From Aureibaculum sp. 2308TA14-22 (lineage in GTDB: Bacteria; Bacteroidota; Bacteroidia; Flavobacteriales; Flavobacteriaceae): DNA of 64,000 nt. Positions 1-64,000 of this stretch are shown here, piece after piece. The translations under genes were made by a program, and so were the position numbers. The stretch is from NCBI RefSeq assembly GCF_040538665.1, contig NZ_JBEWXT010000001.1, positions 2,196,501 to 2,260,500 on the forward strand, read 5' to 3'. Every line of letters starts with the position of its first letter. Within the stretch, counting starts at the first letter, position 1. Below the pieces are notes generated by a model. The model saw only the letters and a program-made list of their open reading frames with translations, had not been told where the DNA came from and did no database searches.

Positions 1-1
1 T

Positions 2-409
2 AATCCTCCTTTTCATGCCTCTATCGAAGATGCTCGACGTGGCACACAACGGAAAGTCAAAAATTTATCGGGTAAAAAAGTAAAAACACCACAACTCAAT
101 TTTGCTGGAATTTATAATGAATTGGTTTGTGATGGCGGTGAATCTAAGTTTATTACCAATATGGTTAGAGAAAGTAAAAAATTTGGTAAAAACTGTTATT
201 GGTTTTCAACATTGGTCTCCAAACAATCTAATCTCAACCAAATATACAAAGCATTGGACGGCTTTAACGCAATTGAAGTTAAAACTATCCCAATGGGTAC
301 AGGTAACAAATCAAGTCGAATTGTGGCTTGGACTTTTTTATCTAAATTGGAACAAAAAGAGTGGAAATTAACCAGGTGGGCTTCATCAAAAAGTTTAGCA
401 AAAAAATAA
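2..409 (+). CDS. rlmF: 23S rRNA (adenine(1618)-N6)-methyltransferase RlmF, C-terminal part (cut by window start)
   Basis: This frame is open from the first bases and begins with Asn-Pro-Pro-Phe, the catalytic NPPF motif of N6-adenine methyltransferases, followed by HASIEDARRGTQRK. Later segments (CDGGESKFITNMVRESK, WFSTLVSK, SRIVAWTF) match what I recall of the RlmF/YbiN family. RlmF methylates A1618 of 23S rRNA using S-adenosylmethionine. About 135 residues are visible; the SAM-binding N-terminal half lies outside the window. The gene reads towards pdhA with a 123-bp gap. Two overlapping ORFs in other frames of the same stretch are shadows. Family assignment is confident from motif order; the missing half cannot be judged. 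Confidence 0.85.
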   Translation, partial: NPPFHASIEDARRGTQRKVKNLSGKKVKTPQLNFAGIYNELVCDGGESKFITNMVRESKKFGKNCYWFSTLVSKQSNLNQIYKALDGFNAIEVKTIPMGTGNKSSRIVAWTFLSKLEQKEWKLTRWASSKSLAKK

Positions 410-491
410 CGTGGTATCAGGCTCATAATGCCTATCTGCAAAGCACTAAAAATAAAATCCACTGTTTCTTTTAGAACTACATCTAAAATAG

Positions 492-499
492 TATTTTTG
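492..499 (+). promoter_or_regulatory. candidate -7 element upstream of pdhA
   Basis: TATTTTTG fits the Bacteroidota TAnnTTTG -7 element and lies 33 bp before the pdhA ATG. No clear TTTG is found 18-20 bp upstream, so the call is weak. Confidence 0.25.
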
Positions 500-532
500 T
501 AATTGCGTTTGTAAATTTTACTTTTAAAGAAA

Positions 533-1528
533 ATGAAGGAAATAACAAAAGAGACCTACATCAATTGGTACAAAGATATGCTGTTTTGGCGAAAGTTTGA
601 AGATAAACTGGCCGCCGTTTATATACAGCAAAAAGTCAGAGGCTTTTTACACTTATATAACGGTCAAGAAGCAGTATTGGCGGGTGCACTGCACGCCATG
701 GACCTGACCAAAGATAAAATGATAACCGCATATCGAAATCATGTGCAGCCTATTGGCATGGGAGAAGACCCTAAACGGGTTATGGCGGAACTATATGGTA
801 AACAAACCGGAACTTCTCATGGCTTGGGTGGTTCTATGCATATTTTTTCAAAGGAACATCGTTTTTACGGAGGACATGGCATTGTAGGTGGTCAAATACC
901 ACTAGGTGCTGGAATTGCTTTTGGTGATAAATACAAAGGAAGTGATGCCGTCACGCTAACTTGTTTTGGTGATGGGGCTGCACGACAAGGTTCTCTGCAC
1001 GAAACTTTTAACTTGGCCATGCTTTGGAAATTACCAGTTGTATTTGTCTGTGAAAATAATGGTTATGCCATGGGAACCAGTGTAGAACGGACTGCAAACC
1101 ATACAGAAATTTATAAGTTAGGGTTAGGCTATGATATGCCTAGCAAGCCAGTTGACGGAATGAACCCTGTAAAAGTGGCAGAAGCTATGTACGAAGCTAT
1201 TGAACATGCCCGAAAAGATGGGCCTTACTTTTTAGAAGTTAAAACGTACAGGTACAGGGGACACTCTATGAGTGATGCCCAACATTACAGAACTAAAGAT
1301 GAAGTTGCTGAATACAAAAAATTAGACCCCATAACTCAAATATTGGATATTATCAAAAAAGAAAAATACGCTACCGATGACGAAATAAAGGCTATCGATA
1401 AAGAGGTTAAAGAAAAAGTAGCAGAATGCGAAAAATTTGCGGAAGAATCTCCATATCCGGATAAGCAATTATTGTACGATGTGGTTTACGAGCAAGAAGA
1501 TTATCCATTTTTGAAACATAGATTATAA
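533..1528 (+). CDS. pdhA: pyruvate dehydrogenase E1 component, alpha subunit
   Basis: This is the thiamine-diphosphate-binding alpha subunit of the E1 heterotetramer, which decarboxylates pyruvate and passes the acetyl group to lipoyl-E2 in the cytoplasm. The 331-residue length is normal. The ThDP/Mg motif starts with GDG at residues 146-148 and ends with ENN at 174-176. The conserved loop YRYRGHSMSD lies at 239-248. The ATG start directly precedes the conserved N-terminal helix. The E2 gene follows after 55 bp on the same strand, probably in one operon. The E1 beta gene is not in the window, so subunits of one enzyme are encoded apart. Upstream is rlmF rather than cdd, which is the neighbour I would expect from other Flavobacteriaceae. 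Confidence 0.96.
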   Translation: MKEITKETYINWYKDMLFWRKFEDKLAAVYIQQKVRGFLHLYNGQEAVLAGALHAMDLTKDKMITAYRNHVQPIGMGEDPKRVMAELYGKQTGTSHGLGGSMHIFSKEHRFYGGHGIVGGQIPLGAGIAFGDKYKGSDAVTLTCFGDGAARQGSLHETFNLAMLWKLPVVFVCENNGYAMGTSVERTANHTEIYKLGLGYDMPSKPVDGMNPVKVAEAMYEAIEHARKDGPYFLEVKTYRYRGHSMSDAQHYRTKDEVAEYKKLDPITQILDIIKKEKYATDDEIKAIDKEVKEKVAECEKFAEESPYPDKQLLYDVVYEQEDYPFLKHRL

Positions 1529-1583
1529 AAATTAAATTGGTAATAGAAAACTAGTACTAGAATAAAGTTTTAAAATAAAATTT

Positions 1584-3224
1584 ATGGCAGAAATTATTAA
1601 CATGCCCCGTTTGAGCGATACCATGGAAGAGGGTGTTGTAGCAAAATGGTTAAAAAAAGTTGGAGACACGGTTAACGAAGGTGATATTCTTGCAGAAATT
1701 GAAACCGATAAGGCTACAATGGAGTTTGAATCTTTCCATGAAGGTACATTGTTACACATTGGCATTCAAGAGGGTGAGACTTCTAAAGTAGATACTTTAT
1801 TGGCTATTATTGGCGAACAAGGTGAGGATATTTCCGATTTATTGAAAGGTGCTAAAGAAGAGGCTCCTAAAGAGGATGAAAAGGAAGCTGCTAAAGAAGA
1901 AAAAACAGAAACCAAAGAAGAAGCTAAGTCTAGTGCTAGTGCCGATATTCCTGATGGTGTAGAAATTATTACCATGCCACGTTTAAGTGATACTATGACT
2001 GAGGGGACAGTGGCTACATGGCTTAAAAAAGAAGGTGATGTCGTTAAAGAGGGTGATATTTTAGCAGAAATAGAAACTGACAAAGCCACTATGGAGTTTG
2101 AATCTTTTTATGAAGGTACATTACTTCATATTGGTATCAATGAAGGAGAAACCGCAGAAGTTGATAGTGTTTTAGCGGTTGTTGGAGAAAAAGGAACTGA
2201 TATTAGCGGATTAGTAAAATCTATTAAAGAAGGTGCTTTTTCAAAATCCGAGGATAAAACAGAGGATAAACCTGCTCCTAAAAAAGAAACAGCCAAGAGC
2301 GAATCGCAATCTGTTCAAAAAACAGAAACTGCTCCAGTTCAAGAAGCTAATGTTACCACAACCGAATCAGGTGGGCGTATTTTGGCTTCGCCTTTAGCTA
2401 AAAAAATAGCACAAGAAAAAGGTATAAATTTAGCTCAAGTAAAAGGTTCCGGAACTGGTGGCCGTATCGTAAAAAGCGACGTAGAAAACTTTACACCAAG
2501 TCAAGGTGGATCATCTGCAATGCCTTTTGTACCTAGTGGACAAGAGAGTTTTGAAGAAGTACCAAACTCTCAAATGCGTAAAGTTATTGCCCGTAGATTG
2601 GGTGAATCTAAATTTACGGCACCACATTACTATTTAAACGTTGAGTTTAATATGGATAATGCCATTGCTTTTAGACAGCAGTTTAATTCTGTACCTGACA
2701 CCAAAATTTCTTATAATGATATGGTTGTTAAGGCAGTGGCATTAGCGTTAAAAGAACACCCGCAAGTAAATTCACAATGGTTTGATGATAAAATGAAAAT
2801 CAATCATCATGTGCATATTGGTGTTGCTGTTGCTGTTGAAGACGGTTTACTAGTCCCTGTTCTAAAATTTGCTAATGAACAAAGTTTACAGCAAATTGGG
2901 GCTAAAGTGAAAGAGTATGCCGGAAAAGCTAGAAATAAAAAACTAACACCTCAAGAAATGGAAGGTAGTACTTTTACGGTTTCAAATTTGGGAATGTTCG
3001 GCATAACCGATTTTACCTCGATTATAAATCAACCGAATTCGGCAATTTTATCCGTTGGTGCCATTGTTCAAAAGCCCATTGTAAAAGAAGGTCAAATTGT
3101 AGTTGGCAATACCATGAAATTGACATTAGCCTGCGACCATAGAACTGTTGATGGTGCAACTGGTGCTGAATTTTTATTGACATTGAAAGGATATATCGAA
3201 AATCCTGTTACGATGTTGGTTTAA
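1584..3224 (+). CDS. pdhC: pyruvate dehydrogenase E2, dihydrolipoyllysine acetyltransferase with two lipoyl domains
   Basis: E2 core of the pyruvate dehydrogenase complex; it transfers acetyl from lipoyl-lysine to CoA. Domain order: lipoyl domain 1 (about 1-78, lipoyl Lys43 in ETDKATME), charged Ala/Lys/Glu linker, lipoyl domain 2 (about 127-205, Lys167 in the same motif), a second flexible linker, peripheral subunit-binding domain (about 265-303), and catalytic domain (about 330-546) with the active-site DHRTVDG at 518-524 (His519, Asp523). The two lipoyl domains are almost identical in protein and still very similar in DNA, which points to a tandem duplication. The gene ends 28 bp before a strong hairpin. 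It follows pdhA and is probably co-transcribed with it. Confidence 0.96.
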   Translation: MAEIINMPRLSDTMEEGVVAKWLKKVGDTVNEGDILAEIETDKATMEFESFHEGTLLHIGIQEGETSKVDTLLAIIGEQGEDISDLLKGAKEEAPKEDEKEAAKEEKTETKEEAKSSASADIPDGVEIITMPRLSDTMTEGTVATWLKKEGDVVKEGDILAEIETDKATMEFESFYEGTLLHIGINEGETAEVDSVLAVVGEKGTDISGLVKSIKEGAFSKSEDKTEDKPAPKKETAKSESQSVQKTETAPVQEANVTTTESGGRILASPLAKKIAQEKGINLAQVKGSGTGGRIVKSDVENFTPSQGGSSAMPFVPSGQESFEEVPNSQMRKVIARRLGESKFTAPHYYLNVEFNMDNAIAFRQQFNSVPDTKISYNDMVVKAVALALKEHPQVNSQWFDDKMKINHHVHIGVAVAVEDGLLVPVLKFANEQSLQQIGAKVKEYAGKARNKKLTPQEMEGSTFTVSNLGMFGITDFTSIINQPNSAILSVGAIVQKPIVKEGQIVVGNTMKLTLACDHRTVDGATGAEFLLTLKGYIENPVTMLV

Positions 3225-3252
3225 AAAAGTAGGCGGTAAAAAGATGATAGTG

Positions 3253-3285
3253 AAAAAGCCTGAAGTTTTCAACTTCAGGCTTTTT
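3253..3285. terminator. bidirectional terminator between pdhC and the convergent TPR gene
   Basis: Perfect 15-bp inverted repeat (left arm 3253-3267, right arm 3271-3285) with a 3-nt loop. A-tract and T-tract flanks allow termination from both sides. The arms share the core AAAGCCTGAA with the hairpin at 5922-5958. Confidence 0.85.
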
Positions 3286-3292
3286 CAGTAAA

Positions 3293-5023
3293 TTATAGCA
3301 CAGAACTTTCTATTTCAATATCTGCATGTTCCCAAGCCTTTCCAAATTCCTCTTTTATTTTTTTGGCTTCTTCTATTTTACCTTGGGCTTTTAGGCTTTT
3401 ATACAAACCTGTTAGCGACCATCCGTTTTGTCTTAAAACAGCCAAGTCTTCCTTATAGATTTTTTCTGCTTCTTTAAATTTTTCTGCTTTTAACAATATA
3501 GCTCCCAAATTTTGGCGGGTGGGTATATGCCAAGCAGCAGGTTCTGTATAGGTCAAACCATCTTCAAAAGCCACAGCGTTTTCAAGATGTTCTATTGCTT
3601 TTGAAAGGTTTCCTTTAAGAGCAGCCAGTTCTCCTGCCACAACTTCATAAGCTATATTGGCGGCATGGATGGATGCATTATTGGCAGTAGCCACCAATGT
3701 TTCCAGTTCTGGATCCTTTTTAAGCTCGGCAATAGCCTCCAATTCTTCCTGAGCATCTTTTATATTTCCTTTTCTAATAAAAGCAATTCCCCTAGCATAA
3801 TGTTGTATCAAACTCAAATGTTTAATTTTTGGATTTGGAGTTGGAATGGTTAAAATTTCATTCCATTTTCCAAATCGCGTATAGGCTAATAAAGGAGTAG
3901 CCGCAAAATCTTGTAAAAAAGTTAGTGTCTCTAACTCGCCTGTAGGCACTTTTTCAGCAGTCTTTTTGGCAGCATCAATGGCAATGTCGCTATCACCTAG
4001 CAAACTTGCAGAAGACCATAAAAAATGAATATTATGAGGATAATACCCCAGAGGATATATTCCTTGAGCAAAACATTGAGAAATATAATCTTCGTCCGCT
4101 AATATAGCAGCTTGATTCACTTTAACGGCATCCAAATATCTTCCTACTCTAATATAAATATGTGAAGGCATATGCACGATATGTCCCGCTCCAGGCATTA
4201 ACGAGGCTAGTTTATCAGCACTGGCAACTCCCATATCCGGATAAGGCAGTTCTACCATGTGAATATAGTAGTGATGTCCTCCAGGATTCTCTGGTTCAAG
4301 TTGCATCGCTTTTTCAAGAGCAAGCTTAGCCTCTTTTATATTTGGAGACGGATTTCCATCTTTATCCCAATAATTCCATGGCACGGTATTCATTACCGAA
4401 GCAGCATATAAAATTTGAATGTTAGCATCTTCAGGATATAGTTGAACTACTTTTGCCATGGCGTTCATATAATCCATATTGAGTTCTGCTACATCCTTTG
4501 TTAAGTCTTCACTGTATCTTGCCGAAAGGGCTTTAATTAAGGCCTGCTCCTTGGCAGTTGCCTTAGATGAGAATTGTTTTGCTTTAACCATTGCTTCATT
4601 GATTTTATTCAATCTCTCTTCATCTGGTTGTGGATCATTAATATTTGGTCCTAAAGCAAATGCTTGCCCCCAATAATTTATAGCCACATCAGGAGCCAAT
4701 CTAGCTGCTTCCAAAAACGAACGGTGTCCTTCAGCATGGTTAAAAGCATAGCTTAATTTTATACCTTGATTAAAAAAGGCTTGTACTCTTTCATTTTTGG
4801 TACTGATAGTAAAATTAAGGTTTCCCAAATTTTCAAACAACGGTGATATCTGCCTAGTAGTGTCTATGTCTGTCAGTAAATATTTAGTTGACGTACATTT
4901 AATAAAATTAAAGCCCGTTTTGGGTGGAGCATCAGAGGTAATTCCGGCAAAGGTGCTACTTAAAAAATAGGCGATCGGCAATAGTACAATGCCTAATAAA
5001 ATAAGATTAGTTTTAGTTTTCAT
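3293..5023 (-). CDS. secreted tetratricopeptide-repeat protein with conserved His clusters
   Basis: The ATG at 5023 is preferred over the longer TTG frame at 5098 because MKTKTNLILLGIVLLP begins a clean signal/anchor segment. The 576-residue protein has helical TPR-like repeats along most of its length, so it is likely an extracytoplasmic scaffold or binding protein. Histidine clusters stand out: FNHAEGH (His96, His100), GGHHYYIH (250, 251, 255) and GAGHIVHMPSH (281, 284, 288). I recall these as conserved in a widespread, uncharacterised TPR family in Bacteroidota. It follows a small DUF4440-like lipoprotein gene on the same strand with 109 bp between, a probable operon. Substrate and function are unknown; metal binding by the histidines is only an inference. 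Confidence 0.8.
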   Translation of the reverse strand: MKTKTNLILLGIVLLPIAYFLSSTFAGITSDAPPKTGFNFIKCTSTKYLLTDIDTTRQISPLFENLGNLNFTISTKNERVQAFFNQGIKLSYAFNHAEGHRSFLEAARLAPDVAINYWGQAFALGPNINDPQPDEERLNKINEAMVKAKQFSSKATAKEQALIKALSARYSEDLTKDVAELNMDYMNAMAKVVQLYPEDANIQILYAASVMNTVPWNYWDKDGNPSPNIKEAKLALEKAMQLEPENPGGHHYYIHMVELPYPDMGVASADKLASLMPGAGHIVHMPSHIYIRVGRYLDAVKVNQAAILADEDYISQCFAQGIYPLGYYPHNIHFLWSSASLLGDSDIAIDAAKKTAEKVPTGELETLTFLQDFAATPLLAYTRFGKWNEILTIPTPNPKIKHLSLIQHYARGIAFIRKGNIKDAQEELEAIAELKKDPELETLVATANNASIHAANIAYEVVAGELAALKGNLSKAIEHLENAVAFEDGLTYTEPAAWHIPTRQNLGAILLKAEKFKEAEKIYKEDLAVLRQNGWSLTGLYKSLKAQGKIEEAKKIKEEFGKAWEHADIEIESSVL

Positions 5024-5132
5024 TTGTTTGTTTTTATTAGTTTTATTGGTTAAACGGAATATCCCTTCAAACCATTTTGGTCGGCTTAATAATTGCAAAT
5101 GGGCCTTTCACAATTTTAAAACTAGTTTTTAT

Positions 5133-5663
5133 TTACTTTTTTTCAGCCTTCTTTAGCGGAGAATGGTGTTCATGAACTATTTTCCATCCATTTTCAGTTT
5201 TCAAAAACAAAAGTGTAATCTGGTCATTAACTACCACAAGATCTTCTCCAAATTTTAATTGGAAATCTGAATGAAAGGTAACATTGGCTACATCTCCATA
5301 AACTGCAATTTGCAAATCCTTTGCGTCGAAATTTACAACTTCGGTTACTGCACCAAAAACTTCACGTTCGTAAGCTTCGTTGGCCTCACCGTCATTTCTC
5401 AGTTCCCCATTTTTAAATTCTGTAAACTTTGGACTATAGGCGTGAAAGGAAATAAGTTTATCGATATCACCTTCTTTAAGACTTTGTGCAATTGCATCAA
5501 ATGTCTCCATTATTTCTTGTTTTGCTTCTGGAAACTCGTCATTTAACAGATCGATTTTAACTTCAGTGACTTCTTCTTTTTGTTCCTGGTGCTCTTTTTG
5601 TTTACATCCCGTAATTAAAATTCCAATAATCATAATTAATGCAAATGTTAGTTTTGTTTTCAT
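5133..5663 (-). CDS. SnoaL/DUF4440-like (NTF2-fold) lipoprotein
   Basis: A 176-residue predicted lipoprotein. A hydrophobic signal ends in the lipobox LITGC with the acylated Cys at residue 20, followed by a Lys/Glu-rich linker. The mature part resembles NTF2-fold proteins of the SnoaL/DUF4440 type: an N-terminal helix (ETFDAIAQSLKEGDIDKLISFH), then alternating beta strands ending in GWKIVHEHHS. Such proteins bind small ligands or act as accessory domains, and no catalytic activity can be assigned. It is the first gene of a likely two-gene unit with the His-rich TPR protein. A second NTF2-like protein is encoded at 30066-30524. Confidence 0.75.
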   Translation of the reverse strand: MKTKLTFALIMIIGILITGCKQKEHQEQKEEVTEVKIDLLNDEFPEAKQEIMETFDAIAQSLKEGDIDKLISFHAYSPKFTEFKNGELRNDGEANEAYEREVFGAVTEVVNFDAKDLQIAVYGDVANVTFHSDFQLKFGEDLVVVNDQITLLFLKTENGWKIVHEHHSPLKKAEKK

Positions 5664-5701
5664 AATTTTTTTGTTGGTATGGTTAGTAAAAAATTCTTTT
5701 C

Positions 5702-5732
5702 TAAAAATAAACTTAATATTTTATCTTTCAAT
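5702..5732 (-). promoter_or_regulatory. candidate promoter of the DUF4440-like lipoprotein gene
   Basis: On the minus strand, ATTG (5732-5729), a 19-bp spacer and TATTTTTA (5709-5702) approximate the Bacteroidota TTTG/TAnnTTTG promoter, 39 bp before the ATG. Confidence 0.35.
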
Positions 5733-5921
5733 GAGTTAATTAACTAATAATTAACAGACAAAATCATATAGGACGAGTTCACATAATAAATGTCCCAATC
5801 CCTTATATAATTTATCAGATAAAATTTAAATTCTCAATTTACCTTGCAATTAATATGAAGTCAAGAGGGTTTTCCCCCATTTTAAAAAGGGGTTTTTCCC
5901 TTTTTTTAAATAAGTAGCAAA

Positions 5922-5958
5922 AAATAAAGCCTGAAATTTTTAATTTCAGGCTTTATTT
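5922..5958. terminator. terminator of the guaA-LysM unit
   Basis: Perfect 17-bp inverted repeat (5922-5938 / 5942-5958) with a 3-nt loop and A/T-rich flanks, lying 22 bp past the LysM gene stop. Its core is nearly the same as the hairpin at 3253-3285. Confidence 0.8.
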
Positions 5959-5980
5959 ATGTGCAAGTTCACATTTTTAT

Positions 5981-7915
5981 TTATTCAGTCATTTCTATCT
6001 TTTCTGCAGGTACTTTCTCCACATCAACTAAGTTAAGTCCGTCATACTTCACTAAAAATATACCTTTATTTATAAAACCTCTATTCCCATTTTTAGTATA
6101 TAAAAATTTACTTGAAATTCTTTCAGATGCACCTCCAGAAAACGCACTGTTAACCATGGAAAAAGTAGCCATACGAGCCAATGCATCATAAGTTATATCA
6201 AAACCTTTAAAAGCATATTCTGAAGGCTCAAGGTGATTTTTAGCCTTATAACTTTTAATAAATTGTTGAACATTATTATTATTTTCATCAATGAAATTTT
6301 CCGTTGCATAGTGTAAATTAACTCTTGCTAAATGTTGATTTTCAGCCTTTTCAAAGTTGCCATTGAGGTTCACATTATGATGTAGTGCAAAAAGTGTAAT
6401 ATTGATTTTTTCAGGCATAGCCCCTAAATTCTGGACAACATCATTCGTAACTGATGGGTCATCAGACAATAAAATTACCCAATTCTCTTTATTATCAAGT
6501 ATACTTCTTTTAAAGAAATCAGGTCTGATATAACCTTTTTCAGGACTTAATATTTTTAATTTCCCTAAAGAATCTATCTTTCTTAATTCACCTATTTGCT
6601 TCGTGTATTGCAATTGATTTTCTTTGATATCGTCTTTTATAACAACCAAATTTTCATCTTTAAAATTCTCTTTAACATAATCTAACACTTTCTGAGACAA
6701 CTCTTCTTCTGAAGGGGTGTCTTGTATCGTATTTTTAGAAGCAAAAACACTATGGTCTTTGGATGAAAGTGGAGAAATAATCGCAGTATTCTGACTACCT
6801 AAACTTTGCGATACAAATTTTACATTATTTAAAAATAGAGGTCCAATTACGGCATCAACATCATTAAATTGATTGGTTTTTATAATTTTGGAAACTTCAG
6901 TCAGTTTACTTTTCGTATCAAAAACTTTGGCGGAAATAGAGACCCCTTGTTTTTTTAATGAGTCTAAAGCCATTTCTGCTCCTAAATAAAAATCGGTTAC
7001 AATATTTAAGGTTCTATCGGTATCAAAATCCAAACTGCTTTTTCCGGTAGTGAACGGTAGTAGAATGGCTACTTTTAAATTGTTGTTCAAGGAAAAGTTT
7101 TCGCTAAAACTTTGACTACTGTCAAGTGTCAATACTTTGGGGATTCTAATGACTTCACCTACTTTAACTCCATTCTTTAATTCAGGATTATTCAATACCA
7201 ATTGTTCTTGAGAAATTTCAAACTTTTGGCTTAAACTAAAAAGGGTTTCTCCTTTTTCAATTTGGTGGGTTATACTATCATCATTTATCGCATCGGGAAT
7301 TTCTTTTCTGTTGGGTACATTAATTATAGTATCAGCCTTTAGCCCCTCTTTAATCTTAGGATTCATCTTTTCCAACTCTTCGACTGAAATACCGTAACGT
7401 CTGGAAATCATATATTTGGTTTCCTTAGGTTTGACCAAATAGGGTTTTACTGTTTTATCTTCCGCTTTAACTTCTTTAACTTTAACTTTATAGCCTCTTC
7501 TTACAGGTATTTTAATTACTTGCCCTGCTTTTAAATCACCTACTCTTAGCACTTCGTTGTGTTTTCTAAGTACACGTTTAGAAGCTCCATATTCTTTTCT
7601 AAATCTAAAATAGTTTTCCTGTGGTAAAACTTTATGATATAAAAACCCATCCAACACATAATCACCATCTTCAATATTAGGTATAGCCTTATAAGCACTG
7701 TTTGGTACTATAACTACTTGATCTATACTTACCTCATTATTCTTAATATCTGGGTTTAGTTTTAAAAAATCGGCTTTTGAAATGCTAAATTTTTGAGTAA
7801 TACTAAATACAGTTTCTCCCTTTTTAACTTGATGGGTTATGTATTTTTTTTCTTGAGAAAAAACACTTGCTGCTACTAAAAAAAATAACAGTATCGTTAA
7901 TTTTATTTTATTCAT
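5981..7915 (-). CDS. LysM-repeat protein fused to a periplasmic-binding-protein-like domain
   Basis: The ATG at 7915 starts a signal peptide (MNKIKLTILLFFLVAASVFSQ). Four LysM-type peptidoglycan-binding repeats follow at about 27-72, 92-139, 159-203 and 217-261; the second is the most divergent. From about residue 280 (NLKVAILLPF) to the end there is a type I periplasmic-binding fold like the substrate-binding proteins of amino-acid ABC transporters, with EMALDSLKKQG and DAVIGPLF. The protein is presumably a cell-wall-associated sensor or ligand binder. It is encoded 34 bp downstream of guaA and probably co-transcribed, an arrangement I recall in other Flavobacteriaceae. The ligand is unknown, and no transporter subunit lies nearby. 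Confidence 0.8.
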   Translation of the reverse strand: MNKIKLTILLFFLVAASVFSQEKKYITHQVKKGETVFSITQKFSISKADFLKLNPDIKNNEVSIDQVVIVPNSAYKAIPNIEDGDYVLDGFLYHKVLPQENYFRFRKEYGASKRVLRKHNEVLRVGDLKAGQVIKIPVRRGYKVKVKEVKAEDKTVKPYLVKPKETKYMISRRYGISVEELEKMNPKIKEGLKADTIINVPNRKEIPDAINDDSITHQIEKGETLFSLSQKFEISQEQLVLNNPELKNGVKVGEVIRIPKVLTLDSSQSFSENFSLNNNLKVAILLPFTTGKSSLDFDTDRTLNIVTDFYLGAEMALDSLKKQGVSISAKVFDTKSKLTEVSKIIKTNQFNDVDAVIGPLFLNNVKFVSQSLGSQNTAIISPLSSKDHSVFASKNTIQDTPSEEELSQKVLDYVKENFKDENLVVIKDDIKENQLQYTKQIGELRKIDSLGKLKILSPEKGYIRPDFFKRSILDNKENWVILLSDDPSVTNDVVQNLGAMPEKINITLFALHHNVNLNGNFEKAENQHLARVNLHYATENFIDENNNNVQQFIKSYKAKNHLEPSEYAFKGFDITYDALARMATFSMVNSAFSGGASERISSKFLYTKNGNRGFINKGIFLVKYDGLNLVDVEKVPAEKIEMTE

Positions 7916-7949
7916 TTTCAATTAATTAAATCCATTTTAATTTGAGGGT

Positions 7950-9482
7950 TTACTCCCACTCAATTGTTGCTGGTGGTTTAGAACTAATATCATATACTAC
8001 TCTGTTTACCCCTCTTACACCATTTATAATTTTATTTGACGTTTCCTGCAAAAACTCATAAGGTAAATTTACCCAATCAGCAGTCATGCCATCAGTTGAT
8101 GAAACGGCTCTCAAAGCTACAACTTTTTCATAAGTACGCTCATCTCCCATTACGCCTACTGAATTAACAGGTAACAACATTGCTCCTGCCTGCCAAACAC
8201 CATTATATAAATTCCATTTTTTTAGACCATCTACAAAAATAGCATCTACTTCTTGTAATATCCTTACTTTCTCGGCTGTAATATCACCTAGAATCCTAAT
8301 TCCCAACCCTGGGCCCGGAAAAGGGTGTCTGCCCAATAATTCAGCATCAATTCCCATAGACGTTCCAACTCTCCTAACTTCATCTTTAAAAATCATCCGT
8401 AAAGGTTCTACGATTTTTAATTTCATAAAATCTGGCAAACCGCCTACATTATGATGACTCTTAATAGTGGCAGATGGGCCACCGCTCACAGAAACCGATT
8501 CAATTACATCAGGATAAATAGTACCTTGTGCTAACCATTTTACATCTTTAATATGATGTGCTTCGTCATCAAAAACTTCAATAAATGTACCACCAATGGC
8601 TTTACGTTTTAATTCAGGTTCCGAAATTCCCTCAAGAGCTTTCAAAAAACGTGCCGAAGCATCTACGCCCTTAACGTTTAAACCCATATGCTCATACTGG
8701 TTTAATACGTTTTCAAATTCATTCTTACGCAACAAACCATTATTAACAAAAATACAATATAAATTTTTGCCAATGGCTTTATCTAAAAGTACCGCAGCAA
8801 CTGTGGAATCTACACCTCCAGATAAGCCCAATACAACTTTATCATCTCCTAATTGTTCTTTTAGTCTATCCACAGTGGAGTCCACAAAAGAATCAGGCGT
8901 CCAACTCTGAGCCACCTTAGCAATTTTAACTAAAAAATTTTCTAATATCTGTTTACCATCTTTAGTATGATATACTTCAGGATGAAATTGAATGGCATAA
9001 GTATCTTCTTCTTCAATCTTATATGCTGCATAAACCACATCTTCAGTACTTGCAATATTTTTATAACCCTTTGGCAACTCTAAAATAGTATCAGAATGGC
9101 TCATCCAAACTTGACTACCTTCATTTACATTGGTGAAAAAATCTTCATTATGATCTAGGTAAGAAAGTTTTGCCCTTCCGTACTCTCTGGTATTTGACGC
9201 ACCGACTTTACCACCATAAAAGTGCACTAGATATTGAGCCCCATAACAAATACCCAACAAAGGTTTTCTCCCTTTTATTTTTGATAAATCAGGTTGAGGA
9301 GCATCTTCAGCATTTACCGAACACGGACTACCGGATAAAATAACAGCTTTGTAATCGTCAGCATTAAAATTGGTACTATTATATGGGAAAATTTCGCAAA
9401 ATATATTTAGCTCTCTAATGCGACGAGCAATGAGTTGGGTTACTTGTGAACCAAAATCTAGAATTAGGACTTTTTCTTGCAT
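7950..9482 (-). CDS. guaA: GMP synthase (glutamine-hydrolysing)
   Basis: Makes GMP from XMP, ATP and glutamine. The ATG at 9482 (510 residues) is preferred to a TTG two codons earlier. The class I glutamine amidotransferase domain carries Cys79 in LGICYGAQ and His167/Glu169 in FHPE. The ATP pyrophosphatase P-loop SGGVDS is at 221-226. The C-terminal dimerisation domain ends in the typical PPATIEWE. All expected active-site residues are present. The LysM protein gene follows closely on the same strand. Confidence 0.97.
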
Positions 9483-9528
9483 CTGCAAAAATAAAATTTA
9501 ATTCTTAAAATTTCAGCTGCTTTCATTA

Positions 9529-9558
9529 TTTGTTTATAAATTGTTCAAAATATACTTG
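9529..9558 (+). promoter_or_regulatory. candidate promoter of the DoxX gene
   Basis: TTTG (9529-9532), an 18-bp spacer and TATACTTG (9551-9558; one mismatch to TAnnTTTG) lie 45 bp before the ATG. Confidence 0.45.
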
Positions 9559-9602
9559 TATGGTTTTAGATCGTTTTCGACTAAAGCATAAATTATAGCA
9601 TT

Positions 9603-9986
9603 ATGACCTCAAAAATTTATTTTATTTTAAGATTAGTGGTTGCATTTATTTTAGTTCAAACATTATACTTTAAATTTTCAGCACATCCGGATAGTGTTCA
9701 TATATTTAGCACATTAGGACTTGAACCTTACGGCAGAATTGGAATTGGAATATTAGAATTAATTGCGGCAATTTTATTATTTATTCCAAAAACAGTTTGG
9801 ATGGGTGCCTTATTATCATTGGGTATTATTTCAGGTGCTATATTCTCTCACCTCACAGAATTAGGCATTGAAGTAAATGGAGATGGTGGCAAAGTTTTTT
9901 ATATGGCAATTATTGTCTTTGTTTTATCTGCTATCATTTTGCTAAAAAACAGAAAAAACATACCATTTATTAATAAAAAAGTGTAA
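9603..9986 (+). CDS. DoxX-like integral membrane protein
   Basis: A 127-residue protein with four predicted transmembrane helices. The first contains RLVVAFILVQTLYFKFSAHP and the second includes the family-like IGIGILELIAAILLFIP. Length and topology fit the DoxX/DoxX-like family of inner-membrane proteins, whose general role is unclear though some take part in redox or thiol stress responses. It has its own candidate promoter and lies divergent to guaA. No partner oxidoreductase gene lies beside it. Confidence 0.7.
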   Translation: MTSKIYFILRLVVAFILVQTLYFKFSAHPDSVHIFSTLGLEPYGRIGIGILELIAAILLFIPKTVWMGALLSLGIISGAIFSHLTELGIEVNGDGGKVFYMAIIVFVLSAIILLKNRKNIPFINKKV

Positions 9987-10124
9987 ATGGTTGATTTTCA
10001 TTAATTTGCTCAATATTATTTAATATATTTGAGCTCTATCTAACTATTTTTCTAACTATCATTTTTTTAACCTTGCTATTATTCCGTATAACTTTTAGCG
10101 GAACAATGCTTAAAATTGCTATGT

Positions 10125-10583
10125 ATGATTACAGAATTAGAAAAAAAAGTTCACAAAAACACTTTACTTATTGACGATTTACTTACAAAGTATTTTGTTA
10201 AGAATTTAGGAAGAAATGATTCAAAAACCATAACTACTCTTAATGCAAATGGTAAATTTTCCTTTGTTCAAAAAGTAAAACTATTTAGCGATTTGGTTAC
10301 TATGCCTAAACTAGATAAGGCTAAATTTAAAGTCTATGCCAAAATAAATAACGATTTAGTTAGCAATGATATTTTGGACCCCAATTACTTTGATAGCATA
10401 CGCAACTACCATCCCTTTTTAATGAATACCTATTTAACCGGATTAGAGGTACTCACATTAAAAGAGAAATTGCTCTTCTCAATCGACCTATTTTCTAATG
10501 ATATTGTTAAGCTAACAAAAATCTATACAGAAAAACCTCAACTTTATTACCAAAAAAAGACAAAAAACATATTTTCTAGATAA
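10125..10583 (+). CDS. conserved hypothetical protein upstream of a Nudix hydrolase
   Basis: I do not recognise the family. The ATG at 10125 gives MITELEKKVHKN; an in-frame TTG three codons earlier is less likely. The 152-residue product is basic, probably alpha-helical and cytoplasmic, with no signal peptide or transmembrane segment. It ends 10 bp before the Nudix gene, so the two are likely co-transcribed and possibly related in function. Codon use looks like that of the neighbours. Confidence 0.65.
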   Translation: MITELEKKVHKNTLLIDDLLTKYFVKNLGRNDSKTITTLNANGKFSFVQKVKLFSDLVTMPKLDKAKFKVYAKINNDLVSNDILDPNYFDSIRNYHPFLMNTYLTGLEVLTLKEKLLFSIDLFSNDIVKLTKIYTEKPQLYYQKKTKNIFSR

Positions 10584-10593
10584 CTTTGGCTGA

Positions 10594-11025
10594 ATGAAGC
10601 AAGAAGTTAGAAAAGCCGTAATGGCTATAATAGTAAACGACGAAAAAAAAGTTTTAATTGGTTCCTCTCCTAGAGATGGTGGTTATAAGTTTCCGCAAGG
10701 CGGTTTAGATAAAGGCGAATATTTTATTGATGGTATTATCAGGGAATTGAAAGAAGAGTTGGCTATTGGTATAACCGAAAAAGATATTTTACAAAGCTAT
10801 ACCGAAACTGTAGGTTATGTTTACCCTAATGAGGATAAATATATTTTTAAAAGACAAGAATTAAATATTGTTAAAGTACAATTTAACGATAAAATGAAAC
10901 TTAAGCCTCAAGATGATGAGTTTGAAGATTTGATTTGGATTTTACCATCAGAGTTATCCAATTACAATACCTATTTTAGAGCTGAAGCTTATCAGAAAGC
11001 TTTAAAAATTTGCGGACTACTTTAA
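10594..11025 (+). CDS. Nudix hydrolase (RppH/diadenosine-polyphosphatase-like)
   Basis: A 143-residue Nudix-fold protein. The Nudix box runs from Gly36 through Glu42, Arg50-Glu51, Glu54-Glu55 and on to Ile58, so all Mg-binding acidic residues are present. The usual Gly near the end of the box is replaced by Ala57. The context YKFPQGGLDKGE resembles RppH-type enzymes that hydrolyse dinucleoside polyphosphates or remove pyrophosphate from RNA 5' ends. The substrate cannot be fixed from sequence. It follows the hypothetical gene closely and is convergent with sanA. Confidence 0.85.
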   Translation: MKQEVRKAVMAIIVNDEKKVLIGSSPRDGGYKFPQGGLDKGEYFIDGIIRELKEELAIGITEKDILQSYTETVGYVYPNEDKYIFKRQELNIVKVQFNDKMKLKPQDDEFEDLIWILPSELSNYNTYFRAEAYQKALKICGLL

Positions 11026-11029
11026 ACTA

Positions 11030-11665
11030 TTATTTTATTTCAATTTTTTCACCTAAAAAATGAGGCTCTACACCTAATAGTAAGTCAACAAAAACTTTTA
11101 CTCTAGCCAAATATTCTCTTAACATCACTTTTGTTCCAGATTGCCCTCCAACATCTTTTGCATTAAAACCTATAGCTTTAATTCCATTTTTTTCGGCAAG
11201 ATAAATAGCTCTTTCGTTATGAAATTTTTGAGAAATAAAAGTAACTTCAGTTAATCCGAAGATTTCCTTGGCTCTAACTACAGAATCTAAGGTTCTAAAC
11301 CCAGCGTAGTCCAAAAATATTTTTTCAGCTGGAATTCCTCCTGCTATCAAATCGTTTTTAAAATCTGTTGGTTCATCGTTATCTACTGTGCAGTTATCGC
11401 CACTGACTAAAATAAATTTAATTTTTCCAGCTTTATATAATGCCACAGCGGCATCAACTCTATATTGATAGAATAAATTAATACGTCCATTTTTTAACAG
11501 CTTAGAAGTACCCAATACTAAACCAACCTTATTCGAATTTATAGTTGAAGTATCATCAAATATTTTATCTTTTGATGTACTTACAACACTATAATTAGCA
11601 ATAAAAATCATCAATAATGGGATAATGACAATAGCCAATAGTACGTATTTAAAACGCTTTTTCAC
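11030..11665 (-). CDS. sanA: SanA/YdcF-like DUF218 membrane protein
   Basis: A 211-residue protein with one N-terminal membrane anchor (YVLLAIVIIPLLMIFIA) and an extracytoplasmic DUF218 domain: VGLVLGTS, RVDAAVALYKAGKIKFILVSGD and the conserved SQKFHNERA. SanA-like proteins affect envelope barrier function in enterobacteria; the enzymatic role is uncertain. The start is GTG, and its G is the last base of the bshC stop codon (TAGTG on the minus strand), so translation is probably coupled to bshC. Confidence 0.82.
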   Translation of the reverse strand: MKKRFKYVLLAIVIIPLLMIFIANYSVVSTSKDKIFDDTSTINSNKVGLVLGTSKLLKNGRINLFYQYRVDAAVALYKAGKIKFILVSGDNCTVDNDEPTDFKNDLIAGGIPAEKIFLDYAGFRTLDSVVRAKEIFGLTEVTFISQKFHNERAIYLAEKNGIKAIGFNAKDVGGQSGTKVMLREYLARVKVFVDLLLGVEPHFLGEKIEIK

Positions 11666-13269
11666 TACAATTGAATTATTGTAAATTTCCCTTGTAATGG
11701 ATGAAGTTTTTCCATCAATGTTGGAATCAAATTATCCCCATAAGCTAAATACAATTCAGAAAAGTTACGTTGCCGTTCTTCCAAGCTTTGGTTGGGAAAT
11801 AGTTCGTCCTGAAGATTTTTTACACGATCTACTTCATCCTTTAGTTTTCTTTTTTGGGCTTTTAACAATCGTTTTTCCAACTTGTCCAAACCTTTTAATT
11901 GTTTTACCTCTTGAGCTTTTACGGCACCAATAAAAGATTTATCTGTTTTATTTGCCAATACTGCTAAATCTTTAAACTGTGCCTCTAGATGGCTGCGTTG
12001 TTCGGAAAAATCAATCTTAATTTCTGAGATTTCCTTGATTTTTTTATTAACTAACTCATTTTGATTTAAAAATAACTCGTCAATAGTAACATTTAACTTT
12101 TCAGCTTTTTTACACTGTTTTTCTGAAATTATCAAAGCAGAATTTCGCAATAATAAAATAGGAAATGGAACTTTCACTGAATTAAAATAATCTTTGAGTT
12201 CTAACCAATATGCCAACTCGCCGCCACCACCTATATAACACAAATTGGGCAATATAACTTCTTGGTATAATGGTCTCATAATTACATTAGGACTAAACCT
12301 TTCAGGCATCTCCTTGAGATGTTTTAGCAATTCATCTTTACCCCAAGATATGTTAGTATCCACTACTTTGTAAACTCCATCTTCAAAAACAATACGTTCC
12401 CTAATCTCATTAGTTAGGTAAAACAAATTAATTTCACGTGGATTTACTTGAATATTATAATTCTTTTGAAGTTCTTCTATACTTTTCGATACTTTTTTAA
12501 AACTGGTTTGATGTAAAAGTTCATCTCCTACAAAAGGAATAAATAACTCTTTTAATTTTTTATCATCTCCATCAATAATTACCAAACCAGATTCGCTAAA
12601 TAATTTATTGGTCAAATATCTAGTAGCCTCTGTTAAAGTATCATGTTTCAAATATGCCTCTTTAAACAACTGTATCAAATAATTAGCATTTTTTGAGGCA
12701 TCTAACGTTTTTTCAAAAACAGCGGCAACATCTTCTAAACCTTTTGTAGATAAACGCCCTACTCCGCCTTTACTATCTCTATTCCAACTTATTTTCTGAC
12801 CTTTAAAATTGAAATAATTAATTTCGTCAAAATCATGATCTTCGGTTGCCATCCAATAAATAGGAACAAAGTTATCATTAGGAAATTCTTCTTTTAATTG
12901 TTTGCAAAGATTAATCGTTGATATAATTTTATACAAAAAGTATAGCGGGCCTGTAAATAAATTGAGTTGATGACCCGTTGTGACGGTAAACGTATTTTCC
13001 TTTTTGAGAAGCTGTATATTTCGCTTTGTTAACTCAGAAGCTTCAACATTTTGATATTGATTTTCTAAAGAGTTGACTAAAACAGTTCTCGACTCTGCTG
13101 TAACTGACAACCGTTTTGTTTCGATTTGCTTTTTAAAACCCGAAATATTAGGAAAGTTTGAATAGAACGATTTAATCTTATCCTTTTCATCAAGATAATC
13201 ACAAATAATATCAGAAAAATAGCCTGTTTTGGAAAAAGGAATCTGAGTAGTACAATCGTCTTCTATCAT
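11665..13269 (-). CDS. bshC: putative cysteine ligase BshC (bacillithiol biosynthesis)
   Basis: BshC adds cysteine to glucosaminyl-malate in the last step of bacillithiol synthesis. The 534-residue length is typical. Signatures include TGHQLNLFTGP (98-108), followed by LYFLYKIIST, and YWMATEDHDFDEIN (138-151), plus a C-terminal coiled coil rich in Lys/Glu (about 400-500). bshA and bshB are not in the window. The stop overlaps the sanA start by one base, indicating a two-gene unit. This suggests the organism uses bacillithiol as its low-molecular-weight thiol, as known for many Bacteroidota. Confidence 0.93.
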   Translation of the reverse strand: MIEDDCTTQIPFSKTGYFSDIICDYLDEKDKIKSFYSNFPNISGFKKQIETKRLSVTAESRTVLVNSLENQYQNVEASELTKRNIQLLKKENTFTVTTGHQLNLFTGPLYFLYKIISTINLCKQLKEEFPNDNFVPIYWMATEDHDFDEINYFNFKGQKISWNRDSKGGVGRLSTKGLEDVAAVFEKTLDASKNANYLIQLFKEAYLKHDTLTEATRYLTNKLFSESGLVIIDGDDKKLKELFIPFVGDELLHQTSFKKVSKSIEELQKNYNIQVNPREINLFYLTNEIRERIVFEDGVYKVVDTNISWGKDELLKHLKEMPERFSPNVIMRPLYQEVILPNLCYIGGGGELAYWLELKDYFNSVKVPFPILLLRNSALIISEKQCKKAEKLNVTIDELFLNQNELVNKKIKEISEIKIDFSEQRSHLEAQFKDLAVLANKTDKSFIGAVKAQEVKQLKGLDKLEKRLLKAQKRKLKDEVDRVKNLQDELFPNQSLEERQRNFSELYLAYGDNLIPTLMEKLHPLQGKFTIIQL

Positions 13270-13320
13270 GTGATAAAAGTAATGAAAAGATTCAAGATTT
13301 AAAATTTAAGACTTAAAAAA

Positions 13321-13381
13321 GAAAACCCCTCTGTCCTTCGGACACCTCCCTTTGAATCCCGATAGCTATCGCGAGGAGAAG
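13321..13381. repeat. intergenic hairpin repeat between bshC and rimO
   Basis: Contains TGTCCTTCGGACA (stem-loop) and the 12-bp palindrome CGATAGCTATCG inside a C/T-rich stretch. I recall very similar dispersed elements in marine Flavobacteriaceae. A decayed AGATT/AGACTT-type stretch (about 13288-13316) lies beside it. It may help terminate rimO transcripts. Confidence 0.5.
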
Positions 13382-13388
13382 AACCATT

Positions 13389-14717
13389 TTATTTACCATT
13401 TACGTTGGAGATTGGCTCTCCGTACAAATCAAAATCACCAGCCTCTGTTATTTTTACGTTAACAAACTGTCCGAGTTGCACATAATGTTTAGTGGCATCA
13501 ACAATAACGTCGTTATCAACATCGGGTGAATCAAATTCAGTTCTACCAAAAAAGTAATTTCCTTCCTTTCTATCAAAAATACATTTAAACGTTTTACCTA
13601 CTTTTTCTTGATTCAGTTCAAAAGAAATTTGACTTTGAATTTCCATTATTTCAGCAACGCGTTGTTCTTTAATCGTATCCGGAATGTCATCAACCAAAGT
13701 GGCAGCATGTGTATTTTCTTCATGCGAATAGGCAAATGCCCCTAGCCTGTCAAAACGAGTTGCGATAACCCAATCTTTCAGTTCTTCAAAAATTTCTTCG
13801 GTCTCGCCGGGATATCCCACAATCAAAGTAGTTCTAATAGCCATTTCGGGGACAGCAGTTCTAAATTGTTTTATAAGATTTGTAGTCTTTTCGTGCGTAG
13901 TACCGCGACGCATGGATTTTAATATCTCCGTATTAATATGCTGTAATGGTATGTCTAAATAATTACAAACTTTAGGTTCATTTTTCATTACCTCAAGCAC
14001 ATCTAAGGGAAAACCCGTTGGAAACGCATAATGTAAACGAATCCATTCTATGCCCTTAACTTTTGCCAGTTCTTTAAGCAAATCTGCCAAAGCCCTTTTT
14101 TTGTAAATATCCAATCCATAATAGGTTAAATCTTGAGCAATTAAAATCAGTTCTTTAATACCTTTTTCGGCTAAACTTTCGGCTTCTTTTACCAAATTCT
14201 CAATGGGAGTAGAAATATGTTTACCACGCATTAACGGAATGGCACAAAAGGAACAAGGCCTATCACAGCCTTCGGCAATTTTTAAATAGGCATAATGCTT
14301 GGGTGTGGTGGTTAAGCGTTCGCCAATCAATTCGTGCTTATAATCGGCTTCTAAAACTTTTAATAAATTGGGCAAGTCGTGCGTGCCAAAATACGCATCA
14401 ACATCAGATATTTCCTTCTCTAGATCGGGCTTATAACGCTCACTTAAACAACCGGTTACAAAAACCTTGTCCACCTCACCCTTTTCTTTTTTATGTGCAT
14501 AATGCAAAATTGTATTGATGGATTCCTCTTTGGCTTTTCCGATAAATCCACAAGTATTTATGACCACAATATTGCCATCATCATTTTCATCTTCATGAAC
14601 CACTTCTTTACCATTAGCTTGCAATTGCCCCATCAATACTTCAGAGTCATAAACGTTTTTAGAGCAGCCTAAAGTAACAACATTGATTTTATTTTGCTTG
14701 GTAGATTTTGTACGCAT
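13389..14717 (-). CDS. rimO: ribosomal protein S12 methylthiotransferase RimO
   Basis: Radical-SAM enzyme that methylthiolates the conserved aspartate of ribosomal protein S12. The 442-residue protein has the N-terminal MTTase domain with cluster cysteines Cys18, Cys56 and Cys90, the radical-SAM CxxxCxxC at Cys151, Cys155 and Cys158, and a C-terminal TRAM domain (about 375-440). LGCSKNVYDSE and the cysteine context separate RimO from the tRNA enzyme MiaB. In many Bacteroidota rimO follows ftsY closely; here about 6 kb of signalling genes separate them. Confidence 0.95.
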   Translation of the reverse strand: MRTKSTKQNKINVVTLGCSKNVYDSEVLMGQLQANGKEVVHEDENDDGNIVVINTCGFIGKAKEESINTILHYAHKKEKGEVDKVFVTGCLSERYKPDLEKEISDVDAYFGTHDLPNLLKVLEADYKHELIGERLTTTPKHYAYLKIAEGCDRPCSFCAIPLMRGKHISTPIENLVKEAESLAEKGIKELILIAQDLTYYGLDIYKKRALADLLKELAKVKGIEWIRLHYAFPTGFPLDVLEVMKNEPKVCNYLDIPLQHINTEILKSMRRGTTHEKTTNLIKQFRTAVPEMAIRTTLIVGYPGETEEIFEELKDWVIATRFDRLGAFAYSHEENTHAATLVDDIPDTIKEQRVAEIMEIQSQISFELNQEKVGKTFKCIFDRKEGNYFFGRTEFDSPDVDNDVIVDATKHYVQLGQFVNVKITEAGDFDLYGEPISNVNGK

Positions 14718-14756
14718 TTAGCTTTATTATTTATTGCAAAAATAGGCTATTATGCT

Positions 14757-15434
14757 TTAAATAAGTCCTTTTTCTTTGGCAATGCGAATAAGGTCTTCGT
14801 CATTTCCTTTTTTAACATCGAGTAGTTTTCTCAAATGACTTTTTTTCTTTTCAATAGAACTCAAAGACAGATTAATATATTGATCTAAATCTTTAGTTTT
14901 AATACCTTGTTCCAAATGCATTAAGATTTTAATATCATTATCGTCAAATTGATCCTTTTCTTTACGGAGATTGATATTATTCAGGTATTTAACTACAGTA
15001 TTGCTGTAAAATGGAGGGTTTCTCAAAATGGTCTTAAAACCAGAAATAAACTCAGCGGGATTGCTATCGTTTTTAATTAATAATCCGTCAGGGTTAATCT
15101 TTGTTAATATATTATGGATACTAAGGCTATCGTTATTTAAGGTTAAAATAACCACTTTCGCCTTTGAGAAGTTCTTTTTTGCATATAAAGCTAAATCTTC
15201 CCCTGATTTATAGTTCCCATCTAATGAGGGTGGTAAATTCATATCAAAATAAAAAAGATCGTATACTTTTTCGGATACGGCCTGTTTCATTTTAGTAATG
15301 GCCTCTTCACAATCAGAAGCAATGTCAATCTGTATATTAAAATCTTCAAGATCGGCATAATTAAACATACTTTTATAAGCTTCGATAATCATTGGATTAT
15401 CGTCCACTATTAATGTGTTTATTAGCTTTTTCAT
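14757..15434 (-). CDS. response regulator, NarL/LuxR-type
   Basis: A 225-residue response regulator. The receiver domain has acidic-pocket residues Asp11/Asp12, phospho-acceptor Asp64 (DLFYFDMNLPP) and the conserved Lys in GLLIKND. An unusually long loop, about 20 residues, sits after the phosphorylation site (SLDGNYKSGED). The C-terminal domain (about 160-225) is a LuxR-type helix-turn-helix with SLSSIEKKKSHLRKLL as the recognition region. It lies 47 bp downstream of a NarL-class histidine kinase gene, almost certainly its partner. Targets are unknown. Confidence 0.85.
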   Translation of the reverse strand: MKKLINTLIVDDNPMIIEAYKSMFNYADLEDFNIQIDIASDCEEAITKMKQAVSEKVYDLFYFDMNLPPSLDGNYKSGEDLALYAKKNFSKAKVVILTLNNDSLSIHNILTKINPDGLLIKNDSNPAEFISGFKTILRNPPFYSNTVVKYLNNINLRKEKDQFDDNDIKILMHLEQGIKTKDLDQYINLSLSSIEKKKSHLRKLLDVKKGNDEDLIRIAKEKGLI

Positions 15435-15481
15435 TACAGTAAAAGAGGAAAAGGGTATCTAACAAAGTTAGTAAATTATTA

Positions 15482-17548
15482 TTAGATAATAGTATATGGT
15501 ATGTTAACTACTATTGAAGTTCCTTTTTTCAGTTCAGAATTAAATGCTACGTTGCCATTTAGACGTTCCACTCTAGATTTAATATTTTTAATTCCTATTC
15601 CGTCTTTTTTGGCATTTGTATTAAAGCCTATTCCATCGTCAATTATTGTTAGGTGTATGGAATTATCGTCACTTTTTAATATAACTTTTACGTTATTTGC
15701 CTTAGCATATTTATTTATATTTTGAACTGCTTCTTGAACAATGCGGTAAATATTCATTTTTATATCTCCAGGTATTTCTTGCCAATTTGTATCAGTATCT
15801 GACAACAACTCATAATTATAGCCATTGGTTTTACTTTTTTGAATCAAAAGATCTTCAATTAGTTGTGTATAACCTACATCAGCATCAATGGCATTGGCAT
15901 GTAACTCATGCGAGACGCTTCTTATTTCGTCAATAACATTAGAAAGACCTTCAATGAATTCTTCTCTTTTTGAAACAGCGTCAGGGTTATTTTGAGGATT
16001 TAGAACCGCTAAGTTCATTTTAATTCCGTATAAATTACCCAATACTCCGTCATGCAGTTCTTCGGACATTCTTTTTTTCTCATTTCGCTTACCTTCGTCG
16101 AGTTTGTATTGTTGCGTAAGCATTAAATTATAGATTTCTTCATTGGCTTGTTGCTGTTCTTTTTCTAATTTTAACCTGATATTTTTTAGCCGCTGGTCTC
16201 TAATTATATAAATTAAAACACCTAGTAATAAAGCTATTGAACTTATAATCAGAATGCGTTTTTTTTGTTCGGTCAGCACTTCTTTTTCCTCAGCCAATGC
16301 TTCGTTTTCCTCTATAAACTCATCAGTTTCAAAACGGATACGAGCAAATTTATTTCTGATAGCTCTTTCTTCTTTTAATAATTCATCATTTAGGGCTATA
16401 TAGCGTTGTGTATATGTATCACTATTGTTTTTATCCAATTTTGATAATAATAATAATAAGGAAGCCAAAAGGTCTCTATAATTTTTTGACCGTTCTGCCA
16501 AGTCTTTAGCTTCATTTGCTAATTGTAAAGCTTTTATGGAATCATTATACGTGGCATAATATTCTGCCAAATGCAATTTATTAATGGTTTTTCCTGAAAT
16601 ATCCCCAATGCTATCTCTGAGCTGTAAAGATTCATGAAATAATTCACTTATGCCTATAGTATCCTTTAATTTAAACTTACTATAAGCTAAATTGTCCAAC
16701 AACATGGCGTATAGCTCAGTATTCTTTTCTTTTAAGCTATCTGTTTTTAGGGCTTGTATATAATTGTTTATAGCTTTATCATGTTGATTGTTATTTTTAT
16801 AAACTACACCTATATTATTTAAGGTATTGGGTTTGAAAGTATTTTTGATTGTTATTTTGGCTTCATATTCTAATGCTTTGTTATGATAAAATAATGCTTT
16901 ATCATATTCTTGTAGCTCATTAAATACAATACCCAAGTTGTTATAACATTTATATAACTGTCTGTTTTTCTCCAAGGGCTTTAATAATTCAATGGCTTTT
17001 ATAGCTGTCACTTCGCTACCTGTATAATCTCTAAGATCAGATTGAATAATGGCCATGTTCATTAGCATTCTACCAGAACGATAATCATCACTTCTCTCCT
17101 TATAAACCTTATGGGCTTGATAATAATAATAGTAGGCACTGTCTTTAACATTTTCTTTATTAAAAAAATTTCCCAGATCCCAATAATTAAAGGCAAGTGT
17201 TTTTGAATCTCCTAATTTAAAAGATAATTGAGTAGATAGATTATTCACTTTTCGAAACGATAAAGAATCATTTAACCTGTAATAGTTCAAAGCTATTTCT
17301 GAAAAATAAGTATTTCTAAGTGTGTCTATACTTTCTAAAAGTGTATTTTTTAATGCTTTCTCTAAATATAATTTCCTTTTTTGGATTGAAAGTTTATTAT
17401 CACTTGAATAATTAATCCAAATATTTATACTATCCTTATTTTTTGTAGAATTATCTTGACCTAGAAAATTATCCCTAGGAAATGTAATAATTGAAAAGCC
17501 AATTAAAAATGTAATATAAAGATTTAAATATTTCAATCTATTTGACAA
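15482..17548 (-). CDS. TPR-containing sensor histidine kinase (NarL-class)
   Basis: A 688-residue membrane kinase. An N-terminal hydrophobic segment is followed by about eight TPR repeats (about 80-385, probably periplasmic), a coiled coil, one transmembrane helix (432-449), a second coiled coil, a HisKA_3-type dimerisation box EELHDGVLGNL with phospho-acceptor His499, and a GHKL ATPase domain with DDGIGF and GIGIKNIKSR. No ATG exists between the upstream in-frame stop and the membrane segment, so TTG at 17548 is the likely start. The response regulator gene lies directly downstream and a 58-residue lipoprotein gene directly upstream. The signal is unknown; TPR sensor regions usually imply protein or peptide contacts. 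Confidence 0.88.
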   Translation of the reverse strand: MSNRLKYLNLYITFLIGFSIITFPRDNFLGQDNSTKNKDSINIWINYSSDNKLSIQKRKLYLEKALKNTLLESIDTLRNTYFSEIALNYYRLNDSLSFRKVNNLSTQLSFKLGDSKTLAFNYWDLGNFFNKENVKDSAYYYYYQAHKVYKERSDDYRSGRMLMNMAIIQSDLRDYTGSEVTAIKAIELLKPLEKNRQLYKCYNNLGIVFNELQEYDKALFYHNKALEYEAKITIKNTFKPNTLNNIGVVYKNNNQHDKAINNYIQALKTDSLKEKNTELYAMLLDNLAYSKFKLKDTIGISELFHESLQLRDSIGDISGKTINKLHLAEYYATYNDSIKALQLANEAKDLAERSKNYRDLLASLLLLLSKLDKNNSDTYTQRYIALNDELLKEERAIRNKFARIRFETDEFIEENEALAEEKEVLTEQKKRILIISSIALLLGVLIYIIRDQRLKNIRLKLEKEQQQANEEIYNLMLTQQYKLDEGKRNEKKRMSEELHDGVLGNLYGIKMNLAVLNPQNNPDAVSKREEFIEGLSNVIDEIRSVSHELHANAIDADVGYTQLIEDLLIQKSKTNGYNYELLSDTDTNWQEIPGDIKMNIYRIVQEAVQNINKYAKANNVKVILKSDDNSIHLTIIDDGIGFNTNAKKDGIGIKNIKSRVERLNGNVAFNSELKKGTSIVVNIPYTII

Positions 17549-17585
17549 TTTGATTATGCTCTACAAAGCTATCCAATAAAATCAA

Positions 17586-17614
17586 AAAACCCTAAGCAAA
17601 TTACTTAAGGTTTT
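17586..17614 (-). terminator. imperfect hairpin between the small lipoprotein gene and the kinase gene
   Basis: Stem of 11 bp with one C/A mismatch (17586-17596 / 17604-17614) and a 7-nt loop, followed on the minus strand by six T. It could be a partial terminator that makes the upstream lipoprotein mRNA more abundant than the kinase mRNA. Confidence 0.45.
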
Positions 17615-17641
17615 ATTATAAATTTGAAAAAGTATCATTTT

Positions 17642-17818
17642 TTAATCATCATCCCTCTCATCAACTTCATTTCCTTGATCTCCAGTATCAGCAGAAGTTT
17701 TTACATCAAATTCTGTTTGCTCGGCTTGTGCGGCTTCATCTAATGTTGCATCTGCATCACAAGAGTAAAAAGCAACTGATAATAGTAATAGTGCAAAAAT
17801 GTTTTTTAAGTTCTTCAT
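17642..17818 (-). CDS. small acidic lipoprotein (58 residues) upstream of the sensor kinase
   Basis: ATG at 17818 encodes MKNLKNIFALLLLSVAFYSC, a signal sequence ending in a lipobox with Cys20. A 38-residue mature part follows, rich in Asp/Glu and ending EVDERDDD. I do not recognise the family. Its position, 93 bp before the TPR sensor kinase on the same strand and after the LytTR gene, suggests an envelope partner or signal of one of these regulators, which is an inference. Its size is below common gene-calling limits. The signal peptide makes it a likely real gene. Confidence 0.7.
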   Translation of the reverse strand: MKNLKNIFALLLLSVAFYSCDADATLDEAAQAEQTEFDVKTSADTGDQGNEVDERDDD

Positions 17819-18046
17819 AGTTTCTATTTTTTTAGTAGGTTATAATTAATTTTTTATTTAAGCTCGTAAATAGTGTCTTTACAAGCATTTTATTTAACTA
17901 GTTGAATTGATTTTGAAGCTTCAAATTCTGTAACAAAACTACGCTGAGACACAACCTAAAGCTAATAATTTAGCAAGGTTATAGTAGATGATAGGCAAAG
18001 AGAAGTGTATTACCCACACATGATAGTAAGTGGAAAAATTAAATTC

Positions 18047-18781
18047 TTAATTTAATGACAATAGTGCATTTTTAGAAATAGATTTTTCTAAAACAACGAC
18101 ATTTTCTTTATACGTTTTTGAAAATGGAATGGCAAAACTATTTTGCTTAATGGTGCATTTAGATTTACCAAAGTGGATTCTAGATACGTATTTTTGGTTT
18201 ACAATATAGCTATTGTGGATTCTAGTAAAATTTTCAGGTAATATACCTTCAAAAAACTTAAGTGTCTTATAAGCACTAATTGTAGTGCCATCATCCATAA
18301 AGAAATCTGTGGATGTATTGTCAGCTTTTAAAAATAGAATTTCGTCCATTTCAATAAATCGGTAGTCTTTATATGACTTTAAGCATAATTTATTGGAAGG
18401 TTGTTTAGGCTCTAATTTTAGCCTAGCTACAGATTTACGCAACTCAAAATCATTTATGGGTTTTAAAATATAATCGTAAAAATTATTTTTCATACAGTTG
18501 TACGCTTCATCTTTTGTTGCTGACAAAGCGATAATATGAGGCATATCAGTAAGGTATTTGTACAATTCGTTTACAAAACTAAAGGCATTCGTACAATTAT
18601 CTTTGCTGTAATCTACATCAATAAAAACAATATCTGGTGTATATTCTAAAATAGTATCAAGCGATTGGTTATAACATTCTGAAGCACCTACACATGCAAA
18701 ATCTACTGTATTATCAAAAAAACTCTGTATTTTTTTGATTGTCGATTTGTTATTCTCTATTATAGAATATCTATTTTGCAT
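18047..18781 (-). CDS. LytTR-family response regulator
   Basis: A 244-residue two-domain regulator. The receiver domain (about 1-120) has phospho-acceptor Asp55 in IVFIDVDYS and the conserved Lys in YILKPIN. The N-terminal acidic pair is weak (Glu9-Asn10 where DD or ED is usual), so phosphorylation may be altered. The LytTR DNA-binding domain (about 133-240) shows FIEMDEILFLKADN, TLKFFEGILPENFTRIHNSYIVN and a beta-rich end. LytTR proteins bind pairs of 9-bp direct repeats about two helical turns apart, and such repeats lie just upstream of this gene, suggesting autoregulation. No LytS-type kinase is adjacent; the nearest kinase gene is 0.5 kb downstream. Confidence 0.88.
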   Translation of the reverse strand: MQNRYSIIENNKSTIKKIQSFFDNTVDFACVGASECYNQSLDTILEYTPDIVFIDVDYSKDNCTNAFSFVNELYKYLTDMPHIIALSATKDEAYNCMKNNFYDYILKPINDFELRKSVARLKLEPKQPSNKLCLKSYKDYRFIEMDEILFLKADNTSTDFFMDDGTTISAYKTLKFFEGILPENFTRIHNSYIVNQKYVSRIHFGKSKCTIKQNSFAIPFSKTYKENVVVLEKSISKNALLSLN

Positions 18782-18801
18782 AATCCCTTAATTTAGTTGC
18801 A

Positions 18802-18809
18802 CTAAATTA
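18802..18809 (-). promoter_or_regulatory. candidate -7 element of the LytTR regulator gene
   Basis: Minus-strand TAATTTAG (one mismatch to TAnnTTTG) lies exactly 30 bp from the distal 9-bp repeat at 18840-18848. That mirrors the + strand element at 18956-18963. The implied 5' UTR is about 15 nt. Confidence 0.45.
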
Positions 18810-18839
18810 CGTAGTTAATTTATTTTTTCTTAGGTATTT

Positions 18840-18925
18840 AACCACAAAATATGCATTAAAAAACCACAAATTTTTACGGTTTAAACCGTAAAAATTTGTG
18901 GTTTTTTTTCGAAAGAATTGCGGTT
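18840..18925. promoter_or_regulatory. symmetric divergent operator: four 9-bp repeats around a 50-bp palindrome
   Basis: A perfect palindrome with 25-bp arms and no spacer covers 18858-18907, centred on 18882/18883. Reading outward on each strand, TTTGTGGTT occurs on the minus strand at 18870-18862 and 18848-18840. On the + strand it occurs at 18895-18903, with the degenerate copy ATTGCGGTT at 18917-18925. Start-to-start spacing is 22 bp on both sides. LytTR proteins bind two 9-bp direct repeats separated by roughly 10-15 bp, so this spacing fits, although the repeat is not the classical consensus. A pure terminator role is unlikely because no gene is seen to end here. Confidence 0.6.
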
Positions 18926-18955
18926 TTTTATTAAATAAAGTCCTAAGTATATCGT

Positions 18956-18963
18956 TATATTTG
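18956..18963 (+). promoter_or_regulatory. candidate -7 element of the divergent short transcript
   Basis: TATATTTG fits TAnnTTTG fully and lies exactly 30 bp beyond the distal repeat at 18917-18925. No TTTG -33 element is present, as is common for activator-dependent promoters. Transcription would begin near 18970. Confidence 0.5.
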
Positions 18964-19000
18964 TATCAGAATTGAAACAGCAAGTGTAGCTAAACACATT

Positions 19001-19147
19001 ATGTATAATTTAGCCCCAAACCCAATGATCTACTTTCCTAAATTTCCACTTATTACTAAGGAAGTAAGATTTTTTCATAGCAAGAATTTTACTATAAATC
19101 ATTGGGAAGGGCTTTTTATTACTTATTTAGAAAGAGGTGTTTTATAA
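19001..19147 (+). CDS. possible 48-residue ORF in a short regulated transcript
   Basis: ATG at 19001 opens a 48-codon frame (MYNLAPNPMIYFPKFP...) ending in TAA. It resembles nothing I know, has no signal peptide and is rich in Phe, Tyr and Ile. It follows a full -7 element by about 40 bp and precedes a hairpin at 19203-19226. A 9-bp inverted repeat (19021-19029 with 19098-19106) inside the frame would give the transcript a long-range stem, so the product may be a structured small RNA rather than a peptide. Coding status is undecided. Confidence 0.35.
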   Translation: MYNLAPNPMIYFPKFPLITKEVRFFHSKNFTINHWEGLFITYLERGVL

Positions 19148-19202
19148 TTTTTGCGAAAAATAATCACTTTAATCAATTTGTTTTAATAAGGGAGTTAATG
19201 TG

Positions 19203-19226
19203 ATAGAGGTTCGAAAGAGCCTCTAT
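19203..19226 (+). terminator. terminator-like hairpin after the short transcript
   Basis: Stem ATAGAGGTTC / GAGCCTCTAT (one G-T wobble) closed by a GAAA tetraloop and followed by TATTTT. It would end a transcript of about 255 nt begun near 18970. Confidence 0.55.
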
Positions 19227-19267
19227 TATTTTAAATCTATGAAAATCCATTGTTACTTTTAAAATTT

Positions 19268-19447
19268 ATGAAAAACAAATCATCTCAATTACTTGTAGTA
19301 GGATTGTTATTAGTACTGTTAGGAGCTGTCTTAAAAATTTTTAAAATGGAAATATACTCCAACACTATCCTAATTGTTGGTTTAGTCTTAGAAATTTTGG
19401 CTGGAGTATTGTTTTTCTACAATCGCGTAACGCCTAAAAGACGATAA
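19268..19447 (+). CDS. small two-helix membrane protein (59 residues)
   Basis: ATG at 19268 encodes MKNKSSQLLVVGLLLVLLG, then a short basic loop (KIFKMEIYSN) and a second hydrophobic helix (TILIVGLVLEILAGVLFFY) with a basic tail. The helix pair looks somewhat like the N-terminal two-TM segment of GldL-type proteins, but the gene is far too short to be gldL. It stands alone downstream of the short LytTR-linked transcript and could be reached by read-through. Function unknown. Confidence 0.6.
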   Translation: MKNKSSQLLVVGLLLVLLGAVLKIFKMEIYSNTILIVGLVLEILAGVLFFYNRVTPKRR

Positions 19448-19570
19448 ACAAGTACTTTTTTAAAAAAATATACTTATTCCATTTCGTTAATCAGATATTA
19501 ATCAAGTTATTTTTATACGTTAAACCTTTTGTTTTGAGTTATGTCTAACAATAAGTTAATATAAAACTCC

Positions 19571-20656
19571 ATGAGACATCTTTTAACTCTTCTCTTGCTC
19601 TCGATGATTACAGCTTCATGTTCTTTAAACGACAATACTATTATCGAAGAAAATAATAATGAAATTTATTTTCCACCACTATCTGGTAATGAATGGGAAG
19701 CGGTGAGCCCTTCTTCATTAAATTGGAATACAACTGAATTAGAGGAATTATACACCTATCTAGAACTGAAAAACACAAAGGGATTTATCATTTTAAAAGA
19801 TGGGAAAATTGCAGTTGAAAAGTATTTTAATGGTCATAGTCAAAACACTAGTTGGAGATGGTTCTCAGCTGTAAAAAGTTTAACGGCTACTGCAATTGGT
19901 ATTGCTCAAGATGAAGAATTTATAAATATAAACAATAGAACCTCTGACTATTTAGGAAGTAATTGGTCCATATTAACAAAAGAAAAACAAGATTTAATTA
20001 CTGTCAAAAATCACCTATCAATGACCACCGGTCTGAAAAACACTCCGAATAATATTTTAGCCTGGACATGTATAGCTCCACTATGCATGAGCTACAATTA
20101 TGATGCTGGGACTAAATGGCAGTACCATCAAGGTGCATTTTCACAATTACAGAGAATATTGAGTCTGAATACAGGAAAGAATTTTAAAGTATACATAAAA
20201 GAAAAAATACTTGACAAAACTGGTATTTCTGGAAGCTGGGAAACATTTTTAGATGTAAATATTTTTTCTAGCAGTACACGAGGAATGGCTCGTTTTGGTC
20301 TTTTGGCACTAAATAAAGGTAAATGGGAAGAAAAGATAATAGTTAGTGAAGATTATTTTAATGAAATGACAAATACTTCTCAAAACCTCAATAAAGCTTA
20401 TGGATATTTATGGTGGTTGAATGGGAAGGAGAGTTATAAAACACCACAATCAGAACAAATATATGCCGGAAAATTAATTCCAAACGCCCCAAATGATTTA
20501 TTAGCAGCTCTAGGGGCTAACGATCAAAAAATTTACGTAATCCCGAGTAAAAATATGGTTGTTATTCGTTGTGGCGAAAGTGCTGAAAATGCCGAACTGG
20601 CCACATCAAGTTTTGACAATGAACTTTGGGGCAGACTAAATTCAGTAACTAATTGA
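19571..20656 (+). CDS. serine hydrolase, beta-lactamase class C-like lipoprotein
   Basis: A 361-residue predicted lipoprotein (lipobox ITASC, Cys17). The penicillin-recognising-enzyme fold shows the nucleophile motif SAVK (Ser99, Lys102) followed by SLTATAIGIA. The second motif, normally Tyr-x-Asn, appears as Tyr185-His-Gln. GMARFGLLALNKGKW and YGYLWWLN are typical of the esterase/peptidase branch rather than true AmpC enzymes. It probably acts in the periplasm or at the surface on a peptide, ester or lactam of unknown identity. It is convergent with ftsY, 20 bp apart. Confidence 0.82.
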   Translation: MRHLLTLLLLSMITASCSLNDNTIIEENNNEIYFPPLSGNEWEAVSPSSLNWNTTELEELYTYLELKNTKGFIILKDGKIAVEKYFNGHSQNTSWRWFSAVKSLTATAIGIAQDEEFININNRTSDYLGSNWSILTKEKQDLITVKNHLSMTTGLKNTPNNILAWTCIAPLCMSYNYDAGTKWQYHQGAFSQLQRILSLNTGKNFKVYIKEKILDKTGISGSWETFLDVNIFSSSTRGMARFGLLALNKGKWEEKIIVSEDYFNEMTNTSQNLNKAYGYLWWLNGKESYKTPQSEQIYAGKLIPNAPNDLLAALGANDQKIYVIPSKNMVVIRCGESAENAELATSSFDNELWGRLNSVTN

Positions 20657-20676
20657 ATAAATTTCTTTGCTAATTT

Positions 20677-21630
20677 CTATTTGAAGAAACTATCTACAAA
20701 TTCAACTTTATTAAAAACTTGTAAGTCATCAACTTTTTCTCCCACACCGATATATTTAACAGGGATTTTAAATTGATCTGAAATACCAATAACCACACCC
20801 CCTTTTGCCGTGCCATCTAATTTAGTAACTGCTAATGAAGTAACTTCCGTAGCTTTTGTAAACTGCTTGGCTTGCTCAAATGCATTCTGACCTGTAGAAC
20901 CGTCTAAAACCAACAATACATCATGTGGAGCATCATCTATAACCTTCTGCATAACACGTTTAATTTTTGTGAGTTCATTCATTAAATTCACTTTGTTGTG
21001 TAAACGTCCGGCAGTATCAATAATTACCACATCTGCATTTTGGTTTACTGCTGACTGTACCGTATCAAAAGCTACAGAGGCAGGGTCACTACCCATTTTT
21101 TGCTTTACAATGGGCACTTCTACTCTATCCGCCCAAACTTGCAATTGGTCTATTGCGGCAGCCCTAAACGTATCACCAGCACCCAAAACTACTTTTAACC
21201 CTTGCTTTTTAAATTGAGCTGCCAGTTTGCCAATGGTAGTAGTTTTCCCTACACCATTTACACCAACCACCATTAAAACATAGGGTTTTTTATCTGATGG
21301 GATAGTAAATTCGGTTTCGTTACCTAAGTTAGTTTCAGATAAAAGACCTGCTATTTCCTCTCTTAGAATTTGGTTTAGTTCGTCTGTGCCCAAATACTTA
21401 TCTTTGGCAACGCGGGCTTCAATTCTATCGATTACCTTTAGCGTTGTAGCTACGCCTACATCAGAAGAAACTAATACTTCTTCTAAATTATCTAATACAT
21501 CGTCATCAACTTTAGATTTTCCTGCTACAGCTTTAGAGAGTTTGGAGAAAAAGGTAGTTTTGCTTTTCTCTAAGCCTTTATCTAAGGTCTCCTTTTTTTC
21601 TTTCGAAAATATTTTTTTGAACAAACTCAT
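20677..21630 (-). CDS. ftsY: signal recognition particle receptor FtsY
   Basis: SRP receptor GTPase that, with Ffh, targets nascent membrane proteins to the Sec translocon. The 317-residue protein has a short basic N-terminus (no long acidic A domain), a helical N domain and the G domain: GVNGVGKTT (123-131), GDTFRAAA, DTAGR, and TKLDGTAKGG with the closing loop. It is the last gene of the rpmB-rpmG-DUF4295-ftsY block but is separated from DUF4295 by a strong hairpin. Ffh is encoded about 6 kb away at 27770-29098. Confidence 0.97.
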   Translation of the reverse strand: MSLFKKIFSKEKKETLDKGLEKSKTTFFSKLSKAVAGKSKVDDDVLDNLEEVLVSSDVGVATTLKVIDRIEARVAKDKYLGTDELNQILREEIAGLLSETNLGNETEFTIPSDKKPYVLMVVGVNGVGKTTTIGKLAAQFKKQGLKVVLGAGDTFRAAAIDQLQVWADRVEVPIVKQKMGSDPASVAFDTVQSAVNQNADVVIIDTAGRLHNKVNLMNELTKIKRVMQKVIDDAPHDVLLVLDGSTGQNAFEQAKQFTKATEVTSLAVTKLDGTAKGGVVIGISDQFKIPVKYIGVGEKVDDLQVFNKVEFVDSFFK

Positions 21631-21662
21631 TTCTAAAGTTATTAGTTATTCTGTAAACAAAT

Positions 21663-21704
21663 ATAAAAAACAAAAGCTACTTCCATAGACTATGAAAGTA
21701 GCTT
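21663..21704 (-). terminator. hairpin/attenuator between the DUF4295 gene and ftsY
   Basis: Arms AAGCTACTT (21674-21682) and AAGTAGCTT (21696-21704) with an inner CATAG/CTATG extension, followed on the minus strand by a T-rich run. It would reduce read-through from the abundant ribosomal-protein mRNA into ftsY. Confidence 0.65.
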
Positions 21705-21725
21705 CATTAAAATTTATAAAAACGA

Positions 21726-21878
21726 TTATTTTTTATTGAAAAAATCGTTTACTTGAGATGGATCCATTATTGACTCAACAAAAGAATATGCTCCAGTTTT
21801 TGGAGATTTTACCATTTTAACCGCTTTTGTTAACCTTTTTGAGCCTGTTTGTAACGATGCTACTGATTTCTTTGCCAT
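21726..21878 (-). CDS. DUF4295-family small basic protein (50 residues)
   Basis: Encodes [20 protein letters not shown] and continues to a C-terminus of DPSQVNDFFNKK. This small lysine-rich protein is found after rpmG in Bacteroidota and was later linked to the ribosome in that phylum; I state this from memory. Its ATG overlaps the rpmG stop (TAATG), so translation is likely coupled. It is too short for common ORF cut-offs but clearly genuine from sequence and context. Confidence 0.9.
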   Translation of the reverse strand: MAKKSVASLQTGSKRLTKAVKMVKSPKTGAYSFVESIMDPSQVNDFFNKK

Positions 21879-22063
21879 TATTTTATCTCTTTATGTATAG
21901 TCATTTTCTTTAAGATAGGATTGAATTTCTTCAATTCCATTCTATCAGGAGTATTTTTTTTATTCTTAGTAGTTATATATCTAGAAGTGCCCGGTTTACC
22001 ACTTTCTTTGTGTTCGGTACATTCTAATATAACTTGAATTCTATTACCTTTACCTTTTGCCAT
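21878..22063 (-). CDS. rpmG: 50S ribosomal protein L33
   Basis: A 61-residue protein with the L33 pattern: [37 protein letters not shown] and [14 protein letters not shown]. Only one cysteine is present, so the zinc-binding four-Cys form is not used. It lies 6 bp after rpmB and overlaps the DUF4295 gene by one base. Confidence 0.96.
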
Positions 22064-22069
22064 TGTATT

Positions 22070-22309
22070 CTATTTTTTCAAAAAGCCATTAGCTCTGGCC
22101 TCTTTAATTACGGCAGAAATGCCCTTTTTATTGATGTTTTTTAAAGCTGATGCAGATACTTTTAATGTAATCCATTTATCTTCTTCAGGAATATAAAAAC
22201 GCTTTTTCATTAAATTAGCGTCAAATTTTCTTTTGGTCTTGTTCATGGAGTGTGAAACATTGTTTCCTACCATGGCTTTTTTTCCTGTTAACTCACAAAC
22301 TCTTGACAT
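22070..22309 (-). CDS. rpmB: 50S ribosomal protein L28
   Basis: A 79-residue L28: starts MSRVCELTGKKAMVGNNVSH, with NKTKRKFDANL and a C-terminal WITLKVSASALKNINKKG. First gene of the ribosomal unit, read from a well-formed promoter 38 bp upstream. Confidence 0.97.
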   Translation of the reverse strand: MSRVCELTGKKAMVGNNVSHSMNKTKRKFDANLMKKRFYIPEEDKWITLKVSASALKNINKKGISAVIKEARANGFLKK

Positions 22310-22346
22310 TTTCTAAACTTTTAACTATGTTATTCTAAACGAGGTG

Positions 22347-22376
22347 CAAAAATAATAAATTAATTGAATTTACAAA
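22347..22376 (-). promoter_or_regulatory. promoter of the rpmB-rpmG-DUF4295 operon
   Basis: On the minus strand, TTTG (22376-22373), an 18-bp spacer and TATTTTTG (22354-22347) match the Bacteroidota primary-sigma consensus fully. The predicted start is near 22340, giving a leader of about 30 nt. Confidence 0.65.
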
Positions 22377-22383
22377 CAAAAAT

Positions 22384-23634
22384 TTAAGTGTTTTTCAATA
22401 AGAATATTCTTAATAATTCCAATGCCTTTGTCGAAGCTCTTTCAATTACCTTTTCACGCGGTTGACCAAAATTAAATTCTTCTGTATTAATTTCATTCGG
22501 TGTTAAAATGCTTATAAAAACAACTCCTACAGATTTATCCGTTTTATCGGTTGTTGGCCCAGCGTTACCAGTAACAGCTATTGCATAATCGGTTTTATAC
22601 AATTGTTGAATTCCTTTGGCCATTTCTTCAGCTACATCGGCACTTACCACAGAATGCTCATCAATGGTTCGTTTTGATACTTTTAAAATATCCGTTTTAA
22701 TCTGCTCGTTATAACTGACCACGGATCCTATAAAATAGTTAGACGCTCCAGATACCGAAGCAATCATTTTAGCAATACTCCCTCCCGTGCAACTTTCGGC
22801 TGTTGCTATAGTCTGATTTTTAGCAACTAATAATTTCCCTATCAACGTTTCTATTGATTCTTCTCCTTCAAAACCTACAAAAATATCCTTAACGTAACTT
22901 ATCAATTCATTTTCTAGCCTCAACATTTCACTCTTAAGGAGTTTTTTATCAAATCCTTTAGCAGTTAAGCGTAATCTGACTTTGCCTAAATTAGGTAAAT
23001 AGGCCAACTTGATGTTTTCAGGCAATCTGTCTTCCCACTCATCCAATCTTTCAGCAATTGCACTTTCGCCTAAACCATAGGTCAATAAAGTTCTATGCAA
23101 TATATATGGACGATTATATTTTTGCTGCAAATAAGGTATCACATCCTTTGAAATCAACGCTTTCATTTCGTAAGGTACCCCTGGCAACGAAATAAATACT
23201 TTATTCTTTTTTTCGAATAACATTCCTGGAGCAGTCCCAAACTTATTATTTAATACCGTTGCCTTTGAAGGGACGAAAGCTTGTTTACGGTTAACATCGG
23301 AAATTGGTGTAGTTATGTATTTGGCAAATAAATTTTCAATGTGTTTTAAAACCTCATCATTTTGAATTAAAGAATCATTAAAATATTCGCAGAAAATATG
23401 TTTGGTAATATCGTCTTTTGTAGGTCCAAGTCCTCCAGTAACTATAATTATATCAGCATTTTCTTCTGCTTCTTTTAACGATTTTAATATATGATCCCTA
23501 TCATCTTGTACCGAAGTAATCTGAAAAACGGAAACACCAATTTTATTCAATTCTTGGGCAATAAATGCAGAGTTGGTGTCTACAATTTGTCCAATAAGTA
23601 TCTCATCTCCGATCGTAATTATTTCTGCATTCAA
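22384..23634 (-). CDS. cinA: CinA-family competence/damage-inducible protein (COG1058 plus PncC amidase)
   Basis: Two-domain protein. The N-terminal MoaB-like domain (INTIGDEILIGQ-type start, GGLGPTKDD) is an ADP-ribose pyrophosphatase in characterised homologues. The C-terminal PncC domain (TAESCTGGSIA, SGASNYFIGSVVSYN, GNAGPT) is a nicotinamide mononucleotide deamidase, which recycles pyridine nucleotides. The TTG at 23634 is chosen because it gives the standard N-terminus MNAEIITIGDEIL; the longer TTG frame at 23661 adds nine atypical residues and no ATG is available. 416 residues, normal length. It reads towards rpmB, which has its own promoter. Confidence 0.92.
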   Translation of the reverse strand: MNAEIITIGDEILIGQIVDTNSAFIAQELNKIGVSVFQITSVQDDRDHILKSLKEAEENADIIIVTGGLGPTKDDITKHIFCEYFNDSLIQNDEVLKHIENLFAKYITTPISDVNRKQAFVPSKATVLNNKFGTAPGMLFEKKNKVFISLPGVPYEMKALISKDVIPYLQQKYNRPYILHRTLLTYGLGESAIAERLDEWEDRLPENIKLAYLPNLGKVRLRLTAKGFDKKLLKSEMLRLENELISYVKDIFVGFEGEESIETLIGKLLVAKNQTIATAESCTGGSIAKMIASVSGASNYFIGSVVSYNEQIKTDILKVSKRTIDEHSVVSADVAEEMAKGIQQLYKTDYAIAVTGNAGPTTDKTDKSVGVVFISILTPNEINTEEFNFGQPREKVIERASTKALELLRIFLLKNT

Positions 23635-23741
23635 ATTGAAGTTCTTTATTGTGAACAGCAAATATAATCAAGTGTTTTTAAAAGGTAAGACCCTAGACTT
23701 TGCAACTATTTACATATATTTACGCCAAAATCTTATATAGT

Positions 23742-25205
23742 ATGCAAAAAATAGCTCTTTTTTCTTTCTTTTTACTTATCTCTTTGTCTTGTAATGCTCA
23801 AACTGAAGTTGATAAAGTTAACGAAACGGTTTCAAAAAACGATATTGAAGGCCACATTTATTTTTTGGCTTCAGATGAATTAAAAGGTAGGGAAACTGGT
23901 ACGCCAGAAATAGATATAGCAGCGTCTTACTTGGCAAATTCTTTTAGAAGATATGGTGTTAAGCCAGCTGGTAATGGTAGTTATTATCAAAATGTAGAAC
24001 TTGAAAAAATAAGCAAGGCAAAAAATTTGTCCATTAGCTTAAACGGTACAACTTCTGACAAATTAATTCCTGTTGAAGTAGCCAATACCAGCTTTAGCGG
24101 AGAAGCCATTTATCTTAATTACGGGTTTGAAGATGATTATAAAAATAAGAATGTTAAAGGTAAATTAGTAATAGTTAAAACAGGTTCTGCCGAAAAAGAC
24201 GATGCAAGATCGGCATTGGGATTTGGTAGAGAAAAAAGAAAAATAGCAGCTAAAAATGGTGCTATTGGACTAATTGAATTAAGCAGTGCAAATGATGGCA
24301 TTTGGAATAGATATGCAGCTTTTTTAGGTAGAGAAAAAATAGGGCTTAAAAGTGATGATAAAAAGTTTAGTCATTTATGGTTACAAGATACTAGCGGAAA
24401 TATTTCAAAATTAATAAATAGTTCTAAAAAAATTACAGGAAAATTAAATATATCTGGTATTGTTAAAAAAGCAATTCCTTCTAAAAATGTAGTAGGAATG
24501 GTAGAAGGTACCGATCCTAAATTAAAAGATGAATTTGTTATTTACTCCGCTCATTATGATCATATAGGCATTGGCAAACCCAACGCCAAAAATGATTCAA
24601 TCTACAATGGAGCTAGAGATAATGCTGTGGGTACAGTTACGGTATTGAGTGCTGCTGAAAATATTGCAAAATATCCCACAAAAAGATCTGCGTTGTTTAT
24701 ATTGTTTACTGCTGAAGAAAAAGGATTGCTAGGTAGTAAATGGTATGTGGAGCATCCCGTAATCCCTTTAGAGCAAATGGTGTATTGTTTTAACAGTGAT
24801 AATGGTGGTTATAACGATACTTCAATAGCAACCATTGTGGGATTGAACAGAACTACCGTAGGCGACCATATTAAAAAAGCCGCTTCAGATTTTGGCTTAA
24901 CTGCGATTGATGACCCAGCTGGTGAACAAGGCTTGTTTGATCGTTCCGATAATGTAAATTTTGCAAAAAAGGGGATTCCCGCTCCGACATTTAGCCTAGG
25001 TTTTACGGCTTTTGATGCCGAAATAGGCAAATACTACCATCAGGCAGCTGATAACCCAGACAATTTGGATTATGATTATTTAGAACAATTCTTTAAATCG
25101 TATGTAATGGCTTGTCGATTAATTGCCAATGACCCTAAAACCCCTTTTTGGACAGAAGGCGATAAGTATTATGAGGTTGGTAAAAAATTGTATAACAAAA
25201 AGTAG
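23742..25205 (+). CDS. M28-family metallopeptidase (secreted, PA-domain-containing)
   Basis: ATG at 23742 begins a signal segment (MQKIALFSFFLLISLSCNAQ) whose Cys could be a lipobox residue. A protease-associated-like region (about 100-240) is inserted after an N-terminal helix carrying ASDELKGRETGTPE. The M28 zinc motifs follow: HYDHIG, GARDNAVGT (Asp ligand), AEEKGLLGS (catalytic and ligand Glu), then FNSDNGG and a late YYHQAADN histidine. It is likely an aminopeptidase of the outer membrane or periplasm. An in-frame TTG 14 codons upstream is not needed. Confidence 0.9.
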   Translation: MQKIALFSFFLLISLSCNAQTEVDKVNETVSKNDIEGHIYFLASDELKGRETGTPEIDIAASYLANSFRRYGVKPAGNGSYYQNVELEKISKAKNLSISLNGTTSDKLIPVEVANTSFSGEAIYLNYGFEDDYKNKNVKGKLVIVKTGSAEKDDARSALGFGREKRKIAAKNGAIGLIELSSANDGIWNRYAAFLGREKIGLKSDDKKFSHLWLQDTSGNISKLINSSKKITGKLNISGIVKKAIPSKNVVGMVEGTDPKLKDEFVIYSAHYDHIGIGKPNAKNDSIYNGARDNAVGTVTVLSAAENIAKYPTKRSALFILFTAEEKGLLGSKWYVEHPVIPLEQMVYCFNSDNGGYNDTSIATIVGLNRTTVGDHIKKAASDFGLTAIDDPAGEQGLFDRSDNVNFAKKGIPAPTFSLGFTAFDAEIGKYYHQAADNPDNLDYDYLEQFFKSYVMACRLIANDPKTPFWTEGDKYYEVGKKLYNKK

Positions 25206-25304
25206 GTTTTAATTTTTTTTGTAAAAAGGCTTGTTCTTGGATTACCTAACCTTTACAGATGACAATATATTTATCAAAAAATATTGAACATGACGCTATA
25301 AGTT

Positions 25305-25763
25305 ATGATAAAGCTAATCAGAACCAATTCTCAAAACAAAGATTTTATTAAATTGGTAAAACTGCTTGATGCCGATTTGGCTATACGGGATGGTGACGAT
25401 CATGATTTCTATAATCAATTCAATAAATTGGACAATATAAAACATGCAGTTGTATTATACGAAAATGAAATACCTTTAGGTTGTGGAGCAATAAAAGAAT
25501 TTGAGTCAGGATTGGCCGAAGTGAAGCGAATGTTTACTTTACATAAAGCAAGAGGAAAAGGAATTGCAAGTCAAATTTTAAATGAATTGGAAAATTGGGC
25601 AACAGAATTAAGTTTTAAAAAACTAATTTTAGAAACAGGGGTAAACCAACCAGAAGCTATTGCTTTATATAAGAAGTGTGGTTTTAAAAGAATACCAAAC
25701 TACGGCCAATATACCGGAATTGAGAATAGTTTTTGTTTTGAGAAAGTCCTGACTGCCAATTGA
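25305..25763 (+). CDS. GNAT-family N-acetyltransferase
   Basis: A 152-residue single-domain acetyltransferase. The acetyl-CoA pyrophosphate loop is ARGKGIAS, preceded by the strand VKRMF and followed by LETGVNQPEAIALYKKCGF, the usual C-terminal GNAT pattern. The acceptor (amine, peptide or small molecule) cannot be told from sequence. Stands alone, convergent with xerD. Confidence 0.88.
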   Translation: MIKLIRTNSQNKDFIKLVKLLDADLAIRDGDDHDFYNQFNKLDNIKHAVVLYENEIPLGCGAIKEFESGLAEVKRMFTLHKARGKGIASQILNELENWATELSFKKLILETGVNQPEAIALYKKCGFKRIPNYGQYTGIENSFCFEKVLTAN

Positions 25764-25767
25764 AGAT

Positions 25768-26664
25768 TTATTTTCTCGGATGATATTTCTCTACTACTTC
25801 TTTTAAAAAAGTTTTATCTACATGCATATAAATTTCAGTTGTGGTAATGCTTTCATGCCCCAACATTTGTTGAATGGAACGTAAATCGGCCCCGTTCTCC
25901 AGTAAATGTGTAGCAAAGGAGTGTCTAAATGTATGCGGGCTTACGGTTTTGCCCAATTCAGCTTTAATCGCTAAATCTTTTATGATTATAAAAATCATGT
26001 TTCGAGTTAGTTGTTTCCCTCTTCTGTTAAGGAATAATGTATCTTCATAACCCTTTTTTATGTTAACATGGTTTCTGATTTGTTGAACATAGATATTGAT
26101 ATATTTCTGCGTTTCTCTATTTATTGGCACAAAACGTTCTTTGTTGCCTTTTCCTGTTACTTTAATAAAACCTTCAGCAAAAAACAGATCGGACAGTTGT
26201 AGTGTAATCAGCTCTGTAACACGCAAACCACAACTGTACAAGGTTTCCAACATAGCTCGGTTGCGTTCGCCTTCTGGCGTACTTAAATCAATTTGATTAA
26301 TTAATAGGTCAATTTCTTCAATAGCCAATGTATCTGGTAATTTTCTACCAATTTTCGGAGTTTCTAAAATCTGTGTTGGGTTATCTTTTCTGTAATTTTC
26401 AAAAATTAAATAATCGAAAAAGCTACGCAAGCCTGAGATAATTCTTGATTGACTTCTGGCATTCACCTCTTTGGAAATATGATAAATAAATTGTTGAATA
26501 ATTTCATCATTAATTGTTTTGGGCGAAGTTTTAATCTGGTTTTCTTCCAAAAAAAGAATAAGTTTTTTAACATCTCTAACATAATTTTCAACTGAATTCG
26601 AAGATAAGCCACGTTCAATTTTTAAGTACAATTGATAATCATGTAAAGCGTTTTGCCAAGTCAT
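25768..26664 (-). CDS. xerD: site-specific tyrosine recombinase XerD
   Basis: Chromosome-dimer resolution recombinase. 298 residues, with an N-terminal SAM-like core-binding domain and the catalytic domain containing Arg148, Lys172, His244, Arg247, His270 and nucleophile Tyr279. All six active-site residues are in place (HTFRHSFATHLLENGAD and LGHESITTTEIY). Context supports a housekeeping Xer protein rather than an integrase: it lies next to aroQ, with no att repeats, cargo or tRNA. aroQ is divergent, with only 56 bp between the two starts. Confidence 0.93.
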   Translation of the reverse strand: MTWQNALHDYQLYLKIERGLSSNSVENYVRDVKKLILFLEENQIKTSPKTINDEIIQQFIYHISKEVNARSQSRIISGLRSFFDYLIFENYRKDNPTQILETPKIGRKLPDTLAIEEIDLLINQIDLSTPEGERNRAMLETLYSCGLRVTELITLQLSDLFFAEGFIKVTGKGNKERFVPINRETQKYINIYVQQIRNHVNIKKGYEDTLFLNRRGKQLTRNMIFIIIKDLAIKAELGKTVSPHTFRHSFATHLLENGADLRSIQQMLGHESITTTEIYMHVDKTFLKEVVEKYHPRK

Positions 26665-26720
26665 ACTTAGGTGATGGTTTTTTTATATCTTGCAATATTA
26701 AATTAAAAAAAATAAAACGA

Positions 26721-27137
26721 GTGAAAATCATAATTATTAACGGACCAAATTTAAACCTACTCGGCAAACGCGAACCTACAATTTACGGCAATGCTTCTTT
26801 TGAGGAATATTTTAAAAGTTTACAAAAAAAATATTCTAAAGTTCAGCTTGACTATTTTCAATCGAATATTGAAGGAGAGCTAATTGACAAATTACACGAA
26901 GTAGGTTTTGATTATGATGGCATCATTTTAAATGCGGCTGCTTATACACATACCTCTGTTGGTATTGGCGATTCCGTAAAAGCTATTGAAAGTTCTGTCG
27001 TTGAAGTGCATATTTCAAATGTACATGCTCGTGAAGAGTTTAGGCATCGTTCTTACATTTCAGCAAATGCAACTGGTATTATTGTTGGTTTTGGATTGAA
27101 AGGGTATGAATTGGCTTTACAAAGCTTTATAAAATAA
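26721..27137 (+). CDS. aroQ: 3-dehydroquinate dehydratase, type II
   Basis: Third step of the shikimate pathway. 138 residues with MKIIIINGPNLNLLGKREP, catalytic Tyr22 (TIYG), NAAAYTHTSVGI and the HISNVHAREEFRHRS segment carrying the catalytic His. The start is GTG at 26721, fixed by the invariant N-terminus. It is divergent from xerD and convergent with umuD. Confidence 0.96.
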   Translation: MKIIIINGPNLNLLGKREPTIYGNASFEEYFKSLQKKYSKVQLDYFQSNIEGELIDKLHEVGFDYDGIILNAAAYTHTSVGIGDSVKAIESSVVEVHISNVHAREEFRHRSYISANATGIIVGFGLKGYELALQSFIK

Positions 27138-27149
27138 ATGTAAAGAATT

Positions 27150-27590
27150 TTACACTTTCTTAATTACGCTCGTTACAATTCCCCAGATTAAAAAATCATT
27201 GTCTTCGGTAACTTTAATAGGCTTGTAATTAGGGTTTTCCGGTTGAAGCCAAACACAATTATTTTCTACTTTTAAACGCTTTACGGTAAATTCGCCATCA
27301 ATAAAACAAACCGCAATTTTATTATGTTGGGGTTCTAAGCTTCTGTCAACCACTAAAAGATCATTGTTATCCAATCCGGCACCAATCATAGATTGTCCAC
27401 TGACACGGGCAAAAAAAGTAGCTTCTTTATTCTTGATAAGTTCTTTGTCCAAACTAATGCGTTGCTCCTTAAAATCGTCAGCAGGTGAAGGGAAACCAGC
27501 TGAAACAGTAGCATCAACAAGGATAGCTCCTGTATTGTCAAAAGCATCGGGAGTATAAAAAATTAAATTTGGAGATGTATATAAACTCAT
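27150..27590 (-). CDS. umuD: UmuD-like S24 self-cleaving protein (stand-alone)
   Basis: A 146-residue LexA/UmuD-type S24 peptidase. The auto-cleavage site is Ala31-Gly32 in SAGFPSP, the nucleophile is Ser67 (GQSMIGAG) and the general base Lys104 (FTVKRL). There is no DNA-binding domain, so it is UmuD rather than LexA. In most bacteria umuD precedes umuC (polymerase V), but here it is followed by the convergent aroQ and no umuC lies in the window. A -7 element and an inverted repeat lie directly upstream. Confidence 0.9.
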   Translation of the reverse strand: MSLYTSPNLIFYTPDAFDNTGAILVDATVSAGFPSPADDFKEQRISLDKELIKNKEATFFARVSGQSMIGAGLDNNDLLVVDRSLEPQHNKIAVCFIDGEFTVKRLKVENNCVWLQPENPNYKPIKVTEDNDFLIWGIVTSVIKKV

Positions 27591-27606
27591 TTTATTTAAG
27601 GTAAGA

Positions 27607-27644
27607 GCAATTAAAATATAATTGCATCCACTAAAGCAAATATA
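27607..27644 (-). promoter_or_regulatory. umuD promoter -7 element and candidate operator dyad
   Basis: Minus-strand TATATTTG (27644-27637) fits TAnnTTTG. The 7-bp dyad GCAATTA-N5-TAATTGC (27607-27625) lies between it and the ATG, over the expected transcript start. A repressor such as LexA is a reasonable guess, but I know no consensus for this group. Confidence 0.4.
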
Positions 27645-27737
27645 TGTGTTTTTTTGTAGTACTGATGTGTTGATATAAGATTTAACACGAAATCTAAAAT
27701 CATACCCTTACCCTTTAAAATTCTAACTTCTAATTAT

Positions 27738-27745
27738 TATCTTTG
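27738..27745 (+). promoter_or_regulatory. candidate -7 element of ffh
   Basis: TATCTTTG fits TAnnTTTG fully and lies 24 bp before the ffh ATG. No clear -33 element is seen. Confidence 0.35.
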
Positions 27746-27769
27746 CATCTCTAAAAATGATGTAAGCAA

Positions 27770-29098
27770 ATGTTTTCAAATTTAAGCGATAAATTAGATA
27801 AAGCCATTCATGTTTTAAAAGGACATGGGCAAATTACCGAAATAAATGTAGCAGAAACACTAAAAGAAGTCCGTAGGGCTTTATTAGATGCCGATGTTAA
27901 CTATAAAATTGCCAAAGATTTTACCAAACGTGTTAAGGAAAAAGCACTAGGGCAAAATGTATTGACAACCTTAAACCCAGGCCAATTACTCGTAAAGATT
28001 GTAAAAGATGAGTTAACCGAGTTAATGGGCGGTGAAACCGTAGGTATTAATTTAGGAGGTTCGCCTACCGTAATTTTAATGTCGGGTTTACAAGGTTCAG
28101 GTAAAACTACTTTCTCTGGTAAGTTGGCCAATTATCTGAAAACTAAAAAATCGAAACATGTATTGTTGGTAGGTTGTGATGTTTACAGACCCGCCGCTAT
28201 TAATCAATTAAGGGTAGTTGGCGAGCAAATTGGGGTTGAAGTTTATGCCGAAGAAGGTAACCAAAATCCTGTTGAAATTTCTCAAAATGCAATAAAACAC
28301 GCCAAAGCAAACAGCAAAAACGTAGTTATTATAGATACCGCTGGTCGTTTGGCTGTTGATGATGCCATGATGACTGAAATTTCTAACATCCATAAAGCGG
28401 TAAACCCACAAGAAACATTATTTGTAGTAGATTCAATGACAGGTCAAGATGCGGTCAACACTGCGAAAGCCTTTAACGATGTATTGAATTTTGAAGGAGT
28501 TATCTTAACCAAATTAGATGGGGATACTCGTGGTGGTGCAGCATTATCTATAAAATCGGTTGTTGATAAACCAATTAAGTTTATTGGTACTGGCGAGAAA
28601 ATGGAGGCTATTGATGTTTTCCATCCCGATAGGATGGCCGAGCGTATTTTGGGCATGGGCGATGTGGTTTCTTTGGTGGAAAGGGCTCAAGAACAATATG
28701 ACGAAGAAGAGGCTAGGAAAATTCAAAAGAAAATAGCAAAAAATCAATTCGGATTTGATGATTTCTTAAAACAGATTCAACAAATTAAGAAAATGGGAAA
28801 TATGAAAGATTTGGTGGGTATGATTCCCGGTGTTGGCAAAGCCATGAAAGATATTGATATTGATGATGATGCTTTTAAAGGAATTGAAGCTATTATTCAT
28901 TCCATGACTCCAGGCGAAAGAAGTACACCGGCAACGATTAATGCAAGTAGAAAAAAGCGTATTGCTAAAGGTTCGGGAACTTCGGTTCAAGAAGTAAATC
29001 AATTGATGAAGCAGTTTAACCAAATGAGCAAAATGATGAAAATGATGCAAGGTGGTGGAGGCAAGAAGATGATGCAAATGATGAAAGGAATGCGATAA
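27770..29098 (+). CDS. ffh: signal recognition particle protein Ffh (SRP54)
   Basis: SRP GTPase that binds signal sequences and 4.5S RNA. 442 residues: N domain, G domain with GLQGSGKTT (106-114), DVYRPAA, DTAGRL and TKLDGD, and a methionine-rich M domain (about 300-442) ending MMKMMQGGGGKKMMQMMKG. The RNA-binding SGSG-like motif appears as KGSGTSV. Large antisense ORFs here are composition shadows of the M domain. folD follows after 81 bp. Confidence 0.97.
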   Translation: MFSNLSDKLDKAIHVLKGHGQITEINVAETLKEVRRALLDADVNYKIAKDFTKRVKEKALGQNVLTTLNPGQLLVKIVKDELTELMGGETVGINLGGSPTVILMSGLQGSGKTTFSGKLANYLKTKKSKHVLLVGCDVYRPAAINQLRVVGEQIGVEVYAEEGNQNPVEISQNAIKHAKANSKNVVIIDTAGRLAVDDAMMTEISNIHKAVNPQETLFVVDSMTGQDAVNTAKAFNDVLNFEGVILTKLDGDTRGGAALSIKSVVDKPIKFIGTGEKMEAIDVFHPDRMAERILGMGDVVSLVERAQEQYDEEEARKIQKKIAKNQFGFDDFLKQIQQIKKMGNMKDLVGMIPGVGKAMKDIDIDDDAFKGIEAIIHSMTPGERSTPATINASRKKRIAKGSGTSVQEVNQLMKQFNQMSKMMKMMQGGGGKKMMQMMKGMR

Positions 29099-29104
29099 AA
29101 ATGA

Positions 29105-29137
29105 TTTGAGACTTAAGATGTTAGACTTGAGACTCAA
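29105..29137. repeat. decayed GAGACTT/TAGACTT heptamer repeat
   Basis: TTGAGACTTAAGATG, TTAGACTTGAGACT: imperfect tandem 7-mers in the ffh-folD gap. Similar short runs occur at 54907-54943 and, more decayed, at 13288-13316. Confidence 0.45.
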
Positions 29138-29179
29138 TAAAATTTAATATCTAACGTCAAATATCTTACTCTTTGTATT

Positions 29180-30055
29180 ATGACAATTCTTGACGGAAAA
29201 AAGACATCAGCCGATTTAAAATCGGAAATTGCCGAAGCGGTAAAACAATTAAAAACACAGGGTAAAAAAACGCCACATTTAGCAGCGGTTTTAGTTGGTA
29301 ATGATGGTGCTAGTATGACTTATGTCGGTGCCAAGGTTAAGGCCTGTGAATTGGTTGGGTTTAATTCTACTTTAATTGAACTGCCTGAAGAAACCTCAGA
29401 AGAAAAGTTATTACAAGAAATTGAAAAGCTCAATACCAATGATGATATTGACGGATTTATTGTGCAATTACCGCTACCAAAACACATTGACGAACAAAAA
29501 GTGATAATGGCAGTAAACCCCGATAAAGATGTAGATGGTTTTCATCCGACCAATGTTGGAAAAATGACTTTAGATTTACCTTCTTTTTTACCCGCTACGC
29601 CTTTCGGAATTCTAGAATTATTAGAACGTTATCAAGTTGAAACCTCAGGAAAAAATGTTGTTGTTATTGGTAGAAGCCATATTGTAGGAAGGCCAATGAG
29701 TATTTTAATGAGTCAAAAGCGTAAAGCTGGAAATGCTACAGTAACTGTTGCCCATAGCCGAACTAAAAATCTAAAAGAATTGACTTTGAAAGCTGATATT
29801 ATAGTAGCAGCGTTAGGCATTGCCGAATTTTTGACTGGAGATATGGTCAAGCAAGATGCAGTTATTGTCGATGTGGGAATTACTAGAGTTGATGATGCAA
29901 CAAAGAAGAGAGGTTATAAATTGGCGGGCGATGTGCATTTTGAAAGTGTGAGTAAAAAAGCGAGTTTTATAACACCAGTCCCAGGTGGTGTTGGACCAAT
30001 GACTATTGCCATGTTATTAAAAAACACATTACTAGCTTGCAAGAATAAAAGTTAA
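29180..30055 (+). CDS. folD: bifunctional methylenetetrahydrofolate dehydrogenase/cyclohydrolase
   Basis: Interconverts 5,10-methylene- and 10-formyl-tetrahydrofolate for one-carbon metabolism. 291 residues with [13 protein letters not shown] (catalytic Lys in the family's K-x5 region), [11 protein letters not shown], the NADP-binding [14 protein letters not shown] and the C-terminal [11 protein letters not shown]. All family motifs are intact. Same strand as ffh but separated by a repeat-like spacer. Confidence 0.97.
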
Positions 30056-30065
30056 AAAACAGATT

Positions 30066-30524
30066 TTATTCTAGTGAATTCCAGATGTCAAGATACATTT
30101 TCCAATCTTGATTCTCTTTTTTCCAAACAATTACATACTTTCCCTTAAAAGCTGTAGTTGTATCATTTTTGGCATTCTTAGAGCTTCCTTCATAGTAGCC
30201 GTAATCATAAGCATAACCATCAATTACGTTTATTTCTTTTGGCGTGGCTTTATGAGATATTATTTTTATGTGTTTAGGTAATTTCCATCTTTTTTTAATG
30301 GCATCATAACCCTCAATAATATCCGATTTTTCAGGGAATATTTTACCGTCTTTGCTGTAAAAAGAAGTTAGTTTATCAATATCGCCATCTATATAAGCTT
30401 TAGAAAACGCCTTACTGCTCTTTAATATGGCACTTACATCTTCACCTTTACCAACATACTCTTGTCCATAAACGGAAGCAGTTAACAATAATAATAGAAA
30501 TACAGTTTTAATTCTTAGCGACAT
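30066..30524 (-). CDS. secreted SnoaL-like (NTF2-fold) protein
   Basis: A 152-residue protein with a signal peptide (IKTVFLLLLLTASVYGQ). The mature part resembles DUF4440/SnoaL domains: AFSKAYIDGDIDKLTSFYSKDGKIFPE, IIEGYDAIKKRW, and closing strands GKYVIVWKKENQDWKMYLDIWNS. A ligand-binding or isomerase-like periplasmic role is possible, but no catalytic residues can be named. It lies downstream of the metallo-beta-lactamase/cupin/VOC operon on the same strand, 175 bp away. Confidence 0.75.
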   Translation of the reverse strand: MSLRIKTVFLLLLLTASVYGQEYVGKGEDVSAILKSSKAFSKAYIDGDIDKLTSFYSKDGKIFPEKSDIIEGYDAIKKRWKLPKHIKIISHKATPKEINVIDGYAYDYGYYEGSSKNAKNDTTTAFKGKYVIVWKKENQDWKMYLDIWNSLE

Positions 30525-30538
30525 AGTGAATTTAAGAA

Positions 30539-30598
30539 TTAATTTAATAATGTAAGGAGTGTGATTAGTATTACAACAATTACTTTTACTAGAATCAT
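30539..30598 (-). CDS. possible 19-residue hydrophobic peptide
   Basis: ATG at 30598 encodes MILVKVIVVILITLLTLLN and a stop, a single short transmembrane-like segment. It lies 14 bp before the SnoaL-like gene on the same strand. Small membrane peptides of this form exist in many bacteria, but an AT-rich spacer can produce such a frame by chance. Confidence 0.25.
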   Translation of the reverse strand: MILVKVIVVILITLLTLLN

Positions 30599-30699
30599 AA
30601 TATTTTAATTTTCAATAAAATTACAAATTATGATGTTTGAATAGTATTGCAAAAAAACAATTAGCAAAAATTTAACCTTTACTTTAACATAAGCAGAGC

Positions 30700-31122
30700 T
30701 TATTTGGCAAAAAGTTGACTTAAATCTTTAAAAGCTTTAAATTCTAGTGCGTTACCCGCAGGATCTAAAAAGAACATGGTGGATTGCTCACCTACTTCAC
30801 CTTCAAACCTAACATAAGGTTCTATGATAAATTTAACATTTTTTGCTTTTAGTTTATTTGCAAAATCTTGAAAAGTATCCCAATCTAAAACAACACCATA
30901 ATGTGGTACGGGCACGTTCTTGCCATCTACAGCATTGGTATGCAAATCTTTTTCCGATTTTGGTTTGTAATGGATTACCAACTGATGCCCAAAGAAGTTG
31001 AAATCTACCCAATGGTTACTACTTCTGCCTTCTTCACATTCCAGGGTTTCATTGTAAAATTTTCTGCATTCCGCTAAATTATGAACGGGAATGGCAACGT
31101 GAAATGGTTGTACTTTTGTCAT
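30700..31122 (-). CDS. VOC-family (glyoxalase/dioxygenase-fold) protein
   Basis: A 140-residue vicinal-oxygen-chelate protein with two beta-alpha-beta-beta-beta modules. Candidate metal ligands are His8 (FHVAIPV), the His in VPHYGVVLDWD and the Glu in GNALEFKAF. Family roles include glyoxalase, extradiol dioxygenase and antibiotic-binding resistance proteins; sequence alone does not decide. It is the third gene of an operon after a metallo-beta-lactamase homologue and a cupin, 10 bp behind the cupin. Confidence 0.83.
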   Translation of the reverse strand: MTKVQPFHVAIPVHNLAECRKFYNETLECEEGRSSNHWVDFNFFGHQLVIHYKPKSEKDLHTNAVDGKNVPVPHYGVVLDWDTFQDFANKLKAKNVKFIIEPYVRFEGEVGEQSTMFFLDPAGNALEFKAFKDLSQLFAK

Positions 31123-31132
31123 GATTATATTT

Positions 31133-31498
31133 TTAAGATTCTCTATTTACTAAATTCATTGAAAATGCGGGATTACAAATGGCTAAATATTCGCAAGGTA
31201 CATCAAAAGGATTTGAGTATTGTACTCTCGTATTTTTATTTATTTTTATGGATTGCCCCGCTTCTAAAACTATTTTCTCACCTTCAATTATAAATTGTTT
31301 TTCGCCTTTAATAATATAAGTATATTCATCAAATTTTGGAGTTTGAAAAGGCTCTGACCAATTTGGAGGAGCTATCATGTGGGCAATGCTGATATTGGAG
31401 TTGCCATCGGTTGCTAAACCAAAATGTTCTTCGATAAGTTTACCATCATCTGTTGGAACAACAAATGGTGATTTTTGTATACTGTATTTTTTACTCAT
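31133..31498 (-). CDS. single-domain cupin protein
   Basis: A 121-residue cytoplasmic cupin. Motif 1 is degenerate (SEPFQTPKFDEYTYIIKGE; the usual His pair is replaced), and motif 2 is the region of VLEAGQSIKINKNTRVQYSNP followed by YLAICNP. The loss of motif 1 histidines makes metal-dependent catalysis uncertain, and a binding role is possible. It sits 18 bp behind the metallo-beta-lactamase homologue and 10 bp before the VOC gene. Confidence 0.78.
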   Translation of the reverse strand: MSKKYSIQKSPFVVPTDDGKLIEEHFGLATDGNSNISIAHMIAPPNWSEPFQTPKFDEYTYIIKGEKQFIIEGEKIVLEAGQSIKINKNTRVQYSNPFDVPCEYLAICNPAFSMNLVNRES

Positions 31499-31516
31499 TT
31501 TTAATATATCGTTTTA

Positions 31517-32251
31517 TTATTCATTGAACAGCTGTATTGTGTAGGTCAGCAATTCAGTTCCGCCAGTTTTTCCGTGCCCAGGAATAACATATTCTATATC
31601 AGGCAACTCTTTTTTAATCTTTGCAACTGTATTAGACCACTCTGTAATGTTTGCATCTCCCAAATATCCTTTTTTTGCTCCAACTGTTTTTAATAAACAA
31701 CCTCCAAAGAGTACTTTTTCACTTGGTATATAGCTCACAATATTATCTTTTGTATGTCCTTCACCGAAAAAGAGATTCTTCACTTTTTTGCCGTTGAGTT
31801 CTAAATCTTGGTCAAAATCTAAACTAACTTTAGGGATTTCTGAGTTTTGCTCTTTTGCTAATTCTATGGTTTTTTTAGAAGCATAAGATGGGATGTTACT
31901 TTTATGAAATTCGGTTAATCCACCAAGGCAATCATCATGAAAATGCGTTGCCACAACCCCTTTAACGTTGACTTTTTTGTTATTTTTTAACCAATCAATT
32001 AATTCTTTAGAAGTTACATCATTAGTTGGAGTGTCAAAAACCATAGCTTCGTCACCATTAATAAATAGCATGCCGTTACAAGCTACATTACCAAAATCTT
32101 CGGTTTTTAAATAAGAGATATGAACAAAAGTGTTTTCGGTTAATTGTTTAATGATAAGGTTTTCTGTTTTATAGACTTCCTTCTTCTGTTGAGACTTACA
32201 GGAAACTAAGGCAAAAAGAACCAAAATGCTTATTAGGTATTTAATTTTCAT
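31517..32251 (-). CDS. subclass B1-type metallo-beta-lactamase homologue (lipoprotein)
   Basis: A 244-residue predicted lipoprotein (lipobox ALVSC, Cys18). The complete B1 zinc ligand set is present: His103, His105 and Asp107 in HFHDDCLGG, His166 (GEGHTKDN), Cys185 in FGGCLLK and His226 in IPGHGKTGG. Lys188 and Asn201 (GDANITEW) match substrate-binding positions of B1 enzymes. A Cys follows the Asp ligand, where many B1 enzymes have Arg. Chromosomal B1 enzymes are known in Flavobacteriia, so beta-lactam hydrolysis is plausible, but activity cannot be proven from sequence. It heads an operon with cupin and VOC genes and is divergent from argS. Confidence 0.85.
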   Translation of the reverse strand: MKIKYLISILVLFALVSCKSQQKKEVYKTENLIIKQLTENTFVHISYLKTEDFGNVACNGMLFINGDEAMVFDTPTNDVTSKELIDWLKNNKKVNVKGVVATHFHDDCLGGLTEFHKSNIPSYASKKTIELAKEQNSEIPKVSLDFDQDLELNGKKVKNLFFGEGHTKDNIVSYIPSEKVLFGGCLLKTVGAKKGYLGDANITEWSNTVAKIKKELPDIEYVIPGHGKTGGTELLTYTIQLFNE

Positions 32252-32326
32252 GGAGATGTATTAATAAGCATTAAAAATAGCAAATCCTTTACGAATTCAT
32301 TAATTTTGTCAACTAATTTATTTTTG

Positions 32327-34111
32327 ATGACCATCCAAGAAATCACAAGCAAGGCAATTAAAGCCGGATTACAAGAAATTTATAATGTTGCTATTGAGAA
32401 TGTGGAGTTTCAAGCGACCCGAAAAGACTTTGAGGGCGACATAACCGTTGTGGTTTTTACATTTTTAAAGACTATTAAGGGCAACCCAGTTGAAATTGGT
32501 ACCAAATTGGGCGAATACCTGACCAAAAATGTAAAGGAAATTACAAAATACAATGTACTAAAAGGCTTTTTAAATTTGGTGTTGAGCGATGCTTATTTTC
32601 TTGAAAATTTTTCAACTATTTATAAAATAGAAAATTTTGGAATTGCTCCGGTACAACCTGAAGAAAAATCGATTATGGTGGAATATTCCTCACCTAATAC
32701 AAATAAACCTTTGCACCTTGGGCACATCCGAAATAATCTGCTGGGTTACTCTGTTGCAGAGATTATCAAGGCATCGGGTAAAAAAGTGTATAAAACTCAA
32801 ATTATTAACGATCGCGGTATTCATATTTGTAAAAGCATGTTGGCTTGGCAAAAGTGGGGTAATGGTGAATCTCCTGAAAGCACAGGCTTAAAAGGCGATA
32901 AACTGGTCGGTAATTATTATGTGAAATTTGACCAAGAATACAAGAAGGAGATTGTTGATTTAATCTCGAAAGGCTACACCGAAGATGATGCAAAAAAACA
33001 AGCTCCACTTCTGCTTGAAGCCCAAGAGATGCTTCAAAAATGGGAAGCTGGAGATGAAGATGTAGTGAGTTTATGGAAAACTATGAACCAATGGGTATAT
33101 GATGGTTTTGAACAAACCTACACAGCTTTGGGTGTTGATTTTGATAAAAATTATTACGAAAGCAATACCTATTTATTAGGTAAAGATATAGTTGCCGACG
33201 GTTTAAAGAAAGGCATATTCCTTAAAAAGGAAGACGGCTCGGTATGGATAGATTTGACCGATGAAGGGTTGGATGAAAAAATAGTGTTACGATCGGACGG
33301 AACGGCTGTGTATATAACGCAAGATATTGGCACGGCGATTCAACGAATAAAAGATTATCCGGATGTCGGTGGATTGGTCTATACCGTTGGTAACGAACAA
33401 GATTACCATTTTAAAGTACTGTTTTTGATCTTGAAAAAACTAGGTTTTGATTGGGCAAAAAACCTTTATCATTTAAGTTACGGAATGGTTGATTTGCCTT
33501 CGGGCAAGATGAAATCGCGTGAAGGTACGGTTGTTGATGCCGATGATTTACTAATTGATATGACCAATACCGCACGGGAAATTTCAGAGGAGTTGGGTAA
33601 ATTGGAAGGCTATACAGATGGTGAAAAAGAAGCCTTATTTAAAATCATAGGTTTAGGGGCATTAAAATACCATATCCTAAAAGTGGACCCTAAAAAACGT
33701 ATTTTGTTCGACCCAAAGGAGTCAATTGATTTTCAAGGAAATACTGGACCATTTATTCAATATACCTATGCTAGAATCCAATCCATTTTACGCAAGGCAA
33801 ATTTCGACCATGATGACATGTCGAGCAGAATCGAGACACCTTTAAACGACAAAGAAAAATCGGTTCTAAAACAATTGTCTTTATTTCCAGAAGTTGTACA
33901 ACAAGCGGCGGATAATTACAGTCCCGCAATTATTGCCAATTACGTTTACGATTTGGTAAAAGAGTACAATTCTTTTTATCAGAGCATTCCTATTTTGGCT
34001 GCTGAAGACAAAAATGAAAAACACTTTAGGGTACAACTTTCTAACAAAACGGGAGAAGTCATCAAAAACGCTTTTGGCTTATTAGGAATTGAAGTACCAA
34101 AGCGGATGTAA
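32327..34111 (+). CDS. argS: arginyl-tRNA synthetase
   Basis: Class I aminoacyl-tRNA synthetase. ATG at 32327 is preferred to a TTG seven codons earlier, giving 594 residues. The N-terminal Arg-tRNA-synthetase additional domain (about 1-95) precedes EYSSPNTNKPLHLGHIRN with the HIGH-type HLGH at 130-133. The KMSKS-type signature is GKMKSREGT (KMKSR 394-398), and a C-terminal DALR anticodon-binding domain follows. TAATTTTG at 32301-32308 fits a -7 element, implying a very short leader. Confidence 0.96.
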   Translation: MTIQEITSKAIKAGLQEIYNVAIENVEFQATRKDFEGDITVVVFTFLKTIKGNPVEIGTKLGEYLTKNVKEITKYNVLKGFLNLVLSDAYFLENFSTIYKIENFGIAPVQPEEKSIMVEYSSPNTNKPLHLGHIRNNLLGYSVAEIIKASGKKVYKTQIINDRGIHICKSMLAWQKWGNGESPESTGLKGDKLVGNYYVKFDQEYKKEIVDLISKGYTEDDAKKQAPLLLEAQEMLQKWEAGDEDVVSLWKTMNQWVYDGFEQTYTALGVDFDKNYYESNTYLLGKDIVADGLKKGIFLKKEDGSVWIDLTDEGLDEKIVLRSDGTAVYITQDIGTAIQRIKDYPDVGGLVYTVGNEQDYHFKVLFLILKKLGFDWAKNLYHLSYGMVDLPSGKMKSREGTVVDADDLLIDMTNTAREISEELGKLEGYTDGEKEALFKIIGLGALKYHILKVDPKKRILFDPKESIDFQGNTGPFIQYTYARIQSILRKANFDHDDMSSRIETPLNDKEKSVLKQLSLFPEVVQQAADNYSPAIIANYVYDLVKEYNSFYQSIPILAAEDKNEKHFRVQLSNKTGEVIKNAFGLLGIEVPKRM

Positions 34112-34198
34112 CTAGAGTGATTGAATTAATGTTTTTCTGATCTTTATTAGAAAAATACTATCTTTAGAGGGTGTAGTATTAACTTTAATAAAAACATT

Positions 34199-34909
34199 AT
34201 GAAGAACGTATTATTTTTACTCGTTTGCACTTTCTTATCCTTTAGTAGTAACGCACAAAGTTTTATTGGTGCTTGGCAAACCACAACCACTTCTGAAGAC
34301 GGTGAACAAATAAAAAATGTTGTCATTTTTTCAGAAGGGTATCAAGTATTAACAGCATTTAATGCTAAGACAGGAAAATTTATAATGACCAATGGAGGCT
34401 CATGGAAACTAGAAGGAGATACTATGACAGAAAAAGTAGAATTTGACACAAATAATCCTGAACGTGTTGGAACTGAAGTAAGCTTTAAAGTTTACAACAA
34501 GGATTCTATTATGGGTATTGTTGGTGATAAAGCAATATGGAATAGAATTGATAAAGGTGACCCAGGGAAACTTCAAGGTGCATGGTTAATGTCGGGTAGA
34601 ATTAGAGATGGTAAAACACAATCACGAGATACTAATAGACCAAGAAAAACTATGAAAATTTTGTCTGGCACTCGTTTTCAATGGATAGCTTACAACACAG
34701 AAACAAAACAATTCATGGGAACAGGCGGTGGAACTTATACAACCATAGATGGGAAATATACCGAAAATATAAAATTCTTTTCAAGAGATGACACCAGGGT
34801 AGGTGCTAGTTTAGAATTTGATTTTAGTATGAAAGATGGTAAATGGCATCATTCAGGTTTATCTAGTAAAGGAGACCCAATTCATGAAATATGGAGTTTA
34901 AGAGAATAG
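34199..34909 (+). CDS. secreted protein of two tandem lipocalin-like repeats
   Basis: A 236-residue protein with signal peptide (MKNVLFLLVCTFLSFSSNAQ). Two homologous halves, about 22-115 and 123-236, each start G-A-W and share the pattern FNAKTGKF/YNTETKQF, then NGGSW or GGGTY, then a charged strand, then ERVGTEVSF or TRVGASLEF. The fold is probably beta-rich and lipocalin-like (DUF4488/DUF1579-type). I cannot assign a function. It stands alone between argS and a DEAD-box helicase. Confidence 0.75.
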   Translation: MKNVLFLLVCTFLSFSSNAQSFIGAWQTTTTSEDGEQIKNVVIFSEGYQVLTAFNAKTGKFIMTNGGSWKLEGDTMTEKVEFDTNNPERVGTEVSFKVYNKDSIMGIVGDKAIWNRIDKGDPGKLQGAWLMSGRIRDGKTQSRDTNRPRKTMKILSGTRFQWIAYNTETKQFMGTGGGTYTTIDGKYTENIKFFSRDDTRVGASLEFDFSMKDGKWHHSGLSSKGDPIHEIWSLRE

Positions 34910-34993
34910 TATTTTCTTGTTACCTATTTATCTTTCCAAAAACACTATCCTATCCATTCCAGAAACCCTACCTTTGTCAGCTTATAAAATTCT

Positions 34994-36286
34994 ATGACAT
35001 TTAAAGACTTAGGCTTAATTGAGCCAATTTTAAAAGCCTTGAACCAAAAAGGCTATACAAACCCAACACCAATACAAGAACAAGCTATACCCATTCTACT
35101 GAAAGGAAAAGACCTTATGGGTTGTGCACAAACGGGTACAGGTAAAACGGCCGCGTTCGCTATTCCAATTTTACAACATATTTATAATAAGAAGCAACAA
35201 GGTAGCGATAATAAAAAAATCAAAGCCCTAATAGTTACTCCTACACGTGAGTTGGCCATACAAATTTTTGATAATTTTAAAATTTATGGTAAAAATACGG
35301 GCATTAAATGCAATGTGATTTTTGGTGGTGTAAAACAAGGTAAACAAACGGCTGCTCTAAGGCAAGGTGTTGATGTTTTGGTAGCTACTCCAGGCCGATT
35401 ATTAGACTTGATGAACCAAGGTTTTATCAGCTTACGCGATATTGAGTATTTTGTATTAGATGAAGCCGACCAGATGTTGGATATGGGCTTTATTCACGAT
35501 ATTAAAAAGATATTGGCAAAATTGCCACACCAACGGCAATCACTTTTCTTTTCGGCTACTATGCCCAAAAGTATTGTGGACTTATCTAGAAAAATATTAG
35601 GTGATTTTGATACCGTTACGATAAAACCTGAACAAGCAACCGCTGAAAGAGTTGAACAGGCCATTTACTTTGTCCATAAAAAAGCAAAAATAAAATTGTT
35701 AATTCATTTGCTGGAAACGCAATCCATAGATTCTACGTTGGTTTTTTCAAGAACCAAGCACGGTGCTAATAAGATTGTAAAATTGCTTGATAGAGCGGGA
35801 ATAAATGCTGCTGCAATTCACGGTAACAAATCGCAAGGAGCTAGAGTAAAAGCTTTAGAAGGTTTTAAAGATGGTCAAATTAAAGTTTTGGTGGCCACGG
35901 ATATTGCTGCTAGAGGAATTGATATAGACGAATTGGCTTTGGTAGTTAACTATGACTTGCCAAATATTTCAGAAACATATGTGCATAGAATTGGCAGAAC
36001 AGGGCGTGCTAAAGCTAGTGGCGTTGCTGTCTCTTTTTGCGATAAAGACGAAAGGGCTCATTTACGCGATATTGAAAAATTAATTAGACAGAAAATACCC
36101 GTAATTGCCGAGCATCCTTTTGTAGATTTTGTGGATAATAATCCGCAAAACGAAGAGAGGTCAAGGATGCATAATCGACCGAGAAACTCTTCTAACAGAA
36201 ATAGGAACAATAGGAATAGAAACAATAATAAGGGCAATAATAACAATCATAAAAAAAGGAGTCAATCAAATTCTAGGAATAGATAA
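34994..36286 (+). CDS. DEAD-box RNA helicase (RhlE-like)
   Basis: ATP-dependent RNA helicase of 430 residues with Q motif [10 protein letters not shown], motif I AQTGTGKT (45-52), Ia PTRELA, II DEAD (156-159), III SAT (187-189), [11 protein letters not shown] and [11 protein letters not shown]. The tail after about residue 375 is basic and Asn/Arg-rich, as in RhlE-type proteins that act in ribosome assembly or mRNA decay and cold adaptation. The CIA30 gene follows 17 bp later. Confidence 0.94.
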
Positions 36287-36303
36287 AAGGCGACAAATCA
36301 ATT

Positions 36304-36786
36304 ATGCAAATTTTTGATTTTAATAAAAATAGTGATATATCAGATTGGAAAATAACCAACGATGTGGTTATGGGTGGAGAATCCGAAGGGCATTTTATAC
36401 TGAACGAAAACGGTCATGGTGTTTTTAAAGGCAATGTATCTTTGGAAAATGGTGGTGGATTCTCATCTGTTAGTTATCAATTCGAACCTATTAGAGTTAA
36501 ACAGTATTCAAAAATCATTCTTAGCCTCAAAGGTGATGGCAAAATGTATCAATTTCGGGTAAAGGTTGACAGAACACAACGTCATTCATATAATTATAAA
36601 TTTGTAACTAACGGCAATTGGCAAACTTTTGAAATTCCGCTAGCAAAATTTTACCCCATATTTAGAGGTAGAAAATTGGACTTACTCAACTTTTCTGAAA
36701 ACATTATTTCGGAAATTACATTTTTAATTGCCAACAAAAGCGAACAATCGTTTGAATTACAAATTGCAAATATCAGTTTGGAATAA
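36304..36786 (+). CDS. CIA30-family (complex I intermediate-associated 30-like) protein
   Basis: A 160-residue galactose-binding-like fold with the CIA30 pattern: DWKITNDVVMGGESEGHF, GVFKGNVSLENGGGFSSV, LSLKGDGKMYQFRVK and the C-terminal EITFLIANKSEQSFELQI. Mitochondrial relatives assist complex I assembly. In bacteria the family is widespread without a clear role, so that function should not be transferred. No signal peptide. Probably co-transcribed with the helicase gene. Confidence 0.85.
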   Translation: MQIFDFNKNSDISDWKITNDVVMGGESEGHFILNENGHGVFKGNVSLENGGGFSSVSYQFEPIRVKQYSKIILSLKGDGKMYQFRVKVDRTQRHSYNYKFVTNGNWQTFEIPLAKFYPIFRGRKLDLLNFSENIISEITFLIANKSEQSFELQIANISLE

Positions 36787-36830
36787 TTGGCTATATTTAC
36801 CTCAACAATCATTTAGCAAAATCAACTCAC

Positions 36831-37514
36831 GTGAAAAAATCACTACTTTTACTACTCATGTTTTCCATTTTTTCTAATAATTCCGTTAAGGCTCAAGACT
36901 GGCCTAATCTTAACAAATATAAAAAAGACAACGCCTTTTTAGGAAATCCACACCAAGATGAAAATCGAATCGTGTTCATGGGTAATTCCATTACTGAAGG
37001 CTGGTTACAGTTAGATTCTACTTTTTTTGAGAATAAAAACTATATCAATAGAGGTATTGGCGGACAAACGACACCGCAAATGTTGCTTCGATTTAGAGCC
37101 GATGTTATCAATTTAAAACCAAAGGTTGTTGTAATTTTGGCAGGCACTAACGATATTGCTGGCAATACTGGCCCAATGAGTTTGGAAATGATTATGGATA
37201 ATATTATTTCTATGTGCGAATTGGCATCTGCAAACAATATTAAAGTAGTCTTGTCTTCGGTACTTCCTGCTTTTGATTATCCTTGGCGAAAAGGTCTAAA
37301 GCCTAACGAAAAAATCCCAGAACTGAATAGACTCATTAAACAATATGCGGATGATAACAATCATGTTTATTTAGATTATTTTTCAGCTATGGTCGATGAT
37401 AAAAATGGATTGCAAAAAAAATACACTTATGATGGTGTACACCCCAATAAAGAGGGATATCAATTTATGGCTCCGCTGGCCAAAGCCGCTATTAAAAAAT
37501 TATTAAATAATTAG
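36831..37514 (+). CDS. SGNH/GDSL-family hydrolase (secreted)
   Basis: A 227-residue protein with signal peptide (KKSLLLLLMFSIFSNNSVKA). The SGNH catalytic blocks are Ser53 (MGNSITEGW), Gly77 (RGIGGQT), Asn107 (AGTND) and Asp201/His204 (DGVHPN). These are probably acetylxylan or other carbohydrate esterases, or phospholipid esterases. The GTG start directly precedes the signal sequence. It opens a same-strand run with the PhoD-like and hexosaminidase genes, so deacetylation of glycans is a sensible hypothesis. Confidence 0.88.
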   Translation: MKKSLLLLLMFSIFSNNSVKAQDWPNLNKYKKDNAFLGNPHQDENRIVFMGNSITEGWLQLDSTFFENKNYINRGIGGQTTPQMLLRFRADVINLKPKVVVILAGTNDIAGNTGPMSLEMIMDNIISMCELASANNIKVVLSSVLPAFDYPWRKGLKPNEKIPELNRLIKQYADDNNHVYLDYFSAMVDDKNGLQKKYTYDGVHPNKEGYQFMAPLAKAAIKKLLNN

Positions 37515-37518
37515 TATT

Positions 37519-38574
37519 ATGATCAAACAAATCTCTTTTTTTATTATCACATTGGTTTTCATTTCTTGTCAATCTACGGCACAACAGCAAGAAAAACAAC
37601 TCACTAAAATTGCATTTGGCTCTTGCGGGCATGAAACGCATCCATTGCCCATTTTTGATGTAGTGGCAAAGCATAATCCTGATTATTTTATTTTTTTGGG
37701 AGATAATATTTATGGTGACACAAAAGATATGGACGTTCTAAAGGCAAAATATCAAAAACTTGCCGATAAACCTACCTATCAAAACCTTAAAAAAAACACT
37801 GAAATCTTAGCGACTTGGGACGATCATGACTATGGCTGGAATGATGCTGGGAGGCATTACCCATTTAAGAAAGAATCCAAAGAAATATTTTTAGAATTCT
37901 TTGAGGAGCCTAAAAATTCTGAGCGGAGAAACCATGAAGGAATTTACACTTCTTATATGAAAGAGATCGGCAATAAAAAAATGCAAATCATATTATTGGA
38001 TAACAGAACGTTTAGAGATGATGTTAAAAGAAATTCTGGCGAGTTTAAAGATGATAATCGTTATTTTTATGGTCTTGATTATGCCCCATATAAAACAGCA
38101 GATTCTACATTTTTAGGTGAAGCACAGTGGGAGTGGCTAGAAAAAGAACTACAAAAGCCGGCAGATTTAAGAATTATAGGTTCTGGTTCTCAGTTTGGTA
38201 TTGAATTTAATGGTTACGAAGCTTGGGCAAATTTTCCGAATGAGCAAAAACGGTTGCTAAGCCTTATAAAAAAACACAAAGCCAACGGCGTACTTTTTAT
38301 AACTGGAGATGTGCATTATGCTGAAATATCTAAATTGAAAGAACCCGATTTGTATCCCATTTACGATGTTACGTCAAGCGGACTTTCCTCCACTTGGCAT
38401 TTTGCAACACCTAACAAAAACAGAATTGAAGGACCAGTAATGGAAAATCACTTTGGACTCATTACTATTGACTGGGCAGCGAAAATTCCTGAAATAAAAA
38501 TGGAAGTGTGGGATATTAACGACAATCAACGTTTTGAATATACCATTAATTTGGATGAGATAAGTTTTAAATAA
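37519..38574 (+). CDS. PhoD-like alkaline phosphatase/phosphodiesterase lipoprotein
   Basis: A 351-residue lipoprotein (lipobox VFISC, Cys17). The metallophosphatase core has IAFGSCGH, GDNIYGD (61-67), WDDHDYG (100-106), LDNRTFRDD and the late FITGDVHYAEIS. This matches the PhoD family of Ca/Fe-dependent phosphodiesterases that release phosphate from phosphodiesters or teichoic-like polymers. Only 4 bp separate it from the SGNH gene, so they are translated from one mRNA. The exact substrate is open. Confidence 0.88.
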   Translation: MIKQISFFIITLVFISCQSTAQQQEKQLTKIAFGSCGHETHPLPIFDVVAKHNPDYFIFLGDNIYGDTKDMDVLKAKYQKLADKPTYQNLKKNTEILATWDDHDYGWNDAGRHYPFKKESKEIFLEFFEEPKNSERRNHEGIYTSYMKEIGNKKMQIILLDNRTFRDDVKRNSGEFKDDNRYFYGLDYAPYKTADSTFLGEAQWEWLEKELQKPADLRIIGSGSQFGIEFNGYEAWANFPNEQKRLLSLIKKHKANGVLFITGDVHYAEISKLKEPDLYPIYDVTSSGLSSTWHFATPNKNRIEGPVMENHFGLITIDWAAKIPEIKMEVWDINDNQRFEYTINLDEISFK

Positions 38575-38663
38575 TGCTATTCACTCTAACAAAGTGGTCA
38601 TTCATCTAATTATATAATGGATTAAATTTTCATTGATTATTTTTATCCCATAAATTAATCATT

Positions 38664-40268
38664 ATGAAAACTAAAGCGTTCTATTCTTATTTTTTAATTG
38701 TTTGCATTGGATTTATGGGCTTGTCCTCTTGTGAGACAAAAACCAAAAAACTTGCTATTCCAATGAATTTGGAAAATCAACAAGTAATACCCAAACCTGT
38801 ATCAGTTAAAGCCACAGGTAGTTCTTTTGAAATTACTAATAAAACCGCGGTAATTTATCAAAACGAGCAAACCAAACCTATTGCCAATTATTTAGCCGAA
38901 ATGTTACGTCCCGTTACGGGCTTTGACATACCGGTTAATGTAATGGAATCAAAACCATCTTCTGATCACATATTTTTAACCTTGACGGACAGCATATCAA
39001 CAGATCAAGGTTATGAATTGGAAACCAAAGAAAATGGTATCATAATCAAAGCAAATAAACCTGCTGGTATATTTTACGGAGTACAAACGTTGCGTCAATT
39101 GCTTCCAGCAAGCATAGAAAAAAATTCTAAAATTTCAGATACTTTATTTGTGGCTACGGGTACAATTAAAGACAGTCCATCGTACGGTTATCGTGGAATG
39201 ATGTTGGATGTTGCCCGTCATTTTTTCGGGGTTGATGATGTAAAACGTGTAATTGATCTGCTATCTATTTATAAAATGAACCGCTTGCACATGCACCTTT
39301 CCGACGATCAGGGATGGCGTATTGAAATAAAGTCATGGCCAAAACTAACAGAAATTGGAGGTAGTAGCGAAGTTGGCGGTGGCGAAGGCGGCTTTTACAC
39401 CCAAGAACAATATAAAGACATTGTTAAATATGCTCAAGATCGTTTTATCACTATAGTGCCTGAAATTGATATTCCTGGTCATACTAATGCGGCATTAGCA
39501 TCATATCCTGAATTGAATTGCAATGGTAAAGCAACAAAATTATATCATGGTACCAAAGTGGGATTTAGCACATTATGTATAGATAAAGAAATTACTTATA
39601 AATTTATTGATGATGTTTTTGGTGAATTGGCTGCCATGACGCCAGGAGAATATATCCATATTGGAGGAGATGAATCGCATGTAACTCCCATGAAGGACTA
39701 TATTCCGTTTATGAACAGAGCTCAGAAAATTGTTGAAAAGCATGGAAAAAAAGTAATTGGTTGGGATGAAATCGCTCATGCTGAATTATTACCTAATACC
39801 ATAGTTCAGTATTGGAAAATAGGTGAAAATGCCCGAAAGGGTATTAAGCAAGGTGCTAAGGTGTTAATGTCTCCGGCCGAAAGAGCGTATTTAGATATAA
39901 AATATGATTCTATTACCGAATTGGGATTGACCTGGGCAGGACTTACAGAGGTAGATGATTCTTATGATTGGGCATTGGAAACGTTTGAAGAAGGTGTCTC
40001 AAAAGAAAATATTATCGGTATTGAAGCTCCGTTGTGGACAGAAACCGTTGAAACCATAGATGATATAGAATATTTGGTGTTCCCCAGAGTGATAGGATTG
40101 GCTGAAATAGGGTGGACACCAACTTCACAAAGAAGTTGGGAAGATTATAAGGTAAGATTAGGAAATCACAAAGACCGGTTGGAAGCTTTGGATGTAAACT
40201 ATTATCCATCTAAACTTGTACCATGGAAATCAGTTACTGATTTACAAAAGCACACCATTACAAAGTAA
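38664..40268 (+). CDS. beta-N-acetylhexosaminidase, GH20 (lipoprotein)
   Basis: A 534-residue lipoprotein (lipobox LSSC, Cys23). It has the GH20b-type N-terminal domain (about 40-165), then the TIM-barrel catalytic domain starting YGYRGMMLDVARHFF, with HLSDDQGWRIEIK, EIDIPGHTNAA and the catalytic pair Asp336-Glu337 in HIGGDESH. The enzyme uses substrate-assisted hydrolysis to release terminal GlcNAc or GalNAc. It is followed by a GH18 gene, making chitin or peptidoglycan-derived chito-oligosaccharides likely substrates. The terminator at 40305-40340 separates the two. Confidence 0.94.
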   Translation: MKTKAFYSYFLIVCIGFMGLSSCETKTKKLAIPMNLENQQVIPKPVSVKATGSSFEITNKTAVIYQNEQTKPIANYLAEMLRPVTGFDIPVNVMESKPSSDHIFLTLTDSISTDQGYELETKENGIIIKANKPAGIFYGVQTLRQLLPASIEKNSKISDTLFVATGTIKDSPSYGYRGMMLDVARHFFGVDDVKRVIDLLSIYKMNRLHMHLSDDQGWRIEIKSWPKLTEIGGSSEVGGGEGGFYTQEQYKDIVKYAQDRFITIVPEIDIPGHTNAALASYPELNCNGKATKLYHGTKVGFSTLCIDKEITYKFIDDVFGELAAMTPGEYIHIGGDESHVTPMKDYIPFMNRAQKIVEKHGKKVIGWDEIAHAELLPNTIVQYWKIGENARKGIKQGAKVLMSPAERAYLDIKYDSITELGLTWAGLTEVDDSYDWALETFEEGVSKENIIGIEAPLWTETVETIDDIEYLVFPRVIGLAEIGWTPTSQRSWEDYKVRLGNHKDRLEALDVNYYPSKLVPWKSVTDLQKHTITK

Positions 40269-40304
40269 ATTTTAGCCAGAACAACACACTTTAAAAACGG
40301 AATT

Positions 40305-40340
40305 AAAAGCCAAGCTAAAATTTTTTTACTTGGCTTTTTT
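40305..40340 (+). terminator. terminator after the GH20 gene
   Basis: Arms AAAAGCCAAG (40305-40314) and CTTGGCTTTT (40329-40338), 14-nt loop, continuing into a T run. It lies just 17 bp before the GH18 ATG, so GH18 probably needs its own promoter or read-through. Confidence 0.65.
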
Positions 40341-40356
40341 AGTTAGCACTTATTTT

Positions 40357-41481
40357 ATGAAACAAATTTTAAAATATATTCTCCTCGGTATTCTATTGAT
40401 TGGTTGTTCTGAAAACAATAAAAAAAAGGACTCAAAGGTACCATCAGATGCCAATTTTAAAGTGATTGCTTATGTTCATGGATGGAATAATATTTTAGAA
40501 ACCCACAAAGAAAAAGCCAATCAAATTACCCATATTAACTATGCTTTTGCCAATATAAAAGATGGTAAGGTAGTTGAGGATAAAAGTTCTGATACAGAGA
40601 CACTAAAAAAACTAAATGAATTAAAGCAAGTTAACCCTGCTTTAAAGATATTGGTTTCGGTTGGCGGTTGGTCGTGGTCCAAAAATTTTTCAGACGCCGC
40701 TCTTACTGAACAGTCTAGGGAAGTTTTTGCCAATAGTGCAATTGCTTTTATGCAAAGGCACAACATAGACGGTATTGACTTAGATTGGGAATATCCAGGT
40801 CAAATTGGTGATAATAATACCTTTAGATCAGAAGATAAAGAGAACTTTACAGCCATTCTTAAATTGATTCGTGAAAAATTAGAGGCCATAAGGCCCAATA
40901 CCTACTTATTGACCATTGCAACGGGTGCAAATCAAAAATACCTTGACCACACCAATATGGCGGAAGCTCATCAATATTTGGATTTTATAAATATTATGAC
41001 TTACGATTATTTTACTGGAGGAGGAAGTAAAACGGGGCATCACTCAAATTTATTTGCTTCATCATTTAACTCTAATGGGATTAGTTCAGCAAAGGCAGTT
41101 GAGCAACATGTAAATGCTGGTATTCCTATTGAAAAATTAGTATTAGGCGTTCCTTTTTATGGCAGATGGTGGAAAGGTGCAAATGATGAAAATAATGGAT
41201 TGTATCAAGATTCTTCGGGCGAAAGAGGTGGATATAGTTTTAAAGAAATTGAAGAAAAATATATTAATACAAACGGATTCGAAACTTTTTGGGACGATTC
41301 GGCCAAAGCACCCTATTTATGGAATGCCACCGAAAAACAATTTGTAACCTATGAAGATGCAAAATCGTTAAAGCATAAGATTGACTATATAAAAGACAAC
41401 AAGATGGGTGGTATTATGTTCTGGCAATTATTTGGCGATAGTGGCACTTTATTAAATATTATTTCGGATAATTTGAAATAG
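40357..41481 (+). CDS. GH18 chitinase/endo-N-acetylglucosaminidase-like lipoprotein
   Basis: ATG at 40357 (374 residues) gives the lipoprotein signal MKQILKYILLGILLIGC (Cys17); the TTG nine codons earlier is not needed. The GH18 barrel shows SVGGW (101-105) and the catalytic DGIDLDWE (138-145, proton donor Glu145), then IMTYDY and GVPFYGR. A C-terminal insertion domain precedes GGIMFWQLFGD. It hydrolyses beta-1,4 links in chitin-type polymers with retention. With the upstream GH20 gene it forms a two-step chitin breakdown set. Confidence 0.93.
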   Translation: MKQILKYILLGILLIGCSENNKKKDSKVPSDANFKVIAYVHGWNNILETHKEKANQITHINYAFANIKDGKVVEDKSSDTETLKKLNELKQVNPALKILVSVGGWSWSKNFSDAALTEQSREVFANSAIAFMQRHNIDGIDLDWEYPGQIGDNNTFRSEDKENFTAILKLIREKLEAIRPNTYLLTIATGANQKYLDHTNMAEAHQYLDFINIMTYDYFTGGGSKTGHHSNLFASSFNSNGISSAKAVEQHVNAGIPIEKLVLGVPFYGRWWKGANDENNGLYQDSSGERGGYSFKEIEEKYINTNGFETFWDDSAKAPYLWNATEKQFVTYEDAKSLKHKIDYIKDNKMGGIMFWQLFGDSGTLLNIISDNLK

Positions 41482-41551
41482 TATTTAACCTATAGTGCCT
41501 GTTTAATTGTTAATAAAACCAGATTTTTTTCAGCAGGATATTTGTTGTTAT

Positions 41552-42685
41552 TTATTCGGCTTTAGAATACTCTTTATAAATAGCATCTTTAAATACTTCC
41601 CAATGGCCATCAGTCATACGGTCAGCGTTAAATAAACAAATACCCGCAGCTCCATTTATCATAGATTGTTCAATAGCATCAACCATTTCATTTGGTGTTA
41701 ATCCATGATCTTCTGGATCGGGACGATCCGCTCTTTCACCTGGAAATGGAGTAATAAACAATCCACTATAAATAGGTTTTTTACCATTTACAGAGGCTAC
41801 TTCTTCTTTAACCATTTCTCCTACCCATTTTGCATCTTTTAAATAAAAATCGTTATAATTCATAGGAAAAACAGCATCTAAATTCCACTTGTTCCACTCT
41901 TGCCTTACTAATTTCTTGGCAATGGTTGGTCCAGGGAAAACAGCTGCATTTATCTTTTTATTTTTGGCATGTACTACTTCGGCAAGTCTATTCACCATAT
42001 TGGTAATCAAATCATACCGAAATTGCTTCCATTCTTGAATTTGTGAAGGATCTTCGGCTTCTTTTATATCAATATCCGTCTTTTCTTTAAAGTCAGTTAC
42101 ACATTCATCACAATAACAGTAATCATATTCTGGAAATTCTCTATCCATTACCAAATCATACTTTTCCCATAATCCTTCTGCCAAAATAACATCAGGAAAA
42201 CGAATATAATCTAAATGAATACCATCAACCTCTTCAACATCTGCTACACTACCGTATAAATCTGCTAAAAACTTATAAACACTATCCTTACTCGGGCATA
42301 AAAATTTATAATGTGATGCATAAGCGGGTTTTTCAAAAGCAGATTCTCCTTTGCCATTAATAGCATACCATTCAGGCTTTAATTTAGGATTTTCTTGTTG
42401 AATCATAGTTGGTATCCAAGTATGGAACTCCAATCCAGCATCTTTTGCAATTTTACCGACACGTTTATATGTTGCCGGGTCATGCCCCCCATGATACATA
42501 AGACCATCTATACCGTGGTCTTTAAAACCTTTAAACTTGGTTGTCAATTCACCATCTGTCGCTTCACCTGGACCACCAGTCCATGCGTAAACAGGAATTT
42601 TAGTTTTGGGATCAACTGAATCTGGTTTGTCTTTACAGGACAACACCACTACAAATACTAAAAGAAGAGTGAGAATTTTATTCAT
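41552..42685 (-). CDS. GHL10-like putative glycoside hydrolase lipoprotein
   Basis: A 377-residue lipoprotein (lipobox VVLSC, Cys17). The sequence resembles the GHL10/DUF187 TIM-barrel group: GIDGLMYHGGHDPATYKRVGKIAKDAGLEFHTWIP pattern, VDGIHLDYIRFPD (about 155-167), INAAVFPGPT, MNYNDFY and a C-terminal GAAGICLFNADRM. A Cys pair (YCYCDEC) sits in the barrel region. Related proteins are predicted to cleave glycans, but substrates are poorly defined. It is convergent with the GH18 gene. Confidence 0.78.
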   Translation of the reverse strand: MNKILTLLLVFVVVLSCKDKPDSVDPKTKIPVYAWTGGPGEATDGELTTKFKGFKDHGIDGLMYHGGHDPATYKRVGKIAKDAGLEFHTWIPTMIQQENPKLKPEWYAINGKGESAFEKPAYASHYKFLCPSKDSVYKFLADLYGSVADVEEVDGIHLDYIRFPDVILAEGLWEKYDLVMDREFPEYDYCYCDECVTDFKEKTDIDIKEAEDPSQIQEWKQFRYDLITNMVNRLAEVVHAKNKKINAAVFPGPTIAKKLVRQEWNKWNLDAVFPMNYNDFYLKDAKWVGEMVKEEVASVNGKKPIYSGLFITPFPGERADRPDPEDHGLTPNEMVDAIEQSMINGAAGICLFNADRMTDGHWEVFKDAIYKEYSKAE

Positions 42686-42798
42686 TACAAAAGGTTGATT
42701 AAATTAAGTGCTAAAGATATAAAATTTAGGATAAACTTTTTTATTAAAAAAAAAGCAACCCTTTTTTTAAACTAGTATCTAATCTTTAAAACCAAACC

Positions 42799-43206
42799 AT
42801 GAAACGACTTATAATAATTTGCCTTATAATAACAGGCCTGACTTCTTGTACGGATGAAGATGTTTATTTAAAAAATACAGAGTTAATAGGCAAATGGAAA
42901 TTAATTGAACACTATTTAGACCCTGGTGATGGTAGTGGTACTTTTATGCCAGTTAACAGTAAAAAAACCATTGAATTCTCTAAAAAAGGCATAGTTAAAT
43001 CTAATGGAACGCTTTGCACAATTAGTAGCGAAACTGGCAGAGTGAGTCTTGGAATTTTCAATGACAAAGATGGAACAATAACTCCAAAAATAGGTTGCAA
43101 TTCTTCTGGATATAAAATAAATTACAAACTCGTTGATGGCAAACTACAATTATGGTATCTGTGTATTGAAGGCTGTGCCCAAAAATTTGAAAAAATTAGT
43201 AATTAA
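42799..43206 (+). CDS. small lipocalin-like lipoprotein
   Basis: A 135-residue lipoprotein (lipobox GLTSC, Cys17). The lipocalin-like pattern is LIGKWKLIEHYLDPGDGSGTF near the N-terminus, then KKTIEFSKKGIVKSNG and a C-terminal strand with YKLVDGKLQLWYLCIEGC. Two late cysteines may form a disulfide. Such small lipocalin-like lipoproteins are abundant in Flavobacteriaceae and have no assigned role. The beta-barrel gene starts 5 bp later, so the two form an operon and may work together. Confidence 0.75.
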   Translation: MKRLIIICLIITGLTSCTDEDVYLKNTELIGKWKLIEHYLDPGDGSGTFMPVNSKKTIEFSKKGIVKSNGTLCTISSETGRVSLGIFNDKDGTITPKIGCNSSGYKINYKLVDGKLQLWYLCIEGCAQKFEKISN

Positions 43207-43211
43207 TAATT

Positions 43212-43868
43212 ATGTCAAAAATATTTCAAATACAGTTGTTCGTTTTTCTCTTTGGCATTGGGTTTAGCTTACATGCTCAAGAAAACACTAAAGAAACACC
43301 CATATTATCCAATCAATCTTTAAAAAAAATAAAAATTGGTTTGTTTTATTCATTAGATAAGAATTTGAGTGATAAAAGTCAATCTACTAGCAAATATGAA
43401 GGGTATGCTGCAGAATATAATAAGCACAATTACAGTTTAGGTACCGAAATTGAATACAAACCAAATTCAAAATTTTCTATCCAATCTGGACTAACTTATT
43501 CAATTAGAGATTTTACAGGCACTTTTTATTGTCATGTTTGTGATTTTATTGCAGCTCCTCAACCTGAGGATATAAATCAGCAATTTTTAGAAATACCGCT
43601 AACAGCCAAGTATTATTTTTTATCAAAAAAAGTTTTACTTTTTGCTGAAGCTGGCTTTATAAATCAATTTATCATAAAAAACAAACTGAACGAAAACAAT
43701 TATAATGCAAATGCCAAGGCAGCATTAGGAGTTGGTTATCAATTTGACAATAGTTATAGTATTGAAATCTCTACTAACTATCAAAGTGGAATTTCTAATC
43801 TATACAAAAATTCAAATTTTAAACAACAACTTTTAGGATTTAAAGTTGGAATTAAAAAAGAATTGTAA
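43212..43868 (+). CDS. small outer-membrane beta-barrel protein
   Basis: A 218-residue protein with signal peptide (QLFVFLFGIGFSLHAQ). Alternating amphipathic strands (YSLGTEIEYKPNSKFSIQSG, LEIPLTAKYYFLSKKVLLFAEAG, AALGVGYQFDNSYSIEIST) end in a final strand LLGFKVGIKKEL. It resembles the PorT/OmpW-like porin families (outer membrane beta-barrel domain). Probable eight-stranded barrel of unknown cargo. Encoded directly after the lipocalin-like lipoprotein. Confidence 0.75.
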   Translation: MSKIFQIQLFVFLFGIGFSLHAQENTKETPILSNQSLKKIKIGLFYSLDKNLSDKSQSTSKYEGYAAEYNKHNYSLGTEIEYKPNSKFSIQSGLTYSIRDFTGTFYCHVCDFIAAPQPEDINQQFLEIPLTAKYYFLSKKVLLFAEAGFINQFIIKNKLNENNYNANAKAALGVGYQFDNSYSIEISTNYQSGISNLYKNSNFKQQLLGFKVGIKKEL

Positions 43869-43911
43869 CCTAATTAAATTTATTACCTTAGGAGCATAAA
43901 TATATTATCAT

Positions 43912-44649
43912 ATGCGTTTTTTTCTTTTACTTATTAGTGTTTTTTATTTTTCTGCTATTTCTGCTCAAGATTCAAGAACAAACTCTAACACTATTACATT
44001 TTATGCAAAAGATTCTGTAGTTATTACCGCAGACACTTATTTTATAGAAGGTATCCCTCCAACTGTTTTATTGTGCCATCAGGCTGGATATAGCCGTGGC
44101 GAATATATTGATACCGCAAAAAAGCTTAACGAATTAGGTTTCTCTTGTATGGCCATTGACCAACGTTCAGGCAAAGGCGTAAACGGGGTAATTAATCAAA
44201 CGGCAATTGATGCGGATAGTAAACTAAGAAATGTGGGGTATGCTGGAGCAAAACAAGATGTTGAAGCTGCCATAGATTTTTTATATAATAGCAATGGTAA
44301 TAAGCCAATAATTTTGGTGGGCAGCTCCTACTCCGCTTCATTAGCCTTATGGATAGGTAGTGAAAATGATAGAATTAAAGCCGTTGCCGCTTTTAGCCCT
44401 GGTGAATATTTAACAGGAACCAATTTAACAAAAACCATTAAATCTATAGAAGTGCCAATTTTTGTAACTTCTTCTAAAAGAGAAGTTAGGCCAGTAGAAA
44501 AGCTCGTTAGTAAAATTAAGCCTGATTTGGTAACCCAATTTAAGCCAGAAGTAAAAGGTTTTCATGGATCTAAAGCATTATGGAATAAAAATGAAGGCCA
44601 TCAAAATTATTGGGATGCTTTTAAAGCTTTTTTATTAAAATACAAATAG
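43912..44649 (+). CDS. secreted alpha/beta hydrolase
   Basis: A 245-residue protein with a signal peptide ending in SAISAQ. The alpha/beta-hydrolase core has PPTVLLCHQAGYSRGEY (oxyanion region), the nucleophile elbow GSSYSAS, AFSPGEYL and the late His in FHGSKALW or NEGHQNY. Similar to dienelactone-hydrolase-like esterases. The substrate is unknown. Convergent with murF, only 2 bp apart. Confidence 0.83.
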   Translation: MRFFLLLISVFYFSAISAQDSRTNSNTITFYAKDSVVITADTYFIEGIPPTVLLCHQAGYSRGEYIDTAKKLNELGFSCMAIDQRSGKGVNGVINQTAIDADSKLRNVGYAGAKQDVEAAIDFLYNSNGNKPIILVGSSYSASLALWIGSENDRIKAVAAFSPGEYLTGTNLTKTIKSIEVPIFVTSSKREVRPVEKLVSKIKPDLVTQFKPEVKGFHGSKALWNKNEGHQNYWDAFKAFLLKYK

Positions 44650-44651
44650 AA

Positions 44652-45929
44652 TTACAACAACTCTAACACTCTTTCTAAAGCCATACTCCTAGATGCCTTA
44701 ATTAATAGGGTAGTATTTTTTACTTTAAGATTTGGGAAATGTTTTTTAAAATCATCAAAAGATTTAAAAAGTGTAATGTTTTTATCTGGACTAGAGCATT
44801 TATAAAAATTTTCACCAATTAGGTATGTCTTTTCCAAAGATAGCTCCCCAATCATATCAATAATAGCTTGATGTTCATATTCAGCCGTATCACCTAATTC
44901 GAACATATCTCCCAAAATTGCAATTTTAGATTTATCAGATAATCCAGATAAGTTTTCTAAAGCAACCTGCATACTTGATGGGTTTGCGTTATAAGCATCT
45001 AGAATAATTTTATTGGAATTTTGTAAAATAATTTGTGAGCGATTGTTAGTCGGTACATAATTTTCTATAGCATCTATACAATCCACCTCTTTTATATTAA
45101 AATAACTACCCATAGCCAAAGCAGCTGCAATATTATTAAAATTGTAAGATCCTATCAATTGGCTTTTAACAACTTTTTTATTGAATTCAACATGTACAAA
45201 AGGATTAGCTTCTATAAAATTTATTGGGAAGTCGGAATTGCTACCACCAAAAGTGACCTTCTTGATGTCTTTTGTTTTTTCTAATTGCAATGTATCATTT
45301 GTATTAACAAAAGCTTTTTTATTATGCTCTTGTAAATACCTATATAATTCAGACTTACCTTTTATTACGCCTTCTACACTACCAAAACCTTCTATATGGG
45401 CTTTACCAAAATTAGTAATATAGCCGTAATCTGGTTGTGCTATGCTGCTCAAAAATGCTATTTCTTTTATGTGATTGGCTCCCATTTCAACGATTCCAAT
45501 CTCGGTTTCTGGTGTCATAGAGAGTAATGTTAATGGCACACCAATGTGATTATTTAAGTTCCCTCTTGTGGCAACGGTTTTATATTTTTTTGAAATTACG
45601 GCATTAATTAGCTCTTTGGTAGTCGTTTTACCATTGCTACCGGTAAGACCAATAATGGGAATATTAAGCTCATTTCTATGATAAGTCGATAATGCCTGCA
45701 AAGTTTTTAGTACATCTTCTACCAAAATAGTATTTGGTTGCGTTTGATAAGTAGCTTCATCAACGATAGCATAGGATGCTCCTTCACTTAAAGCCTTTTC
45801 AGCAAATTTATTGCCGTTAAAATTATCCCCTTTTAAGGCAAAAAAAAGGCATCCTTTTTCAATTGTACGTGTATCAGTTGAAACTAGGTAAGACTGTTTA
45901 TAAAGTTGGTAGAGTTCTGAAATGTTCAT
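44652..45929 (-). CDS. murF: UDP-N-acetylmuramoyl-tripeptide--D-alanyl-D-alanine ligase MurF
   Basis: Last cytoplasmic ligase of peptidoglycan precursor synthesis, adding D-Ala-D-Ala. 425 residues with GDNFNGNKFAEKAL, the ATP loop GLTGSNGKTT (94-103), GNLNNHIGVPLTLL and DAYNANPSSM. The motif order fits MurF rather than MurC/D/E, and the N-terminal uridine-binding domain is present. It follows gldJ on the same strand, with a terminator hairpin between them. Confidence 0.95.
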   Translation of the reverse strand: MNISELYQLYKQSYLVSTDTRTIEKGCLFFALKGDNFNGNKFAEKALSEGASYAIVDEATYQTQPNTILVEDVLKTLQALSTYHRNELNIPIIGLTGSNGKTTTKELINAVISKKYKTVATRGNLNNHIGVPLTLLSMTPETEIGIVEMGANHIKEIAFLSSIAQPDYGYITNFGKAHIEGFGSVEGVIKGKSELYRYLQEHNKKAFVNTNDTLQLEKTKDIKKVTFGGSNSDFPINFIEANPFVHVEFNKKVVKSQLIGSYNFNNIAAALAMGSYFNIKEVDCIDAIENYVPTNNRSQIILQNSNKIILDAYNANPSSMQVALENLSGLSDKSKIAILGDMFELGDTAEYEHQAIIDMIGELSLEKTYLIGENFYKCSSPDKNITLFKSFDDFKKHFPNLKVKNTTLLIKASRSMALERVLELL

Positions 45930-45945
45930 TGGCTAAAACTAAAAA

Positions 45946-45974
45946 AAAACTCAATACAAAATGTATTGAGTTTT
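45946..45974 (-). terminator. terminator between gldJ and murF
   Basis: Perfect 13-bp inverted repeat (AAAACTCAATACA / TGTATTGAGTTTT) with a 3-nt loop, followed on the minus strand by a T run. It ends gldJ transcripts; murF starts 16 bp further on. Confidence 0.75.
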
Positions 45975-46000
45975 AATTATTTATTTAATTGATAACTTTA

Positions 46001-47785
46001 TTATCTTCTTGGCTCTTTACGTCTTCTTTTATAAGACATTGCTCCTAACTTATCAGTGGCACATCTAAAGCCGATATAGTTGGTTGCCATATACTCTGGC
46101 AGATATCTACGTTGTGCAGGGTCTAACCAATAAGCTCTATCTTTCCAAGAACCTCCTTTGTAAACTCTAGACTCATTGCTAATCAACGTATTTCTCTTTT
46201 TGGTATCGTACTGCTGAATGATTAATCCGCTTTCACCAATTTGCTTAGGTGTTTGGGGTGAATTATACATTCTAGGTGCATTTTCCATATCTTCTTCATC
46301 TTGATAATAATTTCTAGTTGAAGCTAAGTCCCCATCATTAATAGCAATATTATCAGCTTTTTCATAATTAGGTCTCATAAAAGCATCACGCTTAGTAATT
46401 GGCACATATTTAATACTTCCAGGTAAATCTTTTGGAACGATCTTACCGTTATCTAATGTATCAAATTCTATACTGTTATAATCTACTACTACTACTTTAC
46501 CTTCTTCATCAATTAAAGGTTTTTTAAATACATTCCCTCTAAAATAATTAAAGTCGTTTGCTTCGTTATCAACTATAGGTCTGTATACATCTGCTACCCA
46601 TTCTGCAACGTTACCGGACATATCATATAAACCAAATGCATTAGCATCGTAAGATTTTACTTTGATCGTAATATCAGCCCCGTCATTACTCCAACCAGCT
46701 AAACCACTATAATCACCTTTACCTTGCTTAAAGTTAGCCAATTGATCGCCACCTCTTCTTCTAGACTCATCTCTAGTAGATGTTCCGTTCCAAGAGTATT
46801 TTTTTCTACCTCTAATAGTATTGTATTCTCTATTTTCAATTTCTGCTTTTGCAGCATACTCCCATTCAGCTTCAGTCGGTAATCTAAAACGTTGTGTTAA
46901 CAAACCGTCAGATGTTTTTACATGACGACCTGTAAAACCTTGATCAGATTTTCTTGATCTTCTATCTCTTCTTGATGGTTTTGAATCATCATCACTTGCA
47001 GCATCATCTACATCAGAATTTCCAGCATTTTTATCCGCTTTTCTTTCTTTTCTACTTTTCTTTTTAACTCTATCATTTGGATCTGGCAAACCTCTTCCGT
47101 AAATATCTTCATTACCATCAAATAGTAAATCAGGATTTGCTAAATAGGTGCCCGTGTCAAATCTGTTTTTACCTTCTACAGTTACAGAATCCATATCAAA
47201 CAAAGACTTTAAAACACCTTTGTCCATTAGTATTTTTTCATTAACTCTATCAGTTCTCCATTTACAGTATTCTGTAGCTTGTAACCAAGATACACCTACA
47301 ACAGGATAATCAGAGTAAGATGGGTGACGCAAATACGCTTCAGACAACAACTCATTAAAACCAAGAGCATCTCTCCAAACCAATGTGTCTGGCAAAGCAG
47401 ATTGATAGATTTTTCTGTAATTGTCATCAGCAGGAGGATATACCTTTTCTAGATATTGTAGATAAAACAAATATTCTAAGTTTGTAACCTCAGCTTCATC
47501 CATATAAAATGAACGTACTTGTTGTTTTGTCGGTGTAGTATTCCAGTCGAACATTACATCATCTTGCACACTACCCATGGTAAATGTACCGCCTTCAATA
47601 AGTACCATTCCTGGTGGTACTTTTTGACCAGAATAATTAGTGTTAGCCGTAAAGCCACCATAAGTTGGATCGTTAAATTTCCAACCTGTAAGTTCAGAAT
47701 GTGTTCTGGACTTTTTGCCACAACCTATTAAAGTAGCTGCTGCTAGTACTGTTAACAAAACTTTGTTTCCGATATACCTTCTCAT
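46001..47785 (-). CDS. gldJ: gliding motility lipoprotein GldJ
   Basis: A 594-residue outer-membrane lipoprotein (lipobox LIGC, Cys22) with a formylglycine-generating-enzyme-like (SUMF1) fold from about residue 58: GMVLIEGGTFTMGS, EAEVTNLEYLFYL, FRLPTEAEWEYAAK, YDMSGNVAEWVADVYR and the C-terminal YIGFRCA. GldJ is required for gliding and stabilises the GldK-N part of the type IX secretion machinery in Flavobacterium. A highly charged insert (about 236-282, Lys/Arg then Asp/Ser-rich) interrupts the domain. It is divergent from porU across a 262-bp spacer. Confidence 0.95.
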   Translation of the reverse strand: MRRYIGNKVLLTVLAAATLIGCGKKSRTHSELTGWKFNDPTYGGFTANTNYSGQKVPPGMVLIEGGTFTMGSVQDDVMFDWNTTPTKQQVRSFYMDEAEVTNLEYLFYLQYLEKVYPPADDNYRKIYQSALPDTLVWRDALGFNELLSEAYLRHPSYSDYPVVGVSWLQATEYCKWRTDRVNEKILMDKGVLKSLFDMDSVTVEGKNRFDTGTYLANPDLLFDGNEDIYGRGLPDPNDRVKKKSRKERKADKNAGNSDVDDAASDDDSKPSRRDRRSRKSDQGFTGRHVKTSDGLLTQRFRLPTEAEWEYAAKAEIENREYNTIRGRKKYSWNGTSTRDESRRRGGDQLANFKQGKGDYSGLAGWSNDGADITIKVKSYDANAFGLYDMSGNVAEWVADVYRPIVDNEANDFNYFRGNVFKKPLIDEEGKVVVVDYNSIEFDTLDNGKIVPKDLPGSIKYVPITKRDAFMRPNYEKADNIAINDGDLASTRNYYQDEEDMENAPRMYNSPQTPKQIGESGLIIQQYDTKKRNTLISNESRVYKGGSWKDRAYWLDPAQRRYLPEYMATNYIGFRCATDKLGAMSYKRRRKEPRR

Positions 47786-48047
47786 ATTTAAACTTCTTAA
47801 TTTATTTATTTTTGAGTTGAATCTTCGGCATTAGGGGTCTAATTTTTGGACACATTATGCCTATTAATGCTAGTATAACGATAGTTTTATTTCTTTATTA
47901 TATGTTGTGTTATAAAAAATAGTGTTAATTCTGTTAAATTTACGGACACATAAAATAAACCCTTAATACAAGCTGTTTAATGTTTAATATTAATATTAAC
48001 AAAATATAAAATAAGTATGTTTAACTTGCGTTCCGTTTAATATATTT

Positions 48048-51000
48048 ATGAACTCGTTCCTTTTGAAAAAGTTTGCTACTCACTTAATATACCTATTATA
48101 TATAGTTCCTTTCCTTGTTTATTCACAAAACACGGTTAGAAATACTATATCTGGACTAAAATCTTTTTCTACCGTAAAAAATTCTGCTCTCTCTCAAGGT
48201 ACATGGTACAAATTTGCGATTGATACTACTGGTGTTTTTAAAATTGATAGATCATTTTTACAAAGCTTAGGTGTAAATACTAATGAAATTAATCCAAAGA
48301 ATATCAAAATTTTTGGTAATGGCGGGCAATTATTACCACAATTAAATAGCGATTTTAGATACGATGGATTGCAAGAAAATGCCATTTTCGTAAAAGGCGA
48401 AGATGACAATAGTTTTGATAATAACGACTACATATTGTTTTATGGAGAAGGGGCACATAGTTGGGATATAGTTCCATCTCAACCTAATCAAAGTAGGCAT
48501 ATCAATAATATATATAGTGATAAAGCTTATTATTTTTTGACTGTTGACAACGGAGCAGGAAAACGTATTACCAATGCTACCGAAATTACTACTGCGGCTA
48601 CACAAACCATTACAACCTATAACGATTACGATTTTATTGAAAATGACAATACAAATTTATTTGCTAACGGTCAACAATGGTTTGGTAAAGACTTAAGTTT
48701 TGAAAATACAACGACAAAAATATTTCAATTTGAGAATTTAGATACTACCGAACCTATATCAGTTAGAGTAAGAGGTGTAGCTATCTCTTCTACCTCATCT
48801 TCTTTTGAGGTCAAAATAAATGGTCAAAATTTAATGACTATTAATATCCCAGCAATTCCCTCAACACCAGGCAATCTGACTTTAGCAATTCCCCGAGAAG
48901 GTTTGCAAACTACAACTGTAGGCAGTATTCCTATTGAAGTTGAAATTACTTACAATAACAATAGTAACCCTTCCGCAAAAGGATACTTAGATTATGTAGA
49001 AATAATAGGTGTTAAAAAACTAACTGCTAATGGTAAACAGTTCGCTTTTAGAAATTTTGATGCTTTAAGCAACCCTTCAATTATAGAATATCAAATTGAA
49101 AACAACAATAACATATATCAAGTATGGAATGTTACCGACCATATCAATCCTCAGATTGTATTGAATCAATCTAGCTCTGGTCAGTTTAGTTTTAAATCGA
49201 ATGGTGGTTCATTACAAGAATTTATTGTATTAAATGAAAATGATTACTACGAACCCGAAATTATTGACCAACCTAAAATCCCTAATCAAAATTTACACAA
49301 CCTAAAAGATATTGATTATGTAATCATCACTCAAGATTTTTTAATGAATGAAGCGGAACGGTTGGCTACTTTTCATAGAAATAATCCCAATTTAACCGTT
49401 CAAGTTATCAATTTAGATCATATTTATAACGAGTTTGGTTCAGGTTCTCCTGATTTAACAAGTATTCGTGACTTTATAAGACATTTATATATTAATGCGT
49501 CAACTGATGAAACCAGAGTTAAGTATGTTTGCCTGTTTGGCGATGCATCTTATGATTTTAAAGACAGAATCAATGATAACAATAACATTGTCCCATCCTT
49601 TCAATCTTTTGAGAGTTTTGATTTAGCTCGATCTTACGTTACCGATGATTATTATGGCATGATGGATGAAGATGAAGGAAACTTAAGTAATACCGATAAA
49701 CAGGATGTAGCCACTGGTAGGTTTCCAATATCTACTCTAGACGAGGCCAAAACAACCGTTGACAAAACATTAAATTACTACAACACCGAATCTTTTGGAG
49801 ACTGGCGTAATAAAATCACTTTAGTAGCAGATGATCCAGACGTGGCTAGTGAATTTGTGTTACAAGAAACGGTAGAAAAATTAGCTGATACCATAAAAAA
49901 TAGAAGACCTATCTATAATTTATCTAAAATTTATGCTGATTCTTATGTACAAGAAACTTCAGCTGGTGGCGAACGATATCCTGAGGTGAATGAAGCCATA
50001 AATAATGCTGTTGAAACAGGTTCATTGGTCATTAATTATTTTGGTCACGGAGGTGAAGACGGCTGGGCAAATGAGCGTATTTTAGAAGTATCTGGAATTA
50101 ATTCTTGGAACAACCTCAATAAATTACCTTTATTCATAACTGTGACCTGCGAATTTTCGAAGTTTGACAATCCACTCAGGCCAACTGCGGGCGAATCCGT
50201 TTTTTTAAACCCCAACGGAGGTGCTATAAGTTTAATTACTACCACACGTGAAATTTTTATTAGTGTTGGACAGCGTTTTAATGATATATTAACTAAAAAA
50301 CTGTTTGGATTTAATGGTGAAGATTTTACCATTGCTGAAGCATTGATGGCTATGAAAAATGACCCGTCAGCACCAAATAGCAGTCAGCGTTTATTTGTTT
50401 TTTATTTAGGTGACCCTGCAATGAAACTGGCTCGTCCAAAACCTAGTATTAAGCTTACTCAAATGAACGGACAAAACATCGCTTCAGCTACCGACACACT
50501 TAAAGCATTATCAAAAATAAGTTTAGAGGGTGTTATTACCGATGCAGCTGGGAATAGCTTGACCGATTTTAACGGAGAACTTTCCGCTACCATTTTTGAC
50601 AAATCAGTTGACAGAATAACCTTAGACAACAATAACTTCGGCAACAAACTCACTTTTGACGCCATAGAAAGTAAAATTTTTAGAGGAAGAGCATCCGTAA
50701 AGAATGGTATATTTAATTTTGATTTTATTGTTCCAAAAGATATTAGAATAGCTTACGGTAAATCAAAAATAAGCTTATATGCCGATAATGATAATATTGA
50801 TAAAGGAGGTGTAAATCAAGAAGTTGTAATTGGTGGTATAGACCAAAATGCACCTGAAGACAATATTGGTCCAACTGTTCAACTTTTTATGGATGACGAA
50901 TCTTTTGTAGATGGAGGTAACACAAGTGAATCGCCGCATTTAATTGCTGTTTTAGAGGACAGTTCTGGTATCAATACTTCCATTACTGCAGTTGACCATG

Positions 51001-51521
51001 ATATTGTAGCAATTTTAGATGGCGATCAGGCCAATCCGTTTATATTAAATGACTTTTACGAGACCGAGTTAGACGACTTTACCAAAGGGAAGGTGAAGTT
51101 TCCATTTCGCAATTTAGAACCAGGTCTGCACACCATAAATTTTAAAGTTTGGGATACATACAATAATTCATCAGAAGCTACGTTAAATTTTGTTGTAGTA
51201 GATAACAGCGATTTGGTATTGAGCAATGTTCTAAATTATCCTAATCCTTTTATAAATTATACAGAGTTTTGGTTTAATCATAACAAACCAAATGAACCGT
51301 TAGAAGTTCAAATTCAGATTTTTACAGTTTCTGGTAAACTAATTAAAACGATCAATCAAAATGTACAATCTGAAAATCTATCTCGTTCGATTTCATGGAA
51401 TGGTTTAGATGACTTTGGTAATAAAATTGGAAAAGGGGTTTACATATACAAGCTCAATGTAAAATCGACACTAACAAATACTAAAAACGAAAAATTTGAA
51501 AAACTTGTCATTTTACAATAA
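48048..51521 (+). CDS. porU: type IX secretion system sortase PorU (C25 peptidase)
   Basis: A 1157-residue surface protease that removes C-terminal secretion signals of T9SS cargo and attaches them to anionic lipopolysaccharide. The gingipain-like C25 domain (about 420-800) has catalytic His667 (YFGHGGEDGW) and Cys701 (TVTCEFSKFDNP). A C-terminal CTD-like region carries LNYPNPF and WNGLDDFGNKIGKGVYIYKL. A hydrophobic export signal is at 10-25. The porV ATG lies 37 bp downstream, so the two are in one operon. Confidence 0.95.
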   Translation: MNSFLLKKFATHLIYLLYIVPFLVYSQNTVRNTISGLKSFSTVKNSALSQGTWYKFAIDTTGVFKIDRSFLQSLGVNTNEINPKNIKIFGNGGQLLPQLNSDFRYDGLQENAIFVKGEDDNSFDNNDYILFYGEGAHSWDIVPSQPNQSRHINNIYSDKAYYFLTVDNGAGKRITNATEITTAATQTITTYNDYDFIENDNTNLFANGQQWFGKDLSFENTTTKIFQFENLDTTEPISVRVRGVAISSTSSSFEVKINGQNLMTINIPAIPSTPGNLTLAIPREGLQTTTVGSIPIEVEITYNNNSNPSAKGYLDYVEIIGVKKLTANGKQFAFRNFDALSNPSIIEYQIENNNNIYQVWNVTDHINPQIVLNQSSSGQFSFKSNGGSLQEFIVLNENDYYEPEIIDQPKIPNQNLHNLKDIDYVIITQDFLMNEAERLATFHRNNPNLTVQVINLDHIYNEFGSGSPDLTSIRDFIRHLYINASTDETRVKYVCLFGDASYDFKDRINDNNNIVPSFQSFESFDLARSYVTDDYYGMMDEDEGNLSNTDKQDVATGRFPISTLDEAKTTVDKTLNYYNTESFGDWRNKITLVADDPDVASEFVLQETVEKLADTIKNRRPIYNLSKIYADSYVQETSAGGERYPEVNEAINNAVETGSLVINYFGHGGEDGWANERILEVSGINSWNNLNKLPLFITVTCEFSKFDNPLRPTAGESVFLNPNGGAISLITTTREIFISVGQRFNDILTKKLFGFNGEDFTIAEALMAMKNDPSAPNSSQRLFVFYLGDPAMKLARPKPSIKLTQMNGQNIASATDTLKALSKISLEGVITDAAGNSLTDFNGELSATIFDKSVDRITLDNNNFGNKLTFDAIESKIFRGRASVKNGIFNFDFIVPKDIRIAYGKSKISLYADNDNIDKGGVNQEVVIGGIDQNAPEDNIGPTVQLFMDDESFVDGGNTSESPHLIAVLEDSSGINTSITAVDHDIVAILDGDQANPFILNDFYETELDDFTKGKVKFPFRNLEPGLHTINFKVWDTYNNSSEATLNFVVVDNSDLVLSNVLNYPNPFINYTEFWFNHNKPNEPLEVQIQIFTVSGKLIKTINQNVQSENLSRSISWNGLDDFGNKIGKGVYIYKLNVKSTLTNTKNEKFEKLVILQ

Positions 51522-51558
51522 AGTGAATACGTTCAAAACCCCTAACTCAACTATTCTA

Positions 51559-52698
51559 ATGAAAAATTTTCTTTTACTAATCTTAGCTTTTTTGTGCGTT
51601 AACATTGCTACTGCACAAGAAGAACCTAATCCGATAACAACGGCCGCTCCGTTTTTAACGATAGTGCCTGATGCACGTGCTGGTGGTATGGGTGACATAG
51701 GCGTGGCTACCAAGCCCGATGCCAATTCTCAACATCACAACCCTGCAAAGTTTGCTTTTTCACAATCTCAATTTTCTGTAGGTGTTAATTACACGCCTTG
51801 GTTGCGTAACTTAACCAATGATGTTTTTGTGAGTAGTTTGGCGTTCTCAAATAAAATAAATGAGCAAAGTGCTTGGGGTGCTAGTTTAAAATATTTCTCG
51901 TTAGGCACAATTGATTTGACTGATACAGGTGGAAACCCAATAGGAACAGAAAACCCGAATGAATTATCTTTTGATGGGTCTTACTCGTTAAAATTAAATG
52001 AAACTTTTGCCTTAGCCGTGGGTGTACGTTATATACGTTCAGATTTTGCTTTAAAGGTTGAAAATTCTGACTTAAAAACAGTAAATACTTTTGCTGTTGA
52101 TGTTGCCGGCTATTACCAATCAGAAGAAAAAAATTATGGTAATTTTAATGGTATTTGGAGAGGTGGATTTAACCTTTCTAACATTGGACCAAAAGTTACC
52201 TTAACAGAAGGTGGCAGAGAAAGTTTTATACCTACCAATTTAAAATTAGGAGGTGGTTTTGAATTTATATTAGATGATTTAAATTCGGTTACTGCTAATT
52301 TAGAGTTTAATAAATTATTGGTACCTACTCCACCGATAAGAGATGAACAAACTGGTGAAATTATAGATGGTAAAGATGATGATGTAGGTTTTTTACCTGG
52401 TATGTTCCAATCATTTGGAGATGCTCCAAATGGTTTTAGCGAAGAACTTAAGGAATTTACTTGGGCATTGGGTGCTGAATATATGTATGACAACACTTTA
52501 GGTTTACGCCTTGGTTACTTTAACGAAAATGACTTAAAAGGAGCTCGCAAATATTTTACGTTAGGAGCCGGATTCAAATTCAAAAGTTTAAATTTAGATC
52601 TCTCTTATTTAATAAACTCTTCAGATGTTAACAATCCGTTGGAAAATACCTTGCGTTTTTCATTAACTTTTAATTTTGGAGATTTATTTGATTATTAA
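51559..52698 (+). CDS. porV: type IX secretion system outer-membrane protein PorV (LptO)
   Basis: A 379-residue outer-membrane beta-barrel that shuttles T9SS cargo to PorU. ATG at 51559 gives a clean signal peptide (MKNFLLLILAFLCVNIATAQ); the longer TTG frame overlapping porU is not used. The conserved N-terminal part reads AAPFLTIVPDARAGGMGDIGVAT, and the protein ends in an aromatic-rich strand (LRFSLTFNFGDLFDY), typical of barrels. Confidence 0.95.
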   Translation: MKNFLLLILAFLCVNIATAQEEPNPITTAAPFLTIVPDARAGGMGDIGVATKPDANSQHHNPAKFAFSQSQFSVGVNYTPWLRNLTNDVFVSSLAFSNKINEQSAWGASLKYFSLGTIDLTDTGGNPIGTENPNELSFDGSYSLKLNETFALAVGVRYIRSDFALKVENSDLKTVNTFAVDVAGYYQSEEKNYGNFNGIWRGGFNLSNIGPKVTLTEGGRESFIPTNLKLGGGFEFILDDLNSVTANLEFNKLLVPTPPIRDEQTGEIIDGKDDDVGFLPGMFQSFGDAPNGFSEELKEFTWALGAEYMYDNTLGLRLGYFNENDLKGARKYFTLGAGFKFKSLNLDLSYLINSSDVNNPLENTLRFSLTFNFGDLFDY

Positions 52699-52722
52699 GA
52701 ATCAAACAAATAATATAATATC

Positions 52723-52760
52723 AAAAATCATTTTAGTATTTTAGCTAAAATGATTTTTTT
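52723..52760 (+). terminator. terminator-like hairpin directly abutting the cdd start
   Basis: Arms AAAAATCATTTTAG (52723-52736) and CTAAAATGATTTTT (52745-52758) with an 8-nt loop and a T run ending at the base before the cdd ATG. It would end porU-porV transcripts and also occupy the cdd ribosome-binding region. Confidence 0.7.
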
Positions 52761-53243
52761 ATGCAAAAAATTCAAACTACAACTGAATATATTCTTTACA
52801 ATACTGTTGATGAATTAGATAATGTTGCTAAAGATTTAATGGCTGAAGCAGTAAAGGCTAGAGAAAAGGCTTACGCTCCCTATTCAAACTTCAGTGTTGG
52901 TGCAGCTATTTTATTGGATAACAATACAATAGTTACAGGTAACAATCAAGAAAATGCAGCATTCCCTTCTGGTTTATGTGCCGAACGTGTTGCTATTTAC
53001 AATGCTGGAGCAAATTACCCAAAAAATAAAATTAATACCATTGCTATTTCTGCAAGTTCTACCAAGCATAAAGTTAACAAGCCTGTTGGACCTTGTGGTG
53101 CATGCAGACAGAGCATAGCTGAATACGAAAACAAGCAAAAACAATCCATAGCCATTTATTTTATGGGAGAAGAAGGACAAATTGTTAAAGTAAATGCTTT
53201 AAAAGATTTGCTGCCTTTTGGATTTGATGAGAGTCTTCTCTAA
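52761..53243 (+). CDS. cdd: cytidine deaminase
   Basis: Zinc enzyme converting cytidine to uridine in pyrimidine salvage. 160 residues with the substrate-binding YAPYSNFSVGAA, the catalytic Cys73-Ala-Glu75 and zinc ligands Cys112/Cys115 in PCGACRQ. Tetrameric single-domain type. The ATG follows a hairpin T run without a gap; a later Met27 would remove a conserved helix. In other Flavobacteriaceae cdd is, from memory, followed by pdhA; here a truncated globin gene follows 17 bp later. Confidence 0.95.
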   Translation: MQKIQTTTEYILYNTVDELDNVAKDLMAEAVKAREKAYAPYSNFSVGAAILLDNNTIVTGNNQENAAFPSGLCAERVAIYNAGANYPKNKINTIAISASSTKHKVNKPVGPCGACRQSIAEYENKQKQSIAIYFMGEEGQIVKVNALKDLLPFGFDESLL

Positions 53244-53260
53244 AATACGGTTTCATAGTT

Positions 53261-53641
53261 ATGCAAGACATTAAAAATAGAAAAGACATTCATTTTTTAA
53301 TTAGTGAATTTTATAAAAAATTACTTTCAGATGATTTGGTACAACATTTTTTTGAGGATATTATTAAACAAGAGTATTTAGAAGAGCATATCGAAATTAT
53401 TACCGATTTTTGGAATGGTATTTTATTCAATGTCCCAGATTACAAAAGAAATGCTATGCAGCCACATCTTATATTAAACCAAACCAAGCCTTTTAAAAAT
53501 AAACATTTTAAAAGATGGTTACATCATTTTAACACCTCTATAGATGATAATTTCAAAGGCGAAAAAGCAGAAATGGCAAAAACAAGAGCGTTATCCATTG
53601 CAACAATTATGGAAATAAAAATGAATAAAAAATTTTCTTAA
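53261..53641 (+). CDS. group III truncated hemoglobin
   Basis: A 126-residue globin. The group III pattern is visible: FYKKLLSDDLVQHFFED, then HIEIITDFWNGILF and the proximal-His region with His82 in HFKRWL. It binds heme and probably oxygen or nitric oxide; group III members are linked to microaerobic or nitrosative conditions in some bacteria. It sits 17 bp after cdd and may share its mRNA. Confidence 0.88.
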   Translation: MQDIKNRKDIHFLISEFYKKLLSDDLVQHFFEDIIKQEYLEEHIEIITDFWNGILFNVPDYKRNAMQPHLILNQTKPFKNKHFKRWLHHFNTSIDDNFKGEKAEMAKTRALSIATIMEIKMNKKFS

Positions 53642-53689
53642 TTTAAAAGAGAACTTCAGCCAATCAAATACTAAATCAGAAATTTTTTA

Positions 53690-53750
53690 TTTACCTCACC
53701 CGAAACTGTCGAAAATGTCATTTTCGACCTCTCCGAAGGAGAGGTAAAAT
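53690..53750. repeat. intergenic double-hairpin repeat
   Basis: Two adjacent stem-loops: GTCGAAAATG-T-CATTTTCGAC (53708-53728) and ACCTCTCC-GAA-GGAGAGGT (53727-53745), framed by TTTACCTC and GAGGTAAA. It resembles dispersed CCTCTCC...GGAGAGG elements of marine Flavobacteriaceae, and lies in an otherwise empty 207-bp gap. Confidence 0.5.
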
Positions 53751-53848
53751 TGAAAATATCTTAATATTAAAAATAAAGAAATAGCTAATCTTTATTAATC
53801 AGGTTTATTAAGTTATCTTAGCTGGTGGAAAATATATAAGCCCCTACT

Positions 53849-54910
53849 ATGAACTCAGTTATCACCGGAACCGGTAGTTACATTCCTAAAATAATAAAAA
53901 AGAATGCAGATTTTATTGATGAACGTTTTTATGACGCTAATAATGAACCTTTTGAAGCTTCTAATGCCGTTATAATCGAAAAGTTTAAAGCCATTACTGG
54001 TATTGAGGAACGACGTTATGTCAATGACAATATGGATTCTTCAACTATAGCAACCTATGCTGCTGAAAAAGCAATTGAAGATGCCAATATTGACCCCGAA
54101 GAATTAGACTTTATTATTCTAGCTCAAAATTTTGGAGACATAAAAAAGGAGACCATCCAGACAGATATTTTACCAAGTTTGGCGGCAAGGGTAAAGCACA
54201 ATTTAAAAATAAAAAACCCTAACTGTGTTGCATATGATATCATCTTTGGATGTCCAGGATGGGTACAAGGTGTTATACAAGCTGATATTTTTATAAAAGC
54301 CGGTGAAGCAAAAAAATGTTTGGTTATTGGTTCAGAAACCTTATCAAGAGTATTGGATATGCACGACAGGGATTCAATGATCTATTCTGACGGTGCCGGA
54401 GCTTGCATAGTGGAAGCAAAAGAAAATAGTGATTCTAAGATTTTAAGTCATGCTTCGGCCTCCTATACTCTTGATGAAGCCAACTATTTATTTTTAGGAA
54501 AATCTAACATCCCCAATACCGATCCAGGTGTACGATATATAAAAATGCATGGTAGAAAAATCTATGAATTTGCCTTAAACAACGTACCAAATGCCATGAA
54601 AAAAGCATTGGATAAAGGTGGTGTCTCCATAAGTGAAGTTAAAAAAGTATTTATCCATCAAGCGAATGAAAAAATGGATGAAGCTATTATTAAACGCTTT
54701 TTTAGATTGTATAAAACTGCCGAACCTGAACATGTTATGCCTATGAGTATTCATAAATTGGGTAATAGTTCTGTGGCAACTGTACCTACACTATTCGACA
54801 TGGTAATTAAAGGAAAGCTTGAAAATCATGAGTTGAAAAAAGGTGATGTTATTATTTTAGCATCGGTAGGTGCTGGAATGAATTGCAATGCGGTGGTTTA
54901 TAAATACTAG
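53849..54910 (+). CDS. 3-oxoacyl-ACP synthase III-family (FabH-like) condensing enzyme
   Basis: A 353-residue thiolase-fold enzyme with the KAS III triad Cys135 (FGCPGW), His270 (FIHQANEKM) and Asn306 (GNSSVATVP). It is slightly longer than housekeeping FabH, and lacks a neighbouring acpP, plsX or fabD, so it may be a specialised condensing enzyme (DarB- or OleA-like possibilities) rather than the main initiator of fatty acid synthesis. SDGAGACIVEA and YIKMHGRKIYEFAL are typical of the family. Stands alone after a repeat-bearing spacer. Confidence 0.85.
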   Translation: MNSVITGTGSYIPKIIKKNADFIDERFYDANNEPFEASNAVIIEKFKAITGIEERRYVNDNMDSSTIATYAAEKAIEDANIDPEELDFIILAQNFGDIKKETIQTDILPSLAARVKHNLKIKNPNCVAYDIIFGCPGWVQGVIQADIFIKAGEAKKCLVIGSETLSRVLDMHDRDSMIYSDGAGACIVEAKENSDSKILSHASASYTLDEANYLFLGKSNIPNTDPGVRYIKMHGRKIYEFALNNVPNAMKKALDKGGVSISEVKKVFIHQANEKMDEAIIKRFFRLYKTAEPEHVMPMSIHKLGNSSVATVPTLFDMVIKGKLENHELKKGDVIILASVGAGMNCNAVVYKY

Positions 54911-54943
54911 ACACTAGATTTTAGATATGAGACATTAGACTTT
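54907..54943. repeat. decayed TAGACNN/GAGACAT heptamer repeat
   Basis: CTAGACACTAGATTTTAG, ATGAGACATTAGACTTT: imperfect 7-mers just after the KAS III-like gene, similar to those at 29105-29137. Confidence 0.4.
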
Positions 54944-54978
54944 AACTACCCTGATCTATAAAATTACAACTTAGTATT

Positions 54979-55218
54979 ATGTTAAAACTCTATATCATTG
55001 GGATTTGCATTTTAATTATTGCCATATTGGCTAATGCCATTATTGTGAAAATTGGATTAAAGTCTTGGTACGATTTTTTTGAACTACTGAATCAATTAGG
55101 TACTGAAGCTTTTTCTAAACTTTCTATCTTAGATTATTTATGGTTGTTTGTTGGTTACCCTTTTGTGTTAGGTTTGGGATATTTGATTGGTTTGAGAGTT
55201 TATAATTTTATTTTTTAG
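54979..55218 (+). CDS. small membrane protein with two predicted helices
   Basis: A 79-residue protein with an N-terminal helix (LYIIGICILIIAILANAIIV), an aromatic loop (WYDFFELLNQLG) and a second helix (YLWLFVGYPFVLGLGYLIGL). I do not recognise a named family. It is read 3 bp ahead of the PD-(D/E)XK-like nuclease gene, so the two form an operon, which raises the possibility of a membrane-linked partner. Confidence 0.7.
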   Translation: MLKLYIIGICILIIAILANAIIVKIGLKSWYDFFELLNQLGTEAFSKLSILDYLWLFVGYPFVLGLGYLIGLRVYNFIF

Positions 55219-55221
55219 ATT

Positions 55222-55788
55222 ATGACGGAAAGAGAATGGGTAAAAAGCATTTGCGAAGATTTAGAAAAAGAACTGAAAATCTTTAATGATAATTTAAGGG
55301 TTAATGAGTCCAAAAAACTACCCTACTCCAGTGAAGTTCTGGAGTATAAGGACGATCAACCATTCAGGCAAAATTATTTAAAATATGAAACTGACTTTTT
55401 GGTTTATGAAGTTTTGGATGAATGTTTATGGAAACCTAGAGTTATTATAGAAGCGAAAATAAATAGTATTACTACACATGACGCAATTACTTATAGTCAG
55501 AAAGCTCAAACACATAAAAATGTTCACCCATATTTGCGATATGGAATCTTAATTGGAAATAGGAAACACCATCCATTACCGGGCAGATTGTTTAGACACG
55601 GACAACACTTTGATTTCATGCAGTCCTGGAAATCCTATGAAAGTGATAATAGTGAATGGCTACAATTAATAGAAATATTGAAGAGTGAAATCGAAGCAAG
55701 TTATGCATTAGAGGAAATAATCTTTAACTCTAGAGCAAAAAATAGAGTCAAATATACTTTATTACATAGACCTCTAAGGCTTCAGTAG
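55222..55788 (+). CDS. orphan PD-(D/E)XK-like (restriction-type) nuclease
   Basis: A 188-residue cytoplasmic protein with a plausible PD-(D/E)XK core: Asp58 in YETDFLVYE, then Glu77-Ala-Lys79 in PRVIIEAKI, with a following helix that holds Gln93 in YSQKAQTHK. It reads like a restriction-type or repair endonuclease, but there is no methyltransferase, helicase or specificity gene beside it. It follows the small membrane protein gene by 3 bp. A regulatory or defence role is an inference; the fold itself is moderately supported by the motif spacing. Confidence 0.6.
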   Translation: MTEREWVKSICEDLEKELKIFNDNLRVNESKKLPYSSEVLEYKDDQPFRQNYLKYETDFLVYEVLDECLWKPRVIIEAKINSITTHDAITYSQKAQTHKNVHPYLRYGILIGNRKHHPLPGRLFRHGQHFDFMQSWKSYESDNSEWLQLIEILKSEIEASYALEEIIFNSRAKNRVKYTLLHRPLRLQ

Positions 55789-55798
55789 AAATCTAAGT

Positions 55799-55858
55799 CT
55801 ATTCCTCCAAGACCTCCTCAATCACCTTACCTGTATTGGTATTTGGAGAAGTAATTTC
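55799..55858 (-). pseudogene. possible C-terminal remnant of a lost gene
   Basis: A 19-codon open stretch without a start (EITSPNTNTGKVIEEVLEE then stop), directly preceded by an in-frame TAA. The residue choice looks coding-like, as if the tail of a deleted gene remained between the nuclease and mlaE genes. Source unknown. Confidence 0.25.
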
Positions 55859-55979
55859 TTAATGGATAAGATTTTATATTTATCTCAAAATTAAGGCTTT
55901 TTTTACATTTAATATTATATTTTTGATAATTGATATGAGAATTAACGTTAATTCGTTTCCAACACCATAAAATTACAAT

Positions 55980-56726
55980 TTGATCAACTATTTTAAATAT
56001 ATTGGCAAGTATTTTCTTATGCTAAAAGAGGTTTTTAAAAGGCCTCAAAAAGGTTCTATTTTTAGAGAATCTATATTTAAAGAAATAGAAGACTTAGGAA
56101 TTAGCTCCATAGGAATCGTTGCCTTTATTTCCTTTTTTGTGGGTGGTGTAGTTGTTATTCAAACAGCGTTAAATTTAGACAACCCGTTAACGCCAAAATA
56201 CCTTATTGGGTTTGCCTCAAGAGAGTCGTTAATTTTAGAATTTTCCCCTACGCTAATTTCAATAATACTGGCCGGTAAAGTAGGTTCGTATATAGCTTCA
56301 AGCATAGGGACTATGCGTGTCACAGAACAAATAGATGCTCTTGAAGTGATGGGTGTAAATTCGCTTAATTATTTGGTGCTACCTAAAATTATTGCCAATG
56401 TTTTCTTTTATCCCTTTGTGATTATTATCAGTATATCACTGGGTATTTTTGGCGGATGGGTTGCTGGTTATTTAACAGGTTTGGTAAGCTCAACAGATTA
56501 TATAATGGGTATTAGAAGTGCTTTTGATCCATTCCATTTAGTATATTCTATGATTAAAACATCTGTTTTTGCTTTTGTAATTGCTTCTGTGCCTGCCTAT
56601 CACGGATTTTACGTAAGTGGTGGTGCCATTGAAGTGGGTAAAGCTAGTACACGTGCCGTTGTGTGGACGAGTATTGTTATTATTGTATTAAATTACTTTT
56701 TAACACAAATGTTATTAGGAAAATGA
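55980..56726 (+). CDS. mlaE: MlaE-family ABC transporter permease
   Basis: A 248-residue inner-membrane permease of the Mla/MCE phospholipid transport type. SLILEFSPTLISIILAGKVGS, the conserved EQIDALEVMGVNSLNYLVLPK motif, and five or so membrane segments are present. The TTG at 55980 is chosen: it gives the family's N-terminal INYFKYIGKYFLMLKEVF, while the first ATG (56019) would cut into it. Its stop overlaps the ATPase start by 4 bp. No MlaD/MCE gene lies beside the pair. Confidence 0.9.
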   Translation: MINYFKYIGKYFLMLKEVFKRPQKGSIFRESIFKEIEDLGISSIGIVAFISFFVGGVVVIQTALNLDNPLTPKYLIGFASRESLILEFSPTLISIILAGKVGSYIASSIGTMRVTEQIDALEVMGVNSLNYLVLPKIIANVFFYPFVIIISISLGIFGGWVAGYLTGLVSSTDYIMGIRSAFDPFHLVYSMIKTSVFAFVIASVPAYHGFYVSGGAIEVGKASTRAVVWTSIVIIVLNYFLTQMLLGK

Positions 56727-57493
56727 TTGAAGTAAAAAACTTATTTAAAGAATTTGACGGCACTCCTGTATTAAAAGGTATAGATGCCACCTTTGAAAAC
56801 GGAAAAACTAGTTTGGTTATTGGAACGAGTGGTTCTGGTAAAACCGTTTTTTTAAAATGCATGTTGGGTTTACTTCATCCAGAAAAAGGAGATATTTGTT
56901 ATGATGGAATCAATTATAAGGACATGGGTGATGATGAAAAACGCGATTTAAAAAAGGAAATTGGCATGGTTTTTCAAGGAAGTGCATTGTTTGATAGTTC
57001 TACCGTTGAAGAAAATGTTATGTTTCCATTAAAAATGTTTACCGAACAACGGTATGAAGAAAAATTAGAACGCGTTAATGAAGTACTAGCAAGAGTAAAT
57101 TTAGAAAATGCCAACAAGAAGTTTCCTGCAGAACTTTCTGGAGGAATGCAAAAACGTGTAGCCATTGCAAGAGCAATTGTAATGAACCCTAAATACTTGT
57201 TTTGCGATGAACCTAATTCAGGATTAGACCCTAAAACTTCTACAGTAATTGATAATTTAATTCAAGAAATTACCAAAGAATATAATATCACCACCATCAT
57301 CAATTCGCATGACATGAATTCGGTTATGGAAATTGGCGAAAAAATTATTTTAATGAAACATGGTGTTAAAGAATGGGAAGGTACAAGCAACGAAGTTTTT
57401 AAAACTGATAACAAATCGCTGGTAGATTTTGTATATTCTTCAAACCTGTTTAAAAAAGTAAGAGAAGCTCAATTGAAAGAAGGTGGTTTGTAA
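56723..57493 (+). CDS. mlaF: MlaF-type ABC transporter ATP-binding protein
   Basis: A 256-residue ATPase with Walker A GTSGSGKT (34-41), Q loop MVFQGSALFDSS, ABC signature LSGGM (138-142) and Walker B LFCDEPNSGLDP. The ATG overlaps the permease stop (ATGA), indicating coupled translation. It partners the MlaE permease in lipid transport between membranes. Convergent with the DUF389 gene, 30 bp apart. Confidence 0.92.
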   Translation: MIEVKNLFKEFDGTPVLKGIDATFENGKTSLVIGTSGSGKTVFLKCMLGLLHPEKGDICYDGINYKDMGDDEKRDLKKEIGMVFQGSALFDSSTVEENVMFPLKMFTEQRYEEKLERVNEVLARVNLENANKKFPAELSGGMQKRVAIARAIVMNPKYLFCDEPNSGLDPKTSTVIDNLIQEITKEYNITTIINSHDMNSVMEIGEKIILMKHGVKEWEGTSNEVFKTDNKSLVDFVYSSNLFKKVREAQLKEGGL

Positions 57494-57523
57494 ACTATTT
57501 TTTTTAGAATACAACACACCGTT

Positions 57524-58951
57524 TTACTCCCTAATAATCTTTAAGGTATCTAAAGCTAATCTCGTTTTCAGCCAAAGTTTCAATTTTGCTTCTTGTTGGT
57601 TTATTTCCTGTTGTTTCAGCTCTTTTTTCCATTCAATACTAAAAAAAGCGATGGAATCAATCTTAGAAAAATCTGTTACCACTTTTTTAGCATAACTCAT
57701 TTTTTCAATACCTTCATAATTAATTTTTGCTTCTTCACTAACTGACTGAAAAGGGATTTGATCTTTATAAAATTTATTAAGCTCACTCTCGAGTAATCGT
57801 ATTCTATCTTCCTTTTCCTTTATACTTTCATCACGTGAAGTAATAATTTTTTGGTTTTGAGAATATAGTTCTTGAAGATTTTTAACCTGTTCAATCATTT
57901 CGGTATCGTCCTGTTGTTGTATTTCAAGCTCCACATCTTCTAGACCTAGTTCAACCATCCTGTCTTTCCAAATATCTACTTTAGCATCAGACACAGAATT
58001 AAACAAAGGTAACGTGATTCTCCTATTAGCATAATCAATATTTTTATCATCCTCACCAATAATAGACACCCCATTTTCCTTTAGCTCAACCACGAAAGAT
58101 TTTGCAGTCTTTTTAAATTCATTTTCTCTAAATAAGTTATAAAATGAAAATATACTACCTGCTAGTATAATAAAAGCAACAATTGATGCAAACTGACCGA
58201 TGCGTTTACGTTTGGCGGAATTGATGTACTTTACCATCGGAAAACGTAAAAACTTAACGATAACAAATGTAGAAAGGGCTATAAAAATAGAATTGATAAT
58301 AAATAGGAACATGGCTCCAAAAAAGTAGTTCAACTGCCAGGTTGCCAATCCATATCCCGCGGTACATAAAGGCGGCATCAAGGCCGTGGCAATAGCCACA
58401 CCCGCTACGGTATTGGTCTGGGGCTTGGGTCGGCTCATAGCAACAATAAGTGCCAAGCCACCCGCAAGAGCTATAAATACGTCCCTCACATCTGGTCTTG
58501 TTCTAGCTAAAATTTCTGTAGTTGCATCTTGAAATAAAGGAATACTAAAAAACAGAAATGAAGTTAACAAACTCAACACCACCATAACACTTAAATTGAC
58601 CATAGATTTCCGTAACGTATCAATATCGTTTATACCTATGGAAAGTCCAATACCCAAAATAGGCCCCATTAAAGGAGCTATTAGCATGGCACCGATAACA
58701 ACAGCAGTTGAATTGGCATTTAATCCTATAGAGCATATAATGATAGAGAAAACCAAAATCCATGCAGTGTGTCCTTGCATGGAAATATTATCTTTTATCA
58801 TCTGCACTGTCCCTTCTTTATTGGTGTCGTGCTTTATATTTAATAATTCAACAAGAAATTCCTTTACTCCACCCAAAAGACCGGTAGCCTGTTTTTTGGC
58901 TTCTTGCTTTTTTATCTCAAGATCAACTTCAACTTTATTATTTTCTTCCAT
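57524..58951 (-). CDS. DUF389 (TIGR00341-like) membrane protein
   Basis: A 475-residue inner-membrane protein with about six helices. The N-terminal DUF389 core includes AVVIGAMLIAPLMGPILGIG and AGVAIATALMPPLCTAGYG, followed by a soluble domain and a C-terminal coiled coil (about 370-460). The function of the family is unknown. It is the last gene of the SDR-sprT-manC-DUF389 run, 30 bp after manC. Confidence 0.85.
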   Translation of the reverse strand: MEENNKVEVDLEIKKQEAKKQATGLLGGVKEFLVELLNIKHDTNKEGTVQMIKDNISMQGHTAWILVFSIIICSIGLNANSTAVVIGAMLIAPLMGPILGIGLSIGINDIDTLRKSMVNLSVMVVLSLLTSFLFFSIPLFQDATTEILARTRPDVRDVFIALAGGLALIVAMSRPKPQTNTVAGVAIATALMPPLCTAGYGLATWQLNYFFGAMFLFIINSIFIALSTFVIVKFLRFPMVKYINSAKRKRIGQFASIVAFIILAGSIFSFYNLFRENEFKKTAKSFVVELKENGVSIIGEDDKNIDYANRRITLPLFNSVSDAKVDIWKDRMVELGLEDVELEIQQQDDTEMIEQVKNLQELYSQNQKIITSRDESIKEKEDRIRLLESELNKFYKDQIPFQSVSEEAKINYEGIEKMSYAKKVVTDFSKIDSIAFFSIEWKKELKQQEINQQEAKLKLWLKTRLALDTLKIIRE

Positions 58952-58981
58952 GGGGTCAATGTTTTTTCTGCTGAAGCAGTT

Positions 58982-60061
58982 TTATACTAAATCATCACCA
59001 AACTTATCTTTTACCTCTGCAACTATTTGTTTTATGTCTTGTTCTTTATTTTTAGGATAAATCAATAATACATCATCCTTATCAACTACAATAAAATCAT
59101 CAAGACCCTGAATGATAACGTGTTTGTTTTTTGCAGTACGTATCATGTTATTCGATGAATCCTTTAATATAGTATTAGCATTAACTATTGCATTTTGCCC
59201 TTCTTGTTTTTCAAGTTTATCATATAATGAGCTCCAAGTACCTAAATCGTTCCATCCAAATTCTACGGGCAAGGTGTAAATATTTTCTGCCTTTTGCATA
59301 ATACCATAATCGATAGAAATATTTTCTGCCTTCTGGTAATTATCTTTTATAAAATCATCTTCAAAATCTGTATTATACGCTTTATTTCCTTCGCAAAACA
59401 ACCTGCTCATTTCAGGCAAATAATACTCAAAAGCTTTACTTATACTTTTGACGCTCCATATAAATATTCCTGCATTCCAGACATAATCACCGCTTTCCAA
59501 AAATTTTGTAGCCGTTTCAAAATCAGGCTTTTCTGTAAAATTAATTACTTTTTTTATTTCTGCATCATCATTTTCAAATTTTATATAACCATAACCAGTA
59601 TTAGGGTTACTTGGTTGAATACCCAGGGTCATTAGCATATCGTTATGCTCACAAGCATCAAATGCTGTTTGGATGTTATTGACAAACTCCTGTTCATCTT
59701 CTATCCAATGGTCTGAAGGTGCAACAACCATTACTGCATTAGGGTCTTTTTGCTTAATTTTTAATGCTGCATATAAAATACACGGAGCTGTATTTCGCAT
59801 GGCAGGTTCTAACAATAATTGGTTTCCCGTACAATCTGGTAATTGTTGCAACACTAGTTCTTTGTATTTAGCGTTGGTGGCGATTAGAATGTTCTCTTCA
59901 GGGATTAATTTTGCAAGCCGTTTAAAAGTACGTTGCAATAGAGAGTCTCCTTTCCCAAGCATATCATGAAACTGTTTGGGAAACTGTGAAGTACTTACTG
60001 GCCAAAATCTTGAACCTACACCTCCTGCCATTATAACTGCGTAATAATTTTTCTGCTTCAA
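58982..60061 (-). CDS. manC: mannose-1-phosphate guanylyltransferase
   Basis: Makes GDP-mannose from mannose-1-phosphate and GTP for glycan synthesis. 359 residues, single-domain GMP type: AVIMAGGVGSRFWP nucleotide loop, PKQF, VVAPSDHW, FTEKPDFETA and WNAGIFIW. The start is TTG at 60061 (MKQKNYYAVIMAGG); the only later in-frame Met falls inside the nucleotide motif. Third gene of a four-gene unit. Confidence 0.94.
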   Translation of the reverse strand: MKQKNYYAVIMAGGVGSRFWPVSTSQFPKQFHDMLGKGDSLLQRTFKRLAKLIPEENILIATNAKYKELVLQQLPDCTGNQLLLEPAMRNTAPCILYAALKIKQKDPNAVMVVAPSDHWIEDEQEFVNNIQTAFDACEHNDMLMTLGIQPSNPNTGYGYIKFENDDAEIKKVINFTEKPDFETATKFLESGDYVWNAGIFIWSVKSISKAFEYYLPEMSRLFCEGNKAYNTDFEDDFIKDNYQKAENISIDYGIMQKAENIYTLPVEFGWNDLGTWSSLYDKLEKQEGQNAIVNANTILKDSSNNMIRTAKNKHVIIQGLDDFIVVDKDDVLLIYPKNKEQDIKQIVAEVKDKFGDDLV

Positions 60062-60088
60062 AATATATTTTTTAGTTTTCTATTTATT

Positions 60089-60688
60089 TTATTTTATCAC
60101 AACCTCAACCTCTGCATTTTGATGAAATAAATATCGCTTTTTAGTTTTTATTTCAATGCATTCATATCTGGTTCTTCGTTTTTCAATCATTTCAAAAATA
60201 CGATTATTATGGATAAATTTACTATTGGGCGATAATTCAAAAATATAATTTAAACCATTCTTTTCATCGAATTTTTTTAGAGCTAATGATAAGTAAACAT
60301 CAGCATCTGTACTTGCCTTAGGGTTTTGTAAATAACGTGCCAAATACGGTAATATTTCTTTAGGATAAATATCTGGGGTAACAAAGGGCAACATTAAATG
60401 CTGAAAATTCATTTTCCATTCAATACCATGAGGTTTTACATGCCCATTCTTTTGATGTGTTACCAAGTGGGCGATTTCGTGAATTAATGTCAATAAAAAA
60501 CGATAACGGTTCAAATCGTTATTAATAGTGATTTGGTATTGACCAGTTTTTAATTTCCTAAAATCGCCATGTTTTGTTTTTCTATTATTAACTATTTTGA
60601 GATGGCATGGATATTTTTTGAGCAAATCCAGCACCAAATTAACAGAATCTTGGGGAATATATTTTTCTAGGATTTCTCTTTCCTTCAT
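60089..60688 (-). CDS. SprT-like zinc metallopeptidase
   Basis: A 199-residue SprT-domain protein. The zinc motif is HEIAH (His70, Glu71, His74) in LIHEIAHLVTHQK, followed by HGIEWKMNF with the third ligand region around His87. Bacterial SprT-like proteins resemble the DNA-protein crosslink protease SPRTN, but their role here is unknown. It lies 2 bp after the SDR gene and 27 bp ahead of manC. Confidence 0.87.
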   Translation of the reverse strand: MKEREILEKYIPQDSVNLVLDLLKKYPCHLKIVNNRKTKHGDFRKLKTGQYQITINNDLNRYRFLLTLIHEIAHLVTHQKNGHVKPHGIEWKMNFQHLMLPFVTPDIYPKEILPYLARYLQNPKASTDADVYLSLALKKFDEKNGLNYIFELSPNSKFIHNNRIFEMIEKRRTRYECIEIKTKKRYLFHQNAEVEVVIK

Positions 60689-60690
60689 TA

Positions 60691-61383
60691 TTAGGGTGTA
60701 GAAGATGAAACTTGCAACACTTTGCCATTATAAAACTGATGTCCTGTTAAGGAAAAATTAGCAATATAATTTGCCATTTCTTCAGCAGTTATTGGTGCTT
60801 TATATCCCGGAAAAGCAGACTCCAACATTTTTGTTTGTACCGCACCTAAAGCTAAAGTATTAAACACAATTTTTTGCTCTTTATATTCTTCTGCCAACAA
60901 TTCCATTAACGTAATTACCGCTCCTTTTGAGGAACTATATGCTGAAAGTCCAGGGAATTTCATACTCCCCTGAATACCGCCCATACTACTTATTGCCACC
61001 ACATGGCTACCCGATTTCAAATAAGGCAACATTGTTTTAGTCAATCCAGCTACAGCAAAAACATTAACTTTATATACTTCTAAAAATTCTTTACTACTGG
61101 TTTCTGCAAATGGTTTATTAACCAAAGCTCCTGCGTTATGGATTAATACATCAACAAATTTCCAATTATCATTGACAAACTGCGAAACTTTTTTTAGTTG
61201 ATTTTCATCGGAAATATCTACCCTAATTACGGAAATATTCTTATGTGTTTTTTGTAATGCTATTAAAGTTGAAGTATTTCTGGACAGTGCTAAAACATGA
61301 TGCTCTTGTCCAGCCAAAATTTTCACCATTTCAAATCCGATGCCCCTACTCGCTCCAGTTATAATTATGTTTTTTTTTGCCAT
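60691..61383 (-). CDS. SDR-family oxidoreductase
   Basis: A 230-residue short-chain dehydrogenase with the Rossmann motif TGASRGIG (9-16), HNAGALVN, the catalytic SSMGGI serine and SAYSSSKGA (Tyr-x3-Lys). Probably NADP-dependent. Substrate unknown. First gene of the unit leading to manC, suggesting a link to glycan or cofactor metabolism, but this is only positional. Confidence 0.92.
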   Translation of the reverse strand: MAKKNIIITGASRGIGFEMVKILAGQEHHVLALSRNTSTLIALQKTHKNISVIRVDISDENQLKKVSQFVNDNWKFVDVLIHNAGALVNKPFAETSSKEFLEVYKVNVFAVAGLTKTMLPYLKSGSHVVAISSMGGIQGSMKFPGLSAYSSSKGAVITLMELLAEEYKEQKIVFNTLALGAVQTKMLESAFPGYKAPITAEEMANYIANFSLTGHQFYNGKVLQVSSSTP

Positions 61384-61474
61384 GTTATTAGATTCTAATC
61401 ATTTGTCAATGAAACCAATAAAAATTTAATACTTTTAAGGTTCAAATATAATCATTAACTAACCAATCTCAATC

Positions 61475-62752
61475 ATGAAGAATTTTCTAATCAGTTTTTG
61501 TCTTTTATTCAGTTTAACGCTAGTTGCACAAAGCACGTATTTGCATTGTGGGAAATTAATCGATACAAAAAATGGAAAAGTACTAAACGAAATGACAATT
61601 ATTGTTACTGGAAACAAAATTACCGATGTAAAAACTGGATACATCAATCCCAAATCAAAAAAAGATAATACCATTGATTTAAAATCCAAAACTGTAATGC
61701 CTGGACTAATTGATATGCACGTACATCTTGAAGGTCAACTGAACCCAAAACGTTATATAGAACCTTTTATACTTAATGATGCAGATGTGGCATATAATGC
61801 TCAAGGATTTGCAAAATCAACTTTACTTGCGGGATTTACAACAGTTAGAGATCTTGGCGGGAGTGGGGTTAATGTTTCATTACGAAATGCTATCAACCAA
61901 GGTAAAATTGATGGACCACGTATCCTTACTGCTGAAAAATCATTGGCAACAACGGGTGGTCACGCTGACCCAACCAATGGTAGAAGAAAAGAACTCATGG
62001 GCAATCCAGGCCCTAAAGAAGGTGTTGTAAATAGTGTTGAAGACGCTAAAAAAGCAGTAAGACAGCGTTACAAAAATGGAGCGGATATGATTAAAATTAC
62101 AGCGACAGGTGGTGTATTAAGTGTTGCTAAGAGTGGACAAAATCCACAATTTACTATTGAAGAAATCAAAGCGATTACCGAAACCGCTAAAGATTACGGA
62201 ATGCACGTTGCAGCACATGCTCATGGCGACGAAGGTATGCAAAGAGCCATTTTAGGAGGTGTAAAAACCATAGAACACGGCACACTAATGAGCGAAGAAA
62301 CTATGGAACTAATGAAAAAACATGATGCCTATTATGTACCGACTATTACTGCTGGAAAATCTGTTGAAGAAAAAGCAAAAATAAAAGGGTATTTTCCTGA
62401 AATTATTGTTCCAAAAGCGTTGGCTATTGGACCTAAAATTCAAAGTACATTTGGTAAAGCCTATAAAAAAGGCGTAGGCATTGCATTTGGTACCGATGCG
62501 GGTGTTTTTGACCATGGCGATAATGGAAAAGAGTTTGGCTATATGGTAGAAGCAGGTATGCCAGCAATGAATACCATACAGTCCGCTACTATTACCAATG
62601 CCAAAGTACTGGAAATGGAAAGCGAGATTGGTCAAATAGCTACTGGATTTATAGCCGATATTGTGGCTACAGATGATGACCCAACCAAAAACATCAACAC
62701 CATGGAAAAGGTAAGTTTTGTGATGAAGGAAGGGAAGGTTTATAAAAAGTAA
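61475..62752 (+). CDS. secreted metal-dependent amidohydrolase
   Basis: A 425-residue protein with signal peptide (MKNFLISFCLLFSLTLVAQ). The amidohydrolase barrel has the His-x-His pair His82/His84 in DMHVHLEG, a candidate carboxylated Lys in DMIKITATGG, metal His in HVAAHAHGDEG and VKTIEHGTLM, and the Asp of FGTDAG. It belongs to the imidazolonepropionase/dipeptidase-like branch, often prolidase-like or Xaa-Pro-directed in related secreted proteins. The true substrate is unknown. Confidence 0.88.
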   Translation: MKNFLISFCLLFSLTLVAQSTYLHCGKLIDTKNGKVLNEMTIIVTGNKITDVKTGYINPKSKKDNTIDLKSKTVMPGLIDMHVHLEGQLNPKRYIEPFILNDADVAYNAQGFAKSTLLAGFTTVRDLGGSGVNVSLRNAINQGKIDGPRILTAEKSLATTGGHADPTNGRRKELMGNPGPKEGVVNSVEDAKKAVRQRYKNGADMIKITATGGVLSVAKSGQNPQFTIEEIKAITETAKDYGMHVAAHAHGDEGMQRAILGGVKTIEHGTLMSEETMELMKKHDAYYVPTITAGKSVEEKAKIKGYFPEIIVPKALAIGPKIQSTFGKAYKKGVGIAFGTDAGVFDHGDNGKEFGYMVEAGMPAMNTIQSATITNAKVLEMESEIGQIATGFIADIVATDDDPTKNINTMEKVSFVMKEGKVYKK

Positions 62753-62759
62753 TTTGCAG

Positions 62760-62792
62760 AGACCTCACAGGTTTTGGAAACCTGTGAGGTCT
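62760..62792. repeat. perfect inverted repeat AGACCTCACAGGTTT
   Basis: 15-bp arms (62760-62774 / 62778-62792) with a TGG loop, between convergent genes. No T run follows, so it is not a classical terminator. I recall near-identical elements dispersed in other Bacteroidota genomes. Confidence 0.6.
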
Positions 62793-62802
62793 AACTTATA
62801 AA

Positions 62803-64000
62803 CTAATTCTCTTCTTCCTCAAAAATAATATGTTGATATGCTCCAATATCTGGAGTAGTGGTTCTGCTCACCTTTAAAATATCAAAAGGAACTTGTAACG
62901 CTGTGTTAACGTCAGCATTTCCATTGGCATCAGAATCATCGCCAATGATAAATTCATTTTCGTTAACATCTTTAAAATCGAGATTGCCATTTTGTATGAT
63001 ATTCTGATATAAAGAAGTGTTGGTAAAATCAAATAACGGATTAGTTAACAATTCGTTATTGTTGGTATTAAATTTTAGCATACAGTTTTTTACGTTAAAA
63101 TTGAATTCGGCACCATCAATTTTATCTAACAAAAACTCAACATCTTGATTACCATCGATAATACAATTGGTAAAATTTGCTGCTTTTAAATCTCTCGTTT
63201 CAATAATTTCATTATTTCCTTCATCAAAATAGGTAAAGAAATTATTAACCAAAACAGAAGGAAACTGCCTAAATCCACCATTCCAATAATTGGCAAAAGT
63301 ACTGTGGGTAAAGTTATATTTTCCACCAATAGTACATGCTAAAGTAGATTGTCCGCTGTTGGCAACTACTAAATTTTCTCCCAAAATATTGGTTTCTCTG
63401 CCTAAAATACCGTAGTTGGACGTATTATAAATCTGTGTGTTTTTAATAGTCAATGTAGGGTTGGTATTCCCAACAGAATCAACCAGAACACCAATTATAT
63501 TGTTTTTTATGGTAGTATAATTGATACTATTATTTTTGCTTCCCGCTCGTAACCAAATGGTACCCCATTGTCCTGAAACATCTTCAAATTCAGGTTCCAA
63601 TCTATCATCTTCAAACAGAACTTCATTTTCAAATTCGCCGTTTACCTTTAAGGTCGCATTCTTTTCTACAATAATACCTGAATTATCGTGAAAGTATAAG
63701 GTTGCACCCGCATTAATAGTTAACGTAGTATTTTCAGCTACGCCTACATAGCCGTAAATCAAGTAAGGTTTTTTATTAGTGAATGTGGTGTTACCAGATA
63801 ATGTTGTTCCCTTAACACCCAATAATTCCCCTTCGGAATTTTGTCCTAAAATAATCGTTTCATAAATAAAACTTCCGTCAGGTTGTTGAGCTCTGTCGGG
63901 TCTGATTAGATTGACATCCAATACCAACGCCTCTAATTTAACGTCTTGTTCATTGGCATTAGACTGAAAAACTATGGAATCTCTATAAAAGAAATCCGTA
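62803..64000 (-). CDS. right-handed beta-helix repeat protein, N-terminus cut by window end
   Basis: The frame stays open to the last base, so the gene begins beyond 64000; 398 codons are visible. After a linker (EALVLDVNLIRPDRAQ) comes a parallel beta-helix: repeated short strands with Asn/Thr turns (NNSINYTTIKNN, NPTLTIKNTQIYNTSNYGI, FANYWNGGF), preceded by TLTINAGATLYF and WGTIWLRAGS. It ends in an acidic tail (IIFEEEEN) with no T9SS C-terminal domain. Probably a cell-surface or secreted protein, perhaps a lipoprotein. Function unknown. Confidence 0.8.
   Translation of the reverse strand, partial: TDFFYRDSIVFQSNANEQDVKLEALVLDVNLIRPDRAQQPDGSFIYETIILGQNSEGELLGVKGTTLSGNTTFTNKKPYLIYGYVGVAENTTLTINAGATLYFHDNSGIIVEKNATLKVNGEFENEVLFEDDRLEPEFEDVSGQWGTIWLRAGSKNNSINYTTIKNNIIGVLVDSVGNTNPTLTIKNTQIYNTSNYGILGRETNILGENLVVANSGQSTLACTIGGKYNFTHSTFANYWNGGFRQFPSVLVNNFFTYFDEGNNEIIETRDLKAANFTNCIIDGNQDVEFLLDKIDGAEFNFNVKNCMLKFNTNNNELLTNPLFDFTNTSLYQNIIQNGNLDFKDVNENEFIIGDDSDANGNADVNTALQVPFDILKVSRTTTPDIGAYQHIIFEEEEN

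Follow-up and report, generated by a model that had tools for sequence, protein, structure and literature searches.

We describe a divergent operator from which a LytTR response regulator would activate not only its own gene but a small structured RNA as well, a reading to which we assign a probability of about two in three. The operator lies within a 64-kb window (the whole stretch of DNA analyzed, from which all positions are counted) of the genome of Aureibaculum sp. 2308TA14-22. At the level of sequence, it consists of regularly spaced half-sites at exact distances from a predicted -7 box on either side, an arrangement kept across the genus, and its divergent side leads into a predicted RNA fold that closes with a run of U. 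In the mechanism we propose, the regulator (18047–18781, minus strand) would bind the 9-bp half-sites as pairs 22 bp apart, i.e., about two helical turns, and binding along the array would be co-operative and confined to one face of the helix. From pair centers near -58, the regulator would then activate its own gene and an RNA of ~150 nt (about 18968 to 19120), which may in turn act on other RNAs. The expected outcome would be positive feedback together with a burst of RNA, as described for AgrA at P2/P3 in the relevant part of PMC4227749 and for LytTR Regulatory Systems in that of PMC6193735.

At the center of the operator lies an exact 50-bp palindrome (18858–18907), the two 25-nt arms of which (18858–18882 and 18883–18907) are 100% complementary with no spacer, as an earlier note made from the sequence had it. 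The four repeat starts given in that note, at 18895 and 18917 on the plus strand and at 18870 and 18848 on the minus strand, in 22-bp steps, are likewise correct; the copy it called degenerate is the one at 18917, which reads ATTGCGGTT, and the other three read TTTGTGGTT. Absent from that description was an inner pair, TTTACGGTT at 18873–18881 and AACCGTAAA at 18884–18892, which brings the array to six half-sites of 9 bp; the three on each strand follow one another every 22 bp. Read on the plus strand, AACC-type half-sites begin at 18840, 18862, and 18884, and GGTT-type half-sites at 18873, 18895, and 18917. The former make up the minus-strand array on the regulator side: TTTGTGGTT at 18840–18848 (AACCACAAA on the plus strand), which occupies -39 to -31 counted from the first base of the regulator box, the same half-site 22 bp beyond it at 18862–18870, and TTTACGGTT at 18884–18892 as the third. 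The latter serve the divergent promoter, with TTTACGGTT at 18873–18881, TTTGTGGTT at 18895–18903, and ATTGCGGTT at 18917–18925 located -83 to -75, -61 to -53, and -39 to -31 from its box, respectively.

Both predicted -7 boxes, TATATTTG for the divergent RNA (18956–18963, plus strand) and TAATTTAG for the regulator gene (18802–18809, minus strand), lie 30 bp outside the outer half-sites, in agreement with the earlier note. The regulator box is further backed by comparison, as a box resembling TAATTTAG, with repeats at a fixed distance, was present in 30 of the 32 upstream regions examined. In Flavobacterium psychrophilum, the -7 box is placed at -12 to -5 in the cited section of PMC9723704, and transcription starts are therefore expected near 18968 (plus strand) and 18797 (minus strand), with the outer two repeats of each promoter centered near -58 of these predicted starts. 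The layout reported for LytTR sites in the available text of PMC4847170 is two direct or inverse repeats of 9–11 nt with 11–13 nt between them; here, we found 9-bp repeats separated by 13 bp, three per strand, upstream of a promoter and adjoining a LytTR gene.

The palindrome occurs once in its own genome (3.57 Mb) when up to 3 mismatches are allowed, and the repeat pair AACCRYAAA-N13-AACCRYAAA has three matches in the 64-kb window, all within the operator (0 in 100 shuffles); the genome scan for repeat pairs that the earlier note had proposed gave no further match for this pattern outside the operator. When the pair was combined with the box, the genome-wide search returned the operator locus only at 0 and 1 mismatches and no second copy at ≤2 mismatches, while matches at 3 mismatches were at control level (3 outside the locus vs. 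4 in the control). A further pattern search of the genome for operator copies gave 3 matches outside the locus at 3 mismatches vs. 9 in the control, and its 4 better matches were offset readings of the same array; another such search yielded no match beyond the locus. Since none of these searches yielded copies above control outside the locus, we reject a mobile repeat as the nature of the operator. And because the genome holds no other pair-plus-box site at ≤2 mismatches, the RNA may be the main output of the regulator, in a circuit closed on itself.

The short divergent transcript postulated in the earlier note corresponds, as judged from fold and alignment, to a conserved two-helix candidate small RNA (18988–19117, plus strand). 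This element opens with a leader, AGCTAAACA, at 18988–18996, near the predicted start of the divergent transcript. Helix P1 joins AGCCC (19012–19016) to GGGCT (19109–19113), directly followed by UUUU, and encloses helix P2, formed by CCCAATGAT (19021–19029) and ATCATTGGG (19098–19106). The loop of P1 is long, and P1 with its U-run (19109–19117) could end the RNA. The predicted transcript would extend from about 18968 to 19117–19120, i.e., about 150 nt. None of 200 shuffles matches the fold of the stretch 18972–19128 (z -3.3), and RNAalifold returns the same two helices as drawn by hand, P1 and P2 followed by the U-run. An automatic helix search picked a different helix for one genome (G012). 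In an alignment of 8 sequences, 6 of them distinct and one (G011) seemingly misplaced by one base, 84.5% of cells pair (4/500 shuffles as high), 5 cells are changed on both sides (4/500), and the covariation score reaches 0.171 (21/500), while structures slid along the alignment do worse on both cells paired and score. Neither the pairs with both sides changed (2/14; 197/500 shuffles as high) nor the number of pair types (6; 371/500) stands out. Covariation support for the helices is thus modest.

Within a genus set of 17 genomes (Aureibaculum and kin, its own genome included), a model of this RNA (R1) found one strong copy (E ≤ 2.2e-10) in eight, each beside the regulator gene. Because R1 was built from these same 8 RNAs, their detection follows by construction, and what the search adds is that the copy is single and absent elsewhere. 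Across 299 genomes of the family, searched with stricter filters, R1 matched 2, both of them in this genus. Carriers of the RNA include the named species A. marinum, A. flavum, and A. luteum. A search of 17000–20000 against Rfam 15 gave 4 matches at E ≤ 1, all on the palindrome and none at gathering score, with no match at this threshold on 18988–19117. The same stretch overlaps a 48-aa ORF (19001–19147), which we do not consider coding because the matching frames end at 31, 22, 22, and 22 aa in four relatives (L021–L024) and its start was not found in three others (L025, L029, and L035). Farther along, 19268–19447 encodes a small protein resembling the N-terminus of GldL, under cut-offs, and the matching frame in A. 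marinum (L021) contains an early stop.

In seven other genomes of the genus, the place of the RNA is taken by a gene for a predicted secreted protein of 308–320 aa with a signal-like N-terminus (by eye). This gene is complete in six of them and apparently split over two contigs in G014; the one protein tested had no Pfam family. No such gene was found at E ≤ 1e-5 in the 8 RNA-type genomes, one of which (G015) is only 71% complete, and G009 has neither the RNA nor the protein gene. Searching 42 kb with R1 gave weak matches right at the stop codon in only three of these genomes, all close kin, G004 (E 0.0038), G005 (0.0066), and G002 (0.32), and one further match at E 3.7. A two-helix descriptor, written after the structures had been seen, scored 29.5–34 after the stop codon in 6/7 protein-type genomes, with 0/100 shuffles as high in each case, and failed in the remaining one (L030; 54/100 shuffles as good). 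As controls, 1/56 other ORF ends in the window reached 29.5 and none 31.5, and among 400 random stretches 4 reached 29.5 and 1 reached 31.5; the score of G006 (29.5) equals that of the best control gene end. Folding of the 3' structures gave z values of -2.6 to -4.5, apart from G014 (-1.94; 6/200 shuffles as good) and L072, for which the stretch folded was too short to span the element, so that its value (-0.85) is uninformative. The loop of the G014 element, GUUUCUUAU, resembles GUUUCUCUUAU of G011 and G015. No pair counts were drawn from the alignments that include protein-type rows (A3 and A4), which misplace P1 in some of these rows, and another alignment (A2), which had 15 rows instead of 11, was discarded because it contained reverse-strand and stray matches.

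The leader GCTAAACA follows the box by 31–36 nt in 8/8 RNA-type genomes, and leader-like matches (≤2 mismatches over 10 bases) lie 16–39 nt after the box in 6/7 protein-type genomes, the exception being L026. On the tree of the regulator, the 8 RNA-type rows fall on one side of a branch with moderate support (93/87), and the protein-type L026 (G014) neighbors them (93/98); with this placement, the RNA-only state is best read as derived. On these comparisons, the RNA was probably once the 3' end of a longer secreted-protein mRNA, which relatives still have at this place, and, given its derived position on the regulator tree, it may have become a stand-alone RNA through loss of the preceding ORF. 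G001 has a second leader copy before the 3' structure, and the ORF could thus have been lost by deletion between repeats. A broader scenario, which we put forward tentatively and on which our judgment is evenly balanced, is that Bacteroidota arrived at an agr-like logic independently: a LytTR regulator without a partner (an orphan) would have driven itself and a divergent secreted-protein mRNA ending in a structured 3' RNA, and the Aureibaculum branch would have lost the ORF and kept the RNA, which alone stayed behind the old promoter and leader.

The same history lends itself to a less probable but still serious alternative, in which 18988–19117 is a remnant of a lost gene, consisting of its leader and terminator, that is perhaps still transcribed but without effect. 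The similar two-helix structure behind the stop codon of protein-type relatives would be expected under this alternative, and a target search with the loop complement (14 nt, 1 mismatch) stayed at control level, with 8 sites vs. 5 and no excess of note (two of the 8 are exact, and one of these is the RNA itself). However, fold, leader, U-run, and pyrimidine-rich loop are kept in 8/8 RNA-type genomes, which is beyond what would be expected of an idle relic; the regulators of these genomes are 55–84% identical to that of the window.

The regulator itself (244 aa) combines a receiver with a LytTR domain (Pfam Response_reg, 1.5e-07, and LytTR, 3.4e-14). Its nearest NCBIfam model is BtsR (2.1e-16), at 60 bits vs. 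a cut-off of 246; YehT and BtsR are one protein. A search of solved structures returned two receiver-domain matches only. Orthologues were detected at E ≤ 1e-40 in 16/17 genus genomes, all except G003 (68% complete), and in 4/43 others, and the RIHNS motif (187–191) is invariant in 16/16 genus orthologues. The likely phospho-acceptor Asp of the receiver, which we place in FIDVD by analogy with AgrA, is replaced by Asn in 8/16 genus orthologues, which suggests phosphorylation-independent control in these proteins. The motif FTRIHNS, which includes RIHNS, corresponds to FFRCHNS of AgrA, as given in the cited part of PMC4227749. No LytS-type kinase gene was seen among the neighboring ORFs examined. 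Next on the same strand, ~230 nt past the regulator gene, is an acidic, lipoprotein-like ORF of 58 aa (by eye; 17642–17818) with no Pfam or NCBIfam match, and genes for a TPR/HisKA_3 histidine kinase and a receiver-like protein (14757–17548), also on this strand, represent a different two-component pair. One genome of the genus, G011, has a second LytTR regulator gene (L040), 39% identical to that of the window.

Sequence alone does not give the sign of regulation, and many divergent operators located next to a regulator gene serve repression. The same protein might thus occupy the same operator as an autorepressor, blocking both promoters until a signal frees them, which we regard as unlikely: the pairs center near -58, clear of the box, as do those of AgrA at P2/P3 in the section cited (PMC4227749), and in LytTR Regulatory Systems, as portrayed in the available part of PMC6193735, the repeats sit just upstream of the promoter and mediate positive feedback. 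By these analogies, activation would be the expected outcome here as well.

The alignment of related species that the earlier note had suggested shows that repeats and exact -7 box distances are kept in the genus. Among 16 orthologous regions, the distance on the divergent strand from the end of TTRYGGTT (≤2 mismatches) to a TANNTTT box is exactly 30 nt in 13 and 52 nt in 12, compared with a median over distances of 0 and a best of 5/16 among 200 shuffled sets. The three misses at 30 nt are L025 and L030, where the sites have 3 mismatches, and L026, the box of which (TAATTTAC) falls outside the pattern. On the regulator strand, the narrow TANNTTT box gave at most 4/16 at any distance, a weak result because most regions have TAATTTAG as the regulator box. 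When the box was widened, after that result, to TANTTT or TANNTTT, AACCRYAA stood at gap 21 in 11/16 regions, all outside the window clade (shuffles ≤5), and also at gap 22 in 8/16, while TTRYGGTT stood at gap 30 in 10/16, the window clade among them (shuffles ≤6). The regulator-side register differs, at -61/-39 in the window clade vs. -51/-29, centered near -48, in the rest of the genus, so that each promoter appears to have its own array in the window clade. At family level, a 22-bp direct repeat ranks 1st at box position -53 and 5th at -51 out of 2694 position-spacing pairs. This ranking used the 14 of 16 rows with a recognizable box (L018 and L039 left out; L010–L012 are near-copies). Of 18 loci found, L002–L006 are identical to the regions L021, L022, L023, L032, and L035 and were counted once, and the weak L019 was not used. 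L030 has AAGTGTAA/AAGTGTAC as its repeats where AACCGYAA would be expected, at unchanged spacing to both boxes; V199I is the sole unique residue at conserved columns of its LytTR domain, with no clear change matching the altered repeats.

This conservation also bears on whether the palindrome is instead bound by another, dimeric regulator, which we consider improbable. As an inverted repeat, TTTACGGTTTAAACCGTAAA is indeed a good one, and many relatives, too, have a half-site in inverted orientation at -39. The common feature, however, is the 22-bp direct repeat (21 bp in L029 and L035), i.e., the LytTR layout published in PMC4847170, at least in the part cited. The arrays of L029 and L035 are direct, with a period of 21, and lack the palindrome (by eye), which indicates that the conserved unit is the repeat rather than the palindrome, and a near-perfect palindrome is seen in five of the eight RNA-type genomes. 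In addition, LytTR orthologues with about 40–49% identity also come with repeats in this register, and the nearest other regulator gene in the window (14757–15434) is about 2.6 kb away. Finally, it is very improbable that the palindrome serves to terminate transcription in both directions or is a hairpin element that is itself transcribed. As RNA, 18840–18930 has a folding energy of -34.2 kcal/mol, and no site in 18600–19600 other than the palindrome is terminator-like, but the regulator gene and the RNA are both directed outward from it, both predicted starts lie outside and downstream of it, and two relatives keep the repeats without it.

Where the palindrome is kept, its arms seem to change together. 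A comparison of the window with L021–L024 shows three differences (at 11, 12, and 16) among the inner 19 arm positions, each change being mirrored by the same base in the opposite arm, with one of them in the 2-bp linker and none unmirrored; changes farther out, up to position 25, are partly mirrored and partly not. These changes are partly common by descent and perhaps reflect just three paired events. Hairpin-templated repair, leading to concerted change, or selection for equal promoters may explain the mirrored arms.

LytTR regulators are present in many Bacteroidota, and a search of the open-licence literature by title found no report of one driving a divergent small RNA in this phylum, nor, among open-licence Aureibaculum papers, any title on regulation. 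If the circuit formed by the LytTR regulator and the RNA is indeed closed on itself, one knockout could reveal its function. The series from a protein with a 3' RNA to the RNA alone would open the descent of a small RNA from an mRNA to direct test. If true, the agr-like scenario would amount to the traced birth of a small RNA along with the change of an operator to a near-perfect palindrome, the arms of which evolve in concert.

The earlier note had raised the possibility of a new recognition sequence, which is not indicated: on the opposite strand, the site becomes AACCRYAAA and resembles the YehT repeats in PMC4847170, the available text of which describes a common layout but no common consensus for LytTR sites. 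The E. coli YehT test DNA (yjiY) carries ACCGCTTA-N13-ACCACTCA in that source, so that the two systems share similar half-sites and 13 bp between them, with BtsR being the nearest NCBIfam model of the regulator, while the period is 21 there and 22 here and no divergent layout is described in the cited part. The small RNAs of F. psychrophilum such as Rfp18 resemble the present one in being independent small RNAs of the same bacterial family with TAnnTTTG-kind promoters, according to the relevant section of PMC9723704; LytTR is absent from the text of that paper, and the likeness meant here is one of description. We dropped PMC6222199, as the part cited concerns an OmpR-type regulator. The LytTR Regulatory Systems (HdrRM and BrsRM), in the excerpt cited (PMC6193735), have 9-bp direct repeats just upstream of their own promoter, positive feedback, and a regulator and a membrane inhibitor in one operon. 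The 9-bp direct repeats just upstream of the regulator's promoter are shared, whereas the regulator here includes a receiver domain, and none of the ORFs examined after its gene encodes a membrane protein.

A close parallel is with the agr system of S. aureus, in which RNAIII is the structured RNA and agrBDCA holds peptide, exporter, and kinase genes with the regulator. Here, genes of this kind do not adjoin the operator, the next ORFs on the strand being the family-less 58-aa ORF and the TPR/HisKA_3 kinase with the receiver-like protein, and for lack of agrBDCA-like genes we do not class the system as a member of agr. It also differs in that its operator is a perfect palindrome, each strand having three half-sites, and in that the RNA structure of relatives sits behind a secreted-protein ORF; we claim no homology of the RNA or of the gene set. 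What the two systems share is a regulator of the LytTR type, divergent promoters that each have a pair of direct repeats just upstream, with pair centers near -60 of both P2 and P3 for AgrA in the cited part of PMC4227749 and at about -58 of the predicted starts here, and an operator that faces the regulator on one side and a structured RNA on the other.
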